Part shown: positions 1 to 64,000 of the stretch, in pieces
Layout of the letters: every line of letters begins with the position of its first letter
Position numbering within the stretch: position 1 is the first letter of the stretch
DNA from: Deefgea rivuli DSM 18356
GTDB lineage: Bacteria > Pseudomonadota > Gammaproteobacteria > Burkholderiales > Chitinibacteraceae
Assembly (NCBI RefSeq): GCF_000620145.1
Contig: NZ_KK211081.1
Coordinates: 62,001-126,000, forward strand
Reading direction: 5' to 3'
Length of the DNA: 64,000 nucleotides
The notes under the pieces: generated by a model
The model's database searches: none
What the model was told of the DNA's origin: nothing
What the model saw: the letters and a program-made list of their open reading frames with translations, nothing else
Translations under genes and position numbers: made by a program

Positions 1-53
1 ATGGACTCATGAACAAAACGAATCAAATTAAACGATTAAAAATAAGGATCATC

Positions 54-782
54 ATGAAACACTTCACACGTACCCTGATTGCTGCTGGCATGATCGCAAT
101 GACCGCATGCAGCGCGAATGCCGATGCGCCGCCAAAAGAACTAAAAGCCACTTTAGCCAAAAAACTCGGCCAGCCAGTTGATTCAGTACGTGAAACGCCG
201 ATCAAAGGCCTGTATGAAGTGGTACTGGGTAAACGCCATATTGTGTATTCCGATGCCAAAGGCGAATACGTTGTGGTCGGTGATATGGTCAATGTGGGCA
301 CGAAAAAAAGCCTGACCGAAGCACGTATGGCTGAGCTAAATAAAACTGACTTTGCCAAGCTACCCTTTGCCGACGCAATCAAAGAAGTTCGCGGCACAGG
401 TAAGCGTCAACTGGTGGTATTTTCTGATCCAGACTGCCCATTCTGCAAGCGCCTTGAGCAACAGAGCTTGGCAGGGATCGACAACGTCACCATCCACACT
501 TTCCTAATGCCACTCGCAGGCTTGCATCCCGATGCAGCGCGTAAATCTGAGCTAATCTGGTGCGCCGAAGATCGCACCAAAGCATGGCAAGACTTTATGC
601 ATCAAGGTAATTTGCCAACAGGCGGCAAGACCCAGTGTGACAATCCAGTGGCTCGCAGCATTAAACTCGGTGAGTCACTCGGTATCAATGGCACGCCAGC
701 GCTGATTTTTGCTGACGGCCAAATCGTCTCCGGCGCTATTCCAAAAGAAGAAATCGAAAAAATCTTCGCAACGCAAAAATAA
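54..782 (+). CDS. dsbC: Thiol:disulfide interchange protein DsbC
   Basis: Periplasmic disulfide isomerase that corrects wrongly paired cysteines in exported proteins and is kept reduced by DsbD. The start at 54 is chosen because an AAGGA lies 5 bases upstream and gives a clean signal peptide (basic MKHFTR, hydrophobic core, Ala-x-Ala region near residue 25). An in-frame ATG at 9 would add 15 polar residues and spoil the signal. An N-terminal dimerisation domain is followed by a thioredoxin-fold domain with active site CPFC after SDPD, and the cis-proline loop NGTPAL lies near the C-terminus. The ~242-residue length fits DsbC. A strong terminator follows directly, so it is the last gene of its transcript. 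Upstream context is outside the window. Confidence 0.93.
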   Translation: MKHFTRTLIAAGMIAMTACSANADAPPKELKATLAKKLGQPVDSVRETPIKGLYEVVLGKRHIVYSDAKGEYVVVGDMVNVGTKKSLTEARMAELNKTDFAKLPFADAIKEVRGTGKRQLVVFSDPDCPFCKRLEQQSLAGIDNVTIHTFLMPLAGLHPDAARKSELIWCAEDRTKAWQDFMHQGNLPTGGKTQCDNPVARSIKLGESLGINGTPALIFADGQIVSGAIPKEEIEKIFATQK

Positions 783-800
783 AATTGATATCCAAGCATT

Positions 801-832
801 AAAAAAGCCACCGATTTCGGTGGCTTTTTTTA
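801..832 (+). terminator. Rho-independent terminator after dsbC
   Basis: The stem GCCACC/GGTGGC has loop GATTTC and is flanked by an A-run and a T-run, 18 bases after the dsbC stop. The A/T flanks would let it act in both directions, so it could also serve the convergent bioH. Confidence 0.9.
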
Positions 833-842
833 TTTATAAAAT

Positions 843-893
843 AGGCGTATATAGTTAAAAACCTTAATCAAAAAGGGCTACGACAACATACCC
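843..893. repeat. GGGTAT-type palindrome, degenerate copy (A1)
   Basis: Imperfect palindrome with left arm GGCGTATATAG and right arm ending ACATACCCC, placed between the convergent dsbC and bioH. It is the weakest member of the dispersed palindrome family seen at ten other sites. Arm pairing is poor, so membership rests mainly on the ATACCC end, the size and the convergent position. Confidence 0.45.
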
Positions 894-1655
894 CTAATTA
901 CTTGCCAGAAATTTCAATTGTGCCGCCAAGAAATCCGCCCGATGCGACAAGAACGGCGCGTGCGCTGCGCCTTGATGCACGATCAATTCCACATCGCTCA
1001 ATTGTGATTTCAGCCAATGCCCAGTTGGCAGCGGCGTTAATGTATCTCTATCGCCATATTGTAATAAGACGGGGCAAGTAATTTGGCTAATTTGATCGCG
1101 CAAATCAGTATCGCGCAAAATCGCCAAGCCCTCGCTCAGCGCCGTAATACTCGGTTCGCCATGCTTGAATAAATCGGCGAGTAGTTCTTTGGTCACCGCG
1201 CGCGCGCTGGCATCACCCATCGCTTGCAAACTAATAAAACGCTTTAATGTACCTTGCCAATCTAACTGCAATTGTTCAGCAAATTGCGCCAACACCGTCG
1301 CCGGCATCGCCGAACGCCAATCGGTCCGTTGCATAAAACACGGGCTAGAAGCGACCAAGGTCAAGGATTTTACTTTTTCTGGCTGCTGGATTGCCCACTG
1401 CGCCGCCACCGCGCCACCGAGTGACCAGCCGATGATTTGCACCGGATACGGAAACGCCGCATCCATGGCATCGACCATCATTTGCAGACTGAGCGCGTCA
1501 GTTACAATTGACGCGCCGTGCCCCGGCAAATCGACCAAATGCACGCAATAATCCTGCGCTAATTCATCCGCAATACCATTCCACACCGTGCTATTCATCG
1601 CCCAGCCGTGCAATAACACCAAATCCGGCCCACGGCCACGCGTTTCAATCCACAT
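894..1655 (-). CDS. bioH: Pimeloyl-[acyl-carrier protein] methyl ester esterase BioH
   Basis: Alpha/beta hydrolase that removes the methyl group from pimeloyl-ACP methyl ester, ending the pimelate part of biotin synthesis. The oxyanion-loop motif LLHGW is near residue 15. The nucleophile elbow GWSLGG has Ser near residue 78. The acid is in YGDRD and the His in GAAHAPF near the C-terminus. The start at 1655 (MWIETRG) matches BioH proteins; an in-frame ATG at 1673 would add six residues, and neither has a strong ribosome site. bioF lies 2 kb upstream on the same strand, separated by a quinone reductase, a MerR regulator and a DUF2520 gene, and no bioC is present. The 114 bases upstream hold no gene I could recognise. 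Confidence 0.85.
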   Translation of the reverse strand: MWIETRGRGPDLVLLHGWAMNSTVWNGIADELAQDYCVHLVDLPGHGASIVTDALSLQMMVDAMDAAFPYPVQIIGWSLGGAVAAQWAIQQPEKVKSLTLVASSPCFMQRTDWRSAMPATVLAQFAEQLQLDWQGTLKRFISLQAMGDASARAVTKELLADLFKHGEPSITALSEGLAILRDTDLRDQISQITCPVLLQYGDRDTLTPLPTGHWLKSQLSDVELIVHQGAAHAPFLSHRADFLAAQLKFLASN

Positions 1656-1769
1656 TATTGTTCCAGCCAACATTCAAAACGGAGTCGAAGTTTACCGCCT
1701 CGCGCGGTGGATTTGCGCCACAGCCCAAAAACTTTTCGCTTGGCTTTCGGGTTACAGCGCTAAACAAGC

Positions 1770-2351
1770 TTAAATCCGTGTCGCCAAAGCGCTGGTCTGC
1801 GCCAGCCAAGCTGATCTATGCGCAGGTTGCGCACTGATTACAGGGCCAAAAACGGCCGATTTTGTCACCTTAATCCCGCAAAATTCCAACGTGGTTTTGC
1901 GCATTTGCCGCAAGACCGACAAACGATACACCCAGCGGTAATACCACGGTGGCGTGTCCATCGTGACCAGTAGATGCGCACTGCGCCCCTTGAGTAATTT
2001 GACTTGGAAACTGGAATCTTCTTGGTATTTGAACGCGAATCCCGGCACAAAAATGCGATCAATAAAACCTTTCAGCAGCGCTGGCGCAGCGCCCCACCAA
2101 ACCGGGTAAACCAAGGCAATATGCTCAGCCCATTCAATTTGTGCCTGCGCTTGAGTCAAATCAGCCTCCAAGGGCTGAATCTGCCGATACCCATGGCGTA
2201 AAATCGGATCGAACTGCAAATCACCCAGCTTCAACACCTGAACCTGATGCCCAGCGGCCTCAGCGCTCGCCGCATATTGCGCACTCAGCGCTCCGCAAAA
2301 ACTATCGTCTAAAGAATGCCCCAGAATCACCAATACTTTTTTGCTCATCAT
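1770..2351 (-). CDS. Flavodoxin-fold NAD(P)H quinone oxidoreductase
   Basis: Flavodoxin_2-family reductase, expected to bind FAD/FMN and reduce quinones by two electrons using NAD(P)H. The N-terminus begins with a beta strand and phosphate loop (KVLVILGHSLDDSF). The YPVWWGAAPALLKGFIDR segment is the typical family core that packs against flavin. Length about 193 residues. Starts at 2351 or 2348 (tandem ATG) are equivalent and both follow a GAGGG. It lies 50 bases downstream of a MerR regulator on the same strand, suggesting that the regulator controls it, probably in response to electrophiles or quinones (inference). Confidence 0.75.
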   Translation of the reverse strand: MMSKKVLVILGHSLDDSFCGALSAQYAASAEAAGHQVQVLKLGDLQFDPILRHGYRQIQPLEADLTQAQAQIEWAEHIALVYPVWWGAAPALLKGFIDRIFVPGFAFKYQEDSSFQVKLLKGRSAHLLVTMDTPPWYYRWVYRLSVLRQMRKTTLEFCGIKVTKSAVFGPVISAQPAHRSAWLAQTSALATRI

Positions 2352-2401
2352 GCGCCCTCGCGTCAAAAAGCATTAGCCTAAGTCTGCCCCTAAGGACAGA
2401 G

Positions 2402-2827
2402 TCAAGGGCTTTCATCTGCGGCGCAAAAGGCGTAAAACTTGGCCTGCTCTGGTGTTGGCTCGGCGGCCAAAGGCGCGCCTGATAAACATTCATTTATTTC
2501 GCTGTGCATCGCCTGTAAACACGCTTCCAGCGTTTGCAAACGCACAATTTCTTGATGAACTGCCGTGCGTTTATGCTCAATTTGCCGATTCATCTCCTGC
2601 CAATCCAATTGGCCATCGGCGTCTTGCTTAAACACTTTGCCCAATTCAGACAGACGAAAGCCCAAGCTTTGCGCCTGCTTAATCCATTGCACCACTTGCA
2701 CGTCTTGCTGGCGATAGACTCGGTAAACCCCCAGCCGCACGACGTCCCCCAACAAACCCAAGCTTTCATAGTGCCGAATCGCCTTGGGACTAGCGCCGCT
2801 CAGTTTAGCTAATTGACCGATATACAT
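2402..2827 (-). CDS. MerR-family transcriptional regulator
   Basis: DNA-binding regulator with the MerR winged helix-turn-helix at the N-terminus (IGQLAKLSGASPKAIRHYE, then Y-R-V-Y-R) followed by the dimerisation coiled coil. The 141-residue length is normal. Effector residues do not point to a metal: I see no conserved cysteine pair of the CueR/ZntR kind in the C-terminal loop. The ATG at 2827 has GAGG 6 bases upstream. It overlaps the stop of the upstream DUF2520 gene by one base (TAATG), so the two are translationally coupled, and it precedes the quinone reductase it may regulate. Confidence 0.85.
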   Translation of the reverse strand: MYIGQLAKLSGASPKAIRHYESLGLLGDVVRLGVYRVYRQQDVQVVQWIKQAQSLGFRLSELGKVFKQDADGQLDWQEMNRQIEHKRTAVHQEIVRLQTLEACLQAMHSEINECLSGAPLAAEPTPEQAKFYAFCAADESP

Positions 2828-3681
2828 TAAATACCTCGATGAAGTAGGCGATTCAAAGCCGCCGGATCGCTTAAACGCTCACCCGCCAAAGTCACCGTCG
2901 CCAAGCCCAGAGCGCGATACGCCGCTTGCTGTGATTCAGGCAACACCGACAAATGCTTAGCAACGGTCGCCGCATCGCCGCGCACAATCGGCCCGGTCAA
3001 AGCATTGGCCGTACCGAGGGCTTGAATATTACTTAATGTCTGCTGCATCAGCCCCAACACCAATTGATTCGCCATCTCGGGGGCAATACCTGCCTGCTGT
3101 GCGGTTTGTAAAGAGAGATCGGCCAGCGTCACGAGGTAATTCGCCGCCATCGATAGCGCGGCGTGATAAGCGATTTTTCCGCCTTCAGCCAGTGCAAACG
3201 GTGCGCCGCCGATGGCATGCGCAAATTGATTGAGCTGCTCACAAGCGAGCGCATCGCCTTCAATCGCGCAGGGCGTACCCACAAAAGTCGCGACCGCACG
3301 CGCTGGGTCGGCAAAAGAAAATGCCGGATGCAAGCTTGCAATCAATGCGCCTTGCGCTTGCATGGGTGCGAGGATTTTCGCTTCTAGCGCGCCGCTGGCG
3401 TGGAAAACAACATTGCCTGCATTCAGCAGATTTTCTGCGGCCAAATCTGCGGCCACGCTAGCAATTGCGGTATCTGGCACGGCAATCAGCCACAAATCCG
3501 CAGCGGGCAAATCACGCATCGACGCACAAGCTCGCCCAGCACCAATAAAAACCACACCTTCATTGGCGCGATTTTCCGAGTGTGCCAACACACCGCCCAT
3601 TTGGTATTGCCCAGAATTCAGCGCCAAACGCGCCAAGCTTTTCCCCAGCCGTCCAGGGCCAATGAGATTCAGTGTTTTCAT
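2827..3681 (-). CDS. Rossmann-like / DUF2520 domain protein
   Basis: Predicted NAD(P)-binding protein of the Rossmann-like plus DUF2520 family, which resembles pyrroline-5-carboxylate reductase and ketopantoate reductase but has no established reaction. The dinucleotide motif GPGRLGKSLA is at residues 8-17. The second half is helical and matches the DUF2520 dimerisation part (GKIAYHAALSMAANYLVTL). The ATG at 3681 has AAGG 6 bases upstream. Length 284 is typical. It is coupled to the MerR gene by a one-base overlap and separated from bioF by a palindromic repeat, so the 5' end of this three-gene unit probably lies in that gap. Confidence 0.75.
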   Translation of the reverse strand: MKTLNLIGPGRLGKSLARLALNSGQYQMGGVLAHSENRANEGVVFIGAGRACASMRDLPAADLWLIAVPDTAIASVAADLAAENLLNAGNVVFHASGALEAKILAPMQAQGALIASLHPAFSFADPARAVATFVGTPCAIEGDALACEQLNQFAHAIGGAPFALAEGGKIAYHAALSMAANYLVTLADLSLQTAQQAGIAPEMANQLVLGLMQQTLSNIQALGTANALTGPIVRGDAATVAKHLSVLPESQQAAYRALGLATVTLAGERLSDPAALNRLLHRGI

Positions 3682-3709
3682 TGCGACCTTTGCGGCTTAT
3701 TACGATTTA

Positions 3710-3768
3710 TTAATAGGTATTGCCATTGAAGCCAAATAAAGCAATAGCCAGATAGCAATACCTATTAA
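3710..3768. repeat. GGGTAT-type palindrome (A2)
   Basis: Perfect 14-base inverted repeat: TTAATAGGTATTGC at 3710-3723 and GCAATACCTATTAA at 3755-3768, with a 31-base loop. The right arm contains the TAA stop codon of bioF (3765-3767, minus strand). It sits between bioF and the DUF2520 gene. Confidence 0.85.
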
Positions 3769-4925
3769 CTACCTTTTAAAATTTTTAATAGGATTTCACA
3801 CAGCGCAGCCACCTCTGCCTCCGTATGCGCCGCAGTCAAAATCACCCGCAAGCGCGGCGTTGGCACCGTTGGCGGGCGGATTGCGGCGACCCAGAATCCG
3901 GCATCAAATAGCGCTTGCGAAATGGCAACAGCGGTTTCAACATCAGGCAGAATAATCGGCTGAATCGCCGTGCGTGAGGGCAGTAATTCGCAGCGACCCG
4001 CCAGCGTTTCGCGGAAATACGCGATATGACGATGCAAAGTATCGCGCCGCGCAATGTCCGTCTCAATGACGTCCAAACTCGCGTGCATCGCCGCTGCAAT
4101 CATCGGCGGTGCAGCCGTTGTATAGATATACGGCTTGGCCGTATTGATCAGATAGTCAATCACGACTTGCTCTGCAGCGATATACGCCCCTGCTACGCCA
4201 GCGGCCTTGCCCAAAGTCGCCATATAAATAATCCGTGGCGACGCTAAACCCAGCTCCACTAACGTGCCCCGCCCCTCGCCCAGCACGCCAAAGCCATGCG
4301 CGTCGTCGATATAGAGCATGGCGTCATAGGCTTCAGCCAGCGCCAGCATTTGGGCCAGCGGCGCGATGTCGCCATCCATACTAAACACCGCGTCGACGAT
4401 AATCAGTTTGCGTTTGGCGCTACTGGCGGCGAGTAGTCGTTCTAAGGCCGCCACATCGCTATGCGGGAAGCGTTTTACATCCGCGCGCGACAAAGCCATC
4501 GCATCATTGAGCGACGCGTGATTGGTTTTATCGGCAAACACCGCATCACCACGACCGACCAAACCCGTGACAACGGCCAGATTAGCCATATAGCCAGTCG
4601 ATAAAGTGATCGCAGCGGGTTTTCCCGCCCACGCTGCAAGGCGCTCTTCAAGCTCTTGCTCGACCGCAAAATGCCCCGCCACCAAATGCGAAGCGCCGCT
4701 GCCCACGCCCCAGCGCGCCGCACCCGCTTGCGCGGCGGCAACGATGGCGGGGTGATTCGCCAAACCCAAATAATCGTTGCTGCAAAAATTAAGTAATTCG
4801 CGCCCCGCCACCGTCACGCGTGCGCCTTGAGCCGATTCCAACACGCGCCGTGTACGATATAAAGACGCCGCTTTACGCTCTGTCAGCTCAGCGGCTAATT
4901 GTGCAAATAAGCTGATTTCTGTCAT
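3765..4925 (-). CDS. bioF: 8-amino-7-oxononanoate synthase BioF
   Basis: PLP enzyme of the alpha-oxoamine synthase family; condenses pimeloyl-ACP with alanine in biotin synthesis. The substrate loop NFCSNDYLGL is near residue 46. The PLP stacking and aspartate region (YIDDAHGFGVLG) is near 205-216. The PLP lysine is in ATLGKAAGVAG near residue 240. The start at 4925 (MTEISLF) is supported by AAGGAA 7 bases upstream; an in-frame extension to 4994 has no such site. About 386 residues, normal for BioF. It is divergent from the nitronate-monooxygenase-like gene across a 274-base region that holds an operator-like dyad. Confidence 0.93.
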   Translation of the reverse strand: MTEISLFAQLAAELTERKAASLYRTRRVLESAQGARVTVAGRELLNFCSNDYLGLANHPAIVAAAQAGAARWGVGSGASHLVAGHFAVEQELEERLAAWAGKPAAITLSTGYMANLAVVTGLVGRGDAVFADKTNHASLNDAMALSRADVKRFPHSDVAALERLLAASSAKRKLIIVDAVFSMDGDIAPLAQMLALAEAYDAMLYIDDAHGFGVLGEGRGTLVELGLASPRIIYMATLGKAAGVAGAYIAAEQVVIDYLINTAKPYIYTTAAPPMIAAAMHASLDVIETDIARRDTLHRHIAYFRETLAGRCELLPSRTAIQPIILPDVETAVAISQALFDAGFWVAAIRPPTVPTPRLRVILTAAHTEAEVAALCEILLKILKGS

Positions 4926-5066
4926 TAAAAATTCCTTGGCAATCCAGCCCAGCATTCTAAATGGATTTAGTTCGCCAAGGAAAACCTGCTGCAAATACTG
5001 ACTAAAATAGAAATAAATACACGCTAAATTAAGTCAATTTAGAAAGAAATACCAAAAATACCACCG

Positions 5067-5095
5067 TGACAATTGCAATTTATTGCGCATTGTCA
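5067..5095. promoter_or_regulatory. Operator-like dyad in the bioF/NMO divergent region
   Basis: Two nested inverted repeats share one centre: TGACAAT (5067-5073) with ATTGTCA (5089-5095), and inside them GCAAT with ATTGC around TT. The position between divergent genes suggests a regulator binding site. The half-site does not match the known BirA bio operator, so the regulator is unknown. Confidence 0.5.
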
Positions 5096-5199
5096 TCATT
5101 CAAGCAAGCCAGAGCCCCTATTTCCACGTTATCATTCGCCATTCAAAATTTACTCATCATTGAGCCCGTGTGCAGCGGGCTTATGAACGGATTAATCTA

Positions 5200-6486
5200 A
5201 TGAAGCGTGTTGATGATTTTCGTCTGAAATTTGGCAAAGAAGCAGATCAAAAAGAATATGTACCGATTATGATCGGCGGGATGGGCGTAGATATTTCTAC
5301 AGCCGACTTGGCACTCGAAGCCTGCCGCTTAGGCGGTATTGGGCATATTTCCGATGCGATGATTAATACCGTTACCGATCGCCGCTACAACACCAAATAC
5401 GTTAAAGATAAACTCAAACAATACAAATTCAACGTTGCTAATTCCGACAAAGCGGTGGTGCAGTTCGACTTAAAACAGCTTGAAGAAGCCACGCGTTTAC
5501 ACGTTGAAGCGACAATGACGCGCAAGCAAGGCGATGGCCTGATCTTCATCAACTGTATGGAAAAGTTGACGATGAACGGCCCGAAAGAAACCATCCGCGT
5601 GCGCATGAACGCAGCGCTCGATGCGGGTATCGACGGCATTACGCTCGCCGCTGGCTTGCATTTAGGCTCGTTTGCACTGATTCAAGACCATCCGCGTTTC
5701 CATGAAGCCAAGCTAGGAATTATTGTTTCCTCAGTTCGCGCACTACAGCTATTCATCAAAAAATCAGCCCGCACCAATCGCCTCCCTGATTACGTTGTCG
5801 TCGAAGGCCCGCTTGCTGGCGGTCACTTGGGCTTTGGTATGGACTGGGCCGACTACAAGTTAGAAGACATCGTCGCCGAAGTGGTTGCTTGGATCAAAGA
5901 GCAAGGCTACGACAATATGCCAGTGATCGCTGCAGGTGGCGTATTTACTGGCTCGGATGCGGTGAAATTCTTGGAAATGGGCTGCGGCGGCGTGCAAGTT
6001 GCGACGCGCTTTACCGTGACTAAAGAATGCGGCCTGCCCAATGATGTGAAGCAAGAATATTACAAAGCCGATGAAGATTTGATCGAAGTGAATCAAATCT
6101 CGCCAACGGGCTATCCAATGCGCATGTTGAAAAACACGCCAGCGATTGGCTCAGGCATTCGTCCAAATTGCGAAGCCTACGGTTATTTGCTCGATGCCAA
6201 CGGCGGCTGCGCGTATATCAATGCCTACAACAAAGTCATCGAAGAAAACCCAACAGCGAAAAAAATCTCTGAAATTCACGTTTTCGAGAAAACCTGTTTG
6301 TGTACGCACATGCGTAACTTTGATTGCTGGACTTGCGGCCATTACACCTACCGTTTGAAAGACACCACCAATCGCTTGCCAGATGGCCGCTATCAATTGC
6401 TCACCGCCGAGCATGTGTTTAAAGACTACCAATTCAGCACCGACAATAAAGTCGCGCTGCCAGAACTCGACGAAACAGCAGTTTAA
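5200..6486 (+). CDS. Nitronate monooxygenase / FabK-like FMN protein
   Basis: TIM-barrel FMN enzyme of the 2-nitropropane dioxygenase (NMO) superfamily. The N-terminus begins IMIGGMGVDIS, the flavin-binding start strand. GPLAGGHLGFG is the central motif containing the presumed catalytic His. VIAAGGVFTGSDAVKFLEMGCGGVQVATRF forms the phosphate-binding strands. The C-terminal ~100 residues are an extension with a cysteine cluster (CLCTHMRNFDCWTCGHY) not present in simple NMOs. The ATG at 5200 is preferred; a GTG at 5170 would add ten residues. Substrate cannot be assigned: nitronate oxidation or an enoyl-reductase-like role are both possible. A terminator follows. Confidence 0.72.
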   Translation: MKRVDDFRLKFGKEADQKEYVPIMIGGMGVDISTADLALEACRLGGIGHISDAMINTVTDRRYNTKYVKDKLKQYKFNVANSDKAVVQFDLKQLEEATRLHVEATMTRKQGDGLIFINCMEKLTMNGPKETIRVRMNAALDAGIDGITLAAGLHLGSFALIQDHPRFHEAKLGIIVSSVRALQLFIKKSARTNRLPDYVVVEGPLAGGHLGFGMDWADYKLEDIVAEVVAWIKEQGYDNMPVIAAGGVFTGSDAVKFLEMGCGGVQVATRFTVTKECGLPNDVKQEYYKADEDLIEVNQISPTGYPMRMLKNTPAIGSGIRPNCEAYGYLLDANGGCAYINAYNKVIEENPTAKKISEIHVFEKTCLCTHMRNFDCWTCGHYTYRLKDTTNRLPDGRYQLLTAEHVFKDYQFSTDNKVALPELDETAV

Positions 6487-6500
6487 ATCGCCAAAAACTA

Positions 6501-6529
6501 ATAAACCCGCGTTTGCGGGTTTATTTTTG
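6501..6529 (+). terminator. Rho-independent terminator after the NMO-like gene
   Basis: AATAAACCCGC / GCGGGTTTATT stem with a TTT loop followed by TTTT, 14 bases after the stop at 6486. Confidence 0.9.
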
Positions 6530-6571
6530 TCTGGAAAAATTGGGGCAGTTTTTAATAAAACATACTTACAT

Positions 6572-6624
6572 ACTGTATTGCCACTTAGCCATTATAAAAT
6601 AAAGCCCAGGTAGCAATACCCATT
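6572..6624. repeat. GGGTAT-type palindrome (A3)
   Basis: Left arm ACTGTATTGCCACTTAGCC; right arm GCCCAGGTAGCAATACCC. The outer GTATTGC/GCAATAC pairs are exact, the inner pairs imperfect. It lies between the convergent NMO-like gene and dapA. Confidence 0.75.
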
Positions 6625-6633
6625 ACTGAAGAA

Positions 6634-7512
6634 TTAAACCAGCGCAGCGATTTCCTGATCTTTAGCCAAAATCGGCGCCAGCGACGCCAAATCTTCGGCG
6701 CACAGCGGCAGGCGTAATTCGTTCGATGCAATGCGGCCTTGGTGATGCATGATGGCTTTGGTGGGGATTGGGCTTGGCGCAATGAATAGCGTTTCCGCAG
6801 CCAAGCGCAGCGCGTCGCCAATCGCAACACCTGCCAAACCACGTTGCACCCAGCTCGCCACTTGCTGTGGCCATACATTGCTGGCGACCGATACCAAACC
6901 CGCCGCTCCTAAAGCTGCGTGTTCGGCGAACAAAACGTCGTCACCCGAATACCAAGCGATTTGCGGATACGCTGCTTTCAGTTCAGCAAACCGTGCCGCA
7001 TTACCGCCAGACTCTTTCACCGCCCAAAAATTGGCGTGACCGAGCAAGCCAGCAATCGCACCTTCCGCCAAAGGCACACCCGCGCGCGATGGGATGTTGT
7101 ACAGCATGCAAGGTTTGCTAACGGCATTCAGTAAAGCCTCAAACCAGCGGCGCTGGCCATTCGCGCCGGGTTTGGCGTAAATCGGCGTCACCAGCAAATA
7201 ACTAGAGATTGGCTGCGTTTCGCAGAAAGCCAACCATTCAAGCTGGCTAGGCAAATCCAAGCCGCCCACGCCAACCATCAAAGGGATGTCCAAATTCAAA
7301 CTACAGGCGTGCTGCACAACATCTTGGCGCTCGGCGACGCTGAGATTGCTGCCTTCACCGGTTGAGCCAAGCAACACCACGCCATTGCCCGCAGATTCTT
7401 GTTCGCGCAGCAGCAAAGTAAACGTTGCAAAGTCGATTGCGCCGTCAGCCAGCATCGGCGTAATAATCGCAGTCCACAAGGTGATATTTTGAGGGGGCAG
7501 TACAGAAGTCAT
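6634..7512 (-). CDS. dapA: 4-hydroxy-tetrahydrodipicolinate synthase DapA
   Basis: Condenses pyruvate with aspartate semialdehyde, the first committed step of lysine and diaminopimelate synthesis. TIM barrel of about 292 residues. The STGEG loop is at ~50-54, the catalytic tyrosine in LYNIPSR at ~138, and the Schiff-base lysine in AVKESGG at ~166. The start at 7512 is set by GGAG 6 bases upstream; longer in-frame starts run into the leader RNA. A lysine riboswitch precedes it and its ribosome site sits in a leader hairpin, so lysine should shut translation. Riboswitch control independently supports the lysine assignment. No other lysine genes are adjacent. Confidence 0.92.
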   Translation of the reverse strand: MTSVLPPQNITLWTAIITPMLADGAIDFATFTLLLREQESAGNGVVLLGSTGEGSNLSVAERQDVVQHACSLNLDIPLMVGVGGLDLPSQLEWLAFCETQPISSYLLVTPIYAKPGANGQRRWFEALLNAVSKPCMLYNIPSRAGVPLAEGAIAGLLGHANFWAVKESGGNAARFAELKAAYPQIAWYSGDDVLFAEHAALGAAGLVSVASNVWPQQVASWVQRGLAGVAIGDALRLAAETLFIAPSPIPTKAIMHHQGRIASNELRLPLCAEDLASLAPILAKDQEIAALV

Positions 7513-7518
7513 GCAGTT

Positions 7519-7541
7519 CTCCAATTTAAAGACGATTGGAG
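7519..7541 (-). promoter_or_regulatory. Shine-Dalgarno-sequestering hairpin of dapA
   Basis: CTCCAAT (7541-7535) pairs with ATTGGAG (7525-7519), which contains the dapA ribosome binding site GGAG; the loop is 9 bases. A second hairpin lies just upstream: GGTAATGA (7600-7593) with TCATTACC (7562-7555). No U-run follows either one, so translational rather than transcriptional control is inferred. Confidence 0.7.
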
Positions 7542-7598
7542 AGAGGAAAAGTGCGGTAATGACGCGGCAGCAAAAGGCTGGCCTAGGGGAAATCATTA

Positions 7599-7878
7599 CC
7601 AAGAGCACTCCAGCGGCCGGTGTGGCTACTGACAGTCCAGAGGATTCAGCCTCTGTAACCAGCAAAATGGATTCAAGCCCCATTCCGCTTCGGCCTTGCT
7701 CCCCCTAGTAGCACCGCTGGCGTAATAAACATACAAAAATTCTCACACAAAGCGCAAAGTCGAAGACAGTACAAAACGTACGGCGAGACGAAGCAATGCA
7801 GTGTGAGGACTTTTGTTTTTAATACACTCAGAGCTTGAACTCTGCGGTGATACGACCTGGGCAAGGCGCCTCTCTTGT
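7599..7878 (-). promoter_or_regulatory. Lysine riboswitch (L-box) aptamer upstream of dapA
   Basis: Read on the minus strand. The leader starts with P1 strand CAAGAG (7877-7872) followed by AGGCGC, the conserved 5' core of the L-box. The 3' half contains GGGGGAGCAAGGCCGAAGC, then TACAGAGGCTGAATCCTCTG with GGACTGTC, which closely follows the E. coli lysC leader. The closing P1 strand CTCTTG is at 7605-7600. A segment of roughly 80-100 bases between the 5' and 3' cores is longer than in E. coli. It precedes dapA, the expected target. Confidence 0.88.
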
Positions 7879-7891
7879 CGTTCAAGCCCGT

Positions 7892-7920
7892 ATTGCAACC
7901 CAGCCGCCTAAAAATGTCAA
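7892..7920 (-). promoter_or_regulatory. Sigma-70 promoter of the riboswitch-dapA transcript
   Basis: TTGACA at 7920-7915, a 17-base spacer, then TGCAAT at 7897-7892. The predicted start near 7885 lies just before the first strand of riboswitch P1. Confidence 0.75.
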
Positions 7921-7948
7921 TCCTGAAAGAAAAATCTAAAACGGCTTA

Positions 7949-8043
7949 GTCCACGAAAAACACGAAAGGCACGAAAAAAGGCAAAATTTAAAAGCAATAT
8001 TCGCCTTGGTTTTCTTTCGTGTCTTTTCGTGCCTTTCGTGGAC
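7949..8043. repeat. CACGAA palindrome, GTCCACGAA end-type (R1)
   Basis: Begins GTCCACGAAAAACACGAAAG and ends with the inverted TTTTCGTGCCTTTCGTGGAC, with about 30 bases of unrelated centre. It lies between the divergent riboswitch promoter and the GspF-like gene. Short reading frames across it encode low-complexity HEK/FSW peptides and are not genes. Confidence 0.85.
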
Positions 8044-8104
8044 AACCGTTTTTGATTTTAGATGTGGCTCACGCTCGCCTTTGCGACGCACATCAGCAAT
8101 ACTC

Positions 8105-9091
8105 ATGCCTATGAAAAGTAAATCCTCACTCCCTTGGCAAGTTCGCGCCGAGCTGTTTTCGCAGTTGGCAACTTTAGAGCGCGCCGGTCTGCCGACCGAC
8201 CATGCTCTGGCCACTATCAACTTGCCCCAGCGCTATCAAACCCATCTAGCCGCAATGCGCAAAGCGCTCACTCGCGGCAAAACCATTGCCCAAGCTGGCG
8301 CGCAAGCGGGGATTTTTAACTCACTAGAAACCGCGCTGATTGCCGCCGCCTGCCAAGCCGGTAGCCCAGCCGCCACGTATACGCGTCTGGCCGAGCAAGC
8401 CGCGCTACACGCGCGTTTAGCCAAACAAATCCGCGCCAAATTAGCACTACCTGCCTTGATGCTGCTGCTGGGTTTACTCATCAACCCACTACCCGCGCTC
8501 ATCATGGGTACACTGAGCGTGGGCGGCTATTTATTCGGCGTATTGATGCCGCTCATATTGATTGCAGTAACGTATATGCTGGGGAAAGGCGTATTCAATA
8601 CCTTTGAGCGCGATACCTCATCCAGCATGGCAAGCACGATTTTGCAATTGCCCTTATTTGGCGCTTGGTATTTACGCAGCAAACAGCGTGATTTTGTCGA
8701 TAGTTTGGCGCTGCTACTGCATGCAGGCGTATCGATGTTTGAAGCGATCCCCATCGCCCAATCGACGATCCACAGCGCCTGTTTAGAAGCGCAGTGCAAG
8801 CCGCTATTGCGGCAATTACAGCGCGGGCAAAGCCTCACCGAAGCGCTGACCTTCGTGCCATGGCTGGCGGATGAAACGCTGATCGCGATGGTTAAAACAG
8901 GAGAAAGCAGCGGCACATTGCCCGAAATGCTACAACGCGTCGCAGCACAGCTCAGCGCCAATTTAGAACACACCGCCACCCAATTCGCCGCATGGCTACC
9001 GCGAATTATTTACGCACTGATTGCTGGCTGGATGGCGTGGGGAATTATTGGCAGCGGCGCATTTATGCCGCAAATACCGGCGGATTTATAA
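8105..9091 (+). CDS. Orphan type II secretion/type IV pilus inner-membrane protein (GspF/PilC-like)
   Basis: Polytopic platform protein with two T2SSF domains, the kind that works with a GspE/PilB ATPase in secretion or pilus assembly. A first helical domain (~25-110) is followed by membrane segments around residues 115-190. A second domain (LRSKQRDFVDSLALLLHAGV...) carries the family motif VKTGESSGTLPEML, and a last membrane segment lies near the C-terminus. Starts at 8105 or 8111 are both possible and neither has a good ribosome site; upstream bases belong to the R1 repeat. No other secretion genes are next to it. The ~328-residue length is shorter than GspF (~400), mainly at the N-terminus. 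Confidence 0.72.
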   Translation: MPMKSKSSLPWQVRAELFSQLATLERAGLPTDHALATINLPQRYQTHLAAMRKALTRGKTIAQAGAQAGIFNSLETALIAAACQAGSPAATYTRLAEQAALHARLAKQIRAKLALPALMLLLGLLINPLPALIMGTLSVGGYLFGVLMPLILIAVTYMLGKGVFNTFERDTSSSMASTILQLPLFGAWYLRSKQRDFVDSLALLLHAGVSMFEAIPIAQSTIHSACLEAQCKPLLRQLQRGQSLTEALTFVPWLADETLIAMVKTGESSGTLPEMLQRVAAQLSANLEHTATQFAAWLPRIIYALIAGWMAWGIIGSGAFMPQIPADL

Positions 9092-9103
9092 AGTCAAAAA
9101 CTT

Positions 9104-9137
9104 GGATCACGAAAGGCACGAACAAGGCCGAAAAAAC
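9104..9137. repeat. CACGAA repeat, left half (R2a)
   Basis: GGATCACGAAAGGCACGAAC followed by AAGGCCG. It matches the left arm of the complete copy at 17670-17812, including the preceding GTCAAAAACT. The matching right arm is not here but 1.8 kb away (10907-10946). Confidence 0.8.
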
Positions 9138-9231
9138 TAAAAAGCTGAAAATATTAAGCTTTTATAACTTAGTGCTAAACTTGCGAAGACTAAGCGACGA
9201 TCTAACACAGAAATATTTAAAAAGCCTTAAA

Positions 9232-10128
9232 CTAACTCATGCGATTAATAATCTCATCTGCTTCATCACATACAGCTAGTTGTTCATCCAGCACCGCAAT
9301 ATAATGTTCAATTTTTCGCATAGCCCGTGGATTTGAAGGGTTAGAGAAAAAAATTACTTTTTCCTTTATAGTTTGAATCCACTTCCTAATATTTTCATTT
9401 GCTTCACGCTCACTATCTGCATTAAAAACACTTCCAGATCCTCCAAAGCTAAAGCTATGTTGCAAGCTTTGAAAAGGAAAAATCGCAATGCCATCCCCAT
9501 CACTTCTAGTCATACGATGAAACATTTTATTTATGCAAGGATCGTCAATATCCTTAACATACTGACTAAAAATCTTATCAATCTCGATAAAAGGAGTACC
9601 AGTATCATTTGAGTCACGTTGAAATAATGCCACCTTTGACTCAGCATCGCATGCATTCTGATAAGCTGTACCAATAAACTGTTCATCAGAATGATAAATG
9701 AGACCGCGCGTAATATGACCTCTACACAAAAGTCCAGATTGCAAGAACTTCATTGAAATGTTCCAACAGAAATTAATTAAATTAATTGCCCCTGCTGGAG
9801 ATATTTCTGTAGAGATCACAACACAATCAGATATTTGTAACAATTGAAAGTCGAGATCATCTTTTATTCGTTGACTATTTGGACATATGGATGGGCCATA
9901 AGAGCCATACATCTGTCTCTCATTTTTAGCTCCAAAGTTTTTGAGCAGCTCAAGTATTTGATTCAAAGTTAAGCCATTACCAGACTCGGAATTTTTGACC
10001 AGATCCTTGAAACCAAGAATATCAACAAATGCGACAAATTTTTCTTTAAATTCAGGTAGGTTATGCTCTGACACAGATAAATTCTCATTGCAGTTATAAA
10101 GCCATACTGGCGGGATTAGTTTAATCAA
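9232..10128 (-). CDS. Divergent nucleotide-cyclase-like protein, AT-rich
   Basis: Not a close match to a named family. The pattern fits a shortened class III nucleotide-cyclase fold: FVAFVDILGFKDLV (first metal Asp), a second Asp in ISDCVVIS, then RGHITRGLIYH with FIGTAYQNACDAESK, corresponding to the strand-loop core of cyclases. Related stand-alone proteins are common near mobile or defence genes, but no effector gene is adjacent. GC is about 35-37% in two sampled 60-base lines against ~57% in the next gene, and AGA/ATA-type codons are frequent, suggesting recent transfer. The start is uncertain: TTG at 10128 lacks a ribosome site, and GTG at 10074 is an alternative 18 residues in. Confidence 0.5.
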   Translation of the reverse strand: MIKLIPPVWLYNCNENLSVSEHNLPEFKEKFVAFVDILGFKDLVKNSESGNGLTLNQILELLKNFGAKNERQMYGSYGPSICPNSQRIKDDLDFQLLQISDCVVISTEISPAGAINLINFCWNISMKFLQSGLLCRGHITRGLIYHSDEQFIGTAYQNACDAESKVALFQRDSNDTGTPFIEIDKIFSQYVKDIDDPCINKMFHRMTRSDGDGIAIFPFQSLQHSFSFGGSGSVFNADSEREANENIRKWIQTIKEKVIFFSNPSNPRAMRKIEHYIAVLDEQLAVCDEADEIINRMS

Positions 10129-10241
10129 TTTGCAGTCTATGACTGAGATTAACCCACACTACGCACTGAGAAGCCAACTATTAAAATTTGAAATTAAGAA
10201 ATTTAGCTTAATTTTTATACTCAACCCAACGAGCAGTTCAC

Positions 10242-10901
10242 ATGACAACCCCAACACCAATCAATCGCGAAATCAAAAACTGGCAATCACGCCTCATCAA
10301 TATTGCAACAGCCAATTCGATGGAGGATGGTGCGCATGATTTGAATCATTTGCATCGCGTCTGGAATACAGCACATGTCCTACTTAAGGAACATGCCGAA
10401 GCCGATGCGCTGGTCGTTCTTGCGGCTTGCTATTTGCATGATCTGGTCAACTTATCAAAGAACGATCCACAGCGACACTTGGCCTCTCGCCAAGCTGCGG
10501 TCAAAGCTTGTGCAGCGCTCGATTTAATCGACTTTCCAAGCGATAAATTAAGCGCAGTCGCGCACGCGATTGAAGCGCATAGCTTTTCTGCGGGGATTTT
10601 AGCGCAGTCTATCGAAGCGCAAATCGTGCAAGATGCCGATCGACTCGATGCTTTAGGCGCTGTCGGTTTGGCGCGGCTGTTTTACACGGCAGGTCGAATG
10701 GAAAGCAGCTTGGCGCATCCAAGCGACCCAATGGCTTTGCAGCGCGAAATGGATGACAAGCGCTACGCACTCGATCACATTGAAGTTAAATTAGCGACTT
10801 TACCGCCAACAATGAATACGGTGGCGGGTAGGCAACTCGGTGAAGATCGACTGGAATGGTTAAGGAATTTCCGCGATACCTTTGTTGCTGAATGGGGGTA
10901 G
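10242..10901 (+). CDS. yedJ: HD-domain phosphohydrolase, YedJ family
   Basis: Metal-dependent HD phosphohydrolase; substrate of the family is not established. The HD signature residues are visible: H in AHDLNHLHRVW (~30-40), HD in CYLHDLVNLSKNDP, H in IEAHSFSAGI, and D in VQDADRLDALGAVGLAR. It follows E. coli YedJ closely along its whole length, including DDKRYALDHIEVKL near the C-terminus. 219 residues. The ATG at 10242 has only a weak GAG upstream. It lies with the cyclase-like gene inside the segment bracketed by two half CACGAA repeats, but its composition is native. Confidence 0.83.
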   Translation: MTTPTPINREIKNWQSRLINIATANSMEDGAHDLNHLHRVWNTAHVLLKEHAEADALVVLAACYLHDLVNLSKNDPQRHLASRQAAVKACAALDLIDFPSDKLSAVAHAIEAHSFSAGILAQSIEAQIVQDADRLDALGAVGLARLFYTAGRMESSLAHPSDPMALQREMDDKRYALDHIEVKLATLPPTMNTVAGRQLGEDRLEWLRNFRDTFVAEWG

Positions 10902-10906
10902 TCCTA

Positions 10907-10946
10907 TTTCGTGTTTTTTGAATTACTTTCGTGCCTTTCGTGATCC
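10907..10946. repeat. CACGAA repeat, right half (R2b)
   Basis: TTTCGTGTTTTTTG, then CTTTCGTGCCTTTCGTGATCC with CCGC following, matching the right arm of the copy at 17670-17812. Together with R2a it brackets 9.1-10.9 kb. It also lies between convergent yedJ and azlD. Confidence 0.8.
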
Positions 10947-10952
10947 CCGCTT

Positions 10953-11267
10953 TTACAGCAGCCGGAAGGCGTAATACACCGCCATGCCCACAAAGATGCC
11001 TAGCATCAATTTTTTGCTGCGCCAAACGATGATGCCAGTGCTGATAGCGCCAGCAAGTTGTGGACTGAGCCATTGCCATTCGTGGTGCGGGATAAAGATT
11101 TCCGGCACGATAATCGCCGTTAATACGGCGACCGGTACATACGCTGCGGCTTGGCGTAGTTTGGGCGGAAAACGCTCGCCGACGCCGGGCAGAAAAAACG
11201 ATACGCGCAGACCGTAGGTCACCAGCGCCATACCCAGCAGCAATAATAAACTCGTCAGTATATCCAT
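10953..11267 (-). CDS. azlD: AzlD-family branched-chain amino acid exporter subunit
   Basis: Small membrane protein (104 residues) that pairs with AzlC to export branched-chain amino acids or analogues. Hydrophobic helices occur near residues 3-20, 40-57, 66-80 and 86-101; the TYGLRVSFF motif follows the first. The start at 11267 overlaps the azlC stop (TGATG), showing coupled translation and subunit stoichiometry. A longer frame to 11465 overlaps azlC and lacks family similarity. Confidence 0.85.
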   Translation of the reverse strand: MDILTSLLLLLGMALVTYGLRVSFFLPGVGERFPPKLRQAAAYVPVAVLTAIIVPEIFIPHHEWQWLSPQLAGAISTGIIVWRSKKLMLGIFVGMAVYYAFRLL

Positions 11268-11959
11268 CAAGCCTTTTCCTTTAGATGCATAGCGGCCAAT
11301 ACCCCGCAGAACACCGCCAGCAGCAAACCTAGTTTGTACGGCAAACCATGCGCCAGCAAGGCGGTCACACCCGCAACAATCGCACAGGCTACTTGCGAAC
11401 GCGTAATCAGTAGCGGCACGACGATGCCCGTGAACGTCGCGACCATCGCAAATTCCAAGCCCCAATGTTGCAACTCAGGAATATTCTGCCCCAGCACAAT
11501 GCCAATCGCGGTAAAGCTCACCCACGTCGTGAAATTAACGAAACCTGAGCCGAACATCACGGCGTCCAGCGGCACAATCTGGCGGCTAGATGCACTTTGC
11601 ACCACGGCAAAAGTTTCGTCGGTCAGAAAAAACGCCAAAGCGGCGCGGCGCAGAAAAGGCAGATGCGCAAACGGCAGCTGCAAAGTGGCGCTGTACAGCG
11701 CGTGGCGCAGATTGACGATCAGGGTTGTAAATACAATCACCGGCAGCGCCGCGCCCGCCGCGAGCAAACTGAGCGCCAAAAACTGGCTGGAACCGGCGTA
11801 AACAAACACCGACATCGCCAACGTCGCCCACGGCGACAAGCCAGCCGGCGCAGCCAGCGTGCCAAAAATCAGCCCAAACGGCGCAACGCCCATTTGCAGC
11901 GGTAAAGTGTCCAGCGCCCCAGTTTTAAAGGCTTGCCAGTAAGTCATTAATGGATTCAT
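11267..11959 (-). CDS. azlC: AzlC-family branched-chain amino acid exporter
   Basis: Membrane permease of the AzlC/YgaZ family that works with AzlD. About 230 residues with five or more hydrophobic helices. The typical N-terminal signature GVAPFGLIFGTLAAPAGLSPW and the FVYAGSSQFLAL motif near residue 50-60 are both present. The start at 11959 gives the expected family N-terminus; in-frame sequence to 12076 has no family character. AGG lies a few bases upstream. Coupled to azlD by a one-base overlap. No Lrp-type regulator is adjacent. Confidence 0.88.
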   Translation of the reverse strand: MNPLMTYWQAFKTGALDTLPLQMGVAPFGLIFGTLAAPAGLSPWATLAMSVFVYAGSSQFLALSLLAAGAALPVIVFTTLIVNLRHALYSATLQLPFAHLPFLRRAALAFFLTDETFAVVQSASSRQIVPLDAVMFGSGFVNFTTWVSFTAIGIVLGQNIPELQHWGLEFAMVATFTGIVVPLLITRSQVACAIVAGVTALLAHGLPYKLGLLLAVFCGVLAAMHLKEKA

Positions 11960-12095
11960 CGCCCTATCATATTGGAGCTGACGCAGGCTGGCTAGGCTGA
12001 GAAACCGAATTGACAACAGCGCTTGGGATTCGGTCTGCAAAACTGAAAATGGGCAGGCTTGCGCCCACCCATTCATTGATCAACTGCAACGTCGC

Positions 12096-13286
12096 TTATT
12101 TTTTCGGGTACAGGCTTTGACTCAAGCTATTGAGCAAGGTGAAATCGGCATCATCCTGCGTAATTTCCCAAATCATCACGCCACCAAGCTTATTGTCTTT
12201 AACGTATTTCACTTTTTCAGCCAGCGAGATCGGATCATCAAAAGTCAGCAATTCTTTTTTGCCCGCGTGATATAGATAAGGTGCGTTGCCAGCTTCTTTA
12301 CTCCGATAGGCTTTCCAACCACTCGCTTTGGCATAACGCGTTTGGAAATCACCCCACATTGCCACGCCCTGCTCGGCTTCGTCTTTTAAGCCCGCACCAT
12401 TCATTGCTTGCCCCAAGCCATCGCCTTTTTCACCTGCTGCCACATTACCTAGGCCGCGCACATAAAATGGCACGCCCAGCACTAACTGGGCCGGTTTCGC
12501 ACCTTGGGCTAGGAAATACTCAACCGCTTTGCTGCTTGATAAAACCTGACCATCAGGATCGCCCGGCACGGCATGCAAACTGGCTTGCAAGGTCGATGTT
12601 TTGCTCCAACTGCCAGCGCGGTCATACGCCATCAAATTCACCCAATCGAGCAATGGTAACGCCGACTTCATGTCATACCCGCCCATCACCCAACCACCGT
12701 TATTGGCGGGCACGGCGACGGTCAAGAAATACGTTTTTTTATCCGCCTTGCCTGCAGCATCCAAACCATTACGCAAATCGCGCAATAGGCTCACCCAGTT
12801 TTGCAAATCTGCTGGCGACGCATCGGCGGCATAATCACCACCGGTGACGGGATGCTCCCAATCCAGATCCAAGCCCACGCATTGCGAATCGCGCATAATG
12901 CCAATTGCGGATTGAACTAGCTTATTACGCCCCACTTCGGTGCGCGCCGCTTTTGCGATATTGCGCGAGCCAGTCCAACCGCCAATCGCCCACATGCAAT
13001 TAAACTGCGGATTGGTTTTTCTGACGTTGGCAAACTGCGCTTTCCATAAATCGGCACCGGCCTTGGTCGACGCTGGAATAAACGCCGTACCATCAGCACC
13101 GACTTCAATAAACGACAAAATGCCGAAATTAAGTTTGGCGAGTTGCGGCCCGACTTTGGCGACCACGGCAGCGTCGCGCCACGTTGGTAAGTAGGAAATC
13201 AGTTTTTCAGCCGCCAATGCAGACGTTGGCAGCAACACACTCGGCGCAGACAGCGCCAACACACTCAAGCATTTTGATAAATTCAT
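12096..13286 (-). CDS. Secreted GH18 chitinase-like glycoside hydrolase
   Basis: Glycoside hydrolase family 18, expected to cleave beta-1,4 GlcNAc polymers outside the cell or in the periplasm. A signal peptide covers residues 1-25 (ends TSALA). A single TIM barrel follows with SXGG-type motif AIGGWTGS (~100-107). The catalytic signature reads VGLDLDWE (137-144): E144, D142 and D140 are present, but the first Asp of DxxDxDxE is Val. MAYD and the final W (MIWEITQDD) are present. There is no carbohydrate-binding module. Start: ATG 13286, or GTG 13292 which is better spaced from GGAGGAG. Neighbouring sugar-transport genes fit chitin use. Confidence 0.85.
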   Translation of the reverse strand: MNLSKCLSVLALSAPSVLLPTSALAAEKLISYLPTWRDAAVVAKVGPQLAKLNFGILSFIEVGADGTAFIPASTKAGADLWKAQFANVRKTNPQFNCMWAIGGWTGSRNIAKAARTEVGRNKLVQSAIGIMRDSQCVGLDLDWEHPVTGGDYAADASPADLQNWVSLLRDLRNGLDAAGKADKKTYFLTVAVPANNGGWVMGGYDMKSALPLLDWVNLMAYDRAGSWSKTSTLQASLHAVPGDPDGQVLSSSKAVEYFLAQGAKPAQLVLGVPFYVRGLGNVAAGEKGDGLGQAMNGAGLKDEAEQGVAMWGDFQTRYAKASGWKAYRSKEAGNAPYLYHAGKKELLTFDDPISLAEKVKYVKDNKLGGVMIWEITQDDADFTLLNSLSQSLYPKK

Positions 13287-13372
13287 TCTCACGACGATCT
13301 CCTCCACGGTATTGCGATACCGTTGTTTACAATACCAAGGAGTATATCGTGCGATAGCGTGTAAATAAGCAT

Positions 13373-13405
13373 AAAAAAACGCCACCGTGCAGGTGGCGTT
13401 TTTGC
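13373..13405 (-). terminator. Rho-independent terminator after yccA
   Basis: Minus strand AAAAACGCCACC / GGTGGCGTTTTTTT with a TGCAC loop, 15 bases past the yccA stop. It separates yccA from the chitinase, whose promoter must lie in the ~85 bases up to 13286. Confidence 0.9.
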
Positions 13406-13419
13406 GAAGATCATCCAGC

Positions 13420-14112
13420 TTAGTCACGGCTATTGCCAGTAAATGCCATGATGATATTGAGCAAGCTTACAAATACATTATAGATATTTAAGTACAGGCT
13501 CAAAGTAGCGCTGATGTAATTGGTTTCACCACCATTCACAATACGGCTTACATCGTACAAGATGTAGGCAGAGAAAATCATCAGAACTGCGGCAGAAATC
13601 GTCAATGACAAAGCAGGGATCGCAAAGAAAATATTGGCTACTGCAGCCAACAACACCACAACCATGCCGATGAACAAGAATTTACCCATAAAGGAAAAGT
13701 CTTTTTTCGTTACGGTAGCAATCGTCGCCAAAGTAAAGAAGATCGCGGCAGTGCCAATTGCGGCCATGCCAATCATTTCTGCGCCATTACTAAATTTCAT
13801 TGCCGATTGCAGGATTTGGCTGAGCCACAAGCCCATAAAACCAGTCCACGCCAACAAGATAAACACGCCAGCGCTGCTTTCTTTGGTTTTTTCAATCGCG
13901 TAAAACGCGCCAAAACTCACCAACATAAACAGACCAAAGCCCATAAAGCCGCTAACGCGGAAATTAAGCGACATACCGAGCAAAGCGCCCGCTGCCGTTG
14001 GCAACATCGTCAATGCCAATAAGAAATAAGTATTACGTAAAACTTGATTACGCTCCGCCGACAGCGCGCCGCTGTTATACGTCGTTGCATTATTGAAGTT
14101 ATTAAATTGCAT
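13420..14112 (-). CDS. yccA: Bax inhibitor-1 / YccA family membrane protein
   Basis: Seven-helix inner-membrane protein of the BI-1/TMBIM family; E. coli YccA is a substrate and modulator of FtsH. A 30-residue Asn/Thr-rich N-terminus precedes seven hydrophobic segments, ending in the family motif AYILYDVSRIVNGGETNYI and a last helix. About 230 residues. The ATG at 14112 has GGAGG 7 bases upstream. It is monocistronic, with its own terminator. Confidence 0.88.
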   Translation of the reverse strand: MQFNNFNNATTYNSGALSAERNQVLRNTYFLLALTMLPTAAGALLGMSLNFRVSGFMGFGLFMLVSFGAFYAIEKTKESSAGVFILLAWTGFMGLWLSQILQSAMKFSNGAEMIGMAAIGTAAIFFTLATIATVTKKDFSFMGKFLFIGMVVVLLAAVANIFFAIPALSLTISAAVLMIFSAYILYDVSRIVNGGETNYISATLSLYLNIYNVFVSLLNIIMAFTGNSRD

Positions 14113-14199
14113 GGTGAACCTCCAGATTGATTCGTGCTGGTACTGTATCACCAGCTAAGAGGCTGGCAAAGCAAAAAAGTTTCCTGCTTTCGAAAATAT

Positions 14200-15267
14200 T
14201 CAGTTAAAGAGCATTAGAAATACACTACGTAATTGTGACATATCCAAATGAGCCACTGAAGTCTGCTGCCACGCGTGGGCTTTACTGCGATCAAATAAGG
14301 TCGAATAAATCCCTGCAGTAAAATCGCCATAGCGCAAACAGGCTGCACTGACCTGCGTTTCTAGCTGTACGGTTTCTACAAAACTCAGCTCAGCACATTG
14401 CGTTTGCAAAGTCCAAGCCAGCCATAATGAGGTTGGCGATGCTTTCTTGATGCGCTCAGCAGCATGCGCCAGCCAAGGATCATTTGATCCAGCTAAATCG
14501 CCCAACTCAGACAGCGTTTCCTGCAAAGATGAACCGTGGCGATCTTGTAATAGCGCCAGATGCGGCGCTAAATGGCCAGCGGCTAAATGGGACACAGGCA
14601 GTTGATGCTGCAAAAAATCACTCAGCAGCGCGTGATCACTAAGCTGCCCAGTCCACGGTAAAGCCGTTAATTGCTCAATCACCGCATGCCGCGATGCATC
14701 GGGCAAAGCCCAGTGTGCTGCGCCCGTCAACAGCGCATCAGCCGCATTAATCGCCGCGCCCGACAGCGCCAAAAATTGGCCGCATCCCGCCAAACTTGGC
14801 AGCCAGCGACTGGCAGCGACATCTGGAAACAGGCCAATCGCGGTTTCTGGCATCGCCAATTTGCTCGACTCAGTCACCACGCAATGACTAGCAGCGGCAA
14901 ATAAGCCCCAACCGCCACCCATCACAATGCCATGTCCCCATGCCAGCACCGGCGTGGAAAAATCACGAATCATCTGGCACAGCGCGTACTCTTCGGCAAA
15001 AAACGCCTCACCTTCAGCAATTTGCCCCGGCTGCGTCATTGCGTAATACAGGGCTTTCAAATCACCGCCCGCACAAAATCCGCGCTCGCCAGCACCGATC
15101 AACACCACCGCGACGACATCAGCACGGCTTTGCCATTGCTGCAAAGCCTGCGTCATTTGCCGCACCATGCTCAGGTTTTGCGCATTAATTCGCTCCGGCG
15201 CCGACAAAGCCAAAATCCCAATCTGTCCGCCGTTTGCGGCCGGCATCAAGCGTACGTGTACCGTCAT
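14200..15267 (-). CDS. Enoyl-CoA hydratase/isomerase family protein (3-hydroxyisobutyryl-CoA hydrolase-like)
   Basis: Crotonase-fold acyl-CoA enzyme. Oxyanion motifs are GERGFCAGGDLKALY and HGIVMGGGWGL, and the segment AMPETAIGLFPDVAASRWL is typical of the ECH_2 branch that includes 3-hydroxyisobutyryl-CoA hydrolase (valine breakdown). Length about 355 residues, longer than simple enoyl-CoA hydratases, also fits that branch. The start at 15267 follows AGGA by 5 bases; a start at 15285 would add six residues. No valine-pathway neighbours are present, so the substrate is an inference. Confidence 0.75.
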   Translation of the reverse strand: MTVHVRLMPAANGGQIGILALSAPERINAQNLSMVRQMTQALQQWQSRADVVAVVLIGAGERGFCAGGDLKALYYAMTQPGQIAEGEAFFAEEYALCQMIRDFSTPVLAWGHGIVMGGGWGLFAAASHCVVTESSKLAMPETAIGLFPDVAASRWLPSLAGCGQFLALSGAAINAADALLTGAAHWALPDASRHAVIEQLTALPWTGQLSDHALLSDFLQHQLPVSHLAAGHLAPHLALLQDRHGSSLQETLSELGDLAGSNDPWLAHAAERIKKASPTSLWLAWTLQTQCAELSFVETVQLETQVSAACLRYGDFTAGIYSTLFDRSKAHAWQQTSVAHLDMSQLRSVFLMLFN

Positions 15268-15314
15268 TACTGTCCTTTTAAGCATTATCTACACAAAAAC
15301 TCAAAAGCATTAGA

Positions 15315-15396
15315 TCGTCATACCGGCGCAGACCGATATCCAAAGCACAGCGAAAATCACCATTGCAGCTGGATTCCGACTTTCGCCGGAATGACG
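15315..15396. repeat. Inverted repeat of the GTCATTCCGGCGAAAG type
   Basis: Left arm CGTCATACCGGCGCAGACCG with ATATCCA; right arm TGGATTCCGACTTTCGCCGG with AATGACG. It resembles the widespread bacterial GTCATTCC...GGAATCC small repeats (dRS3-like in Neisseria). It is placed between divergent genes and followed by TTTTT. Confidence 0.7.
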
Positions 15397-15525
15397 AATT
15401 GATGTTTTTACGGCTTTTTGAGTTGTGTAATTATTGTTGCCTTTAGCCTTTAATCAGGCTAAATGTCCACCTATTCCAATTGAGCCTATGCTGAAAGTCG
15501 GCTATCAGCCATTAGGAAAACCGCC

Positions 15526-16401
15526 ATGTTGGCCGAGTTCTTCAGCGTACTTGCCCTTAGCACCACGCCAACGCCAGTTGATGAAAGCGCGGTCTGGTCG
15601 GCGCGTCTGGCCAGTGCGGCCAAGCAAGAAACGCGTAATCCTTGGGCTGCCGCCGCGCTGTATTGCCGCGCAGCGCGACATGGCATTACCGAAGCGCAAT
15701 ATCGCTTGGCAATGCTGTACGCGTTTGGTCTGGGCGTACCCGAAGATCGCGCGGCGGCGGCGACTTTATTTTCGATTGCCGCTGAGCAAGGCCATTACGA
15801 ATCGCAAAAAATGCTCGAAACCATCCGCATTAGCGCGCACCGCCTGCCTGCCTGTGTTCAAGCGGAAGTCGATCCCGAACATGCGCCCTCTTTGCCGCCG
15901 ATGAATAGCAAAATGCTCAGCGCGAATCAAAAACTCGTGGCCAAAATCATCAGTAAAATCGCCAGCTGGCACGGCGTTGATCCAAACTTTGCGCTCACGA
16001 TTGCCAAAGTGGAATCAGGCCTCAATTCCACCGCCGTTTCGCCCAAATCGGCCATGGGCGTCATGCAACTCATTCCCGATACGGCTGAACGTTTTAATGT
16101 CAAAGATGTGTTTAATGTCAGTCAGAATGTCAAAGGCGGCGTGCGCTATTTGCGCTGGTTACTAGATCGTTATCAAGGTAATGTCGCGCTGGTGGCTGCG
16201 AGTTATAACGCTGGAGAAGGCAAAGTCGATCGCTATCGCGGCATTCCGCCCTACCCAGAAACCCAGCAATACGTCAAACGCGTGATGATGCTCTATCCCC
16301 ACGTAGTCCATCAAACTGAGAACGACCGTGGCCGAGATATTAATGTCTTCCCTGTACAACACACTACAGAAAAGAAAAGGGTATATCGCTCTAAGCAATA
16401 A
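15526..16401 (+). CDS. Sel1-repeat lytic transglycosylase
   Basis: Peptidoglycan lytic transglycosylase of the SLT/goose-lysozyme fold. An N-terminal hydrophobic stretch is short and may be a weak signal. Two Sel1-like repeats (AALYCRAARHGITEAQYRLA and following) occupy ~40-95. The SLT domain is ~130-260, with catalytic Glu163 in AKVESGLNS, then SAMGVMQLIPDTA and AASYNAGEGKV. The ATG at 15526 has AGGA upstream. The C-terminus (TTEKKRVYRSKQ) is written inside palindrome A4, so the repeat supplies the last codons and the stop. Likely role: wall remodelling. Confidence 0.87.
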   Translation: MLAEFFSVLALSTTPTPVDESAVWSARLASAAKQETRNPWAAAALYCRAARHGITEAQYRLAMLYAFGLGVPEDRAAAATLFSIAAEQGHYESQKMLETIRISAHRLPACVQAEVDPEHAPSLPPMNSKMLSANQKLVAKIISKIASWHGVDPNFALTIAKVESGLNSTAVSPKSAMGVMQLIPDTAERFNVKDVFNVSQNVKGGVRYLRWLLDRYQGNVALVAASYNAGEGKVDRYRGIPPYPETQQYVKRVMMLYPHVVHQTENDRGRDINVFPVQHTTEKKRVYRSKQ

Positions 16402-16430
16402 TTAATAATGCTTAGAGCAACATACCCTTT
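16377..16430. repeat. GGGTAT-type palindrome (A4)
   Basis: Arms AAAGGGTATATCGCTCTAAG... and ...CTTAGAGCAACATACCCTTT around an AT-rich loop. It contains the end of the transglycosylase gene including its stop and sits between that gene and the convergent 78-residue gene, so it may end both transcripts. Confidence 0.88.
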
Positions 16431-16458
16431 AATCATCATCAGATTTATAAATGATGCC

Positions 16459-16695
16459 TTAATTTTCGTCTTGATCCCACTCATTTTGCGTTGCTTCTGC
16501 ATCGGCTTGCGCTTTGGCGATTTCTTTGCGCTTTCGACTCGCATCACCCAAAACCGTATCGTAATGCAGGCGCTGCTCGTCGGTCATTTCATGCTTGATC
16601 TTCTCCAACTGCTCCGCACCTTGATACGCAGCGACTGGCTCTAGACTTTGGATTTTTTCAATTAATGAAGTAAATAATTCGGGGCTGATCGGCAT
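16459..16695 (-). CDS. Small acidic helical protein of unknown function
   Basis: 78 residues, not recognised. Predicted to be almost entirely helical, with heptad-like charged stretches (EKIQSLEPVAAYQGAEQLEKIK and SRKRKEIAKAQADAEA), no cysteine, no signal peptide and no membrane segment. The ATG at 16695 has GGAG 8 bases upstream, so the gene looks real. It is convergent with the transglycosylase across palindrome A4. Confidence 0.65.
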   Translation of the reverse strand: MPISPELFTSLIEKIQSLEPVAAYQGAEQLEKIKHEMTDEQRLHYDTVLGDASRKRKEIAKAQADAEATQNEWDQDEN

Positions 16696-16776
16696 AGCGT
16701 GAACTCCAATAGATTGAGAAAAATTAGCGTTAAGCAGCCCAAATCGCGCAACGGCGAAGAAATCTAGAGTTATCCC

Positions 16777-17553
16777 TTAACACACAATTCCAAGCTCTGC
16801 TGCGGAGCGACTACCGGCTAAAGGGTAGTTATCACTGGCATGGTAGCTCATCACCAGAGAATATTTGGTCAACATCGTTTTATTACGGCTAGCGGCATGA
16901 AAAGTGCGTGCATCAAACAGCACCACATCACCCGCAGCTAAAGTAGGAAACTCAGCAGCGGCGACCAAAGGTGCTGCCGCAGGATGCGCAGGCAATAAAA
17001 ATTCGCGTTCATCAAATGCAGCTTCCGGCAATTCCAGCCCTTGCGAGCGCGGGATAAAACCAAGGCCGCCATTCTCTGGACTTTCTACACCCAAAGCCAG
17101 CCAGCACGATACTAATTGCGGGCGAGAAAAACGCCAGTAGCGCACATCGCGATGCCATAAAGTATCGCTGCTAAAACTCGGCTGTTTGGTCATCAGGCTG
17201 TTGTGATGCACTTGCGTTAACGTGATGTGGTCGCTCGCGAGCAGCGCCCGCATAATGTCGATCAGTGCGGTATCGGTCGCCCAATCCATAAAAATCGGTG
17301 AGCGCGCCACCATGCCGCGCAAACGGCGTATGGTTTGCCCGCCTTGCGCATCACTTGACACGGGCGCGCCCGGATAAGCCAAGCTCGCCTCTAACTCAAG
17401 CGGTTCTTCACGCGCTTGCAAGCCTTGCATCGCCGCATCACGAATCGCGTTCACTTGCTCTGCTGGCGCGAAATTGCGCAAAACCACGACGCCTTGCTCG
17501 GCAAAAGCAACACGCAGCGCGTTGACATCAATAGGGTGAGAAAACTCAAGCAC
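16777..17553 (-). CDS. Phytanoyl-CoA dioxygenase (PhyH) family protein
   Basis: Fe(II)/2-oxoglutarate-dependent oxygenase. The double-stranded beta-helix metal triad is visible as HxD in LWHRDVRYW and the distal His in DARTFHAAS; a following Lys/Ser segment would bind oxoglutarate. 258 residues, cytoplasmic. The likely start is GTG at 17553, with only a weak ribosome site. The substrate is unknown: the bacterial family hydroxylates small molecules of many kinds. It stands alone between a CACGAA repeat and the small helical gene. Confidence 0.75.
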   Translation of the reverse strand: MLEFSHPIDVNALRVAFAEQGVVVLRNFAPAEQVNAIRDAAMQGLQAREEPLELEASLAYPGAPVSSDAQGGQTIRRLRGMVARSPIFMDWATDTALIDIMRALLASDHITLTQVHHNSLMTKQPSFSSDTLWHRDVRYWRFSRPQLVSCWLALGVESPENGGLGFIPRSQGLELPEAAFDEREFLLPAHPAAAPLVAAAEFPTLAAGDVVLFDARTFHAASRNKTMLTKYSLVMSYHASDNYPLAGSRSAAELGIVC

Positions 17554-17669
17554 GGCATACGCTCAATTAAAATCAGCAAGACCGTAGATTGTACTAGAAG
17601 TTAAGCCCGATTGAACTTGCGGTTTTTGCCAGTCAACACCAGACCTGCGTGGACTGCATTTTGGATCAA

Positions 17670-17812
17670 GGTCAAAAACTAGGATCACGAAAGGCACGAA
17701 CAAAGGGCAAAAAACACGAAAAAAAGCAAAAATGCACTAATAGATTTCCTTCCTACCTATGCTTTTGCCTTTTATATTTTTTTCGTGTTTTTCGTGATCC
17801 CCGCCTTTGACT
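17670..17812. repeat. CACGAA palindrome, GGATCACGAA end-type (R3)
   Basis: Left arm GGTCAAAAACTAGGATCACG with AAAGGCACGAAC; right arm TTTCGTGTTTTTCGTGATCC with CCGCCTTTGAC. The centre is about 70 bases. This is the most complete copy of this end-type and shows that the halves R2a and R2b belong together. Confidence 0.85.
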
Positions 17813-17833
17813 TTGGATTTTTCGTGGGCGGTT

Positions 17834-19339
17834 TTAATCCTGCGGCAGCGTAATCATGGCTTGCAAGCCGCCTTCGGGATGATTACTCAGTTCCAGCACG
17901 CCGCCGTGCGCTTGAATAATATTGCGTGCAATGCCAAGCCCCAAACCGTGACCTTGATGATTCAGGCTGCGGCCATGTTCCAGCCGCATATACGGTGCAA
18001 ATAAAGTCGCCAGCGCATCATCGGGAACGCCTGGGCCATGGTCGCGAATAATAATCACCACTTTGCCGACGCCTTCCAGCACCGTCACCTCAACGCGCTC
18101 GCCGTAAAACAGTGCATTGTCTATCAAATTACTCAGCGCGCGTTTGAGCGCTAACGGTTTGGCCATCACCCAAAGACCGCAACGGCTAAACGCAATTTCA
18201 TGCCCCGCCATCCGCGAATCTTTGACCATCCGACCGATCAGCGCGTCCAATTTCACGCGTGTGCGATTTTCGTGAATGTCGCTGTCTTTCACGCTTTGTA
18301 GCGCACCTTTGACCATCATATCCAGTTCATCGAGGTCTTCATGAAACTCAACGCGCAAATCCTCATCGTCGAGCATTTCGGTGCGCAGTTTTAAGCGTGT
18401 AATCGGTGTGCGTAAATCATGCGAAATCGCCGCAAACAGTTTTTCACGGTCTTCTAAATAGCGTTGAATCCGCTCACGCATAGCGCCAAAAGCATGCGCG
18501 GTGCGGATAAATTCTTCGCTACCTTCTTCGGGCAAATGCGGCGACTCGCCTTTACCAAAGGCTTCGGCGGCTTCAGACAGCGCCGCCAATGGCCGCGTAA
18601 TCCAGCGCACCACCACCCAGCTGAGCAGCAGCACCGTAATCAGCGTTGCAAATTGCAAGAGCCAACGCTCCGGCGGCATCGGGTCGCTATTATCCAAAAA
18701 ATAAGGATCGGGCATTAACGTCGCCAGATACAGCCAATGCCCCGGCTCAATTTCGGTTTGAATCACCAACACGGGCGCGGGGCGCGGCGCCATCAGCAAG
18801 GTATTTTTCACCCAATGATCGGGCAATTGCGCCACCGTCATGCCATCACTGGCCACCGCCAATTCGCTGGGCCACGCAAAATCAATTTTTAAATCGCCAA
18901 CGCGAGGAAGATCTTGTTCAAATACATGACGTATTACCTTCAAGACCTGATTGGATAAAGGCTGTGAGGCAATACGTTTAACGATAATCGGGCTGTCGTT
19001 CACGTTCACAAAGAAACGCGTTCCGCCCATTTCGCGTAATTGCTGAATCACTAGCGGACGATAATTCGGTGGCAGACTTTGGAAAAAATGCACGGCACTC
19101 GCCGCGCCACGCGCGATATGATCCGCTGCGGCGCTCACTTCTTGCTCGGATTTATTCTTTAAATAATTCGCCCAAATCACATTGCCAATCAGTTGTGACG
19201 TCAGTACGCCGATGGTCATTACCCATAGCAAACGCGACAAGAGTCGCGATGGCAAGATCCGCTCTAGCCAGCGCGGCGTGCTCATTAAACGCGCCCGCCG
19301 CCCTATCGAGCGCAACCATTGCCAAGCTGCGCTAGACAT
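17834..19339 (-). CDS. EnvZ-like sensor histidine kinase
   Basis: Membrane histidine kinase of the OmpR/EnvZ class. A short cytoplasmic N-terminus is followed by TM1 (~37-57), a periplasmic domain (~60-225), TM2 (~228-246), HAMP (~247-300), and the phosphoacceptor His near residue 307 in AISHDLRTPITRLK. The ATPase has N box NLIDNALFYG, G1 DHGPGVPDD and G2 GHGLGLGIA. 501 residues, larger than E. coli EnvZ because of the periplasmic part. The ATG overlaps the regulator's stop by 8 bases, so the two genes are coupled. The signal sensed is unknown. Confidence 0.87.
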   Translation of the reverse strand: MSSAAWQWLRSIGRRARLMSTPRWLERILPSRLLSRLLWVMTIGVLTSQLIGNVIWANYLKNKSEQEVSAAADHIARGAASAVHFFQSLPPNYRPLVIQQLREMGGTRFFVNVNDSPIIVKRIASQPLSNQVLKVIRHVFEQDLPRVGDLKIDFAWPSELAVASDGMTVAQLPDHWVKNTLLMAPRPAPVLVIQTEIEPGHWLYLATLMPDPYFLDNSDPMPPERWLLQFATLITVLLLSWVVVRWITRPLAALSEAAEAFGKGESPHLPEEGSEEFIRTAHAFGAMRERIQRYLEDREKLFAAISHDLRTPITRLKLRTEMLDDEDLRVEFHEDLDELDMMVKGALQSVKDSDIHENRTRVKLDALIGRMVKDSRMAGHEIAFSRCGLWVMAKPLALKRALSNLIDNALFYGERVEVTVLEGVGKVVIIIRDHGPGVPDDALATLFAPYMRLEHGRSLNHQGHGLGLGIARNIIQAHGGVLELSNHPEGGLQAMITLPQD

Positions 19340-20048
19340 GACTAATCGTCACTTCCGCCGACAGTACATAACCCGCGCCACGAACTGTTTTAATCAGATT
19401 CGGATGTTTGCCATCGTCTTCCAGCCGTTGGCGCAGGCGGCTCACTTGCACGTCGAGCGAGCGATCCAGCGGCCCTGCATCGCGGCCTCGCGTTTCTTCA
19501 GCCAATTGGCTGCGATCCAAAATCTGCCCTGGATGCTCCAAAAACATTTTCAATAATTGAAAATCCAAACCGGTGAGTTTGATGACTTCGCCTTCCGGTG
19601 AAATCAGGTTGCGCTCGACGGTATCGAGTGTAAAGCCAACAAAACGGTAATAACGCCCACCTAACGCCGGGCCGTCAATGCCAGTGCGACGATGAATGGC
19701 TTTAATCCGCGCCAGCAATTCGCGCGGATTGTAGGGTTTCGCAATGTAATCATCCGCACCCAATTCAAGGCCGACAATCCGGTCGGTTTCATCCGAGCTG
19801 GCCGTCAACATGACAATCGGCACATTGCTGTTTTTTCGAACGGTTTGACAGAGCGCAAAGCCATCGGTGTCGGGCAGCATCACGTCCAAAATCACCAAAC
19901 TCAGCTCGTCTTTGTAGCGCTCAAATTCGCTCAGAAACGTCTCGCCATCGGGCGCGAGGCGCACATCGTATTGATTGCGTTCCAAATAGGCTTTGAGCAA
20001 AGTGCGGGTTTTTAAATCATCATCAACAATTAATATTTTACGGCTCAT
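19332..20048 (-). CDS. OmpR-like response regulator
   Basis: Two-domain regulator: receiver at ~4-118 with acidic pocket DDD, phosphorylated Asp in LVILDVMLPD and Lys in YIAKPYNP, followed by an OmpR-type winged helix ending KTVRGAGYVL. 238 residues. The RGRDAGPLDRSLDVQVSRLR stretch is strongly OmpR-like. First gene of the regulator-kinase operon; its upstream region is palindrome A5 and then a long repeat. Confidence 0.88.
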   Translation of the reverse strand: MSRKILIVDDDLKTRTLLKAYLERNQYDVRLAPDGETFLSEFERYKDELSLVILDVMLPDTDGFALCQTVRKNSNVPIVMLTASSDETDRIVGLELGADDYIAKPYNPRELLARIKAIHRRTGIDGPALGGRYYRFVGFTLDTVERNLISPEGEVIKLTGLDFQLLKMFLEHPGQILDRSQLAEETRGRDAGPLDRSLDVQVSRLRQRLEDDGKHPNLIKTVRGAGYVLSAEVTISHV

Positions 20049-20061
20049 TTTGATTAATCCT

Positions 20062-20113
20062 TGGGTATATCAACTAACAACATATTTAAATTAGATTACA
20101 GCCTAATACCCTA
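20062..20113. repeat. GGGTAT-type palindrome (A5)
   Basis: Left end GGGTATATCAACTAACAA and right end TTACAGCCTAATACCC; outer arms pair, the inner part is loose. It lies 14 bases upstream of the OmpR-like start codon, in the expected leader or promoter. Confidence 0.65.
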
Positions 20114-20147
20114 CAAAAATAGTGAGATTCAGAGTTGATAACTCAAT

Positions 20148-20690
20148 GCCTCGCTTAACTTGAAGCGCCAATGCTCTGCTAACCATGGTCGCGCTCATGC
20201 CGCGCGGCACTTACTTTTCTTGAACGGCCAAGAAAAGTAAGCAAAAGAAGGCCGCCCTGTATCTGCGTCCGGCTTCGCCGGATGCCCTCGCTGCGGACAA
20301 TCGGCAAGGCGTCGGGCTTTAACAAAACAGAGCCCGCCGAAAGCCCCTTGCCGCTTGTTCCTCGCTCGGCTTGATACAAGGGATCTCGCGCAGCTCAACG
20401 AGACTCGCTTATTTAAATGGCGATGTTCAGATTTGGTGTTGATGCTGTGCCGCGCTCGTTGAGCTGGGGCTTAAAACCCCCGTCTAAGCGCACCGAGTGA
20501 AGGAGAGAGACAAACAGCTTTATCGTTTGGCTCACGACTGACCGAGGGCATCGGGGACCGATGCGCGCCCGGGTCGCCTTTCTTTGCTTCTTTCTTTGGC
20601 GACGCAAAGAAAGAAGTCCTCGTCGCGGATTGCGACACCAAAACACCGTGCCGCAGGCACTTAAAACCATCAACACGTACCATCAACACG
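20148..20690. repeat. Long dispersed repeat L1 (no gene)
   Basis: Gene-free 540 bases. The first ~250 bases (to ~20400) recur in inverted orientation at 25857-26178. This includes a near-perfect hairpin around CTTTTCTTGAACGGCCAAG, then GTATCTGCGTCCGGCTTCGC and CTCGCTCGGCTTGATACAAG. A second unit (GTTGATGCTGTGCCGCGC...) at ~20435 recurs in direct orientation at ~25870. The end carries another hairpin, CTTCTTTCTTTGGCGACGC with the reverse GCAAAGAAAGAAG. Short open frames across it on the minus strand have no ribosome sites and are not called. Confidence 0.8.
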
Positions 20691-20714
20691 TAATCTGAAC
20701 AAACTCTATTAAGT

Positions 20715-20768
20715 CGATGTATTGCCCTCTAGGCTTTTTAAATAAAGGACTGCAATCAAATACATCAA
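20715..20768. repeat. GGGTAT-type palindrome, ATGTAT variant (A6)
   Basis: Left arm CGATGTATTGCCCTCTAGGC, right arm GACTGCAATCAAATACATC. It sits directly after the 3' end of the minus-strand binding-protein gene. Confidence 0.7.
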
Positions 20769-20789
20769 TAACTCATACCGCACATGCAC

Positions 20790-22055
20790 TTAATCTTCTT
20801 TACGATTCAATGCCCGTACCATCGCTGCCAATCGTTGCTGTGTCTCTGCGACTGAAATTTTGTCGTCTAAATAAAAGGTTTGAATCTGCGCGACGATAGC
20901 CTCTTTGAAGGTTTCATCGGCGGCCATTCTATGCACCAAGCTCGGTGCTTGGAAGGCTGCGCCACGGCCGAAGGCGCGCCATGAATTTCGGCCGCAACTG
21001 TCTAAACTTGCCACATCCACATCGCGCCGCACCGGCACAGCACCTTTGAGTTTGCTATAACCCACTTGCGCGGCAGGCGAGAGCACGACCTGTGCAAAAC
21101 GCTCTTGGCCTTGTTGCTTACTGTAATCACCGGCAAACATCACCATCGTATCTACACTATATAAATGCGCATTGTCTGTATTGGGCACGGCCACGCAGCC
21201 AAAATCCACATCGACGCTCTGCCCTTGCGCCATCAACTCGCCCTTTATCCAATCACCCATCACCAACATCGCCGCTTGGCCACTGGCAAATTGCCGCGAA
21301 ATATCCGTCCACGGTGTGTCGATGCTCGATTTATTGGTGTACGTACGCAATTGCCGCAAGCGCGTTAATGCCTGCGCGAAACGCGGATCTAAATACGCTT
21401 GCGGATTGCGTGCGACAAATAAGTCTCGATAAAACTTCACATCCGATTCAGCCAGCACCAGCGTTTCAAATAAAGTCGCCACTTGCCATGCTTCGCTACT
21501 CTGCGCCAACGGCGTAATCCCTGCGGCCTGTAGTTGCAAAGCGACGCGTTTAAATTCAACAAAACTGCGTGGTGGCTTTAAGCCCAAGCGATCAAAGATT
21601 TTTTTATTATAAAACAGCGTATTAATTCGGTGGATGCCCAGCGGCACCGCCACCGCATGTTGCCGATGCGTCACCAATTGCCAAATCGTCGGAAACATCT
21701 GGCTTTGCCAGCGCCCCGCTGCATTATCTAATTCTAAAATCAAGCCCAGTTCAGCCCATTCGCTCACCGCAGGGCCGATCAATTGCGCCACGGCTGGCGG
21801 TTTACCTGATAGCACGCGGCTTTTTAATACTTTCATCGCGCCCGAACCTGCGCCGCCCGGAATCGCTGCGTCACGCCATTCGATATTTTCTTCGACTAAT
21901 TTATGGCGCAAAAAATCAGCGGCACGTCGCTCGCTGAGCGATGTCCACCAATGCAACACATCCAGCGATTCGCTTGCGTGTAGTGCGCTAGAAAATAGCA
22001 ACAAAATTAGCCAAAGTGTCGCGCTTTTAGCAATTTTTACTTTTGATTCAAACAC
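20790..22055 (-). CDS. Sugar ABC transporter substrate-binding protein, divergent copy
   Basis: Extracellular solute-binding protein family 1 (carbohydrate type). The signal peptide is residues ~1-28 (hydrophobic LWLILLLFSSALHA). The mature part shows the family pattern SGKPPAVAQLIG, VPLGIHRINTLFYNKKIFDRLGL and GQAAMLVMGDW. No lipobox Cys. The start is GTG at 22055 with GGAG 9 bases upstream. It is transcribed away from the second binding-protein gene at 22670, and no permease or ATPase follows it, so it must share a transporter or act as a sensor. Two related binding proteins for one transporter suggest different ligands (inference). Confidence 0.8.
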   Translation of the reverse strand: MFESKVKIAKSATLWLILLLFSSALHASESLDVLHWWTSLSERRAADFLRHKLVEENIEWRDAAIPGGAGSGAMKVLKSRVLSGKPPAVAQLIGPAVSEWAELGLILELDNAAGRWQSQMFPTIWQLVTHRQHAVAVPLGIHRINTLFYNKKIFDRLGLKPPRSFVEFKRVALQLQAAGITPLAQSSEAWQVATLFETLVLAESDVKFYRDLFVARNPQAYLDPRFAQALTRLRQLRTYTNKSSIDTPWTDISRQFASGQAAMLVMGDWIKGELMAQGQSVDVDFGCVAVPNTDNAHLYSVDTMVMFAGDYSKQQGQERFAQVVLSPAAQVGYSKLKGAVPVRRDVDVASLDSCGRNSWRAFGRGAAFQAPSLVHRMAADETFKEAIVAQIQTFYLDDKISVAETQQRLAAMVRALNRKED

Positions 22056-22148
22056 CTGTCGTTATTCTCCATGAATTAGCACGACTATATCGTAAGCTTG
22101 CAAGGGAAACTGTAATAAAACATTTCATTTTATAGAGATACACAAGCA

Positions 22149-22161
22149 CCCCATATTGGGG
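22149..22161. promoter_or_regulatory. Operator-like palindrome CCCCATATTGGGG
   Basis: 13-base palindrome in the divergent region between the two binding-protein genes, ~94 bases from the GTG at 22055 and on the far side of the MITE from 22670. It is a candidate site for a sugar-responsive repressor; no regulator gene is adjacent. Confidence 0.35.
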
Positions 22162-22343
22162 CGTTACACAGCATACGCCTTAGCTGCAAGGCACGGCAGC
22201 GTCTTTTGAATGATGCTAACGTGATTTTTTGTAACAGAAAAAATTGCAGCAATGTTGATGTAGCCCAAGGAATTCAACAACATAAAGCATATCCCTAGGT
22301 AAAACGGCCGTAGCTAGTGTCACAGAAAAGGCAGTGCTACCTT

Positions 22344-22611
22344 AGGTTCTGTTGACGTTTGTTTTGCGGATCGCGTTTGTACGGCTTTTGGCCTGAGGCA
22401 AGGCACGAAGCGTGAAACTTAGTCATTCTAAGTCAGCGCTTTGTAACGCAGCATCAGGCCAAAAGCCGCCAAACCCGAAGGGCTGGGCGCTTTTCGCGGC
22501 GACTCTGCGTTGTAGCAAGCTCACATAGAATGACTATGCATCGCTTACTACGCCTTGATTCGCCGCGAAACCCGCTCCAGCGCGACCGTAAAACAAACGT
22601 CAACAGAACCT
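22344..22611. mobile_element. 268 bp MITE-like element with nested hairpins
   Basis: Terminal inverted repeats of 26 bases match at 25 positions: AGGTTCTGTTGACGTTTG... at 22344-22369 and its complement at 22586-22611. Inside are two further hairpins. One is CGGCTTTTGGCCTGA / TCAGGCCAAAAGCCG (22382-22396, 22454-22468) with tip CTTAGTCATTCTAAG. The other is TTTCGCGGCGA / TCGCCGCGAAA (~22492-22570) with tip CATAGAATGACTATG. It has no coding capacity and no clear target duplication. It ends 58 bases before the start of the binding-protein gene. Confidence 0.85.
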
Positions 22612-22669
22612 CGCGCACCGAGACATCAGATCACGGCACCGCAACTACATACACTTGAGGATTTTCGAA

Positions 22670-23929
22670 ATGCAGACTGTTTTAAGCACATCGGTTTTGA
22701 GCGCACGCAAGCTCTTGCTAGCTACACTCCTTGCGGCAGGCACAGCCCAAGCCGGCACGATCACGATTGAATCTTGGCGCGTTGATGACAAGACGCTGTG
22801 GGAAGAAGTATTAATCCCCGCTTTCCAAAAAAAGAATCCAGGCATCCAAGTTAAATTCACGCCAACAGCACCGACTGAATACGATTCAAGTCTGACTGCG
22901 CGTCTGACTGGTGGCACTGCGGGTGATTTGATTACTTGCCGCCCATTTGATGTGTCGCTCAATCTGTTTAAAAAAGGCCAACTCGAAAAACTCGATGGTA
23001 AAGCGGGTATGGAACACTTCCCAGCTTCAGCCAAAGTGGCTTGGCAAACTGATGATGGCAAAAGCGCATTCTGCATGCCAATGGCCTCAGTAATGCACGG
23101 CTTTTTCTATAACAAAAAAATCTTTAAAGAATTGAACCTGCAAGTACCGAAAACCCAGGCTGAATTTTACGCAGCAATGGAAAAAATCAAAGCCGCCGGC
23201 AAAACGCCAATCGCTTTAGGCACTGCAGATCAATGGGAAAGCAATCAAACCGTCTTTACTAATATCGGCCCGAATGACTGGAAAGGCGAAGAAGGCCGTA
23301 AAGCCTTGATCGCGGGTAAAGCTAAATTTACTGATCCACAATACGTAGCCGCGTGGACGCAAATGAGCAAATGGACGCCATTGATGGGTAAAGGCGCTTC
23401 AGCACAAACCTACGCAGACAGCCAAAATTTGTTCGCGATGGGCAAAGCCGGTGTGTATCCAGCCGGTAGCTGGGACATTGCGTATTTTAATAAAGAAGGC
23501 ATGGACTTCGGCGCATTCCCACCACCCGTGGCTAAAGCCGGCGACCAATGCTACATCTCGGATCACACCGACATCGGTATGGGCGTGAATCCAAAAGCGA
23601 AAAACAAAGCGGAAGCCTACAAATTCTTAGCTTGGTTGGGCTCACAAGAATTTGCTGACCTGTACACCAATAAAGTAACGGGCTTCTTCTCGCTATCAAA
23701 TCACTTGATTTCAGTCCAAGACCCAGTGGCAAAACAAATGTTGGAATGGCGCAAAACATGCAAATCAACCATCCGTTTGAATGCGCAAATCTTGAACCGT
23801 GGCGAGCCAGCAATGGAAAACGCCTTGTGGAATGTGAGTTCGCAAGTCTTGAACGGAAAAATGACACCAAAAGACGCTGCAGCACAAATTCAAGTTGGCT
23901 TTGAAAAATCACGCGCATCCGTCAAGTAA
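22670..23929 (+). CDS. Sugar ABC transporter substrate-binding protein
   Basis: Periplasmic binding protein, solute-binding family 1, for an oligosaccharide or sugar. The signal peptide ends near residue 28 (LLAAGTAQAG). The mature protein starts TITIESWRVDD and carries ARLTGGTAGDLITCRPFD, FFYNKKIFKELNL and GKAGVYPAGSWD. 419 residues. The ATG at 22670 has AGGA upstream; an upstream in-frame TTG at 22655 is less likely. First gene of binding protein - permease - permease - ATPase. A terminator follows directly, so the permeases are probably made at lower level. The chitinase and nagD in the window make chitin sugars a plausible ligand, not proven. Confidence 0.88.
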   Translation: MQTVLSTSVLSARKLLLATLLAAGTAQAGTITIESWRVDDKTLWEEVLIPAFQKKNPGIQVKFTPTAPTEYDSSLTARLTGGTAGDLITCRPFDVSLNLFKKGQLEKLDGKAGMEHFPASAKVAWQTDDGKSAFCMPMASVMHGFFYNKKIFKELNLQVPKTQAEFYAAMEKIKAAGKTPIALGTADQWESNQTVFTNIGPNDWKGEEGRKALIAGKAKFTDPQYVAAWTQMSKWTPLMGKGASAQTYADSQNLFAMGKAGVYPAGSWDIAYFNKEGMDFGAFPPPVAKAGDQCYISDHTDIGMGVNPKAKNKAEAYKFLAWLGSQEFADLYTNKVTGFFSLSNHLISVQDPVAKQMLEWRKTCKSTIRLNAQILNRGEPAMENALWNVSSQVLNGKMTPKDAAAQIQVGFEKSRASVK

Positions 23930-23960
23930 GCGTTTCCTCCTCTCACACCTTGTGAGCTCA

Positions 23961-23987
23961 ACCGGCGGCTTGCCGCCGGTTTTTTTC
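23961..23987 (+). terminator. Terminator between binding protein and permeases
   Basis: ACCGGCGGC / GCCGCCGGT stem with TT loop and TTTTTT, 32 bases after the stop. Inside an operon such a hairpin usually sets a high binding-protein:permease ratio by partial termination or by protecting the upstream mRNA. Confidence 0.85.
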
Positions 23988-24086
23988 GGCCTGAAGACGG
24001 AGCGAAGAGACAAGCACTCGCCCATCAGCAGCACCACGTGTCACCGATTGACGCTCTTTTTTACTATTTGATTTTTTGGAGTTGCG

Positions 24087-24998
24087 ATGAAACGCCTGCC
24101 TTGGCATATCGTCCTTTTTTTAGCGCCTGCGGTACTGATTTACTCAGTATTTAGCGCGCTGCCCTTAATCGACACTTTGCGTCTCGGTTTTTATACCAGC
24201 AACGATGCAGGCCACATGAGCTTTGCTGGCTTGAGTAACTACCTGACCATCCTCACCGATCCGGCTTGGTCGGCGTCGTTTTGGAATGCGATGGGTAATA
24301 ACTTTAAGTTTTTTCTGATTCATTTGCTGATTCAAAATCCGATTGGTTTGATCTTGGCGACGTTTTTATCACTTAAAGGGCTTAAATTCGCGCGGCAATA
24401 TCGCACCTTTATTTTCCTGCCAACGCTGTTGTCGGTGGTGATTATTGGCTTTATCTGGCAATTGATTTTGTCGCCGTTGTGGGGCGTGTCTGAATCCATG
24501 CTGACTTATGTTGGCCTAGGGGAGTATTTTTCGCCATGGCTGGGTGAGGAAGGCTCAGCGCTGATTACCCTCGCTTTAATTTCGGTTTGGCAATTCGTCG
24601 GCATTCCGATGATGCTGATTTACGCGGCGCTGTTGGCAGTGCCAGAAGACATCGTTGAAGCCGCCCACGTCGAAGGCGCATCCGCTTGGCGTATTTTCTG
24701 GGAAATCAAACTACCACTGATTTTGCCAACTTTGGGGCTCGTGACGATTCTGACTTATGTCGGCAACTTTAATGCGTTTGATTTGATTTACTCAGTCAAA
24801 GGCGCGATTGCCGGCCCGAATTACAGCACCGATATTTTAGGTACTTTGTTCTATCGCACTTTCTTTGGCTACCAAAGCCAGATCGGTAGCCCAACGATGG
24901 GTGCAGCGGTCGCTACCTTAATGTTCCTCGTCATTCTCTGCGGCGTGGGTGCTTACTTTTACTTCGTGCAGCGCAAGCTGACGCGTTACGAACTTTAA
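24087..24998 (+). CDS. Sugar ABC transporter permease (MalF type)
   Basis: Inner-membrane permease of the binding-protein-dependent sugar importers. Six hydrophobic helices; the cytoplasmic EAA loop reads EAAHVEGASAWRIFWEIKLPLILPTL (~190-215) and contacts the ATPase. 303 residues. The ATG at 24087 follows GGAG by 6 bases. The second permease starts nine bases after its stop, indicating one transcript. Confidence 0.9.
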   Translation: MKRLPWHIVLFLAPAVLIYSVFSALPLIDTLRLGFYTSNDAGHMSFAGLSNYLTILTDPAWSASFWNAMGNNFKFFLIHLLIQNPIGLILATFLSLKGLKFARQYRTFIFLPTLLSVVIIGFIWQLILSPLWGVSESMLTYVGLGEYFSPWLGEEGSALITLALISVWQFVGIPMMLIYAALLAVPEDIVEAAHVEGASAWRIFWEIKLPLILPTLGLVTILTYVGNFNAFDLIYSVKGAIAGPNYSTDILGTLFYRTFFGYQSQIGSPTMGAAVATLMFLVILCGVGAYFYFVQRKLTRYEL

Positions 24999-25009
24999 AA
25001 GGATTGATG

Positions 25010-25846
25010 ATGAAAAAAGTCACCAAACCACTCTCCGCCGCTGGCGTACATCTGATGCTCGGCGGCTACACGCTGCTGGCTTTGTTTCCGATTATTTTAA
25101 TTTTAATTAATTCGTTTAAAACCAAAGCGGCGATTTTTGATAATCCGCTGGCCTTCCCCACTGCAGAAACCTTCTTTTTGGGCGGCTTTGAGAGAGTCAT
25201 CGCCAAATCGCATTTTCTGACCTACTTCGGCAATAGCCTGACGGTCACAATGGCTTCACTGGCTTTAATTTTGCTGTTTGGCGCGATGGCCGCGTGGGCG
25301 CTGTCGGAATACAAATTCCGTGGCAATCGGATTTTGGCGATTTATATGATGATCGGAATTATGGTGCCGATTCGTTTGGGTACGGTGTCGATTCTGGAGC
25401 TGATTGTTCAGCTTAATCTCATCAACACGCTCACCGCGCTGGTGCTGGTCTACACCGCGCAAGGCTTACCGCTGGCGGTGATGATTTTGAGCGAATTTAT
25501 CGCGCAAATTCCAAAAGAACTCAAAGAAGCGGCGCGCTGTGATGGCGTTGGCGAATTCAAGATTTTCTTCCAAGTGATCTTGCCGCTGATCCGCCCTGCT
25601 GTCGCCACAGTCGCCGTATTTACGATGATTCCGGTGTGGAATGACCTGTGGTTCCCGCTGATTTTAGCGCCAAGCGAAGAAACCCAAACAGTGACCTTGG
25701 GCGTACAGCAATTTATTGGTCAATACGTCACCGACTGGAATTCAGTGCTCGCTAGCTTGAGCTTAGCCGTGATTCCGGTGCTGATTTTGTACACCTTCTT
25801 CTCGCGCCAATTGATCCGTGGCCTGACTTCGGGTGCGGTGAAATAA
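25010..25846 (+). CDS. Sugar ABC transporter permease (MalG type)
   Basis: Second permease of the importer. Six hydrophobic helices; EAA loop KEAARCDGVGEFKIFFQVILPLIRPAV near residues 165-190. About 278 residues. Of the stacked starts TTG 25004, ATG 25007 and ATG 25010, the last has the best spacing (GGA at 25001-25003). A 454-base repeat-filled gap separates it from the ATPase gene, so the original operon seems to have been opened by a repeat. Confidence 0.9.
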   Translation: MKKVTKPLSAAGVHLMLGGYTLLALFPIILILINSFKTKAAIFDNPLAFPTAETFFLGGFERVIAKSHFLTYFGNSLTVTMASLALILLFGAMAAWALSEYKFRGNRILAIYMMIGIMVPIRLGTVSILELIVQLNLINTLTALVLVYTAQGLPLAVMILSEFIAQIPKELKEAARCDGVGEFKIFFQVILPLIRPAVATVAVFTMIPVWNDLWFPLILAPSEETQTVTLGVQQFIGQYVTDWNSVLASLSLAVIPVLILYTFFSRQLIRGLTSGAVK

Positions 25847-25856
25847 ATAAGAAAGG

Positions 25857-26178
25857 TTTGGATTTGATGTTGATGCAGTGCCGCGATGGTTGATCTGAGG
25901 CTTAAAGTCCCTTGTATCAAGCCGAGCGAGGAAAAGCGGGGCGGGGTTTTTGCGATCAATGTTTGAGCGAGGCCGATGCTTTTGCCTTTGAGGCCGAACG
26001 AGTTTTGAGCGCAACCGCCTCGATTGTCCGCAGCGAGGGTATCCGGCGAAGCCGGACGCAGATACTAGGGCGGCCTTCTTTTGCTTACTTTTCTTGGCCG
26101 TTCAAGAAAAGTGAGTGCCGCGCGGCATGAGCGCGACCATGGTAATTAGCAAGTTGGCGCTTTCAATTTAAGCGAGAC
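25857..26178. repeat. Long dispersed repeat L2, inverted copy of L1
   Basis: Reverse complement of much of 20148-20400. Shared stretches include GCGCTCATGCCGCGCGGCAC, CTTTTCTTGAACGGCCAAG, GCGTCCGGCTTCGCCGG and CCTCGCTCGGCTTGATACAAG, while the middle ~110 bases differ. Its left end shares GTTGATGCAGTGCCGCG with L1 at ~20435 in direct orientation. Gene-free; fills the gap between permease and ATPase genes. Confidence 0.8.
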
Positions 26179-26219
26179 ACTTTCCTATCAATAGCAAATT
26201 TGAAAACAACTTTTAAATA

Positions 26220-26274
26220 ATGGGTATGTACCCATAAATCAATAAATTCAAAGCTGGCATTGATATACCCATTC
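26220..26274. repeat. GGGTAT-type palindrome, degenerate (A7)
   Basis: Left end TGGGTATGTACCCATAAATC and right end GGCATTGATATACCCATTC. Only the outer arms pair well. It lies just upstream of the ATPase ribosome site and may sit within its promoter. Confidence 0.6.
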
Positions 26275-26300
26275 AATACCAGATTAACAAGGAACTCATC

Positions 26301-27428
26301 ATGGCTAATGTACGCCTCAATAATTTATCTAAATCCTACGATGGCAAAGCCAAAGTTTTGGATGGTATCAATCTCGATGTCGAGCACGGCGAATTCGTTG
26401 TGCTGGTTGGCCCATCGGGCTGCGGTAAATCGACACTATTACGGATGATTTGCGGCTTGGAATCCATCACTGGCGGTGAACTCTCGATTGGCGACACGGT
26501 CGTCAACGATCTATCACCTGCAGATCGCGGCATTGCGATGGTGTTCCAGAGCTATGCGCTATACCCGCATATGAGCGTGTACAAAAACATGGCTTTTGGC
26601 CTGAAAATCGCTGGCGAAAACAAAACTCAGATCGACATTCGCATTAAAAATGCCGCCAAAATCCTCAAAATCGATCATTTACTCGAACGCCTGCCCCGTG
26701 AATTGTCGGGTGGTCAGCGGCAGCGCGTCGCGATTGGCCGTGCGATTGTGCGTGAACCAAAACTGTTCTTGTTTGACGAACCACTCTCCAATCTCGATGC
26801 CGCATTACGCGTACAAACTCGGTTAGAAATCGCCAAATTGCACCGCGATTTAAATGCGACGATGATCTACGTGACGCACGATCAAATCGAAGCGATGACG
26901 CTCGGCGACAAAATTGTCGTCATGGAAGGTGGTCATATCCAGCAAGCCGGAACACCGCTGGAACTCTACCAGCAACCGGCTAATCTGTTTGTGGCCGGCT
27001 TTATCGGCTCACCGAAAATGAATTTGCTCAAAGGCGTGGTACAAGAAATTTTGCCTGAAGGTTTAGCGATTGCTTTAGCCGGTGGCGTGTTGATTCAAGC
27101 TTTGGTTGCCAATGACAGCGCCAAAGTTGGCGATCCTGTAACAGTAGGTATTCGCGCAGAGCACTTGATTGAAGATAGCTACAGCGGTATACCTCTTAGT
27201 GGCACAGTGAACTTGGTAGAGCATTTGGGTGAAGCCAATTATCTGTATCTAACGCTAGCGAATGGCACAGATATTGTTGTTCGCGGCGATGGCGAGCGTG
27301 AAGTCAAATTGGGCTGCGCCATCACCATTAGCGCACCGAGCAATGCCTTCCACGTATTCAACGCCGCAGGCCAAGCACTGCGCCGCTTGAAACCGGGCAA
27401 TATGCAATCGTCACGCCATAAAGCTTAA
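26301..27428 (+). CDS. Sugar ABC transporter ATP-binding protein (MalK/UgpC type)
   Basis: Cytoplasmic ATPase that powers the importer. Walker A GPSGCGKST (~37-45), Q-loop FQSYALYPHM, signature LSGGQRQRVAIGRA, Walker B LFLFDEPLSNLD, H-loop VTHDQIEAMTLGD. A C-terminal OB/TOBE regulatory domain runs from ~240. 375 residues. The ATG at 26301 has AAGGA 7 bases upstream. MalK-type ATPases often serve several transporters, which would allow both binding proteins here to be used. Confidence 0.92.
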   Translation: MANVRLNNLSKSYDGKAKVLDGINLDVEHGEFVVLVGPSGCGKSTLLRMICGLESITGGELSIGDTVVNDLSPADRGIAMVFQSYALYPHMSVYKNMAFGLKIAGENKTQIDIRIKNAAKILKIDHLLERLPRELSGGQRQRVAIGRAIVREPKLFLFDEPLSNLDAALRVQTRLEIAKLHRDLNATMIYVTHDQIEAMTLGDKIVVMEGGHIQQAGTPLELYQQPANLFVAGFIGSPKMNLLKGVVQEILPEGLAIALAGGVLIQALVANDSAKVGDPVTVGIRAEHLIEDSYSGIPLSGTVNLVEHLGEANYLYLTLANGTDIVVRGDGEREVKLGCAITISAPSNAFHVFNAAGQALRRLKPGNMQSSRHKA

Positions 27429-27439
27429 ACAAGGCTGTT

Positions 27440-27546
27440 GTCCACGAAAGACACGAAAAGCACGAAAAAACTCAAGGGATCACAGAAGGTTTTGCCCTTG
27501 TTCGTGCCTTTCGTGCTTTTCGTGCTTTTCGTGCTTTTCGTGGACT
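27440..27546. repeat. CACGAA palindrome, GTCCACGAA end-type (R4)
   Basis: Begins GTCCACGAAAGACACGAAAA and ends TTTTCGTGGAC. The right arm has four near-identical 10-base units TTTCGTGCTT in tandem, showing slippage-type growth. Positioned between the ATPase and TPR-kinase genes. Confidence 0.88.
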
Positions 27547-27648
27547 CCGTTTTTAACTTTGAGCCAAATCACCCAGTTTGCCCAACAAAAGCCCTCAATC
27601 ACTGCAATTTTGTGCCATTCTCAATCATGTGTCCGTGATAAAGCGCCC

Positions 27649-30063
27649 ATGACTGATTTCAACTTCATCCCCGCCGAATTTACCGCGCAACTGGCGCAGA
27701 TTGAAGCCACTTGGGCTGAGCAGCCCGACGCAGCGCAAGTCGCTTGCGAAGCTTTAATTGCCAGCGCCCGCGCGCAGCGCGAGCCACTTTGCCAAATCTA
27801 CGCGACCGAGCTGTACGGCCTGATTATGAATAATAAAGGCCAATCGGTTCCTGCCCGCGATTTACTCTACGAAGCCGTGCAACAAGCGCAAGCACTGCAT
27901 AATTTCCCACTCGAAGCGCGCGTTCACGAGCAAATCGCCCGCTCCCACTACACCGCTGGCGATTATCGTACCGCGCTCAATCACTGGTTACGCAGCGTCG
28001 CACTGGCAGAATTAGCCAATGCCGAGCCAACCACGTGGATTTCAGCCCAAATTGGCCTTGGACAAATTTATGATGCATTAAATGATCCGGCGACCGCCGT
28101 GGTGTTCTTTCAAACCGCCGCAGCACGCGTGCATGAAGTGAACGATCCTTATCTTGACGCTAAAATTCAAATCAATCTGGGCGTGGTTTTTTTCAAATGC
28201 CAGCGCAATGCCGACGCCAAACAAGCGCTGAATGACGCCAGCGAAATTTGCCTGCGCGAACATTTTTACGACTATGCCGCAGAATCCAATTTCAGATTGG
28301 CCGAAGTATTTATCCAAGAAGCTGAGCTAGATACCGCGATGGCTTTATTAGAGCAAGCTTTAGCGCATTCGCATAAAGCAAAACATCGCTGGAGTGAAGC
28401 GAATATCTATTCCGCCATCGCCCAAATCTATGCTCTGCGCAAAGATTGGGCGCAAGCCCTCCAGCAGGTACTGATCGGGCAAGAAATCTCACACAACAAT
28501 GAATTTTTGCATGTGTTGATGCGCCAGCATCTAGCGGCAGCCGATTACGCCGAGCAACTTCAACAACTGCCGCTGGCTTTAGCGCAATTTAAATCGGGTT
28601 TTCAATTACAACAAAAAATCAACGCCGCAGCCCAGCCCGATCAACACCAAGAGTTAGAACAAAAAACCGGAATGCGCGCCAATGCGAGTCATTTATTACT
28701 CGATTTGGCGAATCATCCAGCGATTGAACACGGCAAATTAACTGAATTTCCGCATGTGATTTGCCAAGCCGCCACACAAATTTTAGCGATTGCCCGCGTC
28801 GGTTTATGGCAACGCCACACCGATAGCCTGCAATGCATTGCGCTGCATTTACACGATGAAGCCATCAGTGAAGCGCCTTTGCAGCAAAGCCAGCTACCGA
28901 CTTTTTTTAATTGGCTGAGTGAACATAAATCACTGATCGCTCACGATGCGCTGCATCATCCCGATGCTTGGGATTTGGCCGAGCATTATTTACTGCCACG
29001 CGATATTCATTCGATTTTGGCCTTCCCAATTTGGAGTGGTGCTGAGCAATATGTATTGCTATTTGAGCATTTAGGCAATCAAAGAAACTGGCTGCCCGAT
29101 GACGTGCAACATGCCAGCCAGCTAGCCGACATCACTAGCCGCGCTTTGGCCAATCATGATAGGCACACCTTTCAACGTGAAATTCATTTGCTCAATGCAC
29201 GCTTAATCGAAGCCAATGACGCACTCGAAACCCGCGTCACCGAGCGCACGCAAACGCTGGAATTGGCGATGGATAAATTAGTGCAATCGGAAAAGCTCGC
29301 CGCGCTCGGCAGCTTGGTCGCTGGCATTGCGCATGAACTCAATACGCCGCTGGGGGCGGCGCTTACCTGCAGTACCACGCTCAGCGCAGAAAGCCGCGAG
29401 CTGCACAAACAAATGCTGAGCAATACCTTAAAAAAATCATCACTCGAAAATTATGCCCACACCATGGCCGATGCCAGCGCCTTAATTGAGCGCAATATTA
29501 ATCGGGCGATTGAATTAGTCTGCGATTTCAAGCAAGTTGCCGTCGACACCGCCAGCTCACGCCGCCGCGAATTTGATCTACTCGGCACCGTCAATGATGT
29601 CGTTAAAATGTTTAACGGGCAGATTCGCCATACCCAGCATCAGCTCAGTATCGACATCCCTGCGCATATTCAGATGGACAGCTATCCGGGGCCATTTGAG
29701 CAAGTGATTGCCAATTTGATTAACAACTCACTGCTGCACGGTTTTGAAAAAAAGAGTGCAGGACGAATACGGCTTTCAGCCCAGCAAAATCAAGCGGGCT
29801 GGGTTGACTTTTGCTTTGAAGATAATGGCTGTGGCATCAAGCTAACGCTGCATAAAAAAGTTTTTGAGCCTTTTTACACCACCAAGCTGGGCAAAGGGGG
29901 GAGCGGCCTAGGCATGTATATTACTTATAATATTGTTACTGGGGTATTGGGTGGAGAGCTAACACTAGAAAGCGAAGCCGAGCAATACACCCGATTTAAT
30001 ATCAAACTTCCCCTCGTTGCCCCACTGCTTAGCGACACCGAAAAAAATGCCATCGAACGCTGA
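27649..30063 (+). CDS. TPR-GAF sensor histidine kinase
   Basis: Soluble sensor kinase, about 804 residues. TPR-like helical repeats occupy ~1-350 (for example GDYRTALNHWLRSVALAELA, GLGQIYDALNDPATAVVFFQ). A GAF-like sensory domain is at ~350-500 and a coiled coil at ~505-540. The phosphoacceptor His is near residue 562 in GIAHELNTPLGAA. The ATPase has N box NLINNSLLHGFE, G1 DNGCGIKL and G2 GGSGLGMYI. There is no membrane segment and no partner regulator adjacent. The start at 27649 (MTDFNF) has no good ribosome site; a longer frame begins inside the R4 flank. Its TPR part is clearly related to the two stand-alone TPR genes downstream. Confidence 0.82.
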   Translation: MTDFNFIPAEFTAQLAQIEATWAEQPDAAQVACEALIASARAQREPLCQIYATELYGLIMNNKGQSVPARDLLYEAVQQAQALHNFPLEARVHEQIARSHYTAGDYRTALNHWLRSVALAELANAEPTTWISAQIGLGQIYDALNDPATAVVFFQTAAARVHEVNDPYLDAKIQINLGVVFFKCQRNADAKQALNDASEICLREHFYDYAAESNFRLAEVFIQEAELDTAMALLEQALAHSHKAKHRWSEANIYSAIAQIYALRKDWAQALQQVLIGQEISHNNEFLHVLMRQHLAAADYAEQLQQLPLALAQFKSGFQLQQKINAAAQPDQHQELEQKTGMRANASHLLLDLANHPAIEHGKLTEFPHVICQAATQILAIARVGLWQRHTDSLQCIALHLHDEAISEAPLQQSQLPTFFNWLSEHKSLIAHDALHHPDAWDLAEHYLLPRDIHSILAFPIWSGAEQYVLLFEHLGNQRNWLPDDVQHASQLADITSRALANHDRHTFQREIHLLNARLIEANDALETRVTERTQTLELAMDKLVQSEKLAALGSLVAGIAHELNTPLGAALTCSTTLSAESRELHKQMLSNTLKKSSLENYAHTMADASALIERNINRAIELVCDFKQVAVDTASSRRREFDLLGTVNDVVKMFNGQIRHTQHQLSIDIPAHIQMDSYPGPFEQVIANLINNSLLHGFEKKSAGRIRLSAQQNQAGWVDFCFEDNGCGIKLTLHKKVFEPFYTTKLGKGGSGLGMYITYNIVTGVLGGELTLESEAEQYTRFNIKLPLVAPLLSDTEKNAIER

Positions 30064-30095
30064 AGACCCAACATTCAATGGCAGTTCAAAACGAA

Positions 30096-30869
30096 TTACA
30101 GTTGGCTAAATTCGATTTCACCGACATGATTAAATACATAATCAGGTCGATACGGAAAATCATCGAGCATCGCTAAAGTCGATACGCCCGACAGCACCAG
30201 CGCCGTTTTCATCCCCGCTTCCATACCGCCGACAATATCGGTATCCATTCGGTCACCGACCATCACGCATTCTTCCGGATGCACGCCCAATTTACGACTC
30301 GCCAGCATCATCATCAGCGCATTCGGTTTCCCAACGATATACGGTTTTTTACCCGTCGCCGCTGAAATTGCCGCGAGTATCGTTCCTGCTGCTGGCTCAT
30401 TCCCGCCGCCCTCAACCGGATCAATCATATCGGGATTGGTGCCGATAAATTTCGCGCCTTGGTCGATAAAACGCACCGCTTTTTTCAGTTGTTCAAAGCT
30501 AAATGTCGTCGATTTCGCAACGACAACGTAATCTGGATTGGATTCCGAAATCGAAAATCCAACGTTATACAATTCATTAATCAGGCCACCGCCACCAATC
30601 ACATACACTTTGGCGCGCTCTTTTTGGCTACGCAAAAACATCGCCGTCGCCATTGCGCTGGTAATGAAATTGTCTTCGGTCAAACCATGAATCCCGAGGC
30701 TTTCAACTTTAAGCTTTAAATCCAGCGGCGTTTGCTCGGCGTTATTGGTCAAAAACAAAAACGGAATATCCGCTGCGAGTAATTTTTGGACGAATTCATT
30801 CGCGCCCGGAATCAGCTGCTTACCACGATAAATCACGCCATCCATATCAGAAATAATGCTTTTAATCAC
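30096..30869 (-). CDS. nagD: HAD-superfamily phosphatase NagD
   Basis: Class IIA HAD hydrolase that dephosphorylates small metabolites such as UMP; named for its place in E. coli nag (GlcNAc) operons. Motif I is SDMDGVIYRG, motif II LFLTNNAEQT, motif III includes IVGKPNALMM, and motif IV VMVGDRMDTDIVGG. The start is GTG at 30869 because AAGGAG lies 6 bases upstream; an upstream in-frame ATG at 30920 adds unrelated sequence. 257 residues. It is the only nag-type gene seen; context with chitinase and sugar importer fits amino-sugar use. Confidence 0.9.
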   Translation of the reverse strand: MIKSIISDMDGVIYRGKQLIPGANEFVQKLLAADIPFLFLTNNAEQTPLDLKLKVESLGIHGLTEDNFITSAMATAMFLRSQKERAKVYVIGGGGLINELYNVGFSISESNPDYVVVAKSTTFSFEQLKKAVRFIDQGAKFIGTNPDMIDPVEGGGNEPAAGTILAAISAATGKKPYIVGKPNALMMMLASRKLGVHPEECVMVGDRMDTDIVGGMEAGMKTALVLSGVSTLAMLDDFPYRPDYVFNHVGEIEFSQL

Positions 30870-30986
30870 TAGTGACTCCTTCGCTTGAATTGATTCGATA
30901 AGGCTACACCAAGCGTGCACGCTGCGCAGTAGGATTGTTTGCCTACTTTGATCTTAATACGCTCAGATGCGCGTAAAATACAGCGC

Positions 30987-31586
30987 ATGAGTACAACCCT
31001 AGCCACAGCCGTTTGCGCTGAAATTATCATCAAGAAAAGTCGTTTTATCGGTCATGTCATTCCGGTAAGCAATCGCGCTAGCGCCTTGCAAATCATCGAC
31101 GAATTGAGACAAGAGCATCCCGACGCACGTCATGTGTGCTGGGCGCTACTCGCGGGTGGCGAATCGGGAATGTCGGACGATGGCGAACCCTCCGGCACGG
31201 CGGGTCGACCCATGATGCAGGTATTGCAACACAAACATTTAGATGGCGTGTTGGCCGTCGTAATTCGTTACTTTGGCGGTATTAAGCTGGGCGCAGGCGG
31301 ACTGACTCGCGCCTATACCGATGCGATTGCCACCCCGCTGCTGGCCGCTGAATACATAGCACAAATCCGCGTTGAGCAAGTGCAATTGGCGCTGCCGTTT
31401 GCGGAAGAAAACAAGCTGCGCCATTATTTGCAGCAGCAAGGCGCTGAGATTTTAAGCAGCGAGTTTACCGAACACGAAGTGATTCTGACTTTATCGCTCA
31501 AATCGAGCGCACGAGAACAGATGCTCACGCAAATGCATCAGCTCTGCCGTGGGCAAACTCGCTTACTAGAAAACCCTAGTTTTTAA
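30987..31586 (+). CDS. yigZ: YigZ / IMPACT family protein
   Basis: Conserved cytoplasmic protein of the UPF0029/Impact family with a ribosomal-S5-like N-terminal domain and a ferredoxin-like C-terminal domain; biochemical role unsettled. Signature residues: KKSRFIGHV, DARHVCWAL, SDDGEPSGTAGRPMMQVL and VVIRYFGGIKLGAGGL. About 199 residues. The ATG at 30987 matches family N-termini; sequence back to 30939 is unlike the family. Confidence 0.88.
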   Translation: MSTTLATAVCAEIIIKKSRFIGHVIPVSNRASALQIIDELRQEHPDARHVCWALLAGGESGMSDDGEPSGTAGRPMMQVLQHKHLDGVLAVVIRYFGGIKLGAGGLTRAYTDAIATPLLAAEYIAQIRVEQVQLALPFAEENKLRHYLQQQGAEILSSEFTEHEVILTLSLKSSAREQMLTQMHQLCRGQTRLLENPSF

Positions 31587-31660
31587 GCTTTTAGTGTAAA
31601 AATGAGTTGAGAAACCCAGCCTGAGTGCGTACCCTCAAAACTCACTTGTGCAGGTGCAAT

Positions 31661-32677
31661 ATGAATCATCATGAAACGCAAATTCGCGAGCTTCTCGAGC
31701 GCAGCAAATCACTCACCTACGTCAACCCGCAGGAATCGATTCAGCTCGCAATCGACGCCTCTGCGCTAGCGGCACAAGGCTGTGATCCTCAGTTGCACAT
31801 TGCTGTACTGCACCAACAAATGAGCATGCTATTTGCCTTCGGGCAAATCCACGAAGGCTGCCATGTATTGCTACCTGCCTTGGTTATTGCCGAAAAGCAC
31901 AATCTTGAAGCTGAGCGCGGCGACTTACTGCATCACCTTGGCGTTGCGCATTACACGCTGGGCGAATACGTGACCGCGATTGATTATTGGTCCGACTGCC
32001 TGAATTTAGGCCACGCCGAATTTTCTAGCGAAACCCGAATCAATGCCCATATTGGGATCGGCCAGATTTACTTTGCCTGCTCCAAATTTACCGATGCACT
32101 GCGCCATCATCAATGGGCCGAGCGCTGGCTCAGTCCAGCGATTGATGATGAACTCCGCGCGCGGCTGCTGATTAATGTTGCCGCCGATTTGTATGAACTA
32201 GAGCAATACACCCAAGCGCTCGACACGCTAAACGAAGCAGAAGAAATCACTCAACGCATTAATCACCTTGAATACTTAGGTGAAGTATTCTCTTACAAGA
32301 CGCTAATTGCACTGGCCAACGAGCAATACCCAGAAGCACTACGCTTAATCAATGCTGGGCAACGGCTAGTTCACTTCTGGGCTTGGGGCGAAATTAGCTG
32401 GCATATTGTCAAAGCGCGCACACAGCAATCCCAAGGCGAACTCAACGAAGCCATCACCACCTTTACTCGCGCGCTGGAAATGGCGACCCGTATGGGCTGC
32501 GGGCATAAAGTGTTTATCATTCACAAATTTCTCGCCCAAGTTTTCCGTGAATTAGGCCAAGCCAAAGCCGCTGAATACCATCACAAGCTATACCAAGAAA
32601 ACTTCCATCGCTTGCTCGATCCGCAGCTATTCAAACGCCTCGCCGAGCTTGAAGCTGAACTAGCTAATTATGGCTAG
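31661..32677 (+). CDS. Stand-alone TPR protein, paralogue of the TPR-kinase sensor part
   Basis: About 338 residues of helical repeats, cytoplasmic, no enzyme domain. The repeat AHYTLGEYVTAIDYWSDCLN followed by NAHIGIGQIYFACSKFTDAL and LLINVAADLYELEQYTQALD aligns with the equivalent stretches of the 27649 kinase and the 34054 gene. The start at 31661 (MNHHETQ) follows AGG; a start at 31625 is unsupported. The stop TAG is inside palindrome A8. Role unknown: a protein-binding adaptor or a signal-binding partner of the kinase is possible. Confidence 0.75.
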   Translation: MNHHETQIRELLERSKSLTYVNPQESIQLAIDASALAAQGCDPQLHIAVLHQQMSMLFAFGQIHEGCHVLLPALVIAEKHNLEAERGDLLHHLGVAHYTLGEYVTAIDYWSDCLNLGHAEFSSETRINAHIGIGQIYFACSKFTDALRHHQWAERWLSPAIDDELRARLLINVAADLYELEQYTQALDTLNEAEEITQRINHLEYLGEVFSYKTLIALANEQYPEALRLINAGQRLVHFWAWGEISWHIVKARTQQSQGELNEAITTFTRALEMATRMGCGHKVFIIHKFLAQVFRELGQAKAAEYHHKLYQENFHRLLDPQLFKRLAELEAELANYG

Positions 32678-32730
32678 GGTATATTAACGTAGAGATTAAT
32701 GAATAATACCTACATCAATATACCCAATAG
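32676..32730. repeat. GGGTAT-type palindrome (A8)
   Basis: Arms GGGTATATTAACGTAGAG and ATACCTACATCAATATACCC around TTAATGAATA. It contains part of the upstream TPR gene stop codon and ends 30 bases before the alcohol dehydrogenase start. Confidence 0.85.
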
Positions 32731-32759
32731 ATTCTCGGTACAGTTCACGAAGGAAAAAC

Positions 32760-33917
32760 ATGATGCAAAATTTCAGCTTTCATAATCCATGCCAAATTGA
32801 ATTTGGCGAGGGGCAAATTGCCAAACTAGCCACACTGATTCCAGCCGATGCGCGCGTGCTCTTGCTGTATGGTGGCGGCAGTATCAAACACAACGGCGTT
32901 TACGATGAAGTGGCTAGCGCGCTCAGCCAGCATCATTGGCAAGCTTTTGCGGGCGTTGAGCCGAATCCTGAATTTGAAACCTTAATGCGCGCGGTTAAGT
33001 TTGCGCGTGAGCAGCGCTTGGATTTCGTACTCGCAGTGGGTGGTGGCTCGGTCATTGATGGCGCGAAATTTGTCGCCGCCGCTATCCCGCACGATGGCGA
33101 TTGCTGGCTGATTATTGGCAATCGCGTGCCGCTAAAAACGGCGCTGCCGATTGGCGTCGTGCTCACCTTGCCTGCGACGGGCTCGGAAAGTAATTTTGCC
33201 GCCGTGATTTCTCGCCGCGAAACCAACGATAAATTGTCGTTCAAAAATCCGCTAGTGTTCCCAAAATTTGCCGTGCTCGACCCAAAAACGACGATGACTT
33301 TACCGGCGCGGCAAATCGGCAACGGCGTCGTCGATGCCTTTGTACACACTACCGAGCAGTATCTGACTTACCCAAATGGCGCTTTACTACAAGATCGCTT
33401 GGCCGAAGGCATTTTACAAACGCTGATCGAAATTGGCCCCATTACGCTGGCCGAACCCAATGACTACAACGCCCGTGCCAATTTAATGTGGGCCGCCAAC
33501 CAAGCTTTGTTTGGCTTGGTCGGTTTGGGGCAGCCGCAAGATTGGGCGACGCATGCGATGGGGCATGAATTAACGATGCTGCACGGGCTGGATCATGCGC
33601 AAACATTGGCGATTATTTTGCCATCACTGTGGCGTTATCGCTTTGCCGCCAAACAAGCCAAACTCGCTCAATACGGCCGCCGCGTCTGGCAGCTGAACGG
33701 CGATGATAAAGTCGTTGCGCAAGAGGCCATTGCCAAAACTGAAGATTTCTTTCAACGCATGGGCTTGCATACGAGTTTATCTGCCTATCAACTAGATGCA
33801 ACAATCGTTGCCGATGGCGTCGCCGAGCAGCTAACTCGCCATAATCGTCTGCGTTTGGGCGAGCATTTAGATCTGACGCCTGATGACTGTCGCGCAATTC
33901 TTCTCACCGCATCTTGA
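32760..33917 (+). CDS. Iron-containing alcohol dehydrogenase (YqhD/BDH type)
   Basis: NAD(P)H-dependent group III alcohol/aldehyde dehydrogenase. Nucleotide-binding GGGSVIDGAKF near residue 95. The metal ligands are expected in DAFVHTTEQYL (Asp, His) and HAMGHELTMLHGLDHAQTLAI (two His). 385 residues. The ATG at 32760 follows AGGA by 6 bases. Most like NADPH-dependent butanol dehydrogenases and YqhD, which reduce toxic short aldehydes. A second, diverged copy of its last ~11 codons lies just downstream (33953-33988). Confidence 0.88.
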   Translation: MMQNFSFHNPCQIEFGEGQIAKLATLIPADARVLLLYGGGSIKHNGVYDEVASALSQHHWQAFAGVEPNPEFETLMRAVKFAREQRLDFVLAVGGGSVIDGAKFVAAAIPHDGDCWLIIGNRVPLKTALPIGVVLTLPATGSESNFAAVISRRETNDKLSFKNPLVFPKFAVLDPKTTMTLPARQIGNGVVDAFVHTTEQYLTYPNGALLQDRLAEGILQTLIEIGPITLAEPNDYNARANLMWAANQALFGLVGLGQPQDWATHAMGHELTMLHGLDHAQTLAIILPSLWRYRFAAKQAKLAQYGRRVWQLNGDDKVVAQEAIAKTEDFFQRMGLHTSLSAYQLDATIVADGVAEQLTRHNRLRLGEHLDLTPDDCRAILLTAS

Positions 33918-33952
33918 TCGCGCTGGGGATGGGTGTTTTCGGCCTTACTTCA

Positions 33953-33988
33953 TATGATTGTCGTGCCATTTTACTCACAGCTGATTGA
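33953..33988 (+). pseudogene. Remnant of a second alcohol dehydrogenase 3' end
   Basis: The twelve codons read YDCRAILLTAD-stop, against DDCRAILLTAS-stop at the end of the intact gene. The next bases also match (ATCGCGCTGGGG versus ATCTCGCTGGGG). The DNA differs at several third positions, so this is an old, diverged copy rather than a fresh duplication. No more of the second gene is visible upstream within the 35-base spacer. Confidence 0.7.
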
Positions 33989-33993
33989 TCTCG

Positions 33994-34040
33994 CTGGGGT
34001 GATGCGCAGCGCCAGTGGTATGCTGCGCATCCAGCACCCC
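33994..34040. promoter_or_regulatory. Strong hairpin upstream of the second TPR gene
   Basis: GGGGTGATGCGCAGC pairs with GCTGCGCATCCAGCACCCC around an 11-base loop. No T-run follows, so this is not a classical terminator; it ends 13 bases before the next start codon and could affect its translation or the decay of the upstream mRNA. Confidence 0.6.
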
Positions 34041-34053
34041 GTATTGCGAAATA

Positions 34054-35061
34054 ATGACTCTCGTTGAACTTGAGCGCAGCCTCAATCGCGCACAAAAACT
34101 GGTCCATACCCAAAGTGGCGAAGCCCTAAATCTGGCTTTCAACGCCAGAGAAATCGCACGTAGCTATGCGGTGCCACAACTTGAAGCAAAAGCCATCTCC
34201 ATTTGCGCGATGGCGACCTTCAACTTTGGTAACAACGAAGATACGTTAAACTACCTCGAAGAAATCAAGCAGCTCGGTGCACAACATGATATCGGGCAGT
34301 ATGAAGGTGCAAGCCTTAATCTATATGCTCGTACGCAATATACCCTAGGTGATTATCATTTATCTCGTGACAGCTGGAATCGCTGCCTTACGCTACCCGA
34401 TTGCGCGATTGATTTAGAAACTCGCGTACAAGCCCACGTTGGTCTTGGACAACTTTATTACGCTCACGAACATTTCCAAACCGCTTTGGCGCATCACCGC
34501 AAAGCCGAAGACTTGGCCGCTGGCTCGGAAGATTATCATTTGCAAGGTGCGATTTTAATCAATATCGCCACCGATTTAATCGCTTGCGAGCAGCTCGATG
34601 AAGCGCTCAGCGTGCTAAAAGGCGCGCTGCCCTTAGTACGTGCCGATCAAAGCTATCGCAATGAAGCCGAAATTTACATGCTGATTGGCCGAATTCAACT
34701 GCTGCGCGGCGATCTTGATCGCGCCCGAATGAGCCTCATGGTGGCGCTGAAAATTAATCGCCTGCATATTCATCAATGGAGCGAAGCCAATACGCTACTC
34801 ACACTGGGCGAATGCCATCTGGCTAAAGGTGAATTCTCGCATGCGATCGAAGAACTCAGCTCTGGCCTCATCATTGCCACAGCGTTGGGCGCGGTACATT
34901 TGCAATCTTCCATTCATCAAACTTTAGCCAAAGTGTATACCGCGATCGCGGAGCCCGATCTGGCGCAACAACATCAGGCGCAATACACGCTATTGCGCAA
35001 TACGATTCTATCCGAACGCCACGAAACGCAGCTTGAAACAATGGAATTGGCACTGTTTTAA
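34054..35061 (+). CDS. Stand-alone TPR protein, second paralogue
   Basis: About 335 residues, all helical repeats, cytoplasmic. Repeats include YTLGDYHLSRDSWNRCLTLP, VQAHVGLGQLYYAHEHFQTA and LINIATDLIACEQLDEALSV, matching in order those of the 31661 protein. The start at 34054 (MTLVELERS) lacks a good ribosome site and sits 13 bases after a hairpin. It ends with a Glu/Thr-rich helix. Function unknown; its kinship with a sensor kinase suggests signal binding or protein docking. Confidence 0.72.
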   Translation: MTLVELERSLNRAQKLVHTQSGEALNLAFNAREIARSYAVPQLEAKAISICAMATFNFGNNEDTLNYLEEIKQLGAQHDIGQYEGASLNLYARTQYTLGDYHLSRDSWNRCLTLPDCAIDLETRVQAHVGLGQLYYAHEHFQTALAHHRKAEDLAAGSEDYHLQGAILINIATDLIACEQLDEALSVLKGALPLVRADQSYRNEAEIYMLIGRIQLLRGDLDRARMSLMVALKINRLHIHQWSEANTLLTLGECHLAKGEFSHAIEELSSGLIIATALGAVHLQSSIHQTLAKVYTAIAEPDLAQQHQAQYTLLRNTILSERHETQLETMELALF

Positions 35062-35375
35062 CCGCCCTACTCGCTTTACTTCACTGCGCAATGAAGTACG
35101 TTGGCAGCGACTGACGTAAAACATGCCGCTATCACTAGCAGCGAGAAATTCAAATATTTCCTTCAATACGCTGACGCAAAGCCTTGAGCAGCACCAAGAA
35201 ATAAACCCATCTCAATGCAAATTGAAATGCGCGAACCCACAATCGGCGATTTTTGACGATTTTTCGCCTTTTATTGGCCTTTCTTTACATACCCACACGA
35301 AATTTGCGCCTTTCAATTGGTGTTTTTCCGTTAAAATTCATTCTTTAGCCGTAATGCCTGCCGGAGATGCCCTTC
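35062..35375. other. Gene-free leader before the large oxidoreductase
   Basis: 314 bases with no convincing gene. It holds a small hairpin ACTTCACTGCGCAATGAAGT at 35079-35098 and a second weak stem GGCGATTTTTGACGATTTTTCG near 35250. An AT-rich stretch (TTGGTGTTTTTCCGTTAAAATTCA, about 35319-35342) could carry the promoter: TAAAAT is a possible -10 near 35333. A reading frame from 35123 overlaps the next gene and has no family character. Confidence 0.4.
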
Positions 35376-38300
35376 ATGATGGATCCCACCGCCGCGACTT
35401 TGCTTGTATCGCCTGAACGTTTGCGCGAAATTCCATATAACTACACCTCGTTTTCAGACCGCGAAATTGTTATTCGCTTGATGGGCGAAGACGCTTGGCG
35501 TGTATTAGATGAATTGCGCCAAGAACGCAAAACCGGTCGCTCGGCACGCATGCTATTTGAAGTTTTGGGCGATATTTGGGTTGTGAAGCGCAATCCTTAC
35601 GTGCAAGACGATTTGCTTGAAAATCATAAACGCCTGCAATTGCTGGTTGAAGCGATGCACCATCGCTTGTCAGAAATAGAAAAGCGCCGCCAAGAAAATG
35701 AGCGCGTGAATATTCTGCTGGCTCGCACCCGCCAAGCGGTTGATGCTTTCGAGCGAGAATTTCGCGATGTGGCCATTCTGCGTAAAAAAACGCTGAAAAA
35801 AATGGGCGGCATTACCAAGCGTGACAATATCCAATTTGATGGTCTGTCGCGCGTCAGCCACGTGACCGATGCAACAGATTGGCGCGTTGAATATCCATTT
35901 GTCGTGTTGTGCCCTGATACCGAAGCAGAAATGGCACCGATTGTCGCCGCCTGTATTGAGCTGGGTTTGACGATTATTCCACGTGGCGGCGGCACCGGTT
36001 ATACCGGCGGCGCAGTCCCACTGACGCCGCTTTCTGCGGTGATTAACACCGAAAAACTCGACCGCCACAGTGGCGTTGAGAAAATGCATATCCCGGGCGT
36101 TGATCACGAAATCAGTACTATTCAATGTGGCGCAGGCGTTGTAACACGCCGCGTAATGGAAGCGGCTGAAGCGGCTGGTTTAGTGTTTGCAGTCGATCCA
36201 ACGTCAGCTGATGCTTCCTGTATTGGCGGCAATGTGGCCATGAATGCCGGTGGTAAAAAAGCCGTGTTATGGGGCACTGCGCTCGATAATTTGGTGAGCT
36301 GGAAAATGGTCGATCCCGATGGGAATTGGCTGTTTATCGAGCGTATGGATCACAACCTCGGCAAAATCCACGACGCGGCGCAAGCGACATTCCGTGTGAA
36401 TAAATTTAAGCCAGACGGTAAAACCAAAATCGGCGAAGAAACGCTGGTGATTCCGGGCGCAAAATTTAGAAAAGAAGGCCTCGGTAAAGACGTTACTGAT
36501 AAATTCCTCGCGGGTTTGCCAGGCATTCAAAAAGAAGGCTGTGATGGCCTGATTACCAGCGCGCGCTTTGTGCTGCACCGCATGCCGAATCATGTGCGCA
36601 CCGTCTGCTTGGAATTTTTCGGCGAAGTCAGCCGCGCTGTACCATCGATTGTCGAAATCAAAGACTATCTGGATGCGCACAAAACCGTGCAATTGGCCGG
36701 TTTAGAGCATCTGGATTGGCGCTATGTACGTGCCGTTGGTTACGCGACCAAAGCAAAATCGAAAGGTCGCCCGAAAATGGTGCTGATCGCCGATATTGTA
36801 TCGGACGATGAGCGCGCGCTCGGTGAAGCAAGTAGCCATGTGGTGCAACTCGCTAATGCACGTGGCGGCGAAGGCTTTATCGCCGTACTGCCAGAGCAAC
36901 GCAAAAAATTCTGGCTCGACCGCGCACGCACTGCGGCGATTGCCAAACACACCAATGCGTTCAAAATTAACGAAGACGTCGTGATTCCGCTCAACCGCCT
37001 TGGTGATTATTCGGATGCGATTGAACGTATTAATATCGAACTCTCAATCCATAACAAAATGGAATTGCTCGATAAATTCACCGAGTTTTTCCAGCAAGGC
37101 CGCTTGCCGTTTGACGCCAGCGATTCACCCGTTAGCCATGATGTGCTGATTGGTGATCGACGCGAATCGGCGCTGGCATTTATCGAGCGTGCACGCACGC
37201 ACTGGACTTGGCTCAGCCGTAATTTGGACGATGCGTTTGAACTCTATCAAACTGCATTCCCGACTATGCCGCTGGAAAAAACGCTAGATCCAGATGAATT
37301 GCCGCAAAGTGTATTCCATGCAATCCGTGATTCGATTTTGCGAATTTCGTATAAACGCGAATTACTTACCGATCTCGAAGTTCTGTTCGGTGGCCGTGCG
37401 GATAAATTGATTCTGGACGCGATTCATGCCATCCAGCAAAAAGTACTGAAAAGCCGCACTTGGGTCGCGCTGCATATGCACGCCGGTGACGGTAATGTGC
37501 ATACCAATATTCCGGTCAATTCAGACGATTACGAAATGCTGCAACGGGCGCATCATGCGGTGGCGCGGATTATGCAAGTGGCGCGTGATTTGAACGGCGT
37601 GATTTCAGGTGAGCACGGCATTGGGATTACCAAGTACGAATTCTTAACGCGCGAAGAACTCGCGCCGTTTGAAGCGTATAAGCAAAAAATTGATCCAAAC
37701 GGGCATTTCAACAAAGGCAAGTTGATGCCTGGCGCTGATTTGCGCGATGCGTATACGCCGTCGTTTAGCTTGCTCGGCACTGAGTCGCTGATTCTGGAAC
37801 AATCGGACATCGGCAATATCAGCAATATGGTCAAAGATTGCTTGCGCTGCGGCAAGTGCAAACCGGTGTGCACCACACACGTACCGCGCGCGAATCTCTT
37901 GTATTCGCCGCGCAATAAAATTTTGGCAACGGGTCTGCTCACTGAAGCCTTCCTCTACGAAGAGCAAACACGGCGCGGAATTTCGCTGCGCCACTTCGAA
38001 GAATTGGGCGATGTGGCTGACCATTGCACCGTCTGCCATCGTTGCGTGAATCCTTGCCCCGTCGATATCGACTTCGGCGATGTGACGATTGCGATGCGCA
38101 ATTTCTTGCGCAAAGAAGGCAAAAAGAAATTTAACCCTGGCTCTGCGCTCGGGATGGCTTTCCTAACGATGAAAGACCCTGCGACCATCAAATTGATGCG
38201 CAAAGTCATGATCGAATGGGGCTATCAAGGTCAACGCTTGGCGCATACTTTGGCGAAACGTTTTGGCTTGATTAAAGGCATCACCAAAGCGCCGCCTGCA

Positions 38301-39251
38301 ACGCTGGGAACCGCATCGCTCAAAGCGCAAGTGATTCACTTTGTGAATAAACCGATGCCTGGTGGCTTGCCGAAGAAAACCGCGCGCGCCTTGCTCGATG
38401 TTGAAGACAGCAATGTCGTACCGGTGATTCGCGATCCGAAACGCTTGAACGAAGAAACCGAAGCCGTGTTCTACTTCCCAGGTTGCGGCTCGGAGCGATT
38501 GTTTAGTCAAGTCGGTTTGGCGACGCAAGCGATGCTATGGCATGTCGGCGCAACGACGGTATTGCCACCAGGTTATTTGTGCTGCGGCTATCCGCAAACT
38601 TCCAGCGGGCAAGCGGATAAAGGCGACAAAATCACGATGGATAACCGTGTGTTATTCCACCGTTTGGCCAATACGCTGAATTATCTCGATATCAAAACAG
38701 TGTTGGTTTCATGCGGAACATGTATGGATCAACTGCAGAAATATCGCTTTGAGGAAATTTTCCCAGGCTGCCGCTTACTCGATATTCATGAGTATCTGCT
38801 TGAAAAAGGCGTCAAGCTTGAGGGTGTGAGCGGTACCCAGTATATGTATCACGAGCCATGCCATACGCCGATGAAGACGTACAAAGGTATTGACGTTGCC
38901 AATGAGTTAATGGGGCAGCGCGTCGATCTCAATGATAGATGCTGCGGCGAATCGGGTACTTTCGCGGTAGCACGCCCAGACATTTCGACTCAAGTGCGTT
39001 TCCGCAAGCAAGAGGAAATGGAGCAAGGCGCAGCCAAACTGCGCGCGGATGCTGGCGACGCTAAGGCGCAAGTCAAAATTCTGACGTCTTGCCCATCGTG
39101 CATGCAAGGCTTAAGCCGTTACGATGATGATTCAGGCACAACCGCTGATTACATCGTTATCGAAATTGCCAAGAATGTATTGGGGCAAAATTGGATGCCG
39201 GAGTACGTGAAAAAAGCCAGTAATGGTGGTATAGAGCGCGTACTTTTGTAA
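35376..39251 (+). CDS. Giant FAD / Fe-S oxidoreductase with DUF3683 domain
   Basis: Fusion enzyme of about 1291 residues. An N-terminal DUF3683 domain (~10-140) is followed by an FAD-binding domain of the vanillyl-alcohol-oxidase type ([16 protein letters not shown] near 205) and an FAD-oxidase C domain ending in [10 protein letters not shown] and [13 protein letters not shown]. Two [4Fe-4S] motifs follow ([11 protein letters not shown] and [14 protein letters not shown]), then two CCG domains ([12 protein letters not shown]...[14 protein letters not shown]...[17 protein letters not shown]). This is the architecture of D-lactate/glycolate-type dehydrogenases with the electron-transfer subunit fused. 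The start at 35376 is chosen because GGAG ends right at an earlier ATG (35367). Substrate not determined. Confidence 0.87.
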
Positions 39252-39272
39252 TAAATTGTTAACCTTCACACA

Positions 39273-39308
39273 ATAGGGTGCAGCTCATCGCTGCACCCTA
39301 TTTTTTTA
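39273..39308 (+). terminator. Rho-independent terminator
   Basis: TAGGGTGCAGC / GCTGCACCCTA stem with TCATC loop followed by TTTTTTT, 22 bases after the oxidoreductase stop. Confidence 0.93.
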
Positions 39309-39362
39309 CTTGGAATAACGCTTATAATCAAACGTTAATTAACCTAATTCACGGGAAGTCTC

Positions 39363-39776
39363 ATGCACCTCGATTGCCCCCTTTGCGCGACTAATGGCGG
39401 CGAATTGCTTTGGCAAAATGACTTTGCACGCGTTATTTTGGCTGATGAGGCGGGCTATCCCGGATTTTGCCGTGTCGTACTCACGCAGCATATTGCAGAA
39501 ATGACGGACCTGAGCGCCGCTGAACGAACTCAATTAATGAATATCGTTTGGGCCGTCGAAAATGCGGTACGCACAACGCTCAACCCCCATAAAATCAACC
39601 TAGCCTGTCTCGGCAATATGGTGCCGCATTTACATTGGCATATCATTCCGCGCTGGCAAGATGATCTGCACTTCCCTGCCCCAATTTGGGCGCAAGCACA
39701 ACGTAGCAGCGCACACGCCGTCAGTGAAGCGGCGCTCACGCAACTGAAACAACAAATCTCCCAGCTACAGCCATGA
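39363..39776 (+). CDS. HIT-family nucleotide hydrolase
   Basis: Histidine-triad protein; family members hydrolyse nucleoside phosphoramidates or dinucleotides. The triad motif HLHWHIIPRW is near residue 97. A CPLC motif near the N-terminus (DCPLCATNG) resembles the zinc site of some HIT proteins. 137 residues. The ATG at 39363 follows GGGAAG. It overlaps the start of the next gene by four bases (ATGA), so the two are co-translated. Confidence 0.88.
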   Translation: MHLDCPLCATNGGELLWQNDFARVILADEAGYPGFCRVVLTQHIAEMTDLSAAERTQLMNIVWAVENAVRTTLNPHKINLACLGNMVPHLHWHIIPRWQDDLHFPAPIWAQAQRSSAHAVSEAALTQLKQQISQLQP

Positions 39777-41395
39777 GCATCGCCCTCTTTTCTCAGCACC
39801 TGCCTGCGATTTCTGGCACTGCAACGCCCCCTTTTCATGACGCCAGAAGCGCCAGAGATTGGCTAAAACTCTTGCCGCTGATTAATGTACCCGTGGCGCA
39901 CGCCGAAATGCTGGACGCTTTAAATGCGCTCAATCAAAGCACGATTTCGGGCTTAGACAGCCTTAAAATTGCCGAGCAATTTCGCGAATCAGTGCACGTA
40001 TTGCAAGAAGGCTTTTTAAGCCGCTACACACAAAAAGCCATTCCTCTATCTGGCAACGAAACACTCGCATGGCAAGCCGCACTGCAACTTTGGCAGGCGC
40101 TTGAGAGTTGTTATGCACGCTGCTGGCATGCAGCAATTTCTGGTCAAAGCGATGCTGCTGAATACATGCCGCTACTTGCCGAGCGCGCTTTATACTGCAG
40201 CCTTAAAGTGAATACCTGTTATATCTTAATTAATAAATCGGTTCCCAATACTCAATGGGTGCAGCAATTTAATTATTATCAATTGGCAAAATTTTTAGGA
40301 ATTGAACAAAAAAAAGCGAAAGATAGTTTAATTAATATTGGCGGCGCTGCTACAGCAGAAAATATATTTATTCATAGTTTATTACTCATTGCAGCGAATC
40401 CATTTCAATATAATTTACGTTATCTAACGTGGATTAATGAATGCTTAGAAGTTTTCGCAACACGCTGCACTTTAGAGCATATTGCTGAAACACTAGCAAA
40501 TCGATCCGCCTACACGATTGACTTTGAAGCACCAGCTGCACCTGAGCGACGTGAACGCACGACAAAAGACAGTGAGATGGCGATTAGCAGCTTGCTGCTT
40601 GCTCAAGCGCTGAGCAAACGCATTAAGCTGCTGCGCAGTGGCGAAATGCCAGAGAAAATCGGCCTCGGTACCGCGCTCAGCCCACAAGCTGCCGAAGCAC
40701 TACTCACCGATTTGTACCGACAATGGTGCGATCATCCGATTGAGCGCAGTCTCCCGCGTCGTGAAAGCCAAAAAGCTGTAGCTGTCGGCTTTGGCTTGAG
40801 CAACTTACATCGCTGGATGGCCGAAGGGCGATTTGCTCCTGCACCACAAGATGAATCCCAGCTCAGCAGCCAAGAACTGATGCAAATCCGTTTATTTGGC
40901 CAAACCAGCGCGCTCAATACGCCTGTCATTCTGCCCCAAATCACGACCAATCCATGGCAAACCATCGATGAAACCGCCACAGGGCTGCGCCTACAGCGCA
41001 CTCATGATGGCGAGCGCGTGAGTTTGCAGCAGCTTGTAATAATAAAAGATCTACAGCAATACCTGATCGGTAGCATACGCTGGCTTTGCGAGCACGATGA
41101 CGATTTGCAAATCGGCGTGCAATTACTGCCTGGGCAACCGCAAGCGGCCACTATCCGCGCCCAAGATGCTGCCCGATTTGGGCAAACGGATCACACTGAA
41201 GTCTTACTGATTCCTGCGATTGTCGCCTTACAAGTGCCAAACACACTCATTCTGCCGTCCGGATGGTTTCGCCAAGGGCGTTTACTGGAATTATGGGATG
41301 GACAACGAAAAACACGGATTCGTTTGGTGAGTATCTTAAGTCGAGGCAATGACTTTGAACGGATTCATTTCGTCGCTTCTGGTGGGATGAGCTAA
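39773..41395 (+). CDS. Large conserved protein of unknown function, possible PilZ-like C-terminus
   Basis: 540 residues, not recognised with certainty. No signal peptide or membrane helices. The N-terminal ~300 residues are helical. The C-terminal ~200 contain beta-rich segments such as NPWQTIDETATGLRL and LIGSIRWLCEHDDDLQIGVQLL, which resemble the PilZ-type c-di-GMP-binding regions of some betaproteobacterial proteins; the RxxxR and DxSxxG residues are not clearly in place, so this is tentative. Start overlaps the HIT gene (ATGA). The stretch 40200-40500 is more AT-rich than the rest. Paired with HIT and close to c-di-GMP genes on the other strand. Confidence 0.5.
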   Translation: MSIALFSQHLPAISGTATPPFHDARSARDWLKLLPLINVPVAHAEMLDALNALNQSTISGLDSLKIAEQFRESVHVLQEGFLSRYTQKAIPLSGNETLAWQAALQLWQALESCYARCWHAAISGQSDAAEYMPLLAERALYCSLKVNTCYILINKSVPNTQWVQQFNYYQLAKFLGIEQKKAKDSLINIGGAATAENIFIHSLLLIAANPFQYNLRYLTWINECLEVFATRCTLEHIAETLANRSAYTIDFEAPAAPERRERTTKDSEMAISSLLLAQALSKRIKLLRSGEMPEKIGLGTALSPQAAEALLTDLYRQWCDHPIERSLPRRESQKAVAVGFGLSNLHRWMAEGRFAPAPQDESQLSSQELMQIRLFGQTSALNTPVILPQITTNPWQTIDETATGLRLQRTHDGERVSLQQLVIIKDLQQYLIGSIRWLCEHDDDLQIGVQLLPGQPQAATIRAQDAARFGQTDHTEVLLIPAIVALQVPNTLILPSGWFRQGRLLELWDGQRKTRIRLVSILSRGNDFERIHFVASGGMS

Positions 41396-41397
41396 GC

Positions 41398-41450
41398 GAT
41401 GTATTTTACTGTAGCCGTTAATAAATAACGGTCACATGAAGATACCCTAG
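41398..41450. repeat. GGGTAT-type palindrome, ATGTAT variant (A9)
   Basis: Arms GATGTATTTTACTGTAGCCG and CGGTCACATGAAGATACCC around TTAATAAATAA. The right end contains the TAG stop of the HD-GYP gene. It separates two convergent genes and probably ends both transcripts. Confidence 0.82.
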
Positions 41451-43036
41451 ATATCTTTTAATTTATGGATAAGTGCGTCCAAATCAACTTCATCACACTG
41501 CGTTGGCTCAAGAAATAATTTCGCATAATCGAGCCACACTTTTTCACGTAAAAAAACTTCCAATAAATCTTTATCTACATGCTGCTCGCACGCCATTCGC
41601 GTCAAAATTCCCAGCGCTACCGACAGCTTCATACCGTCTTTATACGGCCGATCACGCGCAGTCAGCGCCTCGAACACATCGGCAATCCCCATAATTCGTG
41701 CTTGCACACTCATTTCTTCGCGGCGCAGCCCTTTTGGATAACCTTTGCCATCCATGCGCTCATGATGACCACCTGCATATTCAGGTACATTCAACAAATG
41801 CGTAGGCCAAGGCAGCGCTTCTAGCATTTGAATCGTCACCTCAATGTGATGATTAATAATCTGCCTTTCTGCCGCAGTTAAAGTGCCTTTGCGAATGGCT
41901 AAATTTTCATATTCATCCATCGTTAAAAATGGTTGAGATACGCCACCCGCCGTAGTCCACGGCCTAGCCGCAATCTGCGTAACACGATTAATATCGGCCT
42001 CGCTCATCATTTCGCTGCCTAAATTGGCTTTTTGAATAAATTCTCGATCAGAATTTAAAGCGTTCAGTTGTTCTTGGTATTGCTCGGCGCTCATTTCACC
42101 ACGCAAATGGGCAATTTCAATATCCCGTAATAACACCTCGAATCGAGTATCAATTAAATGAATTCGATCAAAAATCGTTTGTAATTTAGTCGCTTTATCC
42201 ACCACATGCACCGGCGTGGTGATCTTTCCACAATCATGCAATAAACCGGCAATTTTTAATTCATAACGATCACGCTCAGAAAGTGAAAAGCTCGCCAAAC
42301 TACCTTCAGTGGTACGGCTCACCGCTTCAGCCAGCATCATCGTTAATTCAGGTACGCGCTGACAATGCCCACCGGTATAGGGCGATTTGTCATCAATCGC
42401 CAAATTAATCAAATTAATAAAACCTTCAAATAATTGCTGCAAGGAATTAATTAAAATCCGATTAGTAATTGCAATAGCGGCCTGTGATGCCAGCGATTCA
42501 ACCAAATGCTGATCGCTCATTGAAAATGGAATAATTTCGCGTAAATCGGTTTGTGCATTTATTAATTGCAAAGCGCCAATCACTTCACCTTCATGATTGC
42601 GCATGGGAACTGATAAAAAAGATTGCGAATGATAACCCGTCGCCAGATCAAAACAGCGAGTACCCGAAAAATCATATTCATCATCGGTAGCGTAGGCATC
42701 AACGATATTAATGGTTTTATTTTTATTCACCGCGCAGGCAACGACATTGGCCAAATTAGGTAAACCATCAGCGTTATGCAAAGGAATGCTCGGCAAGCTA
42801 ATCGGCACGCCACTCGTGCCGCCCATCGCAATGCCTAGCGACGTATTAATCACGATTTCAAAATGCAATTGCTGATCTCGGATCAAATACAGTGTGCCCG
42901 CATCGGCCTGCACCAAATCAGAAGCTGCGACTAAAATACTTTCTAGCAAACGATCAATTTGCGTCTCACCCGACAGCGCAATACCAATCGAATTGAGCTT
43001 TTCCAGCCTTTCGTGCAGCTCAGCAATATCCATCAT
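41447..43036 (-). CDS. GAF-HD-GYP cyclic-di-GMP phosphodiesterase
   Basis: Predicted to hydrolyse c-di-GMP. The GAF domain (~15-175) is followed by the HD-GYP domain with metal motif GLLHDCGKITTP, a second HH pair (INHHIEVTIQML), EYAGGHHERMDGKGYP (the GYP signature) and DVFEALTARDRPY. 529 residues, no membrane segments. A long insertion between the HD motif and the HH pair (~100 residues, IFDRIHLIDTRFEVLLRDIE...) is seen in a subset of the family. The start at 43036 follows AGGGGA. Last gene of the minus-strand signalling row; its stop lies in palindrome A9. Confidence 0.88.
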   Translation of the reverse strand: MMDIAELHERLEKLNSIGIALSGETQIDRLLESILVAASDLVQADAGTLYLIRDQQLHFEIVINTSLGIAMGGTSGVPISLPSIPLHNADGLPNLANVVACAVNKNKTINIVDAYATDDEYDFSGTRCFDLATGYHSQSFLSVPMRNHEGEVIGALQLINAQTDLREIIPFSMSDQHLVESLASQAAIAITNRILINSLQQLFEGFINLINLAIDDKSPYTGGHCQRVPELTMMLAEAVSRTTEGSLASFSLSERDRYELKIAGLLHDCGKITTPVHVVDKATKLQTIFDRIHLIDTRFEVLLRDIEIAHLRGEMSAEQYQEQLNALNSDREFIQKANLGSEMMSEADINRVTQIAARPWTTAGGVSQPFLTMDEYENLAIRKGTLTAAERQIINHHIEVTIQMLEALPWPTHLLNVPEYAGGHHERMDGKGYPKGLRREEMSVQARIMGIADVFEALTARDRPYKDGMKLSVALGILTRMACEQHVDKDLLEVFLREKVWLDYAKLFLEPTQCDEVDLDALIHKLKDI

Positions 43037-43053
43037 GCTTCCCCTATATTTAA

Positions 43054-43135
43054 GCAAGGCGTAGCGCCCGCAGACAGTATGTTGATTACGACCAGTAGCT
43101 ACAACGATGCTGGAGAACATTTGCCTTACTACTTA
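43054..43135. repeat. Degenerate GCAAAAGTTTT-type element (B4)
   Basis: Shares GCAAGGCG, ACAACGATGC and the end TTTGCCTTACTACTTA with elements B1-B3, but the left end is lost. Its last three bases are the stop codon of the ATPase gene, as the last three bases of B3 are the stop of the FHA gene. Assignment is tentative. Confidence 0.45.
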
Positions 43136-45466
43136 TTTGATGCAAACAGCTCTAATTTGGGCCATGTCAGTAATACCTTGCAGCACTTTCTCAATGCCAT
43201 CTTGCTTCAATGTCCGCATACCTTCCTGTAAAGCACAGGCGAGTAATTGGGCGACACGGGCATGCTCTTGGATTAATTTCTTAGCCGCATCGCTGCCCAC
43301 CATCAATTCATGCAAGCCAACTCGGCCTTTATAGCCCGTGTCATGACATTCGGCGCAACCGACAGCGCGATACAATCGATACTTACCCTGATCCGCAAAG
43401 CTCGCTAACCACTCTTGGCGCAGCGCAGCCATCTCGCCCACTGGGTCGGCCTGCCAAGCGACGGTATTTTTCAGCTCTTCAGCGTATTCACCCAGCATGT
43501 GTTCAATTTCATTGGCATCGGGCTCGTAGCTTTCACGACATTTTGCACACAGGCGACGCGCTAAACGCTGCGCTAAAATCCCCAGCAAAGCATCAGAAAA
43601 ATTAAACGGATCCATCCCCATGTCCAGCAAACGAATAATCGACTCAGGTGCGCTATTGGTATGCAAAGTCGAGAGCACCAAATGCCCAGTTAAGGAGGCT
43701 TCAACGCCCATACCTGTCGTTTCAAGATCGCGCATTTCGCCGACCATAATCACATCAGGATCGGCACGCAAAAACGAGCGCATTACGCTGGCAAAAGTGA
43801 GTCCGGCTTTTACATTCACCTGAACTTGCCGCAAACCTTTTTGCGTGATTTCAACCGGATCTTCTGCGGTCCAGATTTTAGTTTCAGGCCGATTGAGATA
43901 CTTCAGCACCGAATGCAAAGTCGTTGTTTTGCCCGAGCCGGTTGGCCCGCAAACAAAAAATAGGCCGTAAGGTTTAGCAATCACACTTTGTAAACGGCTT
44001 AAATTTCTCGCCGACAAGGCTAGTTTTTCCAGCGGTAAAGGCTCACCCGCAGCCAAAATCCGCATCACGACGTCTTCCATACCACCCGCCGTCGGAATCG
44101 TCGCAACGCGCAACTCTATATCCAAAGTCGGTACGAATTTTTTCATTTTGATTTTGCCATCTTGCGGTTTGCGCTTTTCGCTGATGTCCAAATCACACAT
44201 GATTTTGATCCGCGTCACCAAGGGGCTGCGATAAGCCGATGGCACTTCGCGGTAATGCAGTAAATCGCCATCGCGCCGAAAACGAATTTGAGTTTTGGCA
44301 GCCCCCGGATAAGGCTCGATATGAATATCAGATGCGCCCTGCCGATGCGCATCGGCAATGATTTGATTGACCAATTTGACGACTTCGTTATCCTGCGCGG
44401 CGCTCACGTCTTCTAAGCTAAACACTTCATCTTCTTCGTGCATCGTTCCGAGCAATACATCGATACTGCCATCAGCAAGCGCGCCAAAAAATTGATCGAC
44501 GGTACGAATGAACTCTTGCCGTGTCGTAATTTTGATTTGTAGTTTTTTATCCGCAAACAGCTGGCTAGCATGGCTTAAACGCAAACGTTCAGGATCGGTA
44601 GTTAAAATCAATACGCAATCATTTGCGTCATCAATCGGCAGCCATTGCTGCTCAATCGCGTATTCACGCTTAATATTTTTGAGCAAGTCGAGCGGTTTGA
44701 TTCGATCGTTCACAAACGGCTCGTAAGCGCAGCCATAAAACGTAGCTAAAGAAGCACCGATTTGCTCAGGCGTAACGCTAAAGCCCATTTGCAAAACTTG
44801 CTCGATGTCTTGTTGCAGTTTTAACGACTCTTTTTGCGCCACTTGCCACGCCGCTGGCGACAGCACGCCTGATGCAATCAATTGATGGTATTTATGTTGC
44901 GGAACAAAGGGATAAGCAGATGCTTTACGCTGCTTTAAGGCGACTGATAGTGTTTTAGCGAGCAGTTGCGCACCTTCACACAAGTTAGGGCCAAATGGCT
45001 GTTTTTGCTGCTGATTAATCAGTTGCACTACACCGAGCAAGACGCCGTCGGCATCATTAAGAATGGGAGCAACCAGCATTTCACGTGAATGAAATCCGGT
45101 TTTTTGATCGACCACTTGCAGAAATTGTAGATTAGGCCCGTGTTGATTCAGCTCGGCTTTATCATACACATCGCTAATATTGAGGAGCTGCTTATGATTG
45201 GCAGCAAAGCCCGCCAAGCTTCGATCATTGATTGCGATACGCAGTTCACGAACACCTTCCAATCCGGTTTTAACTTTGGCAATCAGATCGCGGCCATCAT
45301 CACTGACCACGTAAAACGTGAATCGCTCACAGCCAAAAACCACGCACACATCGGGACTCATTTCGGTTAAGAGTTCGTCCAGTCGCCCCGTTGCATGAAT
45401 TTTAGTCGTTAAGGCTTGTAAATTATGCAAAAAGGCCAGATGAAGGCCTGTTTCGGCGCTGGGCAT
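43133..45466 (-). CDS. GAF-domain type II secretion / type IV pilus ATPase (GspE/PilB family)
   Basis: Hexameric motor ATPase of secretion or pilus assembly with an added GAF sensor. GAF is at ~15-180. An MshEN/T2SSE N-domain at ~190-330 is of the type that binds c-di-GMP in MshE. The motor follows: Walker A GPTGSGKT (507-514), Asp box EDPVEI, Walker B DVIMVGEMRD (571-580), His box LTGHLVLSTLHTN. The tetracysteine zinc site CAKC...CAEC is complete. 777 residues. The ATG at 45466 has GGAG 10 bases upstream and lies 3 bases after the hydrolase stop. No other secretion genes are adjacent. Confidence 0.87.
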   Translation of the reverse strand: MPSAETGLHLAFLHNLQALTTKIHATGRLDELLTEMSPDVCVVFGCERFTFYVVSDDGRDLIAKVKTGLEGVRELRIAINDRSLAGFAANHKQLLNISDVYDKAELNQHGPNLQFLQVVDQKTGFHSREMLVAPILNDADGVLLGVVQLINQQQKQPFGPNLCEGAQLLAKTLSVALKQRKASAYPFVPQHKYHQLIASGVLSPAAWQVAQKESLKLQQDIEQVLQMGFSVTPEQIGASLATFYGCAYEPFVNDRIKPLDLLKNIKREYAIEQQWLPIDDANDCVLILTTDPERLRLSHASQLFADKKLQIKITTRQEFIRTVDQFFGALADGSIDVLLGTMHEEDEVFSLEDVSAAQDNEVVKLVNQIIADAHRQGASDIHIEPYPGAAKTQIRFRRDGDLLHYREVPSAYRSPLVTRIKIMCDLDISEKRKPQDGKIKMKKFVPTLDIELRVATIPTAGGMEDVVMRILAAGEPLPLEKLALSARNLSRLQSVIAKPYGLFFVCGPTGSGKTTTLHSVLKYLNRPETKIWTAEDPVEITQKGLRQVQVNVKAGLTFASVMRSFLRADPDVIMVGEMRDLETTGMGVEASLTGHLVLSTLHTNSAPESIIRLLDMGMDPFNFSDALLGILAQRLARRLCAKCRESYEPDANEIEHMLGEYAEELKNTVAWQADPVGEMAALRQEWLASFADQGKYRLYRAVGCAECHDTGYKGRVGLHELMVGSDAAKKLIQEHARVAQLLACALQEGMRTLKQDGIEKVLQGITDMAQIRAVCIK

Positions 45467-45469
45467 AGT

Positions 45470-46237
45470 TTAAAACTCCAATATTTCACCCTGTAATAAG
45501 CGACGAATCGGGTGAATATGATCCAAATTAAGCACTTCAGCGATGGTTAAATCGCTATCTGCGGGCTTCAAATGTGTAATTAAGACTTCGACGCTACTTT
45601 GCAAATTGAGTAATTCTGCCGCTAAAGTACTCGGGCACAGATGCTTAGCCATTTTCGCTAATGGCAATTCACGCTCAGCAAAAGCCGTTTCAATAATTAG
45701 AGTCTTTAGATTAGTGATTTGATTCACAACTTGCCAAAATTGCGGGCCGCCAACGGTGTCGCCGCTAAAAACAATCGATGAACGGTCATTCTCAATTTGA
45801 AACGCCACAGCAGGAATCGTGTGTTCAGCGGGAATCGGGGTGATTGTCACACCATCAATGAAGTAAGATTCGCCTAATTCTTGCGGTGCATAACGCAAAA
45901 AAGCGTCTTCGACGCTAGGGATCACACTAAAGTCAGGCCAAATCAGCCAATTAAAAATATGTGCTTTTAAAATAGCAATCGTTGCGGCAGTAGCATGTAC
46001 GGTGACAGGCGTCGTACGTGCGCCAATGGTGGAGTCAATTAACAGCGGCAAGCACGCGATATGATCTAAATGGGCGTGCGTAATAAACACGTGCTCTATT
46101 TGCAAAAGCTCGTCCATCGTTAAATCACCGACCCCCGTTCCGGCGTCGATTAAAATGGTTTGATTCAGCAGGAATGAGGTGGTGCGATTGCTACCCCCAA
46201 TTCCGCCGCTGCAACCCAATACCCGTAATGCGCTCAT
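45470..46237 (-). CDS. Metallo-beta-lactamase-fold hydrolase, class II cyclic-nucleotide phosphodiesterase-like
   Basis: MBL-fold metal hydrolase. Metal motif THAHLDHIACLP at ~55; further ligands in PAEHTIPAV and FSGDTVGG, and the final His in LITHLKP. These features and the 255-residue length fit class II 3',5'-cyclic-AMP phosphodiesterases (PDE1/CpdP), though related MBL enzymes act on other esters. The ATG is at 46237; the stop is 3 bases before the ATPase start, so translation is likely coupled. In the signalling row it could remove cAMP or another cyclic nucleotide (inference). Confidence 0.72.
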   Translation of the reverse strand: MSALRVLGCSGGIGGSNRTTSFLLNQTILIDAGTGVGDLTMDELLQIEHVFITHAHLDHIACLPLLIDSTIGARTTPVTVHATAATIAILKAHIFNWLIWPDFSVIPSVEDAFLRYAPQELGESYFIDGVTITPIPAEHTIPAVAFQIENDRSSIVFSGDTVGGPQFWQVVNQITNLKTLIIETAFAERELPLAKMAKHLCPSTLAAELLNLQSSVEVLITHLKPADSDLTIAEVLNLDHIHPIRRLLQGEILEF

Positions 46238-46251
46238 AATATGAAGTACCC

Positions 46252-46330
46252 ATGCAAAAATTTTATGGCAAGGCGAGTCGACGATGCAAGACAGGGTGAC
46301 CTTAGCCCAAAACTTTTGCTTTACTACTTA
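46252..46330. repeat. GCAAAAGTTTT-type element, internally deleted (B3)
   Basis: ATGCAAAAATTTTATGGCAA, GGCGAG, GACGATGCAAGACAGGGTGA, then CCCAAAACTTTTGCTTTAC and TACTTA. The ends match B1 and B2; the ~35-base middle is missing. The final TTA is the FHA stop codon read on the minus strand. Confidence 0.85.
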
Positions 46331-46960
46331 CCGGTAAAAAAAGGCCATCCGAATGCCTAAAATCTCAATTAAATCTTCTTCGATTAATTGATGCGGTGTT
46401 TCGCCAATTTCACGGCCATTCACAATAGGACGTTTAGCCCCTTCAACATGCGCCAAGAAATAATCCAAGCCATGGCGATTAATCACAGACACTTGCAAAC
46501 CGGCTTTACCCAAAGTAGTCACATTTTTAGTTAAAACCAACTCACGCCCAGCATTGGCACCTGTTAAAACCCGCACAACTGCTGCTGGCGCAGTATCAGT
46601 TTTAACTTGCGGCTGCGGCGCTGCGTGCAAAATCATGGTGCGCTCAAAATCCGTACCGCTCGCTTCTGCCGCCGCTTCGCGCCAAAATTTAAGGCTGTAT
46701 TTACCGATTTTAACTTCATCACCATCACGCAATGGATGACGTTTAATTTTCTCACCATTGACCGAAGTGCCATTGGTGCTTTTTTGATCTTCAATAAAAT
46801 AAATTTGCCCGACCAACTCCAGCACGGCATGCTCACCGGATACGGCCAAATTATCAATTTGGATATCATTGGATGAACGACGGCCAATCGACGTGCGATG
46901 CCGCGTCAGCCGAAATTCTTTGACCGGATTACCTTCAAGACTTAAATAAAGTTTTGCCAT
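46328..46960 (-). CDS. FHA-domain protein
   Basis: Phosphothreonine-binding adaptor. The first FHA domain at ~20-90 has the core residues in TSIGRRSSNDIQID, SGEHAVLE and KSTNGTSVNG. A second, weaker FHA-like fold occupies ~128-205 (LVLTKNVTTLGKAGLQV, PIVNGREI). Between them FERTMIL is a possible substrate threonine for the neighbouring kinase (inference). 210 residues, cytoplasmic. Starts 20 bases after the PP2C stop. The last codons and stop come from element B3. Confidence 0.88.
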   Translation of the reverse strand: MAKLYLSLEGNPVKEFRLTRHRTSIGRRSSNDIQIDNLAVSGEHAVLELVGQIYFIEDQKSTNGTSVNGEKIKRHPLRDGDEVKIGKYSLKFWREAAAEASGTDFERTMILHAAPQPQVKTDTAPAAVVRVLTGANAGRELVLTKNVTTLGKAGLQVSVINRHGLDYFLAHVEGAKRPIVNGREIGETPHQLIEEDLIEILGIRMAFFYR

Positions 46961-46980
46961 GAGTTATCGCTTCCAATACC

Positions 46981-47817
46981 TTAATTACTGGCGCCAAACC
47001 AGCCACCCACTTTTTTCCACAAACCATCTTCAACGGAAAAATCACGTCGAATTCGCACTAAAATCACTGAAATATTGTCTTTTCCACCCATCGCATTCGC
47101 TTGCTCAATTAAGGTTTTCGCCGCCAGCGATAAATGACTGCCCTGCGCTTTGAGTAAAGCTTCGATCGAATCATCGTCTAGCATATCGTTTAAACCGTCA
47201 GAGCAAAATAGATAAATATCATCAGGTTCAACGGCATATTCATGCAATTCAGTTTGCACCATCGGTGCAATACCGACGGCACGCGTGACTAAATTCTTAT
47301 GCGGCGCATACCGTGCTTCAGCGGCTGTGAGTAAACCGGCATCAATTTGCTCTTGCAAAAACGAATGATCACGCGACAACTGCGTTAATTCTTGCTGCCG
47401 AAAACGATAAGCCCGCGAATCGCCAACATGGGCAACCGCCAAATGATTATCGTAAAATAAAGCCCCGACCAAGGTCGTACCCATACCCGCGCATTGCGGA
47501 TGCTGCTCAGCGGTTTGAAAAATCAAAGAATTCGATCTATCCACTGCAATCAGCAGCATTTCATGCGCTACTGGCCACAAACTACCCGCCGTTTTAACAT
47601 GCGGCGGCATCGCTGCCAATTGGGCGCGCATCACTTCACTGACCACTTGCGTGGCAATTCCACTCGCTACTTCTCCGGCATTGTAACCGCCCATGCCATC
47701 AGCAAGAATGACCAAGCCCATATCCGTATCAAAACTGATCGCATCTTCATTATGATCGCGCAGCAAACCGACATCGGTCAGCCCGCAAATTTCAAGCGCC
47801 GTTGCTAGACTGCGCAT
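46981..47817 (-). CDS. PP2C-family Ser/Thr phosphatase
   Basis: Metal-dependent protein phosphatase of the Stp1/PrpC kind, which reverses the adjacent kinase. Motifs: GLLRDHNEDAI, LVILADGMGGYNAGEVAS, VAHVGDSRAYRF, LFCSDGLNDML and GKDNISVILV. 278 residues. The ATG at 47817 has GGGG 7 bases upstream; a TTG at 47823 is possible. The start overlaps the kinase gene by 26 bases. The ribosome binding site is inside the kinase coding sequence, giving tight coupling. Confidence 0.92.
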   Translation of the reverse strand: MRSLATALEICGLTDVGLLRDHNEDAISFDTDMGLVILADGMGGYNAGEVASGIATQVVSEVMRAQLAAMPPHVKTAGSLWPVAHEMLLIAVDRSNSLIFQTAEQHPQCAGMGTTLVGALFYDNHLAVAHVGDSRAYRFRQQELTQLSRDHSFLQEQIDAGLLTAAEARYAPHKNLVTRAVGIAPMVQTELHEYAVEPDDIYLFCSDGLNDMLDDDSIEALLKAQGSHLSLAAKTLIEQANAMGGKDNISVILVRIRRDFSVEDGLWKKVGGWFGASN

Positions 47818-50320
47818 CCGCAACCCCTTTTAATGCAGCTTCAACTTTTGCCAAGACTTGCGCAAAGTGAGCTCCCGTTTGAAAACGTTGTGTCACGTCT
47901 TTTTCCATTGCTTTGAGCAAAATTTTCACCACAATTGCAGGTAACTTGGGGGTATATTGATGTGGGTCAGTCGGTGGCTGCTGTGTAATCCGATACATCA
48001 ACTCTGCCATCGAACTTCCCACAAAAGGCAAATGCCCTGTTAATAATTGATACAGCATCACACCCAAAGAAAATAAATCGGATCGCCCATCAATGCGTTT
48101 ACCCGCAAGCTGCTCAGGCGACATAAACGACGGCGTTCCCAGCACCATACCGGTTTTGGTTTTACTCGAATCGGTAATTCGCGCAATGCCAAAATCGGTG
48201 ACTTTCACCAACTGTTTTGCTCTATCGTACATCACATTCGCTGGCTTAATATCCCGATGCACCACGCCCGCTTTATGCGCATAATCCAAAGCCAGTGCAA
48301 CGTGTTTAACCAAGGTAATTGCTTCTAACATGGGTAGCAAATGGGCTGGCCGCGTATACGGCATCAGATCCTCACCGTGTAAGAACTCCATTGCAATATA
48401 GGCTAAATCGTGTTCCTCACCGGCATCGAAAATCGTGACGATATTCGGATGATTCAATTTGCCCGCCGTTTCAGCTTCACGGAAAAAACGCTCACGCGCT
48501 TCATCGAGTAAATCAGCTTCAAACTCTTGCGACAGCGCCAGTGTTTTAATCGCCACTTCGCGGCCGATTTTAGGGTCTTTGCCCAAATACACGACACCCA
48601 TCGCGCCTTTGCCCAGCTCTTTTTCAAGCTGATAACGTCCGAGCATCGGTTTTTCTACATCGCCACCCGCCAAAATCATCGTTCCGCCCGCCGAACCTGC
48701 ACCGAGAATCACCGTTGCGGCCATTTGCTGCGCGGTTTTTAATTTCTCGGGCAAATCTTTAAACTTGGCATTGAACTTCGCCATCAAGCGATACACCGAC
48801 TCGGCCTTATTAAACTGTCGCTTGCGCTCAAAATCCAGCCCGAGGTTGTACATCACTTCCATCATGCTGTCATCCAGCGGCACGCGGCGCAATTTATCAA
48901 ATGCCATATCCAACTGGCCTTGCCCTTGAAACGCCAAACCCAGCATACGATTCGATTCTGCGGATTCAATCGCTGATTTATCGCCTTTAGCCTCAGTTGA
49001 TAAAAAGCGTTTCGTTGTTAAAGCCAAATGTCCCAACAGCAGCAACGTGGCTGGCGCCATCAATTGCAGCCAAATCATCAAGGTATTCATCAAAAAATAA
49101 TGCGCCAGCAACAGCGTCAATAAGATGATACCCGTTGAAATCGCACCCGCTTTGGCGCGAAGGCGCGGCAAAACCAAACTTAAATACAGCGCCACCATCA
49201 CAACTAAGCTCAGCGTAATCGCAAAGCCCCAACGCATCGGCGTGTAATAGTGCTGCGACAAGACGGCTGATAAATTATTCGCAAACAACACGACCGGTGA
49301 ATTATTAGTCAGCACGGGCGACGTGAGCGCTGCGCCGATTCCTGGCGCGGTCGCGCCGATCAACACAATTTGATCGCGATATTTGCTGGCAGGGATTTTT
49401 CCTGCGGCCACATCGTAAAAAGAATCCACGCTAAACGCGGGTTTGCCGTGTTGATCGGCGTAAAAATGCGGCATCAGCGCGCTATCGGCCAAAGTTGCAA
49501 AGCGCATCGGCCCCAGCGTTACCGAGCGACCAAAATCCACGCTCAATTGTCGATTCGGCATATTCAAGCTTTTTGCTGCTGCTAACGTCAAAAATGACGG
49601 GAAAATCGCATCGTAATAACGCAGTGCCATCGGCGCACGCCGCACCACGCCATCTGCATCCGGCTCTAAATTCAGCGATGCCACGCCTTTGGCGCGCTCG
49701 CCGATTTCAGCAATCGGCAACACGGGATTAATCACAGAAGGCGGCATGCCTAAAGTGGCGTCCCCTGAGCCTTCAATCTCTTGCTTTGTGACAAACTCAG
49801 GCAATTCACGATTGGGCTCACCGGCTTGTTCACCCAAAGTAAACAGCATCGGCAGCAGCACATTGCCCGCTACACCGATTTGCTCGGCGAGCTGAGCATC
49901 GACGTTTAAATTTTTAATCGTCGCGTGCAGATTGTCGTTCAAATGGGTTGGATAGGCTTCTGGATTGGCAGCGATTTGGCTGGCGAGTTTTTCAAGAAAA
50001 TCAAGGCCGCGATCACGCTGCGGTTCAGTAAAAAACACCGTGGGTACAATCAATTGCGCGCCGCCCGCTTTGAGCTGGGCGATCATTTTGGCATGGATAT
50101 CGCGCGACCACGGCCAGCGGCCTAGATTGTCGAGACTGGCTTGATCGATGGAGATAATCGAGATTTTCGGCGAAGGCGTGCGCGTAATTTGGCTCATCGC
50201 CAAATCATAAGCCTTGCTTTCCAAGCTGCGAATCAAGGGTGTGGCTAGCCAAATCAACGTAAATAGCAGCACCACCAAACCCGCAACCAGCGCATCGCTC
50301 CGCCACCACCGAGAAATCAT
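47792..50320 (-). CDS. CHASE2-domain transmembrane Ser/Thr protein kinase
   Basis: Receptor kinase of 842 residues. TM1 ~13-30; extracytoplasmic CHASE2 sensor ~35-335; three membrane helices ~340-430; a TPR-like linker (~455-535). The cytoplasmic kinase domain starts at YQLEKELGKGAMGVVY, with AIK lysine, HRDIKPANV, DFGIARI and GTPSFMSPEQLAG activation loop. The ATG at 50320 follows GAGGTGATGA. First gene of the signalling row. This kinase-phosphatase-FHA trio is known from several proteobacteria, sometimes with type VI secretion genes, but none are seen here. Confidence 0.92.
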   Translation of the reverse strand: MISRWWRSDALVAGLVVLLFTLIWLATPLIRSLESKAYDLAMSQITRTPSPKISIISIDQASLDNLGRWPWSRDIHAKMIAQLKAGGAQLIVPTVFFTEPQRDRGLDFLEKLASQIAANPEAYPTHLNDNLHATIKNLNVDAQLAEQIGVAGNVLLPMLFTLGEQAGEPNRELPEFVTKQEIEGSGDATLGMPPSVINPVLPIAEIGERAKGVASLNLEPDADGVVRRAPMALRYYDAIFPSFLTLAAAKSLNMPNRQLSVDFGRSVTLGPMRFATLADSALMPHFYADQHGKPAFSVDSFYDVAAGKIPASKYRDQIVLIGATAPGIGAALTSPVLTNNSPVVLFANNLSAVLSQHYYTPMRWGFAITLSLVVMVALYLSLVLPRLRAKAGAISTGIILLTLLLAHYFLMNTLMIWLQLMAPATLLLLGHLALTTKRFLSTEAKGDKSAIESAESNRMLGLAFQGQGQLDMAFDKLRRVPLDDSMMEVMYNLGLDFERKRQFNKAESVYRLMAKFNAKFKDLPEKLKTAQQMAATVILGAGSAGGTMILAGGDVEKPMLGRYQLEKELGKGAMGVVYLGKDPKIGREVAIKTLALSQEFEADLLDEARERFFREAETAGKLNHPNIVTIFDAGEEHDLAYIAMEFLHGEDLMPYTRPAHLLPMLEAITLVKHVALALDYAHKAGVVHRDIKPANVMYDRAKQLVKVTDFGIARITDSSKTKTGMVLGTPSFMSPEQLAGKRIDGRSDLFSLGVMLYQLLTGHLPFVGSSMAELMYRITQQPPTDPHQYTPKLPAIVVKILLKAMEKDVTQRFQTGAHFAQVLAKVEAALKGVADAQSSNGA

Positions 50321-50342
50321 TCATCACCTCTTTTTAAATACT

Positions 50343-50457
50343 CGTGCAAAAGTTTTATGGCAAGGCGGGCAAGCCCAAGGCAGTACATCCAAGTACAGCT
50401 CGGGAAACTACGATGCAAGACGGGCTGCCCTTGGGCCAAAACTGTTGCTTTACCACT
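50343..50457. repeat. GCAAAAGTTTT-type element, full length (B1)
   Basis: Outer arms GCAAAAGTTTT (50346) and AAAACTGTTGC; inner arms GGCAAGCCCAAGGCAG and CTGCCCTTGGGCC; central small palindrome GTACATCCAAGTAC. It lies directly upstream of the CHASE2 kinase start and downstream of mtgA, so it occupies most of the kinase leader. Confidence 0.88.
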
Positions 50458-50519
50458 TGTTGCGATGCTATCAGCAAATCTCGCCTGATCTTGGATTTAC
50501 TGCGGTGGGTGTGGTCTAT

Positions 50520-51221
50520 TTATGGAATATCGGCATAGGGCATTCGGCGCTGAATAATTGCCGCTTTACGCAGCAAACGTCGGTCATTGCGATTTTTATC
50601 AAAATAACGCGGATTAGTGACCATTGAAGCCAATTTGGCCGCTTGCCCAGCGCTGAGTTTGCTGGCCTTAGTTTTATAATAATGCTGCGCCGCCGCTTGC
50701 GCACCAAACACACCATCGCCCCACTCAATCACATTCAGATAAATTTCAAAAATTCGCTGCTTATCTAAAATCGCTTCAATCATCACGGTCAGCACCGCTT
50801 CTTCGACTTTGCGCAGCGGATTGCGGCTGCCAGATAGAAACAGATTTTTCGCGAGCTGCTGCGTAATCGTCGAACCACCAGCGACAATTCGACCTTTTTT
50901 AATATTTTTTTCCCACGCGGTTTGCAAACCTTCCCAATCAAAACCTTCATGATCGAGAAATTTAGCGTCTTCTGAAGCGACCAAAGCGCGCTTCAGATTC
51001 GGTGAAATTTGCTCGTAATCCACCCATTCGTATTTTAGCTCGGCAGCCGGATTGATCTCTTGCAAGCGATCTAATTGCACCGCCATAAATGCCGTATTAC
51101 TCGGATTCACCCAGCGCCATGCCACGATATGCAGCAACATCCAAATATTCCACAACAACACCAGCACCAGCAAGGCGGCCAAACCACGCCCTATCCAGCC
51201 CAGAACCCCAGTCTGTTTCAT
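50520..51221 (-). CDS. mtgA: Monofunctional peptidoglycan glycosyltransferase MtgA
   Basis: GT51 glycosyltransferase that polymerises lipid II into glycan strands without a transpeptidase domain. N-terminal membrane anchor ~12-34; catalytic Glu in ASEDAKFLDHEGFDW; further motifs GGSTITQQLAKNLFLS, KVEEAVLTVMIE and IFEIYLNVIEWG. 233 residues, typical. The ATG at 51221 has AGGA 6 bases upstream, and palindrome A10 starts right behind that site. It follows aroE on the same strand, an order common in betaproteobacteria. Confidence 0.93.
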   Translation of the reverse strand: MKQTGVLGWIGRGLAALLVLVLLWNIWMLLHIVAWRWVNPSNTAFMAVQLDRLQEINPAAELKYEWVDYEQISPNLKRALVASEDAKFLDHEGFDWEGLQTAWEKNIKKGRIVAGGSTITQQLAKNLFLSGSRNPLRKVEEAVLTVMIEAILDKQRIFEIYLNVIEWGDGVFGAQAAAQHYYKTKASKLSAGQAAKLASMVTNPRYFDKNRNDRRLLRKAAIIQRRMPYADIP

Positions 51222-51230
51222 TACGATCCT

Positions 51231-51288
51231 AATGGGTATATGAATGTAGCCATTACCTAATAATGCCTACAGTCATATACATCGATTA
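51231..51288. repeat. GGGTAT-type palindrome (A10)
   Basis: Arms GGGTATATGAATGTAGCC and GCCTACAGTCATATACATC around ATTACCTAATAAT. It lies between aroE and mtgA, 9 bases from the mtgA start side and 5 bases from the aroE stop. Confidence 0.85.
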
Positions 51289-51292
51289 TTAA

Positions 51293-52159
51293 TTAAAGTT
51301 GCTCACGCATCCATTGCAATACCGGCTCTACATCGGGACGTAAACCCGTCCACAACTCAAACGCCTCAGCCGCCTGCCCAACGAGCATGCCCAAACCATC
51401 GACGCGTAACTCAACACCTGCTTCACGCGCTTGCGCCAAAAAGGGCGTTTCGGCTTTGCCATACATCATGTCGTAGGCCAAAGCATTCGGCGCGAAAACG
51501 CTCTTCTTAATAGGAAGGCGCTCCCCCGCAAGGCTTGCAGAAGTTGAATTAATAACAATATCAAATTGCCCTTGAATTTCAGCAAGAGGCATTGATCCAA
51601 CAGAACCAACCTGATATTGCAATTCGGTAGAATTACCGAACTTAATTGATTGCACCAATAACTCCGCTTTATGAAGAGAACGGTTAGCAACCACAATCAA
51701 ACTTGGATTTTCTCGTTTCAAAGGACCAAGAGCACCTCGTGCAGCTCCCCCAGCCCCTAACAATAAAACCTTTTTTTGCTTAATTTCGGAATAGCGCAAT
51801 AAATCAGAAATCAAACCAGCTCCATCGGTATTATCACCGTAGAACAAGCCATCAGATCGAAGTGCCAAAGTATTAACTGCACCAGCAAGACTTGCACGAG
51901 ATGTTAAACGACCTTCAACAAACCTAAATGCATCTTCTTTAAACGGCACAGTCACATTCGCGCCGCGCCCACCTGCTGCTGCAAAAGCATCCACCGCAGC
52001 AGTAAAGCCATCTAATGGCGCTAACAGGCGATCATACAAAAATCCTTCCACTGCAGAATGATTCGGAAACTGCGCAGCGAACAAGGCATGGATTTGCGGT
52101 GATTTGGAGTGGGCAATCGGATTGCCAATAACAACGTAAGTCGGCTGAGTCGTAGTCAT
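51293..52159 (-). CDS. aroE: Shikimate dehydrogenase AroE
   Basis: NADPH-dependent reduction of 3-dehydroshikimate in aromatic amino acid synthesis. Substrate motif GNPIAHSKSPQIH near residue 12; catalytic Lys in NVTVPFKEDA; NDT-type motif GDNTDGAGL; nucleotide loop LLGAGGAARGA; VANRSLHKA. 288 residues. The start at 52159 (MTTTQPTY) is the family-like start. The middle of the gene (~51490-51955) is much more AT-rich than both ends (one 60-base line about 33% GC, against about 60% at 51361-51420), with different codon choice: the gene looks mosaic. Confidence 0.93.
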   Translation of the reverse strand: MTTTQPTYVVIGNPIAHSKSPQIHALFAAQFPNHSAVEGFLYDRLLAPLDGFTAAVDAFAAAGGRGANVTVPFKEDAFRFVEGRLTSRASLAGAVNTLALRSDGLFYGDNTDGAGLISDLLRYSEIKQKKVLLLGAGGAARGALGPLKRENPSLIVVANRSLHKAELLVQSIKFGNSTELQYQVGSVGSMPLAEIQGQFDIVINSTSASLAGERLPIKKSVFAPNALAYDMMYGKAETPFLAQAREAGVELRVDGLGMLVGQAAEAFELWTGLRPDVEPVLQWMREQL

Positions 52160-52248
52160 CTGAGATCGCGGCGCAAATAAAAAAGTGAGGCGTAGTGTAC
52201 ACCCCACTCGATTTGGCTTACAGCGTCACACGTCGCACAGTCGTGAAA

Positions 52249-52698
52249 TTAGCTTTGCGTCCACGGCAAACCTGCCGCTTGCCAACCATTACTGGTGCCG
52301 CGATGTCCTGCAGCATCTACATCACCTTCAAAACCTTCCAGAATATTCAGCGTGCTGTAACCATGTTGCGCCGCCAATGCCGCCGCAGCGTGCGATCGTG
52401 CACCAGAACGGCACAAAAACAGCAGCACGCTTTCTGGATCGACGGCAGCTTTCAGTTGCGCCAGAAAGTTAGGGTTACTCGCCATGCTCGGATAGCTTTT
52501 CCACTCAATCAATTGAGCCCCTGGCACCACACCGACCCATTGCCATTCGGCTTGCGTGCGTACATCCACTAACTTGGCGTTTGGCATCGCTTGCAATAAA
52601 GCCCACGCTTCACTCGGCGTCACCTCACCCGAATAGGGCAATGCTTTATTCACTGCTCGTAAACGGGCACTTTCTAAAATCTCATTAAATTGACTCAC
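52249..52698 (-). CDS. Rhodanese-domain protein
   Basis: Single rhodanese domain (~30-140) with active-site loop LCRSGARS, which carries the persulfide cysteine; sulfur transfer or detoxification role. Also VDVRTQAEW and the C-terminal GWQAAGLPW typical of GlpE/YgaP-like proteins. 149 residues, cytoplasmic. The start is GTG at 52698 with AGGG 6 bases upstream. It is divergent from glnA across the regulated promoter region; a rhodanese gene beside glnA is a common betaproteobacterial arrangement. Confidence 0.88.
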   Translation of the reverse strand: MSQFNEILESARLRAVNKALPYSGEVTPSEAWALLQAMPNAKLVDVRTQAEWQWVGVVPGAQLIEWKSYPSMASNPNFLAQLKAAVDPESVLLFLCRSGARSHAAAALAAQHGYSTLNILEGFEGDVDAAGHRGTSNGWQAAGLPWTQS

Positions 52699-52775
52699 TT
52701 AACGCCCTCGCTCGGATTGAATTAATTCATCGCACTATTTTAGCCATAGACGCTGAGAAATAGGCAAACTTCGAG

Positions 52776-52792
52776 TGCACCAATTCAGTGCA
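52776..52792. promoter_or_regulatory. NtrC binding site upstream of glnA
   Basis: TGCACCAATTCAGTGCA follows the NtrC 17-mer pattern (TGCACC, five bases, GGTGCA) with one mismatch. It is about 100 bases upstream of the sigma-54 promoter, a usual enhancer distance. A second possible half-site GCACCAAAA lies at ~52808. Confidence 0.7.
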
Positions 52793-52884
52793 AAAACAAA
52801 GGCTACGCACCAAAAAATACCCAGCAAAGTAGGCTACGCGCCAGCAATAAGATGTGGCACAATAGCCTGCAAGCAATAATTGCA

Positions 52885-52902
52885 TTGGCACGGTTCGTGC
52901 TT
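52885..52902 (+). promoter_or_regulatory. Sigma-54 promoter of glnA
   Basis: TTGGCACGGTTCGTGCTTT contains the invariant GG (52887) and GC (52899) ten bases apart. It gives a ~60-base leader to the glnA start and fits activation by phosphorylated NtrC. Confidence 0.8.
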
Positions 52903-52969
52903 TAGTACATGCAGCAACAAATATCCAACTCATTTTTAGTGTTTTTACTCGTCCCTCAGGAGCGACAAC

Positions 52970-54379
52970 ATGGCGGCAGCAGACGTTCTCAAGCTTATTA
53001 AAGAAAACGACATTCGTTTCGTTGACTTGCGTTTCACCGATACCATCGGTAAAGAGCATCACGTAACTGTTCCTTCTCACGTGGTTGACGAGGACTGGTT
53101 CGACGCGGGTCACGCGTTTGATGGTTCTTCAATTTCTGGCTGGAAAGGCATTCAAGCTTCTGACATGTTGTTGATGGCTGATCCTTCTACTGCCAACATC
53201 GATCCATTCTTTGATGAGCCAACGCTGATCATGACTTGCGATGTGATTGAGCCAGCAACAGGTAAAGGCTACGATCGCGATCCACGTTCATTAGCACGCC
53301 GCGCTGAAGCCTACTTGAAAACCACCGGCATCGGTGACACGGCTTACTTCGGTCCAGAGCCAGAATTCTTTATCTTTGACAGCATCCGTTGGAACACGGA
53401 TATGTCAGGTTCATTCGTGAAAATCGGCTCAGACGAAGGCGCTTGGGCGACTGCGGATGAAGTACAAGGCGGCAACCTCGGTCACCGTCCACGCGTTAAA
53501 GGCGGCTACTTCCCAGTGCCTCCAGTGGACAGCCATCAAGACATCCGCGCTTCTATGGTGCTGATCCTTGAAGAAATGGGCGTGCCTGTTGAAGTGTTCC
53601 ATCACGAAGTTTCAAATGCCGGTCAAAATGAAATCGGTACTAAATTCTCGACTTTGACGCAACGCGCTGACTGGACTCAAATCCTGAAATACGTTGTGCA
53701 TAACGTGGCACATCAATACGGCAAAACTGCAACTTTCATGCCAAAACCAGTCGTTGGCGACAATGGTTCAGGTATGCACGTGCATCAGTCAATCTGGAAA
53801 GATGGCAAAAACTTGTTTGCAGGTAATGAATACGCAGGTTTGTCTGAAACAGCCTTGTTCTACATCGGCGGTATCATCAAGCACGCGAAAGCATTGAACG
53901 CAATCACCAATCCAGGTACGAACTCGTACAAACGTTTGGTGCCACATTACGAAGCGCCGGTTAAATTGGCTTACTCAGCGAAAAACCGTTCTGCATCGAT
54001 CCGTATTCCGCACGTAGCCAGCGAAAAAGGTCGTCGTATTGAAGCGCGCTTCCCAGATCCTTTGGCTAATCCATACCTCTGCTTCGCAGCGTTGATGATG
54101 GCCGGTTTGGATGGCATCCAAAACAAGATTCACCCAGGCGATCCAGCGGACAAGAACTTGTACGACTTGCCACCTGAAGAAGACAAATTGATTCCTACCG
54201 TTTGCTCATCTTTGGATCAAGCTTTGGAAGCACTCGATGCAGACCGCGAGTTCTTGACTCGTGGCGGCGTATTCACTAACGAGTGGATCGATGCTTACAT
54301 CGAACTCAAAATGAACGATGTAAATCGTTCACGCATGAACGTGCATCCAGTTGAATTTGACATGTACTACTCGCTGTAA
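52970..54379 (+). CDS. glnA: Glutamine synthetase, type I
   Basis: Joins ammonia to glutamate using ATP; dodecameric. Signature regions: [12 protein letters not shown] (~48), [19 protein letters not shown], the ATP segment [17 protein letters not shown] and RIPH. The regulatory Tyr for adenylylation is in [10 protein letters not shown], so it is the GlnE-controlled beta subtype. 469 residues, full length. The ATG at 52970 follows AGGAG. Controlled by a sigma-54 promoter with an NtrC site; followed by its own terminator. ntrB and ntrC are 8 kb downstream. Confidence 0.97.
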
Positions 54380-54419
54380 TCTTTTCGCCTGTGATTCACA
54401 GGCTTAAAAATAGCGTGAT

Positions 54420-54452
54420 AAACCCATACCGGCTTGCTGGTATGGGTTTTTT
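54420..54452 (+). terminator. Rho-independent terminator after glnA
   Basis: AAACCCATACC / GGTATGGGTTT stem with GGCTTGCT loop and TTTTTT. A smaller CCTGTGATTCACAGG hairpin precedes it at ~54388-54402. Confidence 0.92.
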
Positions 54453-54588
54453 AATTTCCGCACCAAGCAAGCCAAATCCGCAGTTCCTAATTAAATCAAA
54501 CAGTTAATCGGCAATAAGCCATTAATTTCAGTTTAATTCACCACAAACAACGCTATACTTGAGTATTATTTACAACAAAGTAAGAATC

Positions 54589-56091
54589 ATGCGTAAAAAT
54601 TGTAATTCACTACACATAAGGATCGGCATTTTTTTATTGCTGTATCTGCTCGCGGGTGAATTATCGATTCAATTAGGTACGATAAATCCCGGCAATATGG
54701 CGATTGTCTGGCTGGCCGCAGGGATTGGCTTATTTGCCGTATTACAGCTCAAAAAAATCGGTATCGCACTGGTATTCGTCGGCAGTTTTATTGTTAACAC
54801 CCCCCATGTATTTCATGGCGATTGGCAGCATCAAATCGGCCGCATTGCAGTGATCGGGCTTATTTTTGCTTTAATTGATACGCTGCAATCCTTTATCGCC
54901 GCCCGTGCTTATACGCAACTTGATCAAGCCCACGGCACACAACTCTGGACTCGCCCCATACTACTACCCAAAGTTTGGCTTGAGGTCTGCCTCGTGCCTT
55001 CCATGCTCACGATGCCACTGTTTATTATTCTAATGATTTGCAGCGGACTTATTCCATCAGATACGTCTTCAATACTGCTACGCAGCACTATTTTATTACT
55101 GGCCGATACTTCGGGCTTATTGCTACTGAGCCCACTCTACCCCTACCTTAAAGCGGGCACCCTACTTAAAGAATTGCGCCGCGTTTTTTGGTATCTCACC
55201 GCCACACTGCCGCCCATTCTGATCAATTATTTCCTATTGGATCGGATGCTCGTGCTGCTACTGCCCCTAATGCTCTTTATTACGGTGCGCTTTAAAATGG
55301 CGGCCACTAATTTTGCGCTGCTAGTCGTCACGCAGCTCTGCATTGGCCTCACGGCTAAGGGTTATGGTTTTTGGGCGCCACAAAATTTGGTGATTTCATT
55401 ACTACAAATTCAGGTTTTTACTTTTTCAATCGCGCTGGCTTTACAGTATTTAGCGCAAACGCAAATGCAAATTACGCATCATAAAGAGCTACTGGAAATT
55501 GAAGTTCAATCCCGTACGGAATCATTAGCGGCGCTCAACGCTGAACTCACTACACTCGCCACCACCGATGAACTCACCCAGCTACCCAACCGCCGCGAAT
55601 GGCAGCTCAAAGCCAGCCAAGCGATCTTACAAGCGAGGCGCTACCAGAAAGAACTCAGTGTGATGATGATTGATGTTGATCATTTCAAAAAAGTGAACGA
55701 TCAGTACGGCCATCTCACGGGCGATATGATCCTGAAAGAGATCGCAAAAATCTGCCAGCAAAACATCCGTGGCCCCGATAGCGCGGCGCGCTGGGGTGGT
55801 GAAGAATTCGTGATTTTATTGCCAGAAACCGATCATCACCAAGCACTGGTTGTCGCAGAAAAAATCCGCCTCTCAATTGCCCAATCGCAACACACCCCAA
55901 AAGGAAAAGCGCCATTTCACACCACCGTGAGCATCGGTATTACCTCCTTAATGCCCAGCGATAGCACGCTGGATGAGGTTTTATCCCGTGCAGACCAAGC
56001 GATGTATGCGGCCAAATCCGCAGGACGCAACTGCGTGCAAAGCGCGCAATTTATGAGCAGCAATTATCTTAGCCAATCGAAACCATCTTAA
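54589..56091 (+). CDS. MASE1-like membrane diguanylate cyclase
   Basis: Predicted c-di-GMP synthase. The first ~300 residues form eight or so hydrophobic helices with MASE1 features (AGELSIQLGTINPGNMAIVWLAAGIGL). A coiled coil (~305-335) is followed by the GGDEF domain: TTDELTQLPNRREW, MMIDVDHFKKVND, and active-site ARWGGEEFVILLPE. No RxxD inhibitory site is evident at the usual place before GGEEF. 500 residues. The ATG at 54589 is chosen; TTG at 54559 would add ten residues. It stands alone between glnA and recR. Confidence 0.87.
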   Translation: MRKNCNSLHIRIGIFLLLYLLAGELSIQLGTINPGNMAIVWLAAGIGLFAVLQLKKIGIALVFVGSFIVNTPHVFHGDWQHQIGRIAVIGLIFALIDTLQSFIAARAYTQLDQAHGTQLWTRPILLPKVWLEVCLVPSMLTMPLFIILMICSGLIPSDTSSILLRSTILLLADTSGLLLLSPLYPYLKAGTLLKELRRVFWYLTATLPPILINYFLLDRMLVLLLPLMLFITVRFKMAATNFALLVVTQLCIGLTAKGYGFWAPQNLVISLLQIQVFTFSIALALQYLAQTQMQITHHKELLEIEVQSRTESLAALNAELTTLATTDELTQLPNRREWQLKASQAILQARRYQKELSVMMIDVDHFKKVNDQYGHLTGDMILKEIAKICQQNIRGPDSAARWGGEEFVILLPETDHHQALVVAEKIRLSIAQSQHTPKGKAPFHTTVSIGITSLMPSDSTLDEVLSRADQAMYAAKSAGRNCVQSAQFMSSNYLSQSKPS

Positions 56092-56137
56092 TGAAAGCGT
56101 CCAAATCACAAGGCATGCGCAGCGCAATCAGCGCCTG

Positions 56138-56734
56138 CTAAACAATACGCCGTTCAATTAAAGCCTGCGCCAACGTACCCGGATCAACATGCTCTAGCTC
56201 GCCGCCCACTGGCAGGCCTCGGGCGATTCGGCTCACTTGCAAACCACGAGCACGTAACATTTCAGCCAGATAATGCGCAGTCGCTTCACCCTCAGTGGTG
56301 AAATTGGTCGCCAGCACGACTTCCACTACCGTGCCATCGCTAGCGCGTTCCAGCAATTGTTTTAGCGCAATATCATTTGGGCCAATGCCATCCAATGGGC
56401 TAAGCCGCCCCATCAGCACAAAATACAGCCCTTCATAGCTACGCGTTTGCTCAATCGACATCAAATCGGTTGGCATTTCAACGACGCATAATTGCGTGTG
56501 ATTACGCCTATCATCCAAGCAAATTTCGCAGGTATCGGCTTCAGTGAAGGTATTGCAATGACGGCAGTGTTTGAGTGTGCCAAGCGCGTTTTCAAGCGCG
56601 CTGGCCAAGTCGGCAGCACCACGCTGATCGCGCTGCACCAAATGAAACGCCATTCGCGCGGCTGATTTAGGGCCAACACCGGGCAGAATTCGTAAAGCGT
56701 CAATGAGTTGATTGAGTGATGCAGGAATAGGCAT
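56138..56734 (-). CDS. recR: Recombination protein RecR
   Basis: Acts with RecF and RecO in loading RecA at gaps. HhH motif [16 protein letters not shown] at the N-terminus, zinc finger [16 protein letters not shown], Toprim domain ending [15 protein letters not shown]. The start at 56734 gives 198 residues, exactly the usual size; a longer frame back to 56935 overlaps ybaB. The bases where a ribosome site is expected belong to palindrome A11, which ends one base from the ATG. Operon dnaX-ybaB-recR. Confidence 0.93.
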
Positions 56735-56735
56735 A

Positions 56736-56784
56736 GGGTATTGCTCTGTAGGCTTTATTGAGTAATGCCTACAGGGCAATACCC
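56736..56784. repeat. GGGTAT-type palindrome, best-conserved copy (A11)
   Basis: Arms GGGTATTGCTCTGTAGGC (56736-56753) and GCCTACAGGGCAATACCC (56767-56784) pair at 17 of 18 positions; loop TTTATTGAGTAAT. It lies within the dnaX-ybaB-recR operon and abuts the recR start codon. Confidence 0.92.
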
Positions 56785-56822
56785 TTATTTTCGCCCCAGA
56801 CAGATCGCCCAGGGCCGGAAAA

Positions 56823-57155
56823 TCAGAACGGCATTTTAAAACCAGGCGGCAATTGCATACCAGCGGTAAAGCCACCCATTTTGGCTTGGCTAGTCGCTTC
56901 TGCTTTACGCAATGCATCGTTAAATGCCGCAGCAATCAAATCTTCAAGCATATCTTTGTCGTCTGCAAACAGGCTGTCATCAATCGCCACGCGGCGTACG
57001 ACATTACTGCAGGTCAGCGTGATTTTAACCATGCCCGCACCCGATTGGCCTTCTACTTCCACAGTCGCCAATTCTTCTTGCGCTTTAGCCATATTTTCTT
57101 GCATTTGCTGGGCTTGTTTCATCAAACCAGCCATACCGCCTTTACCACCAAACAT
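56823..57155 (-). CDS. ybaB: YbaB/EbfC nucleoid-associated protein
   Basis: Small DNA-binding dimer encoded between dnaX and recR in many bacteria. A Met/Gln-rich N-terminal helix ([20 protein letters not shown]) is followed by a beta sheet ([19 protein letters not shown]) and a C-terminal helix with [15 protein letters not shown]. 110 residues, as expected. The ATG is at 57155. The 168-base gap to dnaX is filled by repeat R5, unusually wide for this operon. Confidence 0.93.
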
Positions 57156-57185
57156 ATGAGTTCCTTTTTAAATAAAAGAGAAGGT

Positions 57186-57316
57186 GTCCACGAAAGACAC
57201 GAAAAGCACGAAAAATTCAAAAAGACGAAACAACACAGACAAGTAAGCTTGTGTTTATGCGCCGATGATTCAAGTGAACTGGTTTTCCTTTCGTGGCTTT
57301 CGTGTTTTTCGTGGAC
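57186..57316. repeat. CACGAA palindrome, GTCCACGAA end-type (R5)
   Basis: Begins GTCCACGAAAGACACGAAAA and ends TTTCGTGTTTTTCGTGGAC, with a unique ~65-base centre. It lies inside the dnaX-ybaB-recR operon, 8 bases from the dnaX stop. Confidence 0.88.
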
Positions 57317-57323
57317 GAGATTT

Positions 57324-59087
57324 TTAAATGGGTTTGATTGAATCAAGTGCAATACTAGCGCCGAATTCTTTCACCATCGTTTGCACAAAGGGATCACGAT
57401 TAATCGCTGCAACCGCATTATCTTGCCGTTCTTGTTTTTCACGATAATGAATATCCGCCGGCGTTTCAGTTAGCACTTCGCCAATTTGCACATTCAACGC
57501 AATTTCGCGGCCAAAATACTCGCTGAGCGCCAAGCGCAGCTTTTCCTGATAATCGCGTGTGGCTACGCTACGATGTTCTTCTTCAACTTTAATATTGAAG
57601 TGTATATCGCTGTAGTTCAATAATTCAGAGTGCTGCGCCAACATACCTGCTTGACCCAACTTCAAATGCACTACTAAAGCGCGCCAATCGCCGTTAAAAA
57701 CAGCCGCTACTAGCGGTGCTTGTGAACTTGGCGGCTCGACCACGGACGGCTGCGCGACAGAAGCTTGAACTAGGGCAGTTTGTTGCGCCGCAGGGGTAGT
57801 TTGTGCAGGCACATCATCTTGCCGCCAAGGCGGTGTGTCATCGTATTTTGCGCTAGGTTCAGCCGCTTGAAATGGTGTAGAAGTTGGCGTTACCACAGCT
57901 TGAACTTGTGGAGCATGCACTGGCGACGTAGCGGCGGTCTGTTGCGCTGCAACAGGTGCAGCAATCGCAGAAGAATTCACCGGCATAACGATATGGCCTG
58001 CATCGCTAGGCGCAAACGCCAGCATGCGCAAAATCGTCATCGTAAAACCGGCATACTCATCGGGAGCTAGCGGTAAATCACGACGGCCATGCAAAGCAAT
58101 TTGGTAATACAGCTGCGCGTCTTCCGGCGTGAGCGCTTGTGCAATGCTGATAATTTGCTCACGCAGCGGTAAATCGTCCGCCAATGCGCCGGGTACAGCC
58201 TGCACGAGGGCAATTTGCTGCAATAGCGACGCAAGCTCATGCAATGCCGCCTCATACGACAGACCGCGTTCAGCAATCGTATCGGCCGTTTTCAGCAGTG
58301 CTGCACCGTCTTTGTGCAGCAGCGCCGTGAGAAGCTCAAACAAATAACTTTGATCGACCGCGCCAAGCATCGCCCGCACATCGGCTTCTGCCACTTTGCC
58401 AGCGCCATAGGCAATCGCTTGATCGAGCAGTGACAGCCCATCGCGCATTGAGCCGCTGGCGGCGTGGCCGATTAGATTCAGCGCAAGTGCTTCGTATTGG
58501 ATTTGTTCAGCCTGTAGCACCGTATGCAAATGGCCGGTGACTTGTTGCGGCGTCATTTGGCGCAATGAAAATTGCAAACAACGGCTTAAGACCGTGATCG
58601 GCACTTTTTGCGGATCAGTGGTAGCTAGGATAAATTTGACGTGGCTCGGCGGCTCTTCCAGCGTTTTTAGCATCGCATTGAAAGCCGACTTGGAGAGCAT
58701 GTGCACTTCGTCGATAATGTAGACTTTAAAACGGCCTGCGGTCGGTGCATACTGCGCGTTGTCCAAGACTTCGCGAATATTGTCGATACCGGTATTAGAT
58801 GCCGCATCGATCTCAAGTAGGTCGACAAAGCGCCCCGCATCAATTTGCGTACACGCAGAACACACGCCGCAAGGCTCGGACGTAATGCCGGTTTCGCAAT
58901 TGAGTGCCTTGGCCATGATGCGGGCGATGGTAGTTTTACCCACGCCGCGCGTACCGGTGAGCAAATACGCATGATGCAAGCGCTCAGAGGCAAACGCATT
59001 TGCCAGCGCTTTAATCACGTGTTCCTGCCCGACCAATTGGGCAAAAGTTTTCGGTCGCCACTTACGGGCTAGTACTTGGTAGCTCAT
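57324..59087 (-). CDS. dnaX: DNA polymerase III subunit gamma/tau
   Basis: Clamp-loader ATPase. Walker A GTRGVGKTT near residue 45, zinc site with CGVCSAC, DEVHMLS box, arginine-finger SRCLQF; AAA+ core to ~365. A Pro/Ala/Gln-rich linker and a tau-type C-terminal domain (GDWRALVVHLKLGQAGMLAQ) follow. 587 residues, a full tau. No A-rich slippery heptamer of the E. coli kind was noticed after the ATPase part, so a gamma product by frameshift is unsupported. First gene of dnaX-ybaB-recR; the ATG at 59087 has a weak ribosome site. Confidence 0.93.
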   Translation of the reverse strand: MSYQVLARKWRPKTFAQLVGQEHVIKALANAFASERLHHAYLLTGTRGVGKTTIARIMAKALNCETGITSEPCGVCSACTQIDAGRFVDLLEIDAASNTGIDNIREVLDNAQYAPTAGRFKVYIIDEVHMLSKSAFNAMLKTLEEPPSHVKFILATTDPQKVPITVLSRCLQFSLRQMTPQQVTGHLHTVLQAEQIQYEALALNLIGHAASGSMRDGLSLLDQAIAYGAGKVAEADVRAMLGAVDQSYLFELLTALLHKDGAALLKTADTIAERGLSYEAALHELASLLQQIALVQAVPGALADDLPLREQIISIAQALTPEDAQLYYQIALHGRRDLPLAPDEYAGFTMTILRMLAFAPSDAGHIVMPVNSSAIAAPVAAQQTAATSPVHAPQVQAVVTPTSTPFQAAEPSAKYDDTPPWRQDDVPAQTTPAAQQTALVQASVAQPSVVEPPSSQAPLVAAVFNGDWRALVVHLKLGQAGMLAQHSELLNYSDIHFNIKVEEEHRSVATRDYQEKLRLALSEYFGREIALNVQIGEVLTETPADIHYREKQERQDNAVAAINRDPFVQTMVKEFGASIALDSIKPI

Positions 59088-59173
59088 GGCAGCATTCTAA
59101 CAGAGTCTGGTTTTAATCTAACAGAGCACCTTTTTAAAAGTGCTACGCGCATAGCAAATGGCGACATTAAGTG

Positions 59174-59290
59174 CTCGTGCAAAAGTTTTATGGCAAAGCG
59201 GGCAAGCCCAAGGCAGTACTTTAGTACGACAAGGCGAGACAACGATGCAAGACTGGGTGGCCTTAGGCCAAAACTTTTGCTTATCTAACT
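59174..59290. repeat. GCAAAAGTTTT-type element, full length (B2)
   Basis: GTGCAAAAGTTTTATGGCAA, then GGGCAAGCCCAAGGCAGTAC, GTACGACAAGGCGAGACAAC, GATGCAAGACTGGGTGGCCT and CCAAAACTTTTGCTTATC. It aligns along its whole length with B1. It sits between the divergent dnaX and Oxidored-like genes. Confidence 0.88.
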
Positions 59291-59317
59291 TATGCCCTTT
59301 TTTAAATTGAAAGTAAA

Positions 59318-59566
59318 ATGACAAACCATTCAGCGGAACTATCTAGCAATAATCTCGATCCTAAGCCCGAAGCGCCGATTGAACCGCCGCTCGAAGCCTG
59401 TTGCAGCAGCGGCTGTTATCCATGCATTCTCGATCTCTACACCGAAGAATTGCAACAGTATCGAAGTGACCTTGCAGCATGGCAAGTCAGACAATCGGTC
59501 ACGGCATGCCAAGATCAGCAATCTGCCGTTTCAAATCCCAATCAGGATCCACTATGCAATACCTAA
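59318..59566 (+). CDS. Oxidoreductase-like domain protein (Oxidored-like family)
   Basis: 82-residue protein with the conserved pattern PPLEACCSSGCYPCILDLYTEEL and a following YRSDLAAW, the signature of the Oxidored-like N-terminal domain family; four cysteines suggest metal or disulfide binding. Biochemical role unknown. The ATG at 59318 has a weak ribosome site. The last four codons overlap the start of the dacB gene, indicating a shared transcript. Confidence 0.75.
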   Translation: MTNHSAELSSNNLDPKPEAPIEPPLEACCSSGCYPCILDLYTEELQQYRSDLAAWQVRQSVTACQDQQSAVSNPNQDPLCNT

Positions 59567-60993
59567 TTCGACGCCTCATTACCCTTGCCTTAGCAGCCAG
59601 CTTACCTCTCGCTAGCTTCGCTGCTGAAAGCTTGCCCGCCAGCGTCAGCAATGCACTCAAAACGGCCAAAATCCCAGCGGAGGCTTTATCTGTCTCTATG
59701 ATTCCGCTCGATGCGGCGGGTCGGCCGCAGTTTTATCGCGCTGATGTAGCAATGAACCCCGCCTCCACAATGAAACTCGTCACCACCTATGCTGGCCTTG
59801 AAATCCTCGGCCCAGCATGGCAATGGCAAACCGAGCTGCGCGCGAATGCGCTACCCAAAAATGGCATACTGGAAGGCGATCTCTACCTAAAAGGTTCGGG
59901 CGACCCAAAGCTGACCTTAGAGCGAATGTGGCTCTTGGTGCGTGATTTGAAAGCGGCAGGCGTGGATGAAATTCGTGGCAATCTGGTATTAGATCGCAGC
60001 GTCTTTGTGTTGGATCCAAATGAACAAGCTTTTGACGACGATGGCGAAGCCAGTGATCGGCCATTTATGGTCAAACCCGATGCGCTTCTGACTAACTTCA
60101 AATCCTTGCGAGTGCGAGTTCGTGCCGATGGTGAACGCGTGCGCGCCTCCGTCGAGCCTGATTGGCCCGAAGTTCGCCTGAGCAATCAACTGGGCTTTGG
60201 CGAAGCCGCACCCTGCGAAACCTGGCAAAAACGCGCGCAATTTCGCATCGGCCAAGCCACACCACAATTGATGATTCAACTGGTTGGCGAAGTACCTGTA
60301 GGGTGTATCGGCGACAAATACATCTCTGCATTTGATGCGCCGACTTATACCTATCTATTATTCAAAAATCTCTGGCGCGAAGCCGGCGGAAAAATCAGCG
60401 GTCAAATGCAACACGGCATTACACCCGCCAATAGCGTTTTGCTCGCCAGCAGTAAATCACAAGATGTGGCCAGCACGATTCGCGATATTAATAAATACAG
60501 CAACAATATGATGGCCCGGCAGTTGTTCCTCACACTGGGCGCAGCCCAAGGCACAGCCGCCGATGGTGCAACAACAGCTAGTCGCTCGGCAGCCGTTATT
60601 CAATGCTGGTTGCAAAGCAAAGGGAAAAATTTCACGGAGCTAGTGCTCGAAAATGGTGCAGGTTTGTCGCGCAAAGAGCAAATCAGCACTCGGCATTTAG
60701 CCGAGTTATTGCAAGATGCATGGAACGCACCTTTAGCTGCTGAATTTATCTCATCGCTACCGATTGTCGGTATCGATGGCACGATGAAAAAGCGCCTAAA
60801 AGATGAAGCCAGCATCGGCCAAGGCCATATCAAAACGGGTACTCTCAAAGATGTACGCGCTGTTGCAGGCTATGTACGTGATGCGCAAGGCAAAACTTGG
60901 GCGGTTGTTGGCATTATCAATCACAGCAACGCGCCTGCAGGTATGCCCGTGCTGGATGAATTGCTCAAATCAGTACGTAAAAGTGGTAACTAA
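59554..60993 (+). CDS. dacB: D-alanyl-D-alanine carboxypeptidase/endopeptidase (PBP4, DacB)
   Basis: Periplasmic penicillin-binding protein of class C (S13 peptidase). Signal peptide ~1-24 (LALAASLPLASFA). Active-site SxxK in NPASTMKLV, SxN in KYSNNMMAR, KTG in HIKTGTLKD. Long insertion domain between SxxK and SxN as usual for PBP4. 479 residues. The ATG at 59554 has AGGA 7 bases upstream and lies inside the preceding gene's end; an in-frame ATG at 59479 has no signal peptide. Followed by a hairpin. Confidence 0.92.
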   Translation: MQYLIRRLITLALAASLPLASFAAESLPASVSNALKTAKIPAEALSVSMIPLDAAGRPQFYRADVAMNPASTMKLVTTYAGLEILGPAWQWQTELRANALPKNGILEGDLYLKGSGDPKLTLERMWLLVRDLKAAGVDEIRGNLVLDRSVFVLDPNEQAFDDDGEASDRPFMVKPDALLTNFKSLRVRVRADGERVRASVEPDWPEVRLSNQLGFGEAAPCETWQKRAQFRIGQATPQLMIQLVGEVPVGCIGDKYISAFDAPTYTYLLFKNLWREAGGKISGQMQHGITPANSVLLASSKSQDVASTIRDINKYSNNMMARQLFLTLGAAQGTAADGATTASRSAAVIQCWLQSKGKNFTELVLENGAGLSRKEQISTRHLAELLQDAWNAPLAAEFISSLPIVGIDGTMKKRLKDEASIGQGHIKTGTLKDVRAVAGYVRDAQGKTWAVVGIINHSNAPAGMPVLDELLKSVRKSGN

Positions 60994-61000
60994 AGTGAAA

Positions 61001-61022
61001 AGAAGCCCACAACTGGGCTTCT
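61001..61022 (+). terminator. Possible terminator after dacB
   Basis: AGAAGCCCA / TGGGCTTCT stem with CAAC loop, starting 7 bases after the stop. Only a weak T-run follows (TGATTTAAA), so termination may be partial and the SelW-like gene may be read through. Confidence 0.65.
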
Positions 61023-61058
61023 GATTTAAAAACTATAAATACTTAGGCTTTATTCAAA

Positions 61059-61340
61059 ATGAGCACAAAACCACGCGTTACGATTTTATACTGCACGCAA
61101 TGCAACTGGCTGCTGCGTAGCGCTTGGCTCGCGCAAGAACTACTCACTACTTTTGCGTTTGAACTCGGCGAAGTGGCGCTACAACCAGGTACAGGTGGGG
61201 TTTTTCTGATTCATTGCGATGATGTTTTAGTGTGGGATAGAAAAATCGACAATGGGTTTCCTGAAGCCAAAGTGCTCAAACAGAGAATCCGCGATTGTGT
61301 CGCGCCAGATAAAACACTGGGCCATTCAGATGCGCCATAA
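61059..61340 (+). CDS. SelT/SelW/SelH-family thioredoxin-like protein (Rdx)
   Basis: 93-residue redox protein; the CxxC in YCTQCNWLLR takes the place of the CxxU of eukaryotic selenoprotein W. Thioredoxin-like fold with the later motif TGGVFLIHCDDVLVWDRK and a typical GFPEAKVLKQRIRD segment. Function in bacteria unsettled. The ATG at 61059 lacks a strong ribosome site. Between dacB and the DUF4124 gene. Confidence 0.85.
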   Translation: MSTKPRVTILYCTQCNWLLRSAWLAQELLTTFAFELGEVALQPGTGGVFLIHCDDVLVWDRKIDNGFPEAKVLKQRIRDCVAPDKTLGHSDAP

Positions 61341-61410
61341 GCAGTAAGTTAAATCGAAACATTCGACTAAGCGATTAGGCACAAAGTCAGGGCTGTGATA
61401 CCTTTCAACT

Positions 61411-61890
61411 ATGTATGCAAAAATTTTTATCAGCGCGCTCTTGATGAGCAGCGCCGCCATGGCCGACATCTATAAATACACCGATGAAAACGGCAATGTG
61501 ACCTTTACCAACTCGCCAATCAAAGGTGCAGTGCGCATTATGTCGGAATCGCAACCGTCGACCAATGCCCGCCGCAGCAATGACAGCCCTAGCGTCAAAG
61601 CGCCACGTGTTGCTGCGCCCTCGCCCGTTAATTTCCCTAAAGTCGATTCTGCAACGCAAAAAAGCCGCGATAGCAATCGTAAATTGATTTTGGAAGAAGA
61701 ACTCAATAGCGAACGTAGCCTCCTTGCCAAAGCGCAAAAGAATTTACAAGACGCAGAAAGCAATAAAACGGCAGCCGAACAAGCCAATCCAAAACTCTAT
61801 CTGGAGCGAATTGGTCGCTTGCGCGAAACCAGCGTGATGCATGAGAAAAATGTCGCAGCATTGCAATCCGAATTATCCCGAGTGCGTTAA
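61411..61890 (+). CDS. DUF4124-domain exported protein
   Basis: 159 residues. Signal peptide ~1-18 (FISALLMSSAAMA) then DIYKYTDENGNVTFTNSPIKG, the DUF4124 signature. The rest is low-complexity and helical with a coiled-coil end (EEELNSERSLLAKAQKNLQD). Envelope location expected; function unknown. Genes of this family commonly precede ntrB-ntrC in betaproteobacteria, as here. Confidence 0.83.
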   Translation: MYAKIFISALLMSSAAMADIYKYTDENGNVTFTNSPIKGAVRIMSESQPSTNARRSNDSPSVKAPRVAAPSPVNFPKVDSATQKSRDSNRKLILEEELNSERSLLAKAQKNLQDAESNKTAAEQANPKLYLERIGRLRETSVMHEKNVAALQSELSRVR

Positions 61891-62055
61891 AACCACTGCA
61901 ACTATAAAAACGCACCATTTTAGTGCAAAAATGGCTTATTCTGCTCCTATATTCCGATTTTAAGCTGGCCTGAATTTTGCTAGGTAAAGCCTCAAACTGA
62001 ACCTTCGCATTTTTCGCCGAGGAAAGCGTGTAATAACGCCTAATGGAGCAGCATC

Positions 62056-63114
62056 ATGAGCCACCCTGCCTTTGCTGGCCTCGACTATCTGGACGCCGCC
62101 GTTTTAGCGGTCGATTGCGACGGCTTTATCGTCTTTGCTAATCCCGCCGCCAATAGCCTATTTAATTTACGTGACACCGATCACCAAACATTAGAAAACT
62201 GCTTTGGTTTGAACTCACCGCTGGTCTTCGCCGCACACACGGCACTCGAAAAGCGCATTTCTATTACTGAGCACGAGCTGATTGTGTTTGGCGTGGATGG
62301 CGAAATGTATGTAACTTTGGATGTGACGCCGATAGAATCACCGGCTGCCGAATTGCTGCTTGAAGTACGCCGTATCGACCAACAACGCCGTATCGTCAAT
62401 GAAGAACGCTTACAAGCGCAGCAACAAGCTAATCGCGAGCTGATCCGGAATTTAGCGCACGAAATTAAAAACCCGCTTGGCGGGATTCGTGGTGCAGCAC
62501 AGTTACTCGCGCATGAATTACCCGAGCCACATCTCAAAGAATACACCGACGTCATCGTCGATGAAGTTTCGCGCTTGCAAAGCTTACTCGATCGCCTGCT
62601 TACGCCGCATCGCCTACCGCAAATCAAAGAACTCAATATTCACGAAGTTTTAGAGCGTGTGCGCAGTCTGGTGCTGGCTGAAACGCCAAATGGGCTGTCG
62701 GTGAAGCGCGACTACGACACCAGTATGCCGCTGCTGATTGCGGATAAAGAACAATTGATTCAATCAGTGCTCAATATCGTTCGTAATGCGATTCAAGCGA
62801 TGTCCAATATCGGTGAAGTGGTGCTGAGGACGCGTATCGCGCGCCAAGTGACGCTCAATCGCCGTCGCCATCCATTGGCGCTGCGCATTGATATTTGTGA
62901 TAACGGACCTGGTATTCCCGAGCACTTAAAAGAAACTATTTTTTATCCTCTGGTTTCAGGCCGCGATGGCGGGACCGGCATTGGCCTGCATTTGGCGCAC
63001 ACTTATGTGGCGCAACATCATGGCGTGATTGAATTTGATAGTCGCCCCGGTCAAACGATTTTTAGTATTTTTCTGCCACTCAATGCGTGGCAAGACTCAG
63101 GAACACAGCCATGA
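62056..63114 (+). CDS. glnL: Nitrogen regulation sensor kinase NtrB (GlnL)
   Basis: Cytoplasmic histidine kinase/phosphatase controlled by PII that phosphorylates NtrC. PAS domain ~10-110; phosphoacceptor His135 in NLAHEIKNPLGGIRGAAQL; N box NIVRNAIQAM, G1 DNGPGIPE, G2 GGTGIGLHLA. 352 residues. The ATG at 62056 follows GGAG with a spacing of 9. Its stop overlaps the ntrC start (ATGA), so the pair is co-translated. Confidence 0.93.
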   Translation: MSHPAFAGLDYLDAAVLAVDCDGFIVFANPAANSLFNLRDTDHQTLENCFGLNSPLVFAAHTALEKRISITEHELIVFGVDGEMYVTLDVTPIESPAAELLLEVRRIDQQRRIVNEERLQAQQQANRELIRNLAHEIKNPLGGIRGAAQLLAHELPEPHLKEYTDVIVDEVSRLQSLLDRLLTPHRLPQIKELNIHEVLERVRSLVLAETPNGLSVKRDYDTSMPLLIADKEQLIQSVLNIVRNAIQAMSNIGEVVLRTRIARQVTLNRRRHPLALRIDICDNGPGIPEHLKETIFYPLVSGRDGGTGIGLHLAHTYVAQHHGVIEFDSRPGQTIFSIFLPLNAWQDSGTQP

Positions 63115-64000
63115 AGCCAGTTTGGGTTATCGACGACGACCGCTCAATTCGTTGGGTGTTTGAAAAAGCACTCGCACGCGAACAAATCGCGCACGCCACC
63201 TTCCCTTCGGCGACCGAAGCGCTGAGTAAATTGCAAACTGAACGCCCCCAAGCCGTCGTGTGCGACATCCGCATGCCAGGTGAATCAGGGCTAGTTTTTT
63301 TAGATCTCATCAAGCGCGATTGGCCGGAAATTCCCGTCATCATCATGACTGCGCATTCAGATTTAGATAGCGCCGTTTCGGCGTTCCAAGGCGGCGCGTT
63401 TGAATATCTACCTAAGCCTTTCGATGTCGATCAAGCGATTGCACTGATACGCCGCGCAATGGTTGAAAGCGAGCAACAAGCGCCTTCCAAAGAAACTCAG
63501 CACGATGTGCCAGAAATGCTCGGCCAAGCACCAGCGATGCAAGACGTATTTCGTGCGATTGGCAGATTGTCGCACTCGGCGGCCACCGTGATGATTACGG
63601 GTGAATCAGGTAGTGGTAAAGAGCTGGTCGCGCGTGCGCTGCATCGGCATAGCCCACGCAGCAGCAAGCCCTTTATTGCGATCAATAGCGCGGCGATTCC
63701 TAAAGAATTACTCGAATCAGAGCTATTTGGTCACGAGCGCGGCGCATTTACTGGCGCGGATGGCAAACGCATTGGCCGTTTCGAGCAAGCCGAAGGCGGG
63801 ACTTTATTTCTAGATGAAATCGGCGATATGCCGTTTGATTTACAAACGCGTTTGCTGCGCGTGTTATCCGATGGATTTTTCTATCGCGTTGGCGGACATC
63901 AACCGATAAAAGCCAATGTGCGCGTCATTGCCGCCACGCATCAAGATCTGGAAGATCGCGTCAAAGAGCACCAATTTCGTGAAGACTTATTTCACCGCCT
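63111..64000 (+). CDS. glnG: Nitrogen regulator NtrC (GlnG), 3' end cut by the window
   Basis: Sigma-54 activator; partial, 296 codons visible. Receiver domain with acidic pocket IDDD, phosphorylated Asp52 in CDIRMPG, Lys in LPKPFD. AAA+ domain begins ~140 with Walker A GESGSGKE, the sigma-54 loop GAFTGA, and Walker B LFLDEIGD. The DNA-binding C-terminus lies beyond base 64000. Starts on the ATG that overlaps the ntrB stop. Expected to act at the sigma-54 promoter of glnA in this window. Confidence 0.95.

Follow-up and report, generated by a model that had tools for sequence, protein, structure and literature searches.

The dapA gene of Deefgea rivuli is probably (about 0.82) controlled by a lysine-repressed translational riboswitch, in which a palindromic dispersed repeat has been inserted in the 3' bulge of arm P2 with the core and the L2-L3 contact unbroken. 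The leader lies on the minus strand of the window, by which is meant the whole 64-kb stretch of DNA that was analysed. Riboswitch aptamer arms vary in length, and the origin of new arms is seldom visible. In this leader a dispersed repeat is present in an aptamer arm, related leaders without the repeat are available, and the adjoining tertiary contact is kept.

Identification of the dapA leader

The only Rfam match in the window was to the lysine riboswitch family RF00168 (7727-7595, minus strand), with 42.7 bits against a gathering cut-off of 30 bits (E 6.7e-08). The first-pass annotation had read a lysine riboswitch here, with promoter, P1, AGGCGC core, P4 hairpin, intermediate hairpin and Shine-Dalgarno hairpin in front of dapA. 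All of these elements were found on the minus strand, and the Rfam covariance model matched the leader significantly, though with a misplaced 5' end. The Rfam 5' boundary at 7727 was discarded, as the P1 pairs are mismatched there and a perfect P1 strand is present at 7877-7872. In the relatives, RF00168 scored 82-110 bits and the matches spanned 178-229 nt, compared with the approximately 280 nt required in the window leader. Repeat insertions of this kind can lead a family model to set the aptamer boundaries wrongly.

A lineage covariance model (R1) was built from eight compact related dapA leaders, with the window left out. Using the default cmsearch, on which this full-length result relies, the model aligned the whole aptamer end to end (7877-7600, model positions 1-186, 120.0 bits, E 4.6e-33). 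With the filters off, only a short match was returned and the full-length one was missed, which was attributed to the length limit of the model. The conserved core segments AGAGGNGC, GCCGAAG, CTGG, CTGTCA and GGAGTGCT were all present in that order, and P1 (CAAGAG/CTCTTG) closes the five-way junction with six pairs. The gene 3' of the riboswitch is dapA, a lysine-pathway gene, as expected of a lysine riboswitch; its product matched TIGR00674 with 244.9 bits (cut-off 206.15). Judged by its sequence, 7877-7510 on the minus strand is a lysine riboswitch (L-box) leader of dapA, and it is predicted to bind lysine. The riboswitch class is already known, and was correctly read in the first-pass annotation. 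The parts of the leader are as follows.

7892-7920, minus strand: promoter-like TTGACA (7920-7915), 17 nt, TGCAAT (7897-7892), from sequence and conservation
7600-7877, minus strand: full lysine aptamer, repeat included (lineage model R1; partial RF00168 match)
7872-7877, minus strand: P1 5' strand CAAGAG, invariant in 14 leaders
7875-7869, minus strand: AGAGAGG, overlapping the P1 5' strand, proposed anti-sequester (alternative pairing in folds)
7871-7866, minus strand: AGGCGC core, from sequence
7693-7867, minus strand: arm P2, GCCTTGC (7867-7861) with GCAAGGC (7699-7693), from the model alignment and folds
7853-7844 with 7717-7708, minus strand: P2b helix GTATCACCGC/GCGGTGCTAC, one mismatch, coordinates read from the sequence
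7830-7843, minus strand: L2 hairpin AGAG-TTCAAG-CTCT, loop 7839-7834, kissing with L3
7723-7828, minus strand: inserted palindromic dispersed repeat of about 106 nt, ends approximate (genome matches, aligned copies)
7733-7748 and 7801-7816, plus-strand coordinates: inverted ends of the repeat, ACAAAAATTCTCACAC/GTGTGAGGACTTTTGT (inverted-arm search)
7663-7687, minus strand: arm P3 with loop L3 CTTGAA (7677-7672)
7638-7655, minus strand: arm P4 CAGAGG-CTGAAT-CCTCTG (GGCTGAATCC), CAGAGG 7655-7650 and CCTCTG 7643-7638 (Rfam and lineage model)
7606-7635, minus strand: CTGTCA, arm P5 and core segment TGGAGTG (7612-7606), from Rfam, leader comparison and lineage model
7600-7605, minus strand: P1 3' strand CTCTTG (leader comparison, lineage model)
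7555-7600, minus strand: intermediate hairpin, GGTAATGA (7600-7593) with TCATTACC (7562-7555), pairs in 14 leaders
7540-7554, minus strand: linker GCACTTTTCCTCTCT, proposed lysine-free partner of GGAGUGC (7611-7605) and AGAGAGG (7875-7869), from conservation, folds and shuffles
7518-7542, minus strand: Shine-Dalgarno-hiding hairpin, TCTCCAAT (7542-7535) with ATTGGAGA (7525-7518), in which CTCCAAT (7541-7535) pairs with ATTGGAG (7525-7519), from sequence, folds and conservation
6634-7512, minus strand: dapA, 4-hydroxy-tetrahydrodipicolinate synthase, ATG 7512-7510 (open reading frame; TIGR00674)

The TTGACA-17-TGCAAT arrangement recurs with the same spacing in six other Deefgea leaders and in L022, a leader from another family of the order. 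The window promoter was not called by a promoter scan with a stricter rule, and the promoter call therefore rests on conservation. Another palindromic repeat (CACGAAAGGCACGAAAA/TTTTCGTGCCTTTCGTG) was observed directly upstream of the dapA promoter (window 7925-8060), and this stretch had 110 matches in the same genome. The divergent neighbour (window 8006-9091, plus strand) encodes a GspF/PilC-like protein, with a GspF score of 107.1 against a curated cut-off of 424; similar proteins were found, by reading, upstream of dapA in several relatives.

The inserted repeat

The central part of the leader had been noted earlier as longer than in E. coli lysC. The extra length is real, but its source is the palindromic dispersed repeat inserted in arm P2 (7828-7723). 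With the window copy as query, 16 places were found in its own genome at E<=1; the matches elsewhere in the genome reached E 1.8e-23, with 75-88% identity over most of the length. The repeat consensus gave at least 20 matches in the same genome and matched 17 of the 43 family genomes. Thirteen aligned copies, including that of the window, form a palindrome of approximately 103-106 nt with inverted ends. The repeat is thus short, of non-coding size, multi-copy and bounded by inverted ends, which are features of a MITE. Visual inspection of the aligned copies, whose ends are not sharp, revealed no clear target-site duplication. As target-site duplication was not established, the repeat is termed MITE-like, and its sequence suggests a mobile element.

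The repeat occupies a bulge that arm P2 naturally has on its 3' side; when the repeat is deleted computationally, about 6 nt of bulge remain, much as in the compact leaders. The repeat was absent from all 13 other dapA leaders. Hairpin-forming arms of 40-50 nt were observed at the same bulge in four other Deefgea leaders (L006, L009, L010 and L011), with no detectable match to the window repeat. The arm of L006 differs internally from those of L009, L010 and L011. The presence of these arms would agree with the long arm of the window being an ordinary lineage-specific extension of P2 that involves no mobile repeat, but this is already contradicted by the matches of the window arm elsewhere in the genome, inverted ends included, and is highly improbable.

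The same arms are also relevant to a function of the repeat itself (attenuation, RNase cleavage or help in folding, for example), which would place dapA under both the switch and the repeat. The window copy folds strongly (z -4.15), there is a T-rich stretch (AATTTTTGT) at the end of its stem, and transcribed bacterial repeats elsewhere serve as attenuators or RNase sites (PMC3049150). However, no terminator-like site was called by the scan, the computed ON-OFF balance of the window (-6.8 kcal/mol) was the same with and without the repeat, and none of the other dapA leaders carries it; an added function is considered quite unlikely. A broader reading takes the 3' bulge of P2 in the lysine riboswitches of Deefgea as a docking site that has more than once received structured arms unrelated to each other, one of them a mobile repeat, and supposes that the repeat arm may have become a working part of the switch (through folding order or RNA stability); this reading is speculative and seems unlikely.

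Integrity of the aptamer

The repeat would turn P2 into a three-way junction. Despite it, the core, the P2b helix and the L2-L3 kissing loop are kept in the window leader. L2 (UUCAAG) and L3 (CUUGAA) form six of six pairs, and the two loops covary across the 14 leaders (for example CGCAUG/CAUGCG in L058). The difference at fourfold sites of dapA was 0.44-0.45 between the window and its nearest DapA relatives. Of the 96 leader columns that show no variation among the 13 other leaders, the window leader departs at one.

For P2, a structured insert of 106 nt is unusual. Of the dapA leaders searched with the lineage model, that of the window scored lowest, at 120 bits against 130-189 for the others (130-139 for the four Deefgea leaders with other P2 arms). 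Both points might indicate that the insertion crippled the aptamer, and that the riboswitch is decaying with lysine control of dapA lost or being lost. The intact core strings, the single departure among the invariant columns and the full L2-L3 pairing all argue against such decay. The window copy is also approximately 15% diverged from the family consensus, a value that does not point to a very recent insertion, although copy divergence provides no date. Decay is distinctly improbable, and the sensor carrying the repeat still appears able to fold in the models. In terms of secondary structure alone, the insert would be close to neutral.

Proposed switching mechanism

With lysine bound, P1 (CAAGAG/CUCUUG) would be held and the intermediate hairpin would form, and UCUCCAAU/AUUGGAGA would cover the Shine-Dalgarno sequence, resulting in little DapA. 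When lysine is absent, AGAGAGG of the P1 5' strand would pair with CCUCUCU of the linker, and GGAGUGC of the core with GCAC-UUU of the linker; these pairings would dissolve P1 and weaken the Shine-Dalgarno hairpin, so that translation is allowed. The opening of this hairpin by an anti-sequester from the P1 5' strand is proposed here and was absent from the first-pass annotation.

In computed folds of the 14 leaders, the mean accessibility of the Shine-Dalgarno sequence was 0.01-0.02 when P1 was forced, and 0.27-0.69 (0.38 in the window) when AGAGAGG/CCUCUCU was forced (the ON fold). In each of the 14 leaders the ON fold was 3.3-9.7 kcal/mol more stable than P1 plus the Shine-Dalgarno hairpin; these energies take no account of lysine, of the kissing loop and kink-turn, or of folding during transcription. 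Because of these accessibilities and this balance, lysine should stabilise P1 and hide the Shine-Dalgarno sequence, which should be partly freed without lysine. The GGAGUGC/GCAC-UUU pairing was concurrent with the anti-sequester in the folds of the window and of most leaders. Thirteen leaders have an identical linker; the distant L022 keeps its pairing parts, GCAC and CCTCTCTCC, with different bases between them. When the linker was shuffled in four leaders, 0-3 of 60 shuffles attained the native free-state accessibility.

The pairings of P1, the intermediate helix and the Shine-Dalgarno hairpin are common to all 14 related dapA leaders, apart from a few losses of single pairs; in the intermediate hairpin, both sides have changed at three positions with the pairing kept in every leader. 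No terminator-like site was found in the leader scan, and termination at the leader end was ruled out on this basis. Translational control through a hairpin hiding the ribosome site, with no terminator, had been expected from the first reading, and it is what these folds, the conserved pairings and the scan predict.

Some of the results count against the mechanism. Even in the computed ON fold, that of the window included, the Shine-Dalgarno sequence is incompletely exposed, and in several leaders the free ensemble remains largely closed (0.05-0.15 in four, and 0.08 in L058). P1 and the anti-sequester are invariant and hence beyond covariation testing. Lysine binding, the switching energetics and the translational output are predictions of the models.

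Distribution among relatives

RF00168 was detected in 13 of the 43 family genomes, comprising all seven Deefgea and all six Chitinibacter, and was missing in the 30 other family members (nine other genera). All the leaders inspected in Deefgea and Chitinibacter were upstream of dapA. Across the order, 399 genomes were sampled, and 7 of their 158 genera had a match. Outside the family, RF00168 preceded dapA in L022 (genome G335), and the other five matches preceded transporter-like genes, as judged by reading the proteins. Nine other genomes from the family of L022 gave no RF00168 match and added no dapA leaders. The 5' half of the L022 aptamer is nearly identical to that of the dapA leaders studied here. 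Horizontal transfer of the L022 leader is possible. The presence of an L-box in a betaproteobacterium, which had been highlighted in the first reading, was upheld, but lysine riboswitches had already been reported in a few Betaproteobacteria in 2017 (PMC5584792).

The window leader (7877-7512) looks mosaic when compared with L002, L004, L006 and L009-L011. Its P2 5' half (0.90) and its P3 (0.69-0.77) are nearest to the D. salmonis-type leaders. L002/L004 are the nearest for its platform, for its DapA (0.91-0.93 versus 0.76) and, in the case of L004 only, for its P5. From these sequence comparisons, recombination may possibly lie behind the mosaic.

Comparison with known systems

The window leader shares with the RF00168 L-box the core sequences, the five arms, the L2-L3 kissing loop, which has been described as a feature of lysine riboswitches (PMC3764141), and the place before a lysine-pathway gene. 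It differs in the 106-nt dispersed repeat in P2, in the misplaced Rfam 5' end and in the lone dapA. For E. coli lysC, translational control through access to the ribosome site has been described (PMC5584792). The same type of control is proposed for the window leader, whereas the gene and the expression platform are different. We know of no repeat in the E. coli lysC riboswitch.

The new part is the nesting of a dispersed repeat in an aptamer arm whose tertiary contact is preserved. No repeat or MITE inside a riboswitch aptamer was found in a literature search that covered few subscription papers, and priority is unproven. The nearest precedent found is in pneumococcus, where a BOX element separates two T-box riboswitches that precede the trp operon (PMC3049150). 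In both cases a structured dispersed repeat is co-transcribed with a riboswitch leader that seemingly still works, but BOX lies between riboswitches and the Deefgea repeat is nested within one aptamer arm, making the window leader a natural insertion test of the parts of a lysine aptamer that tolerate extra RNA.
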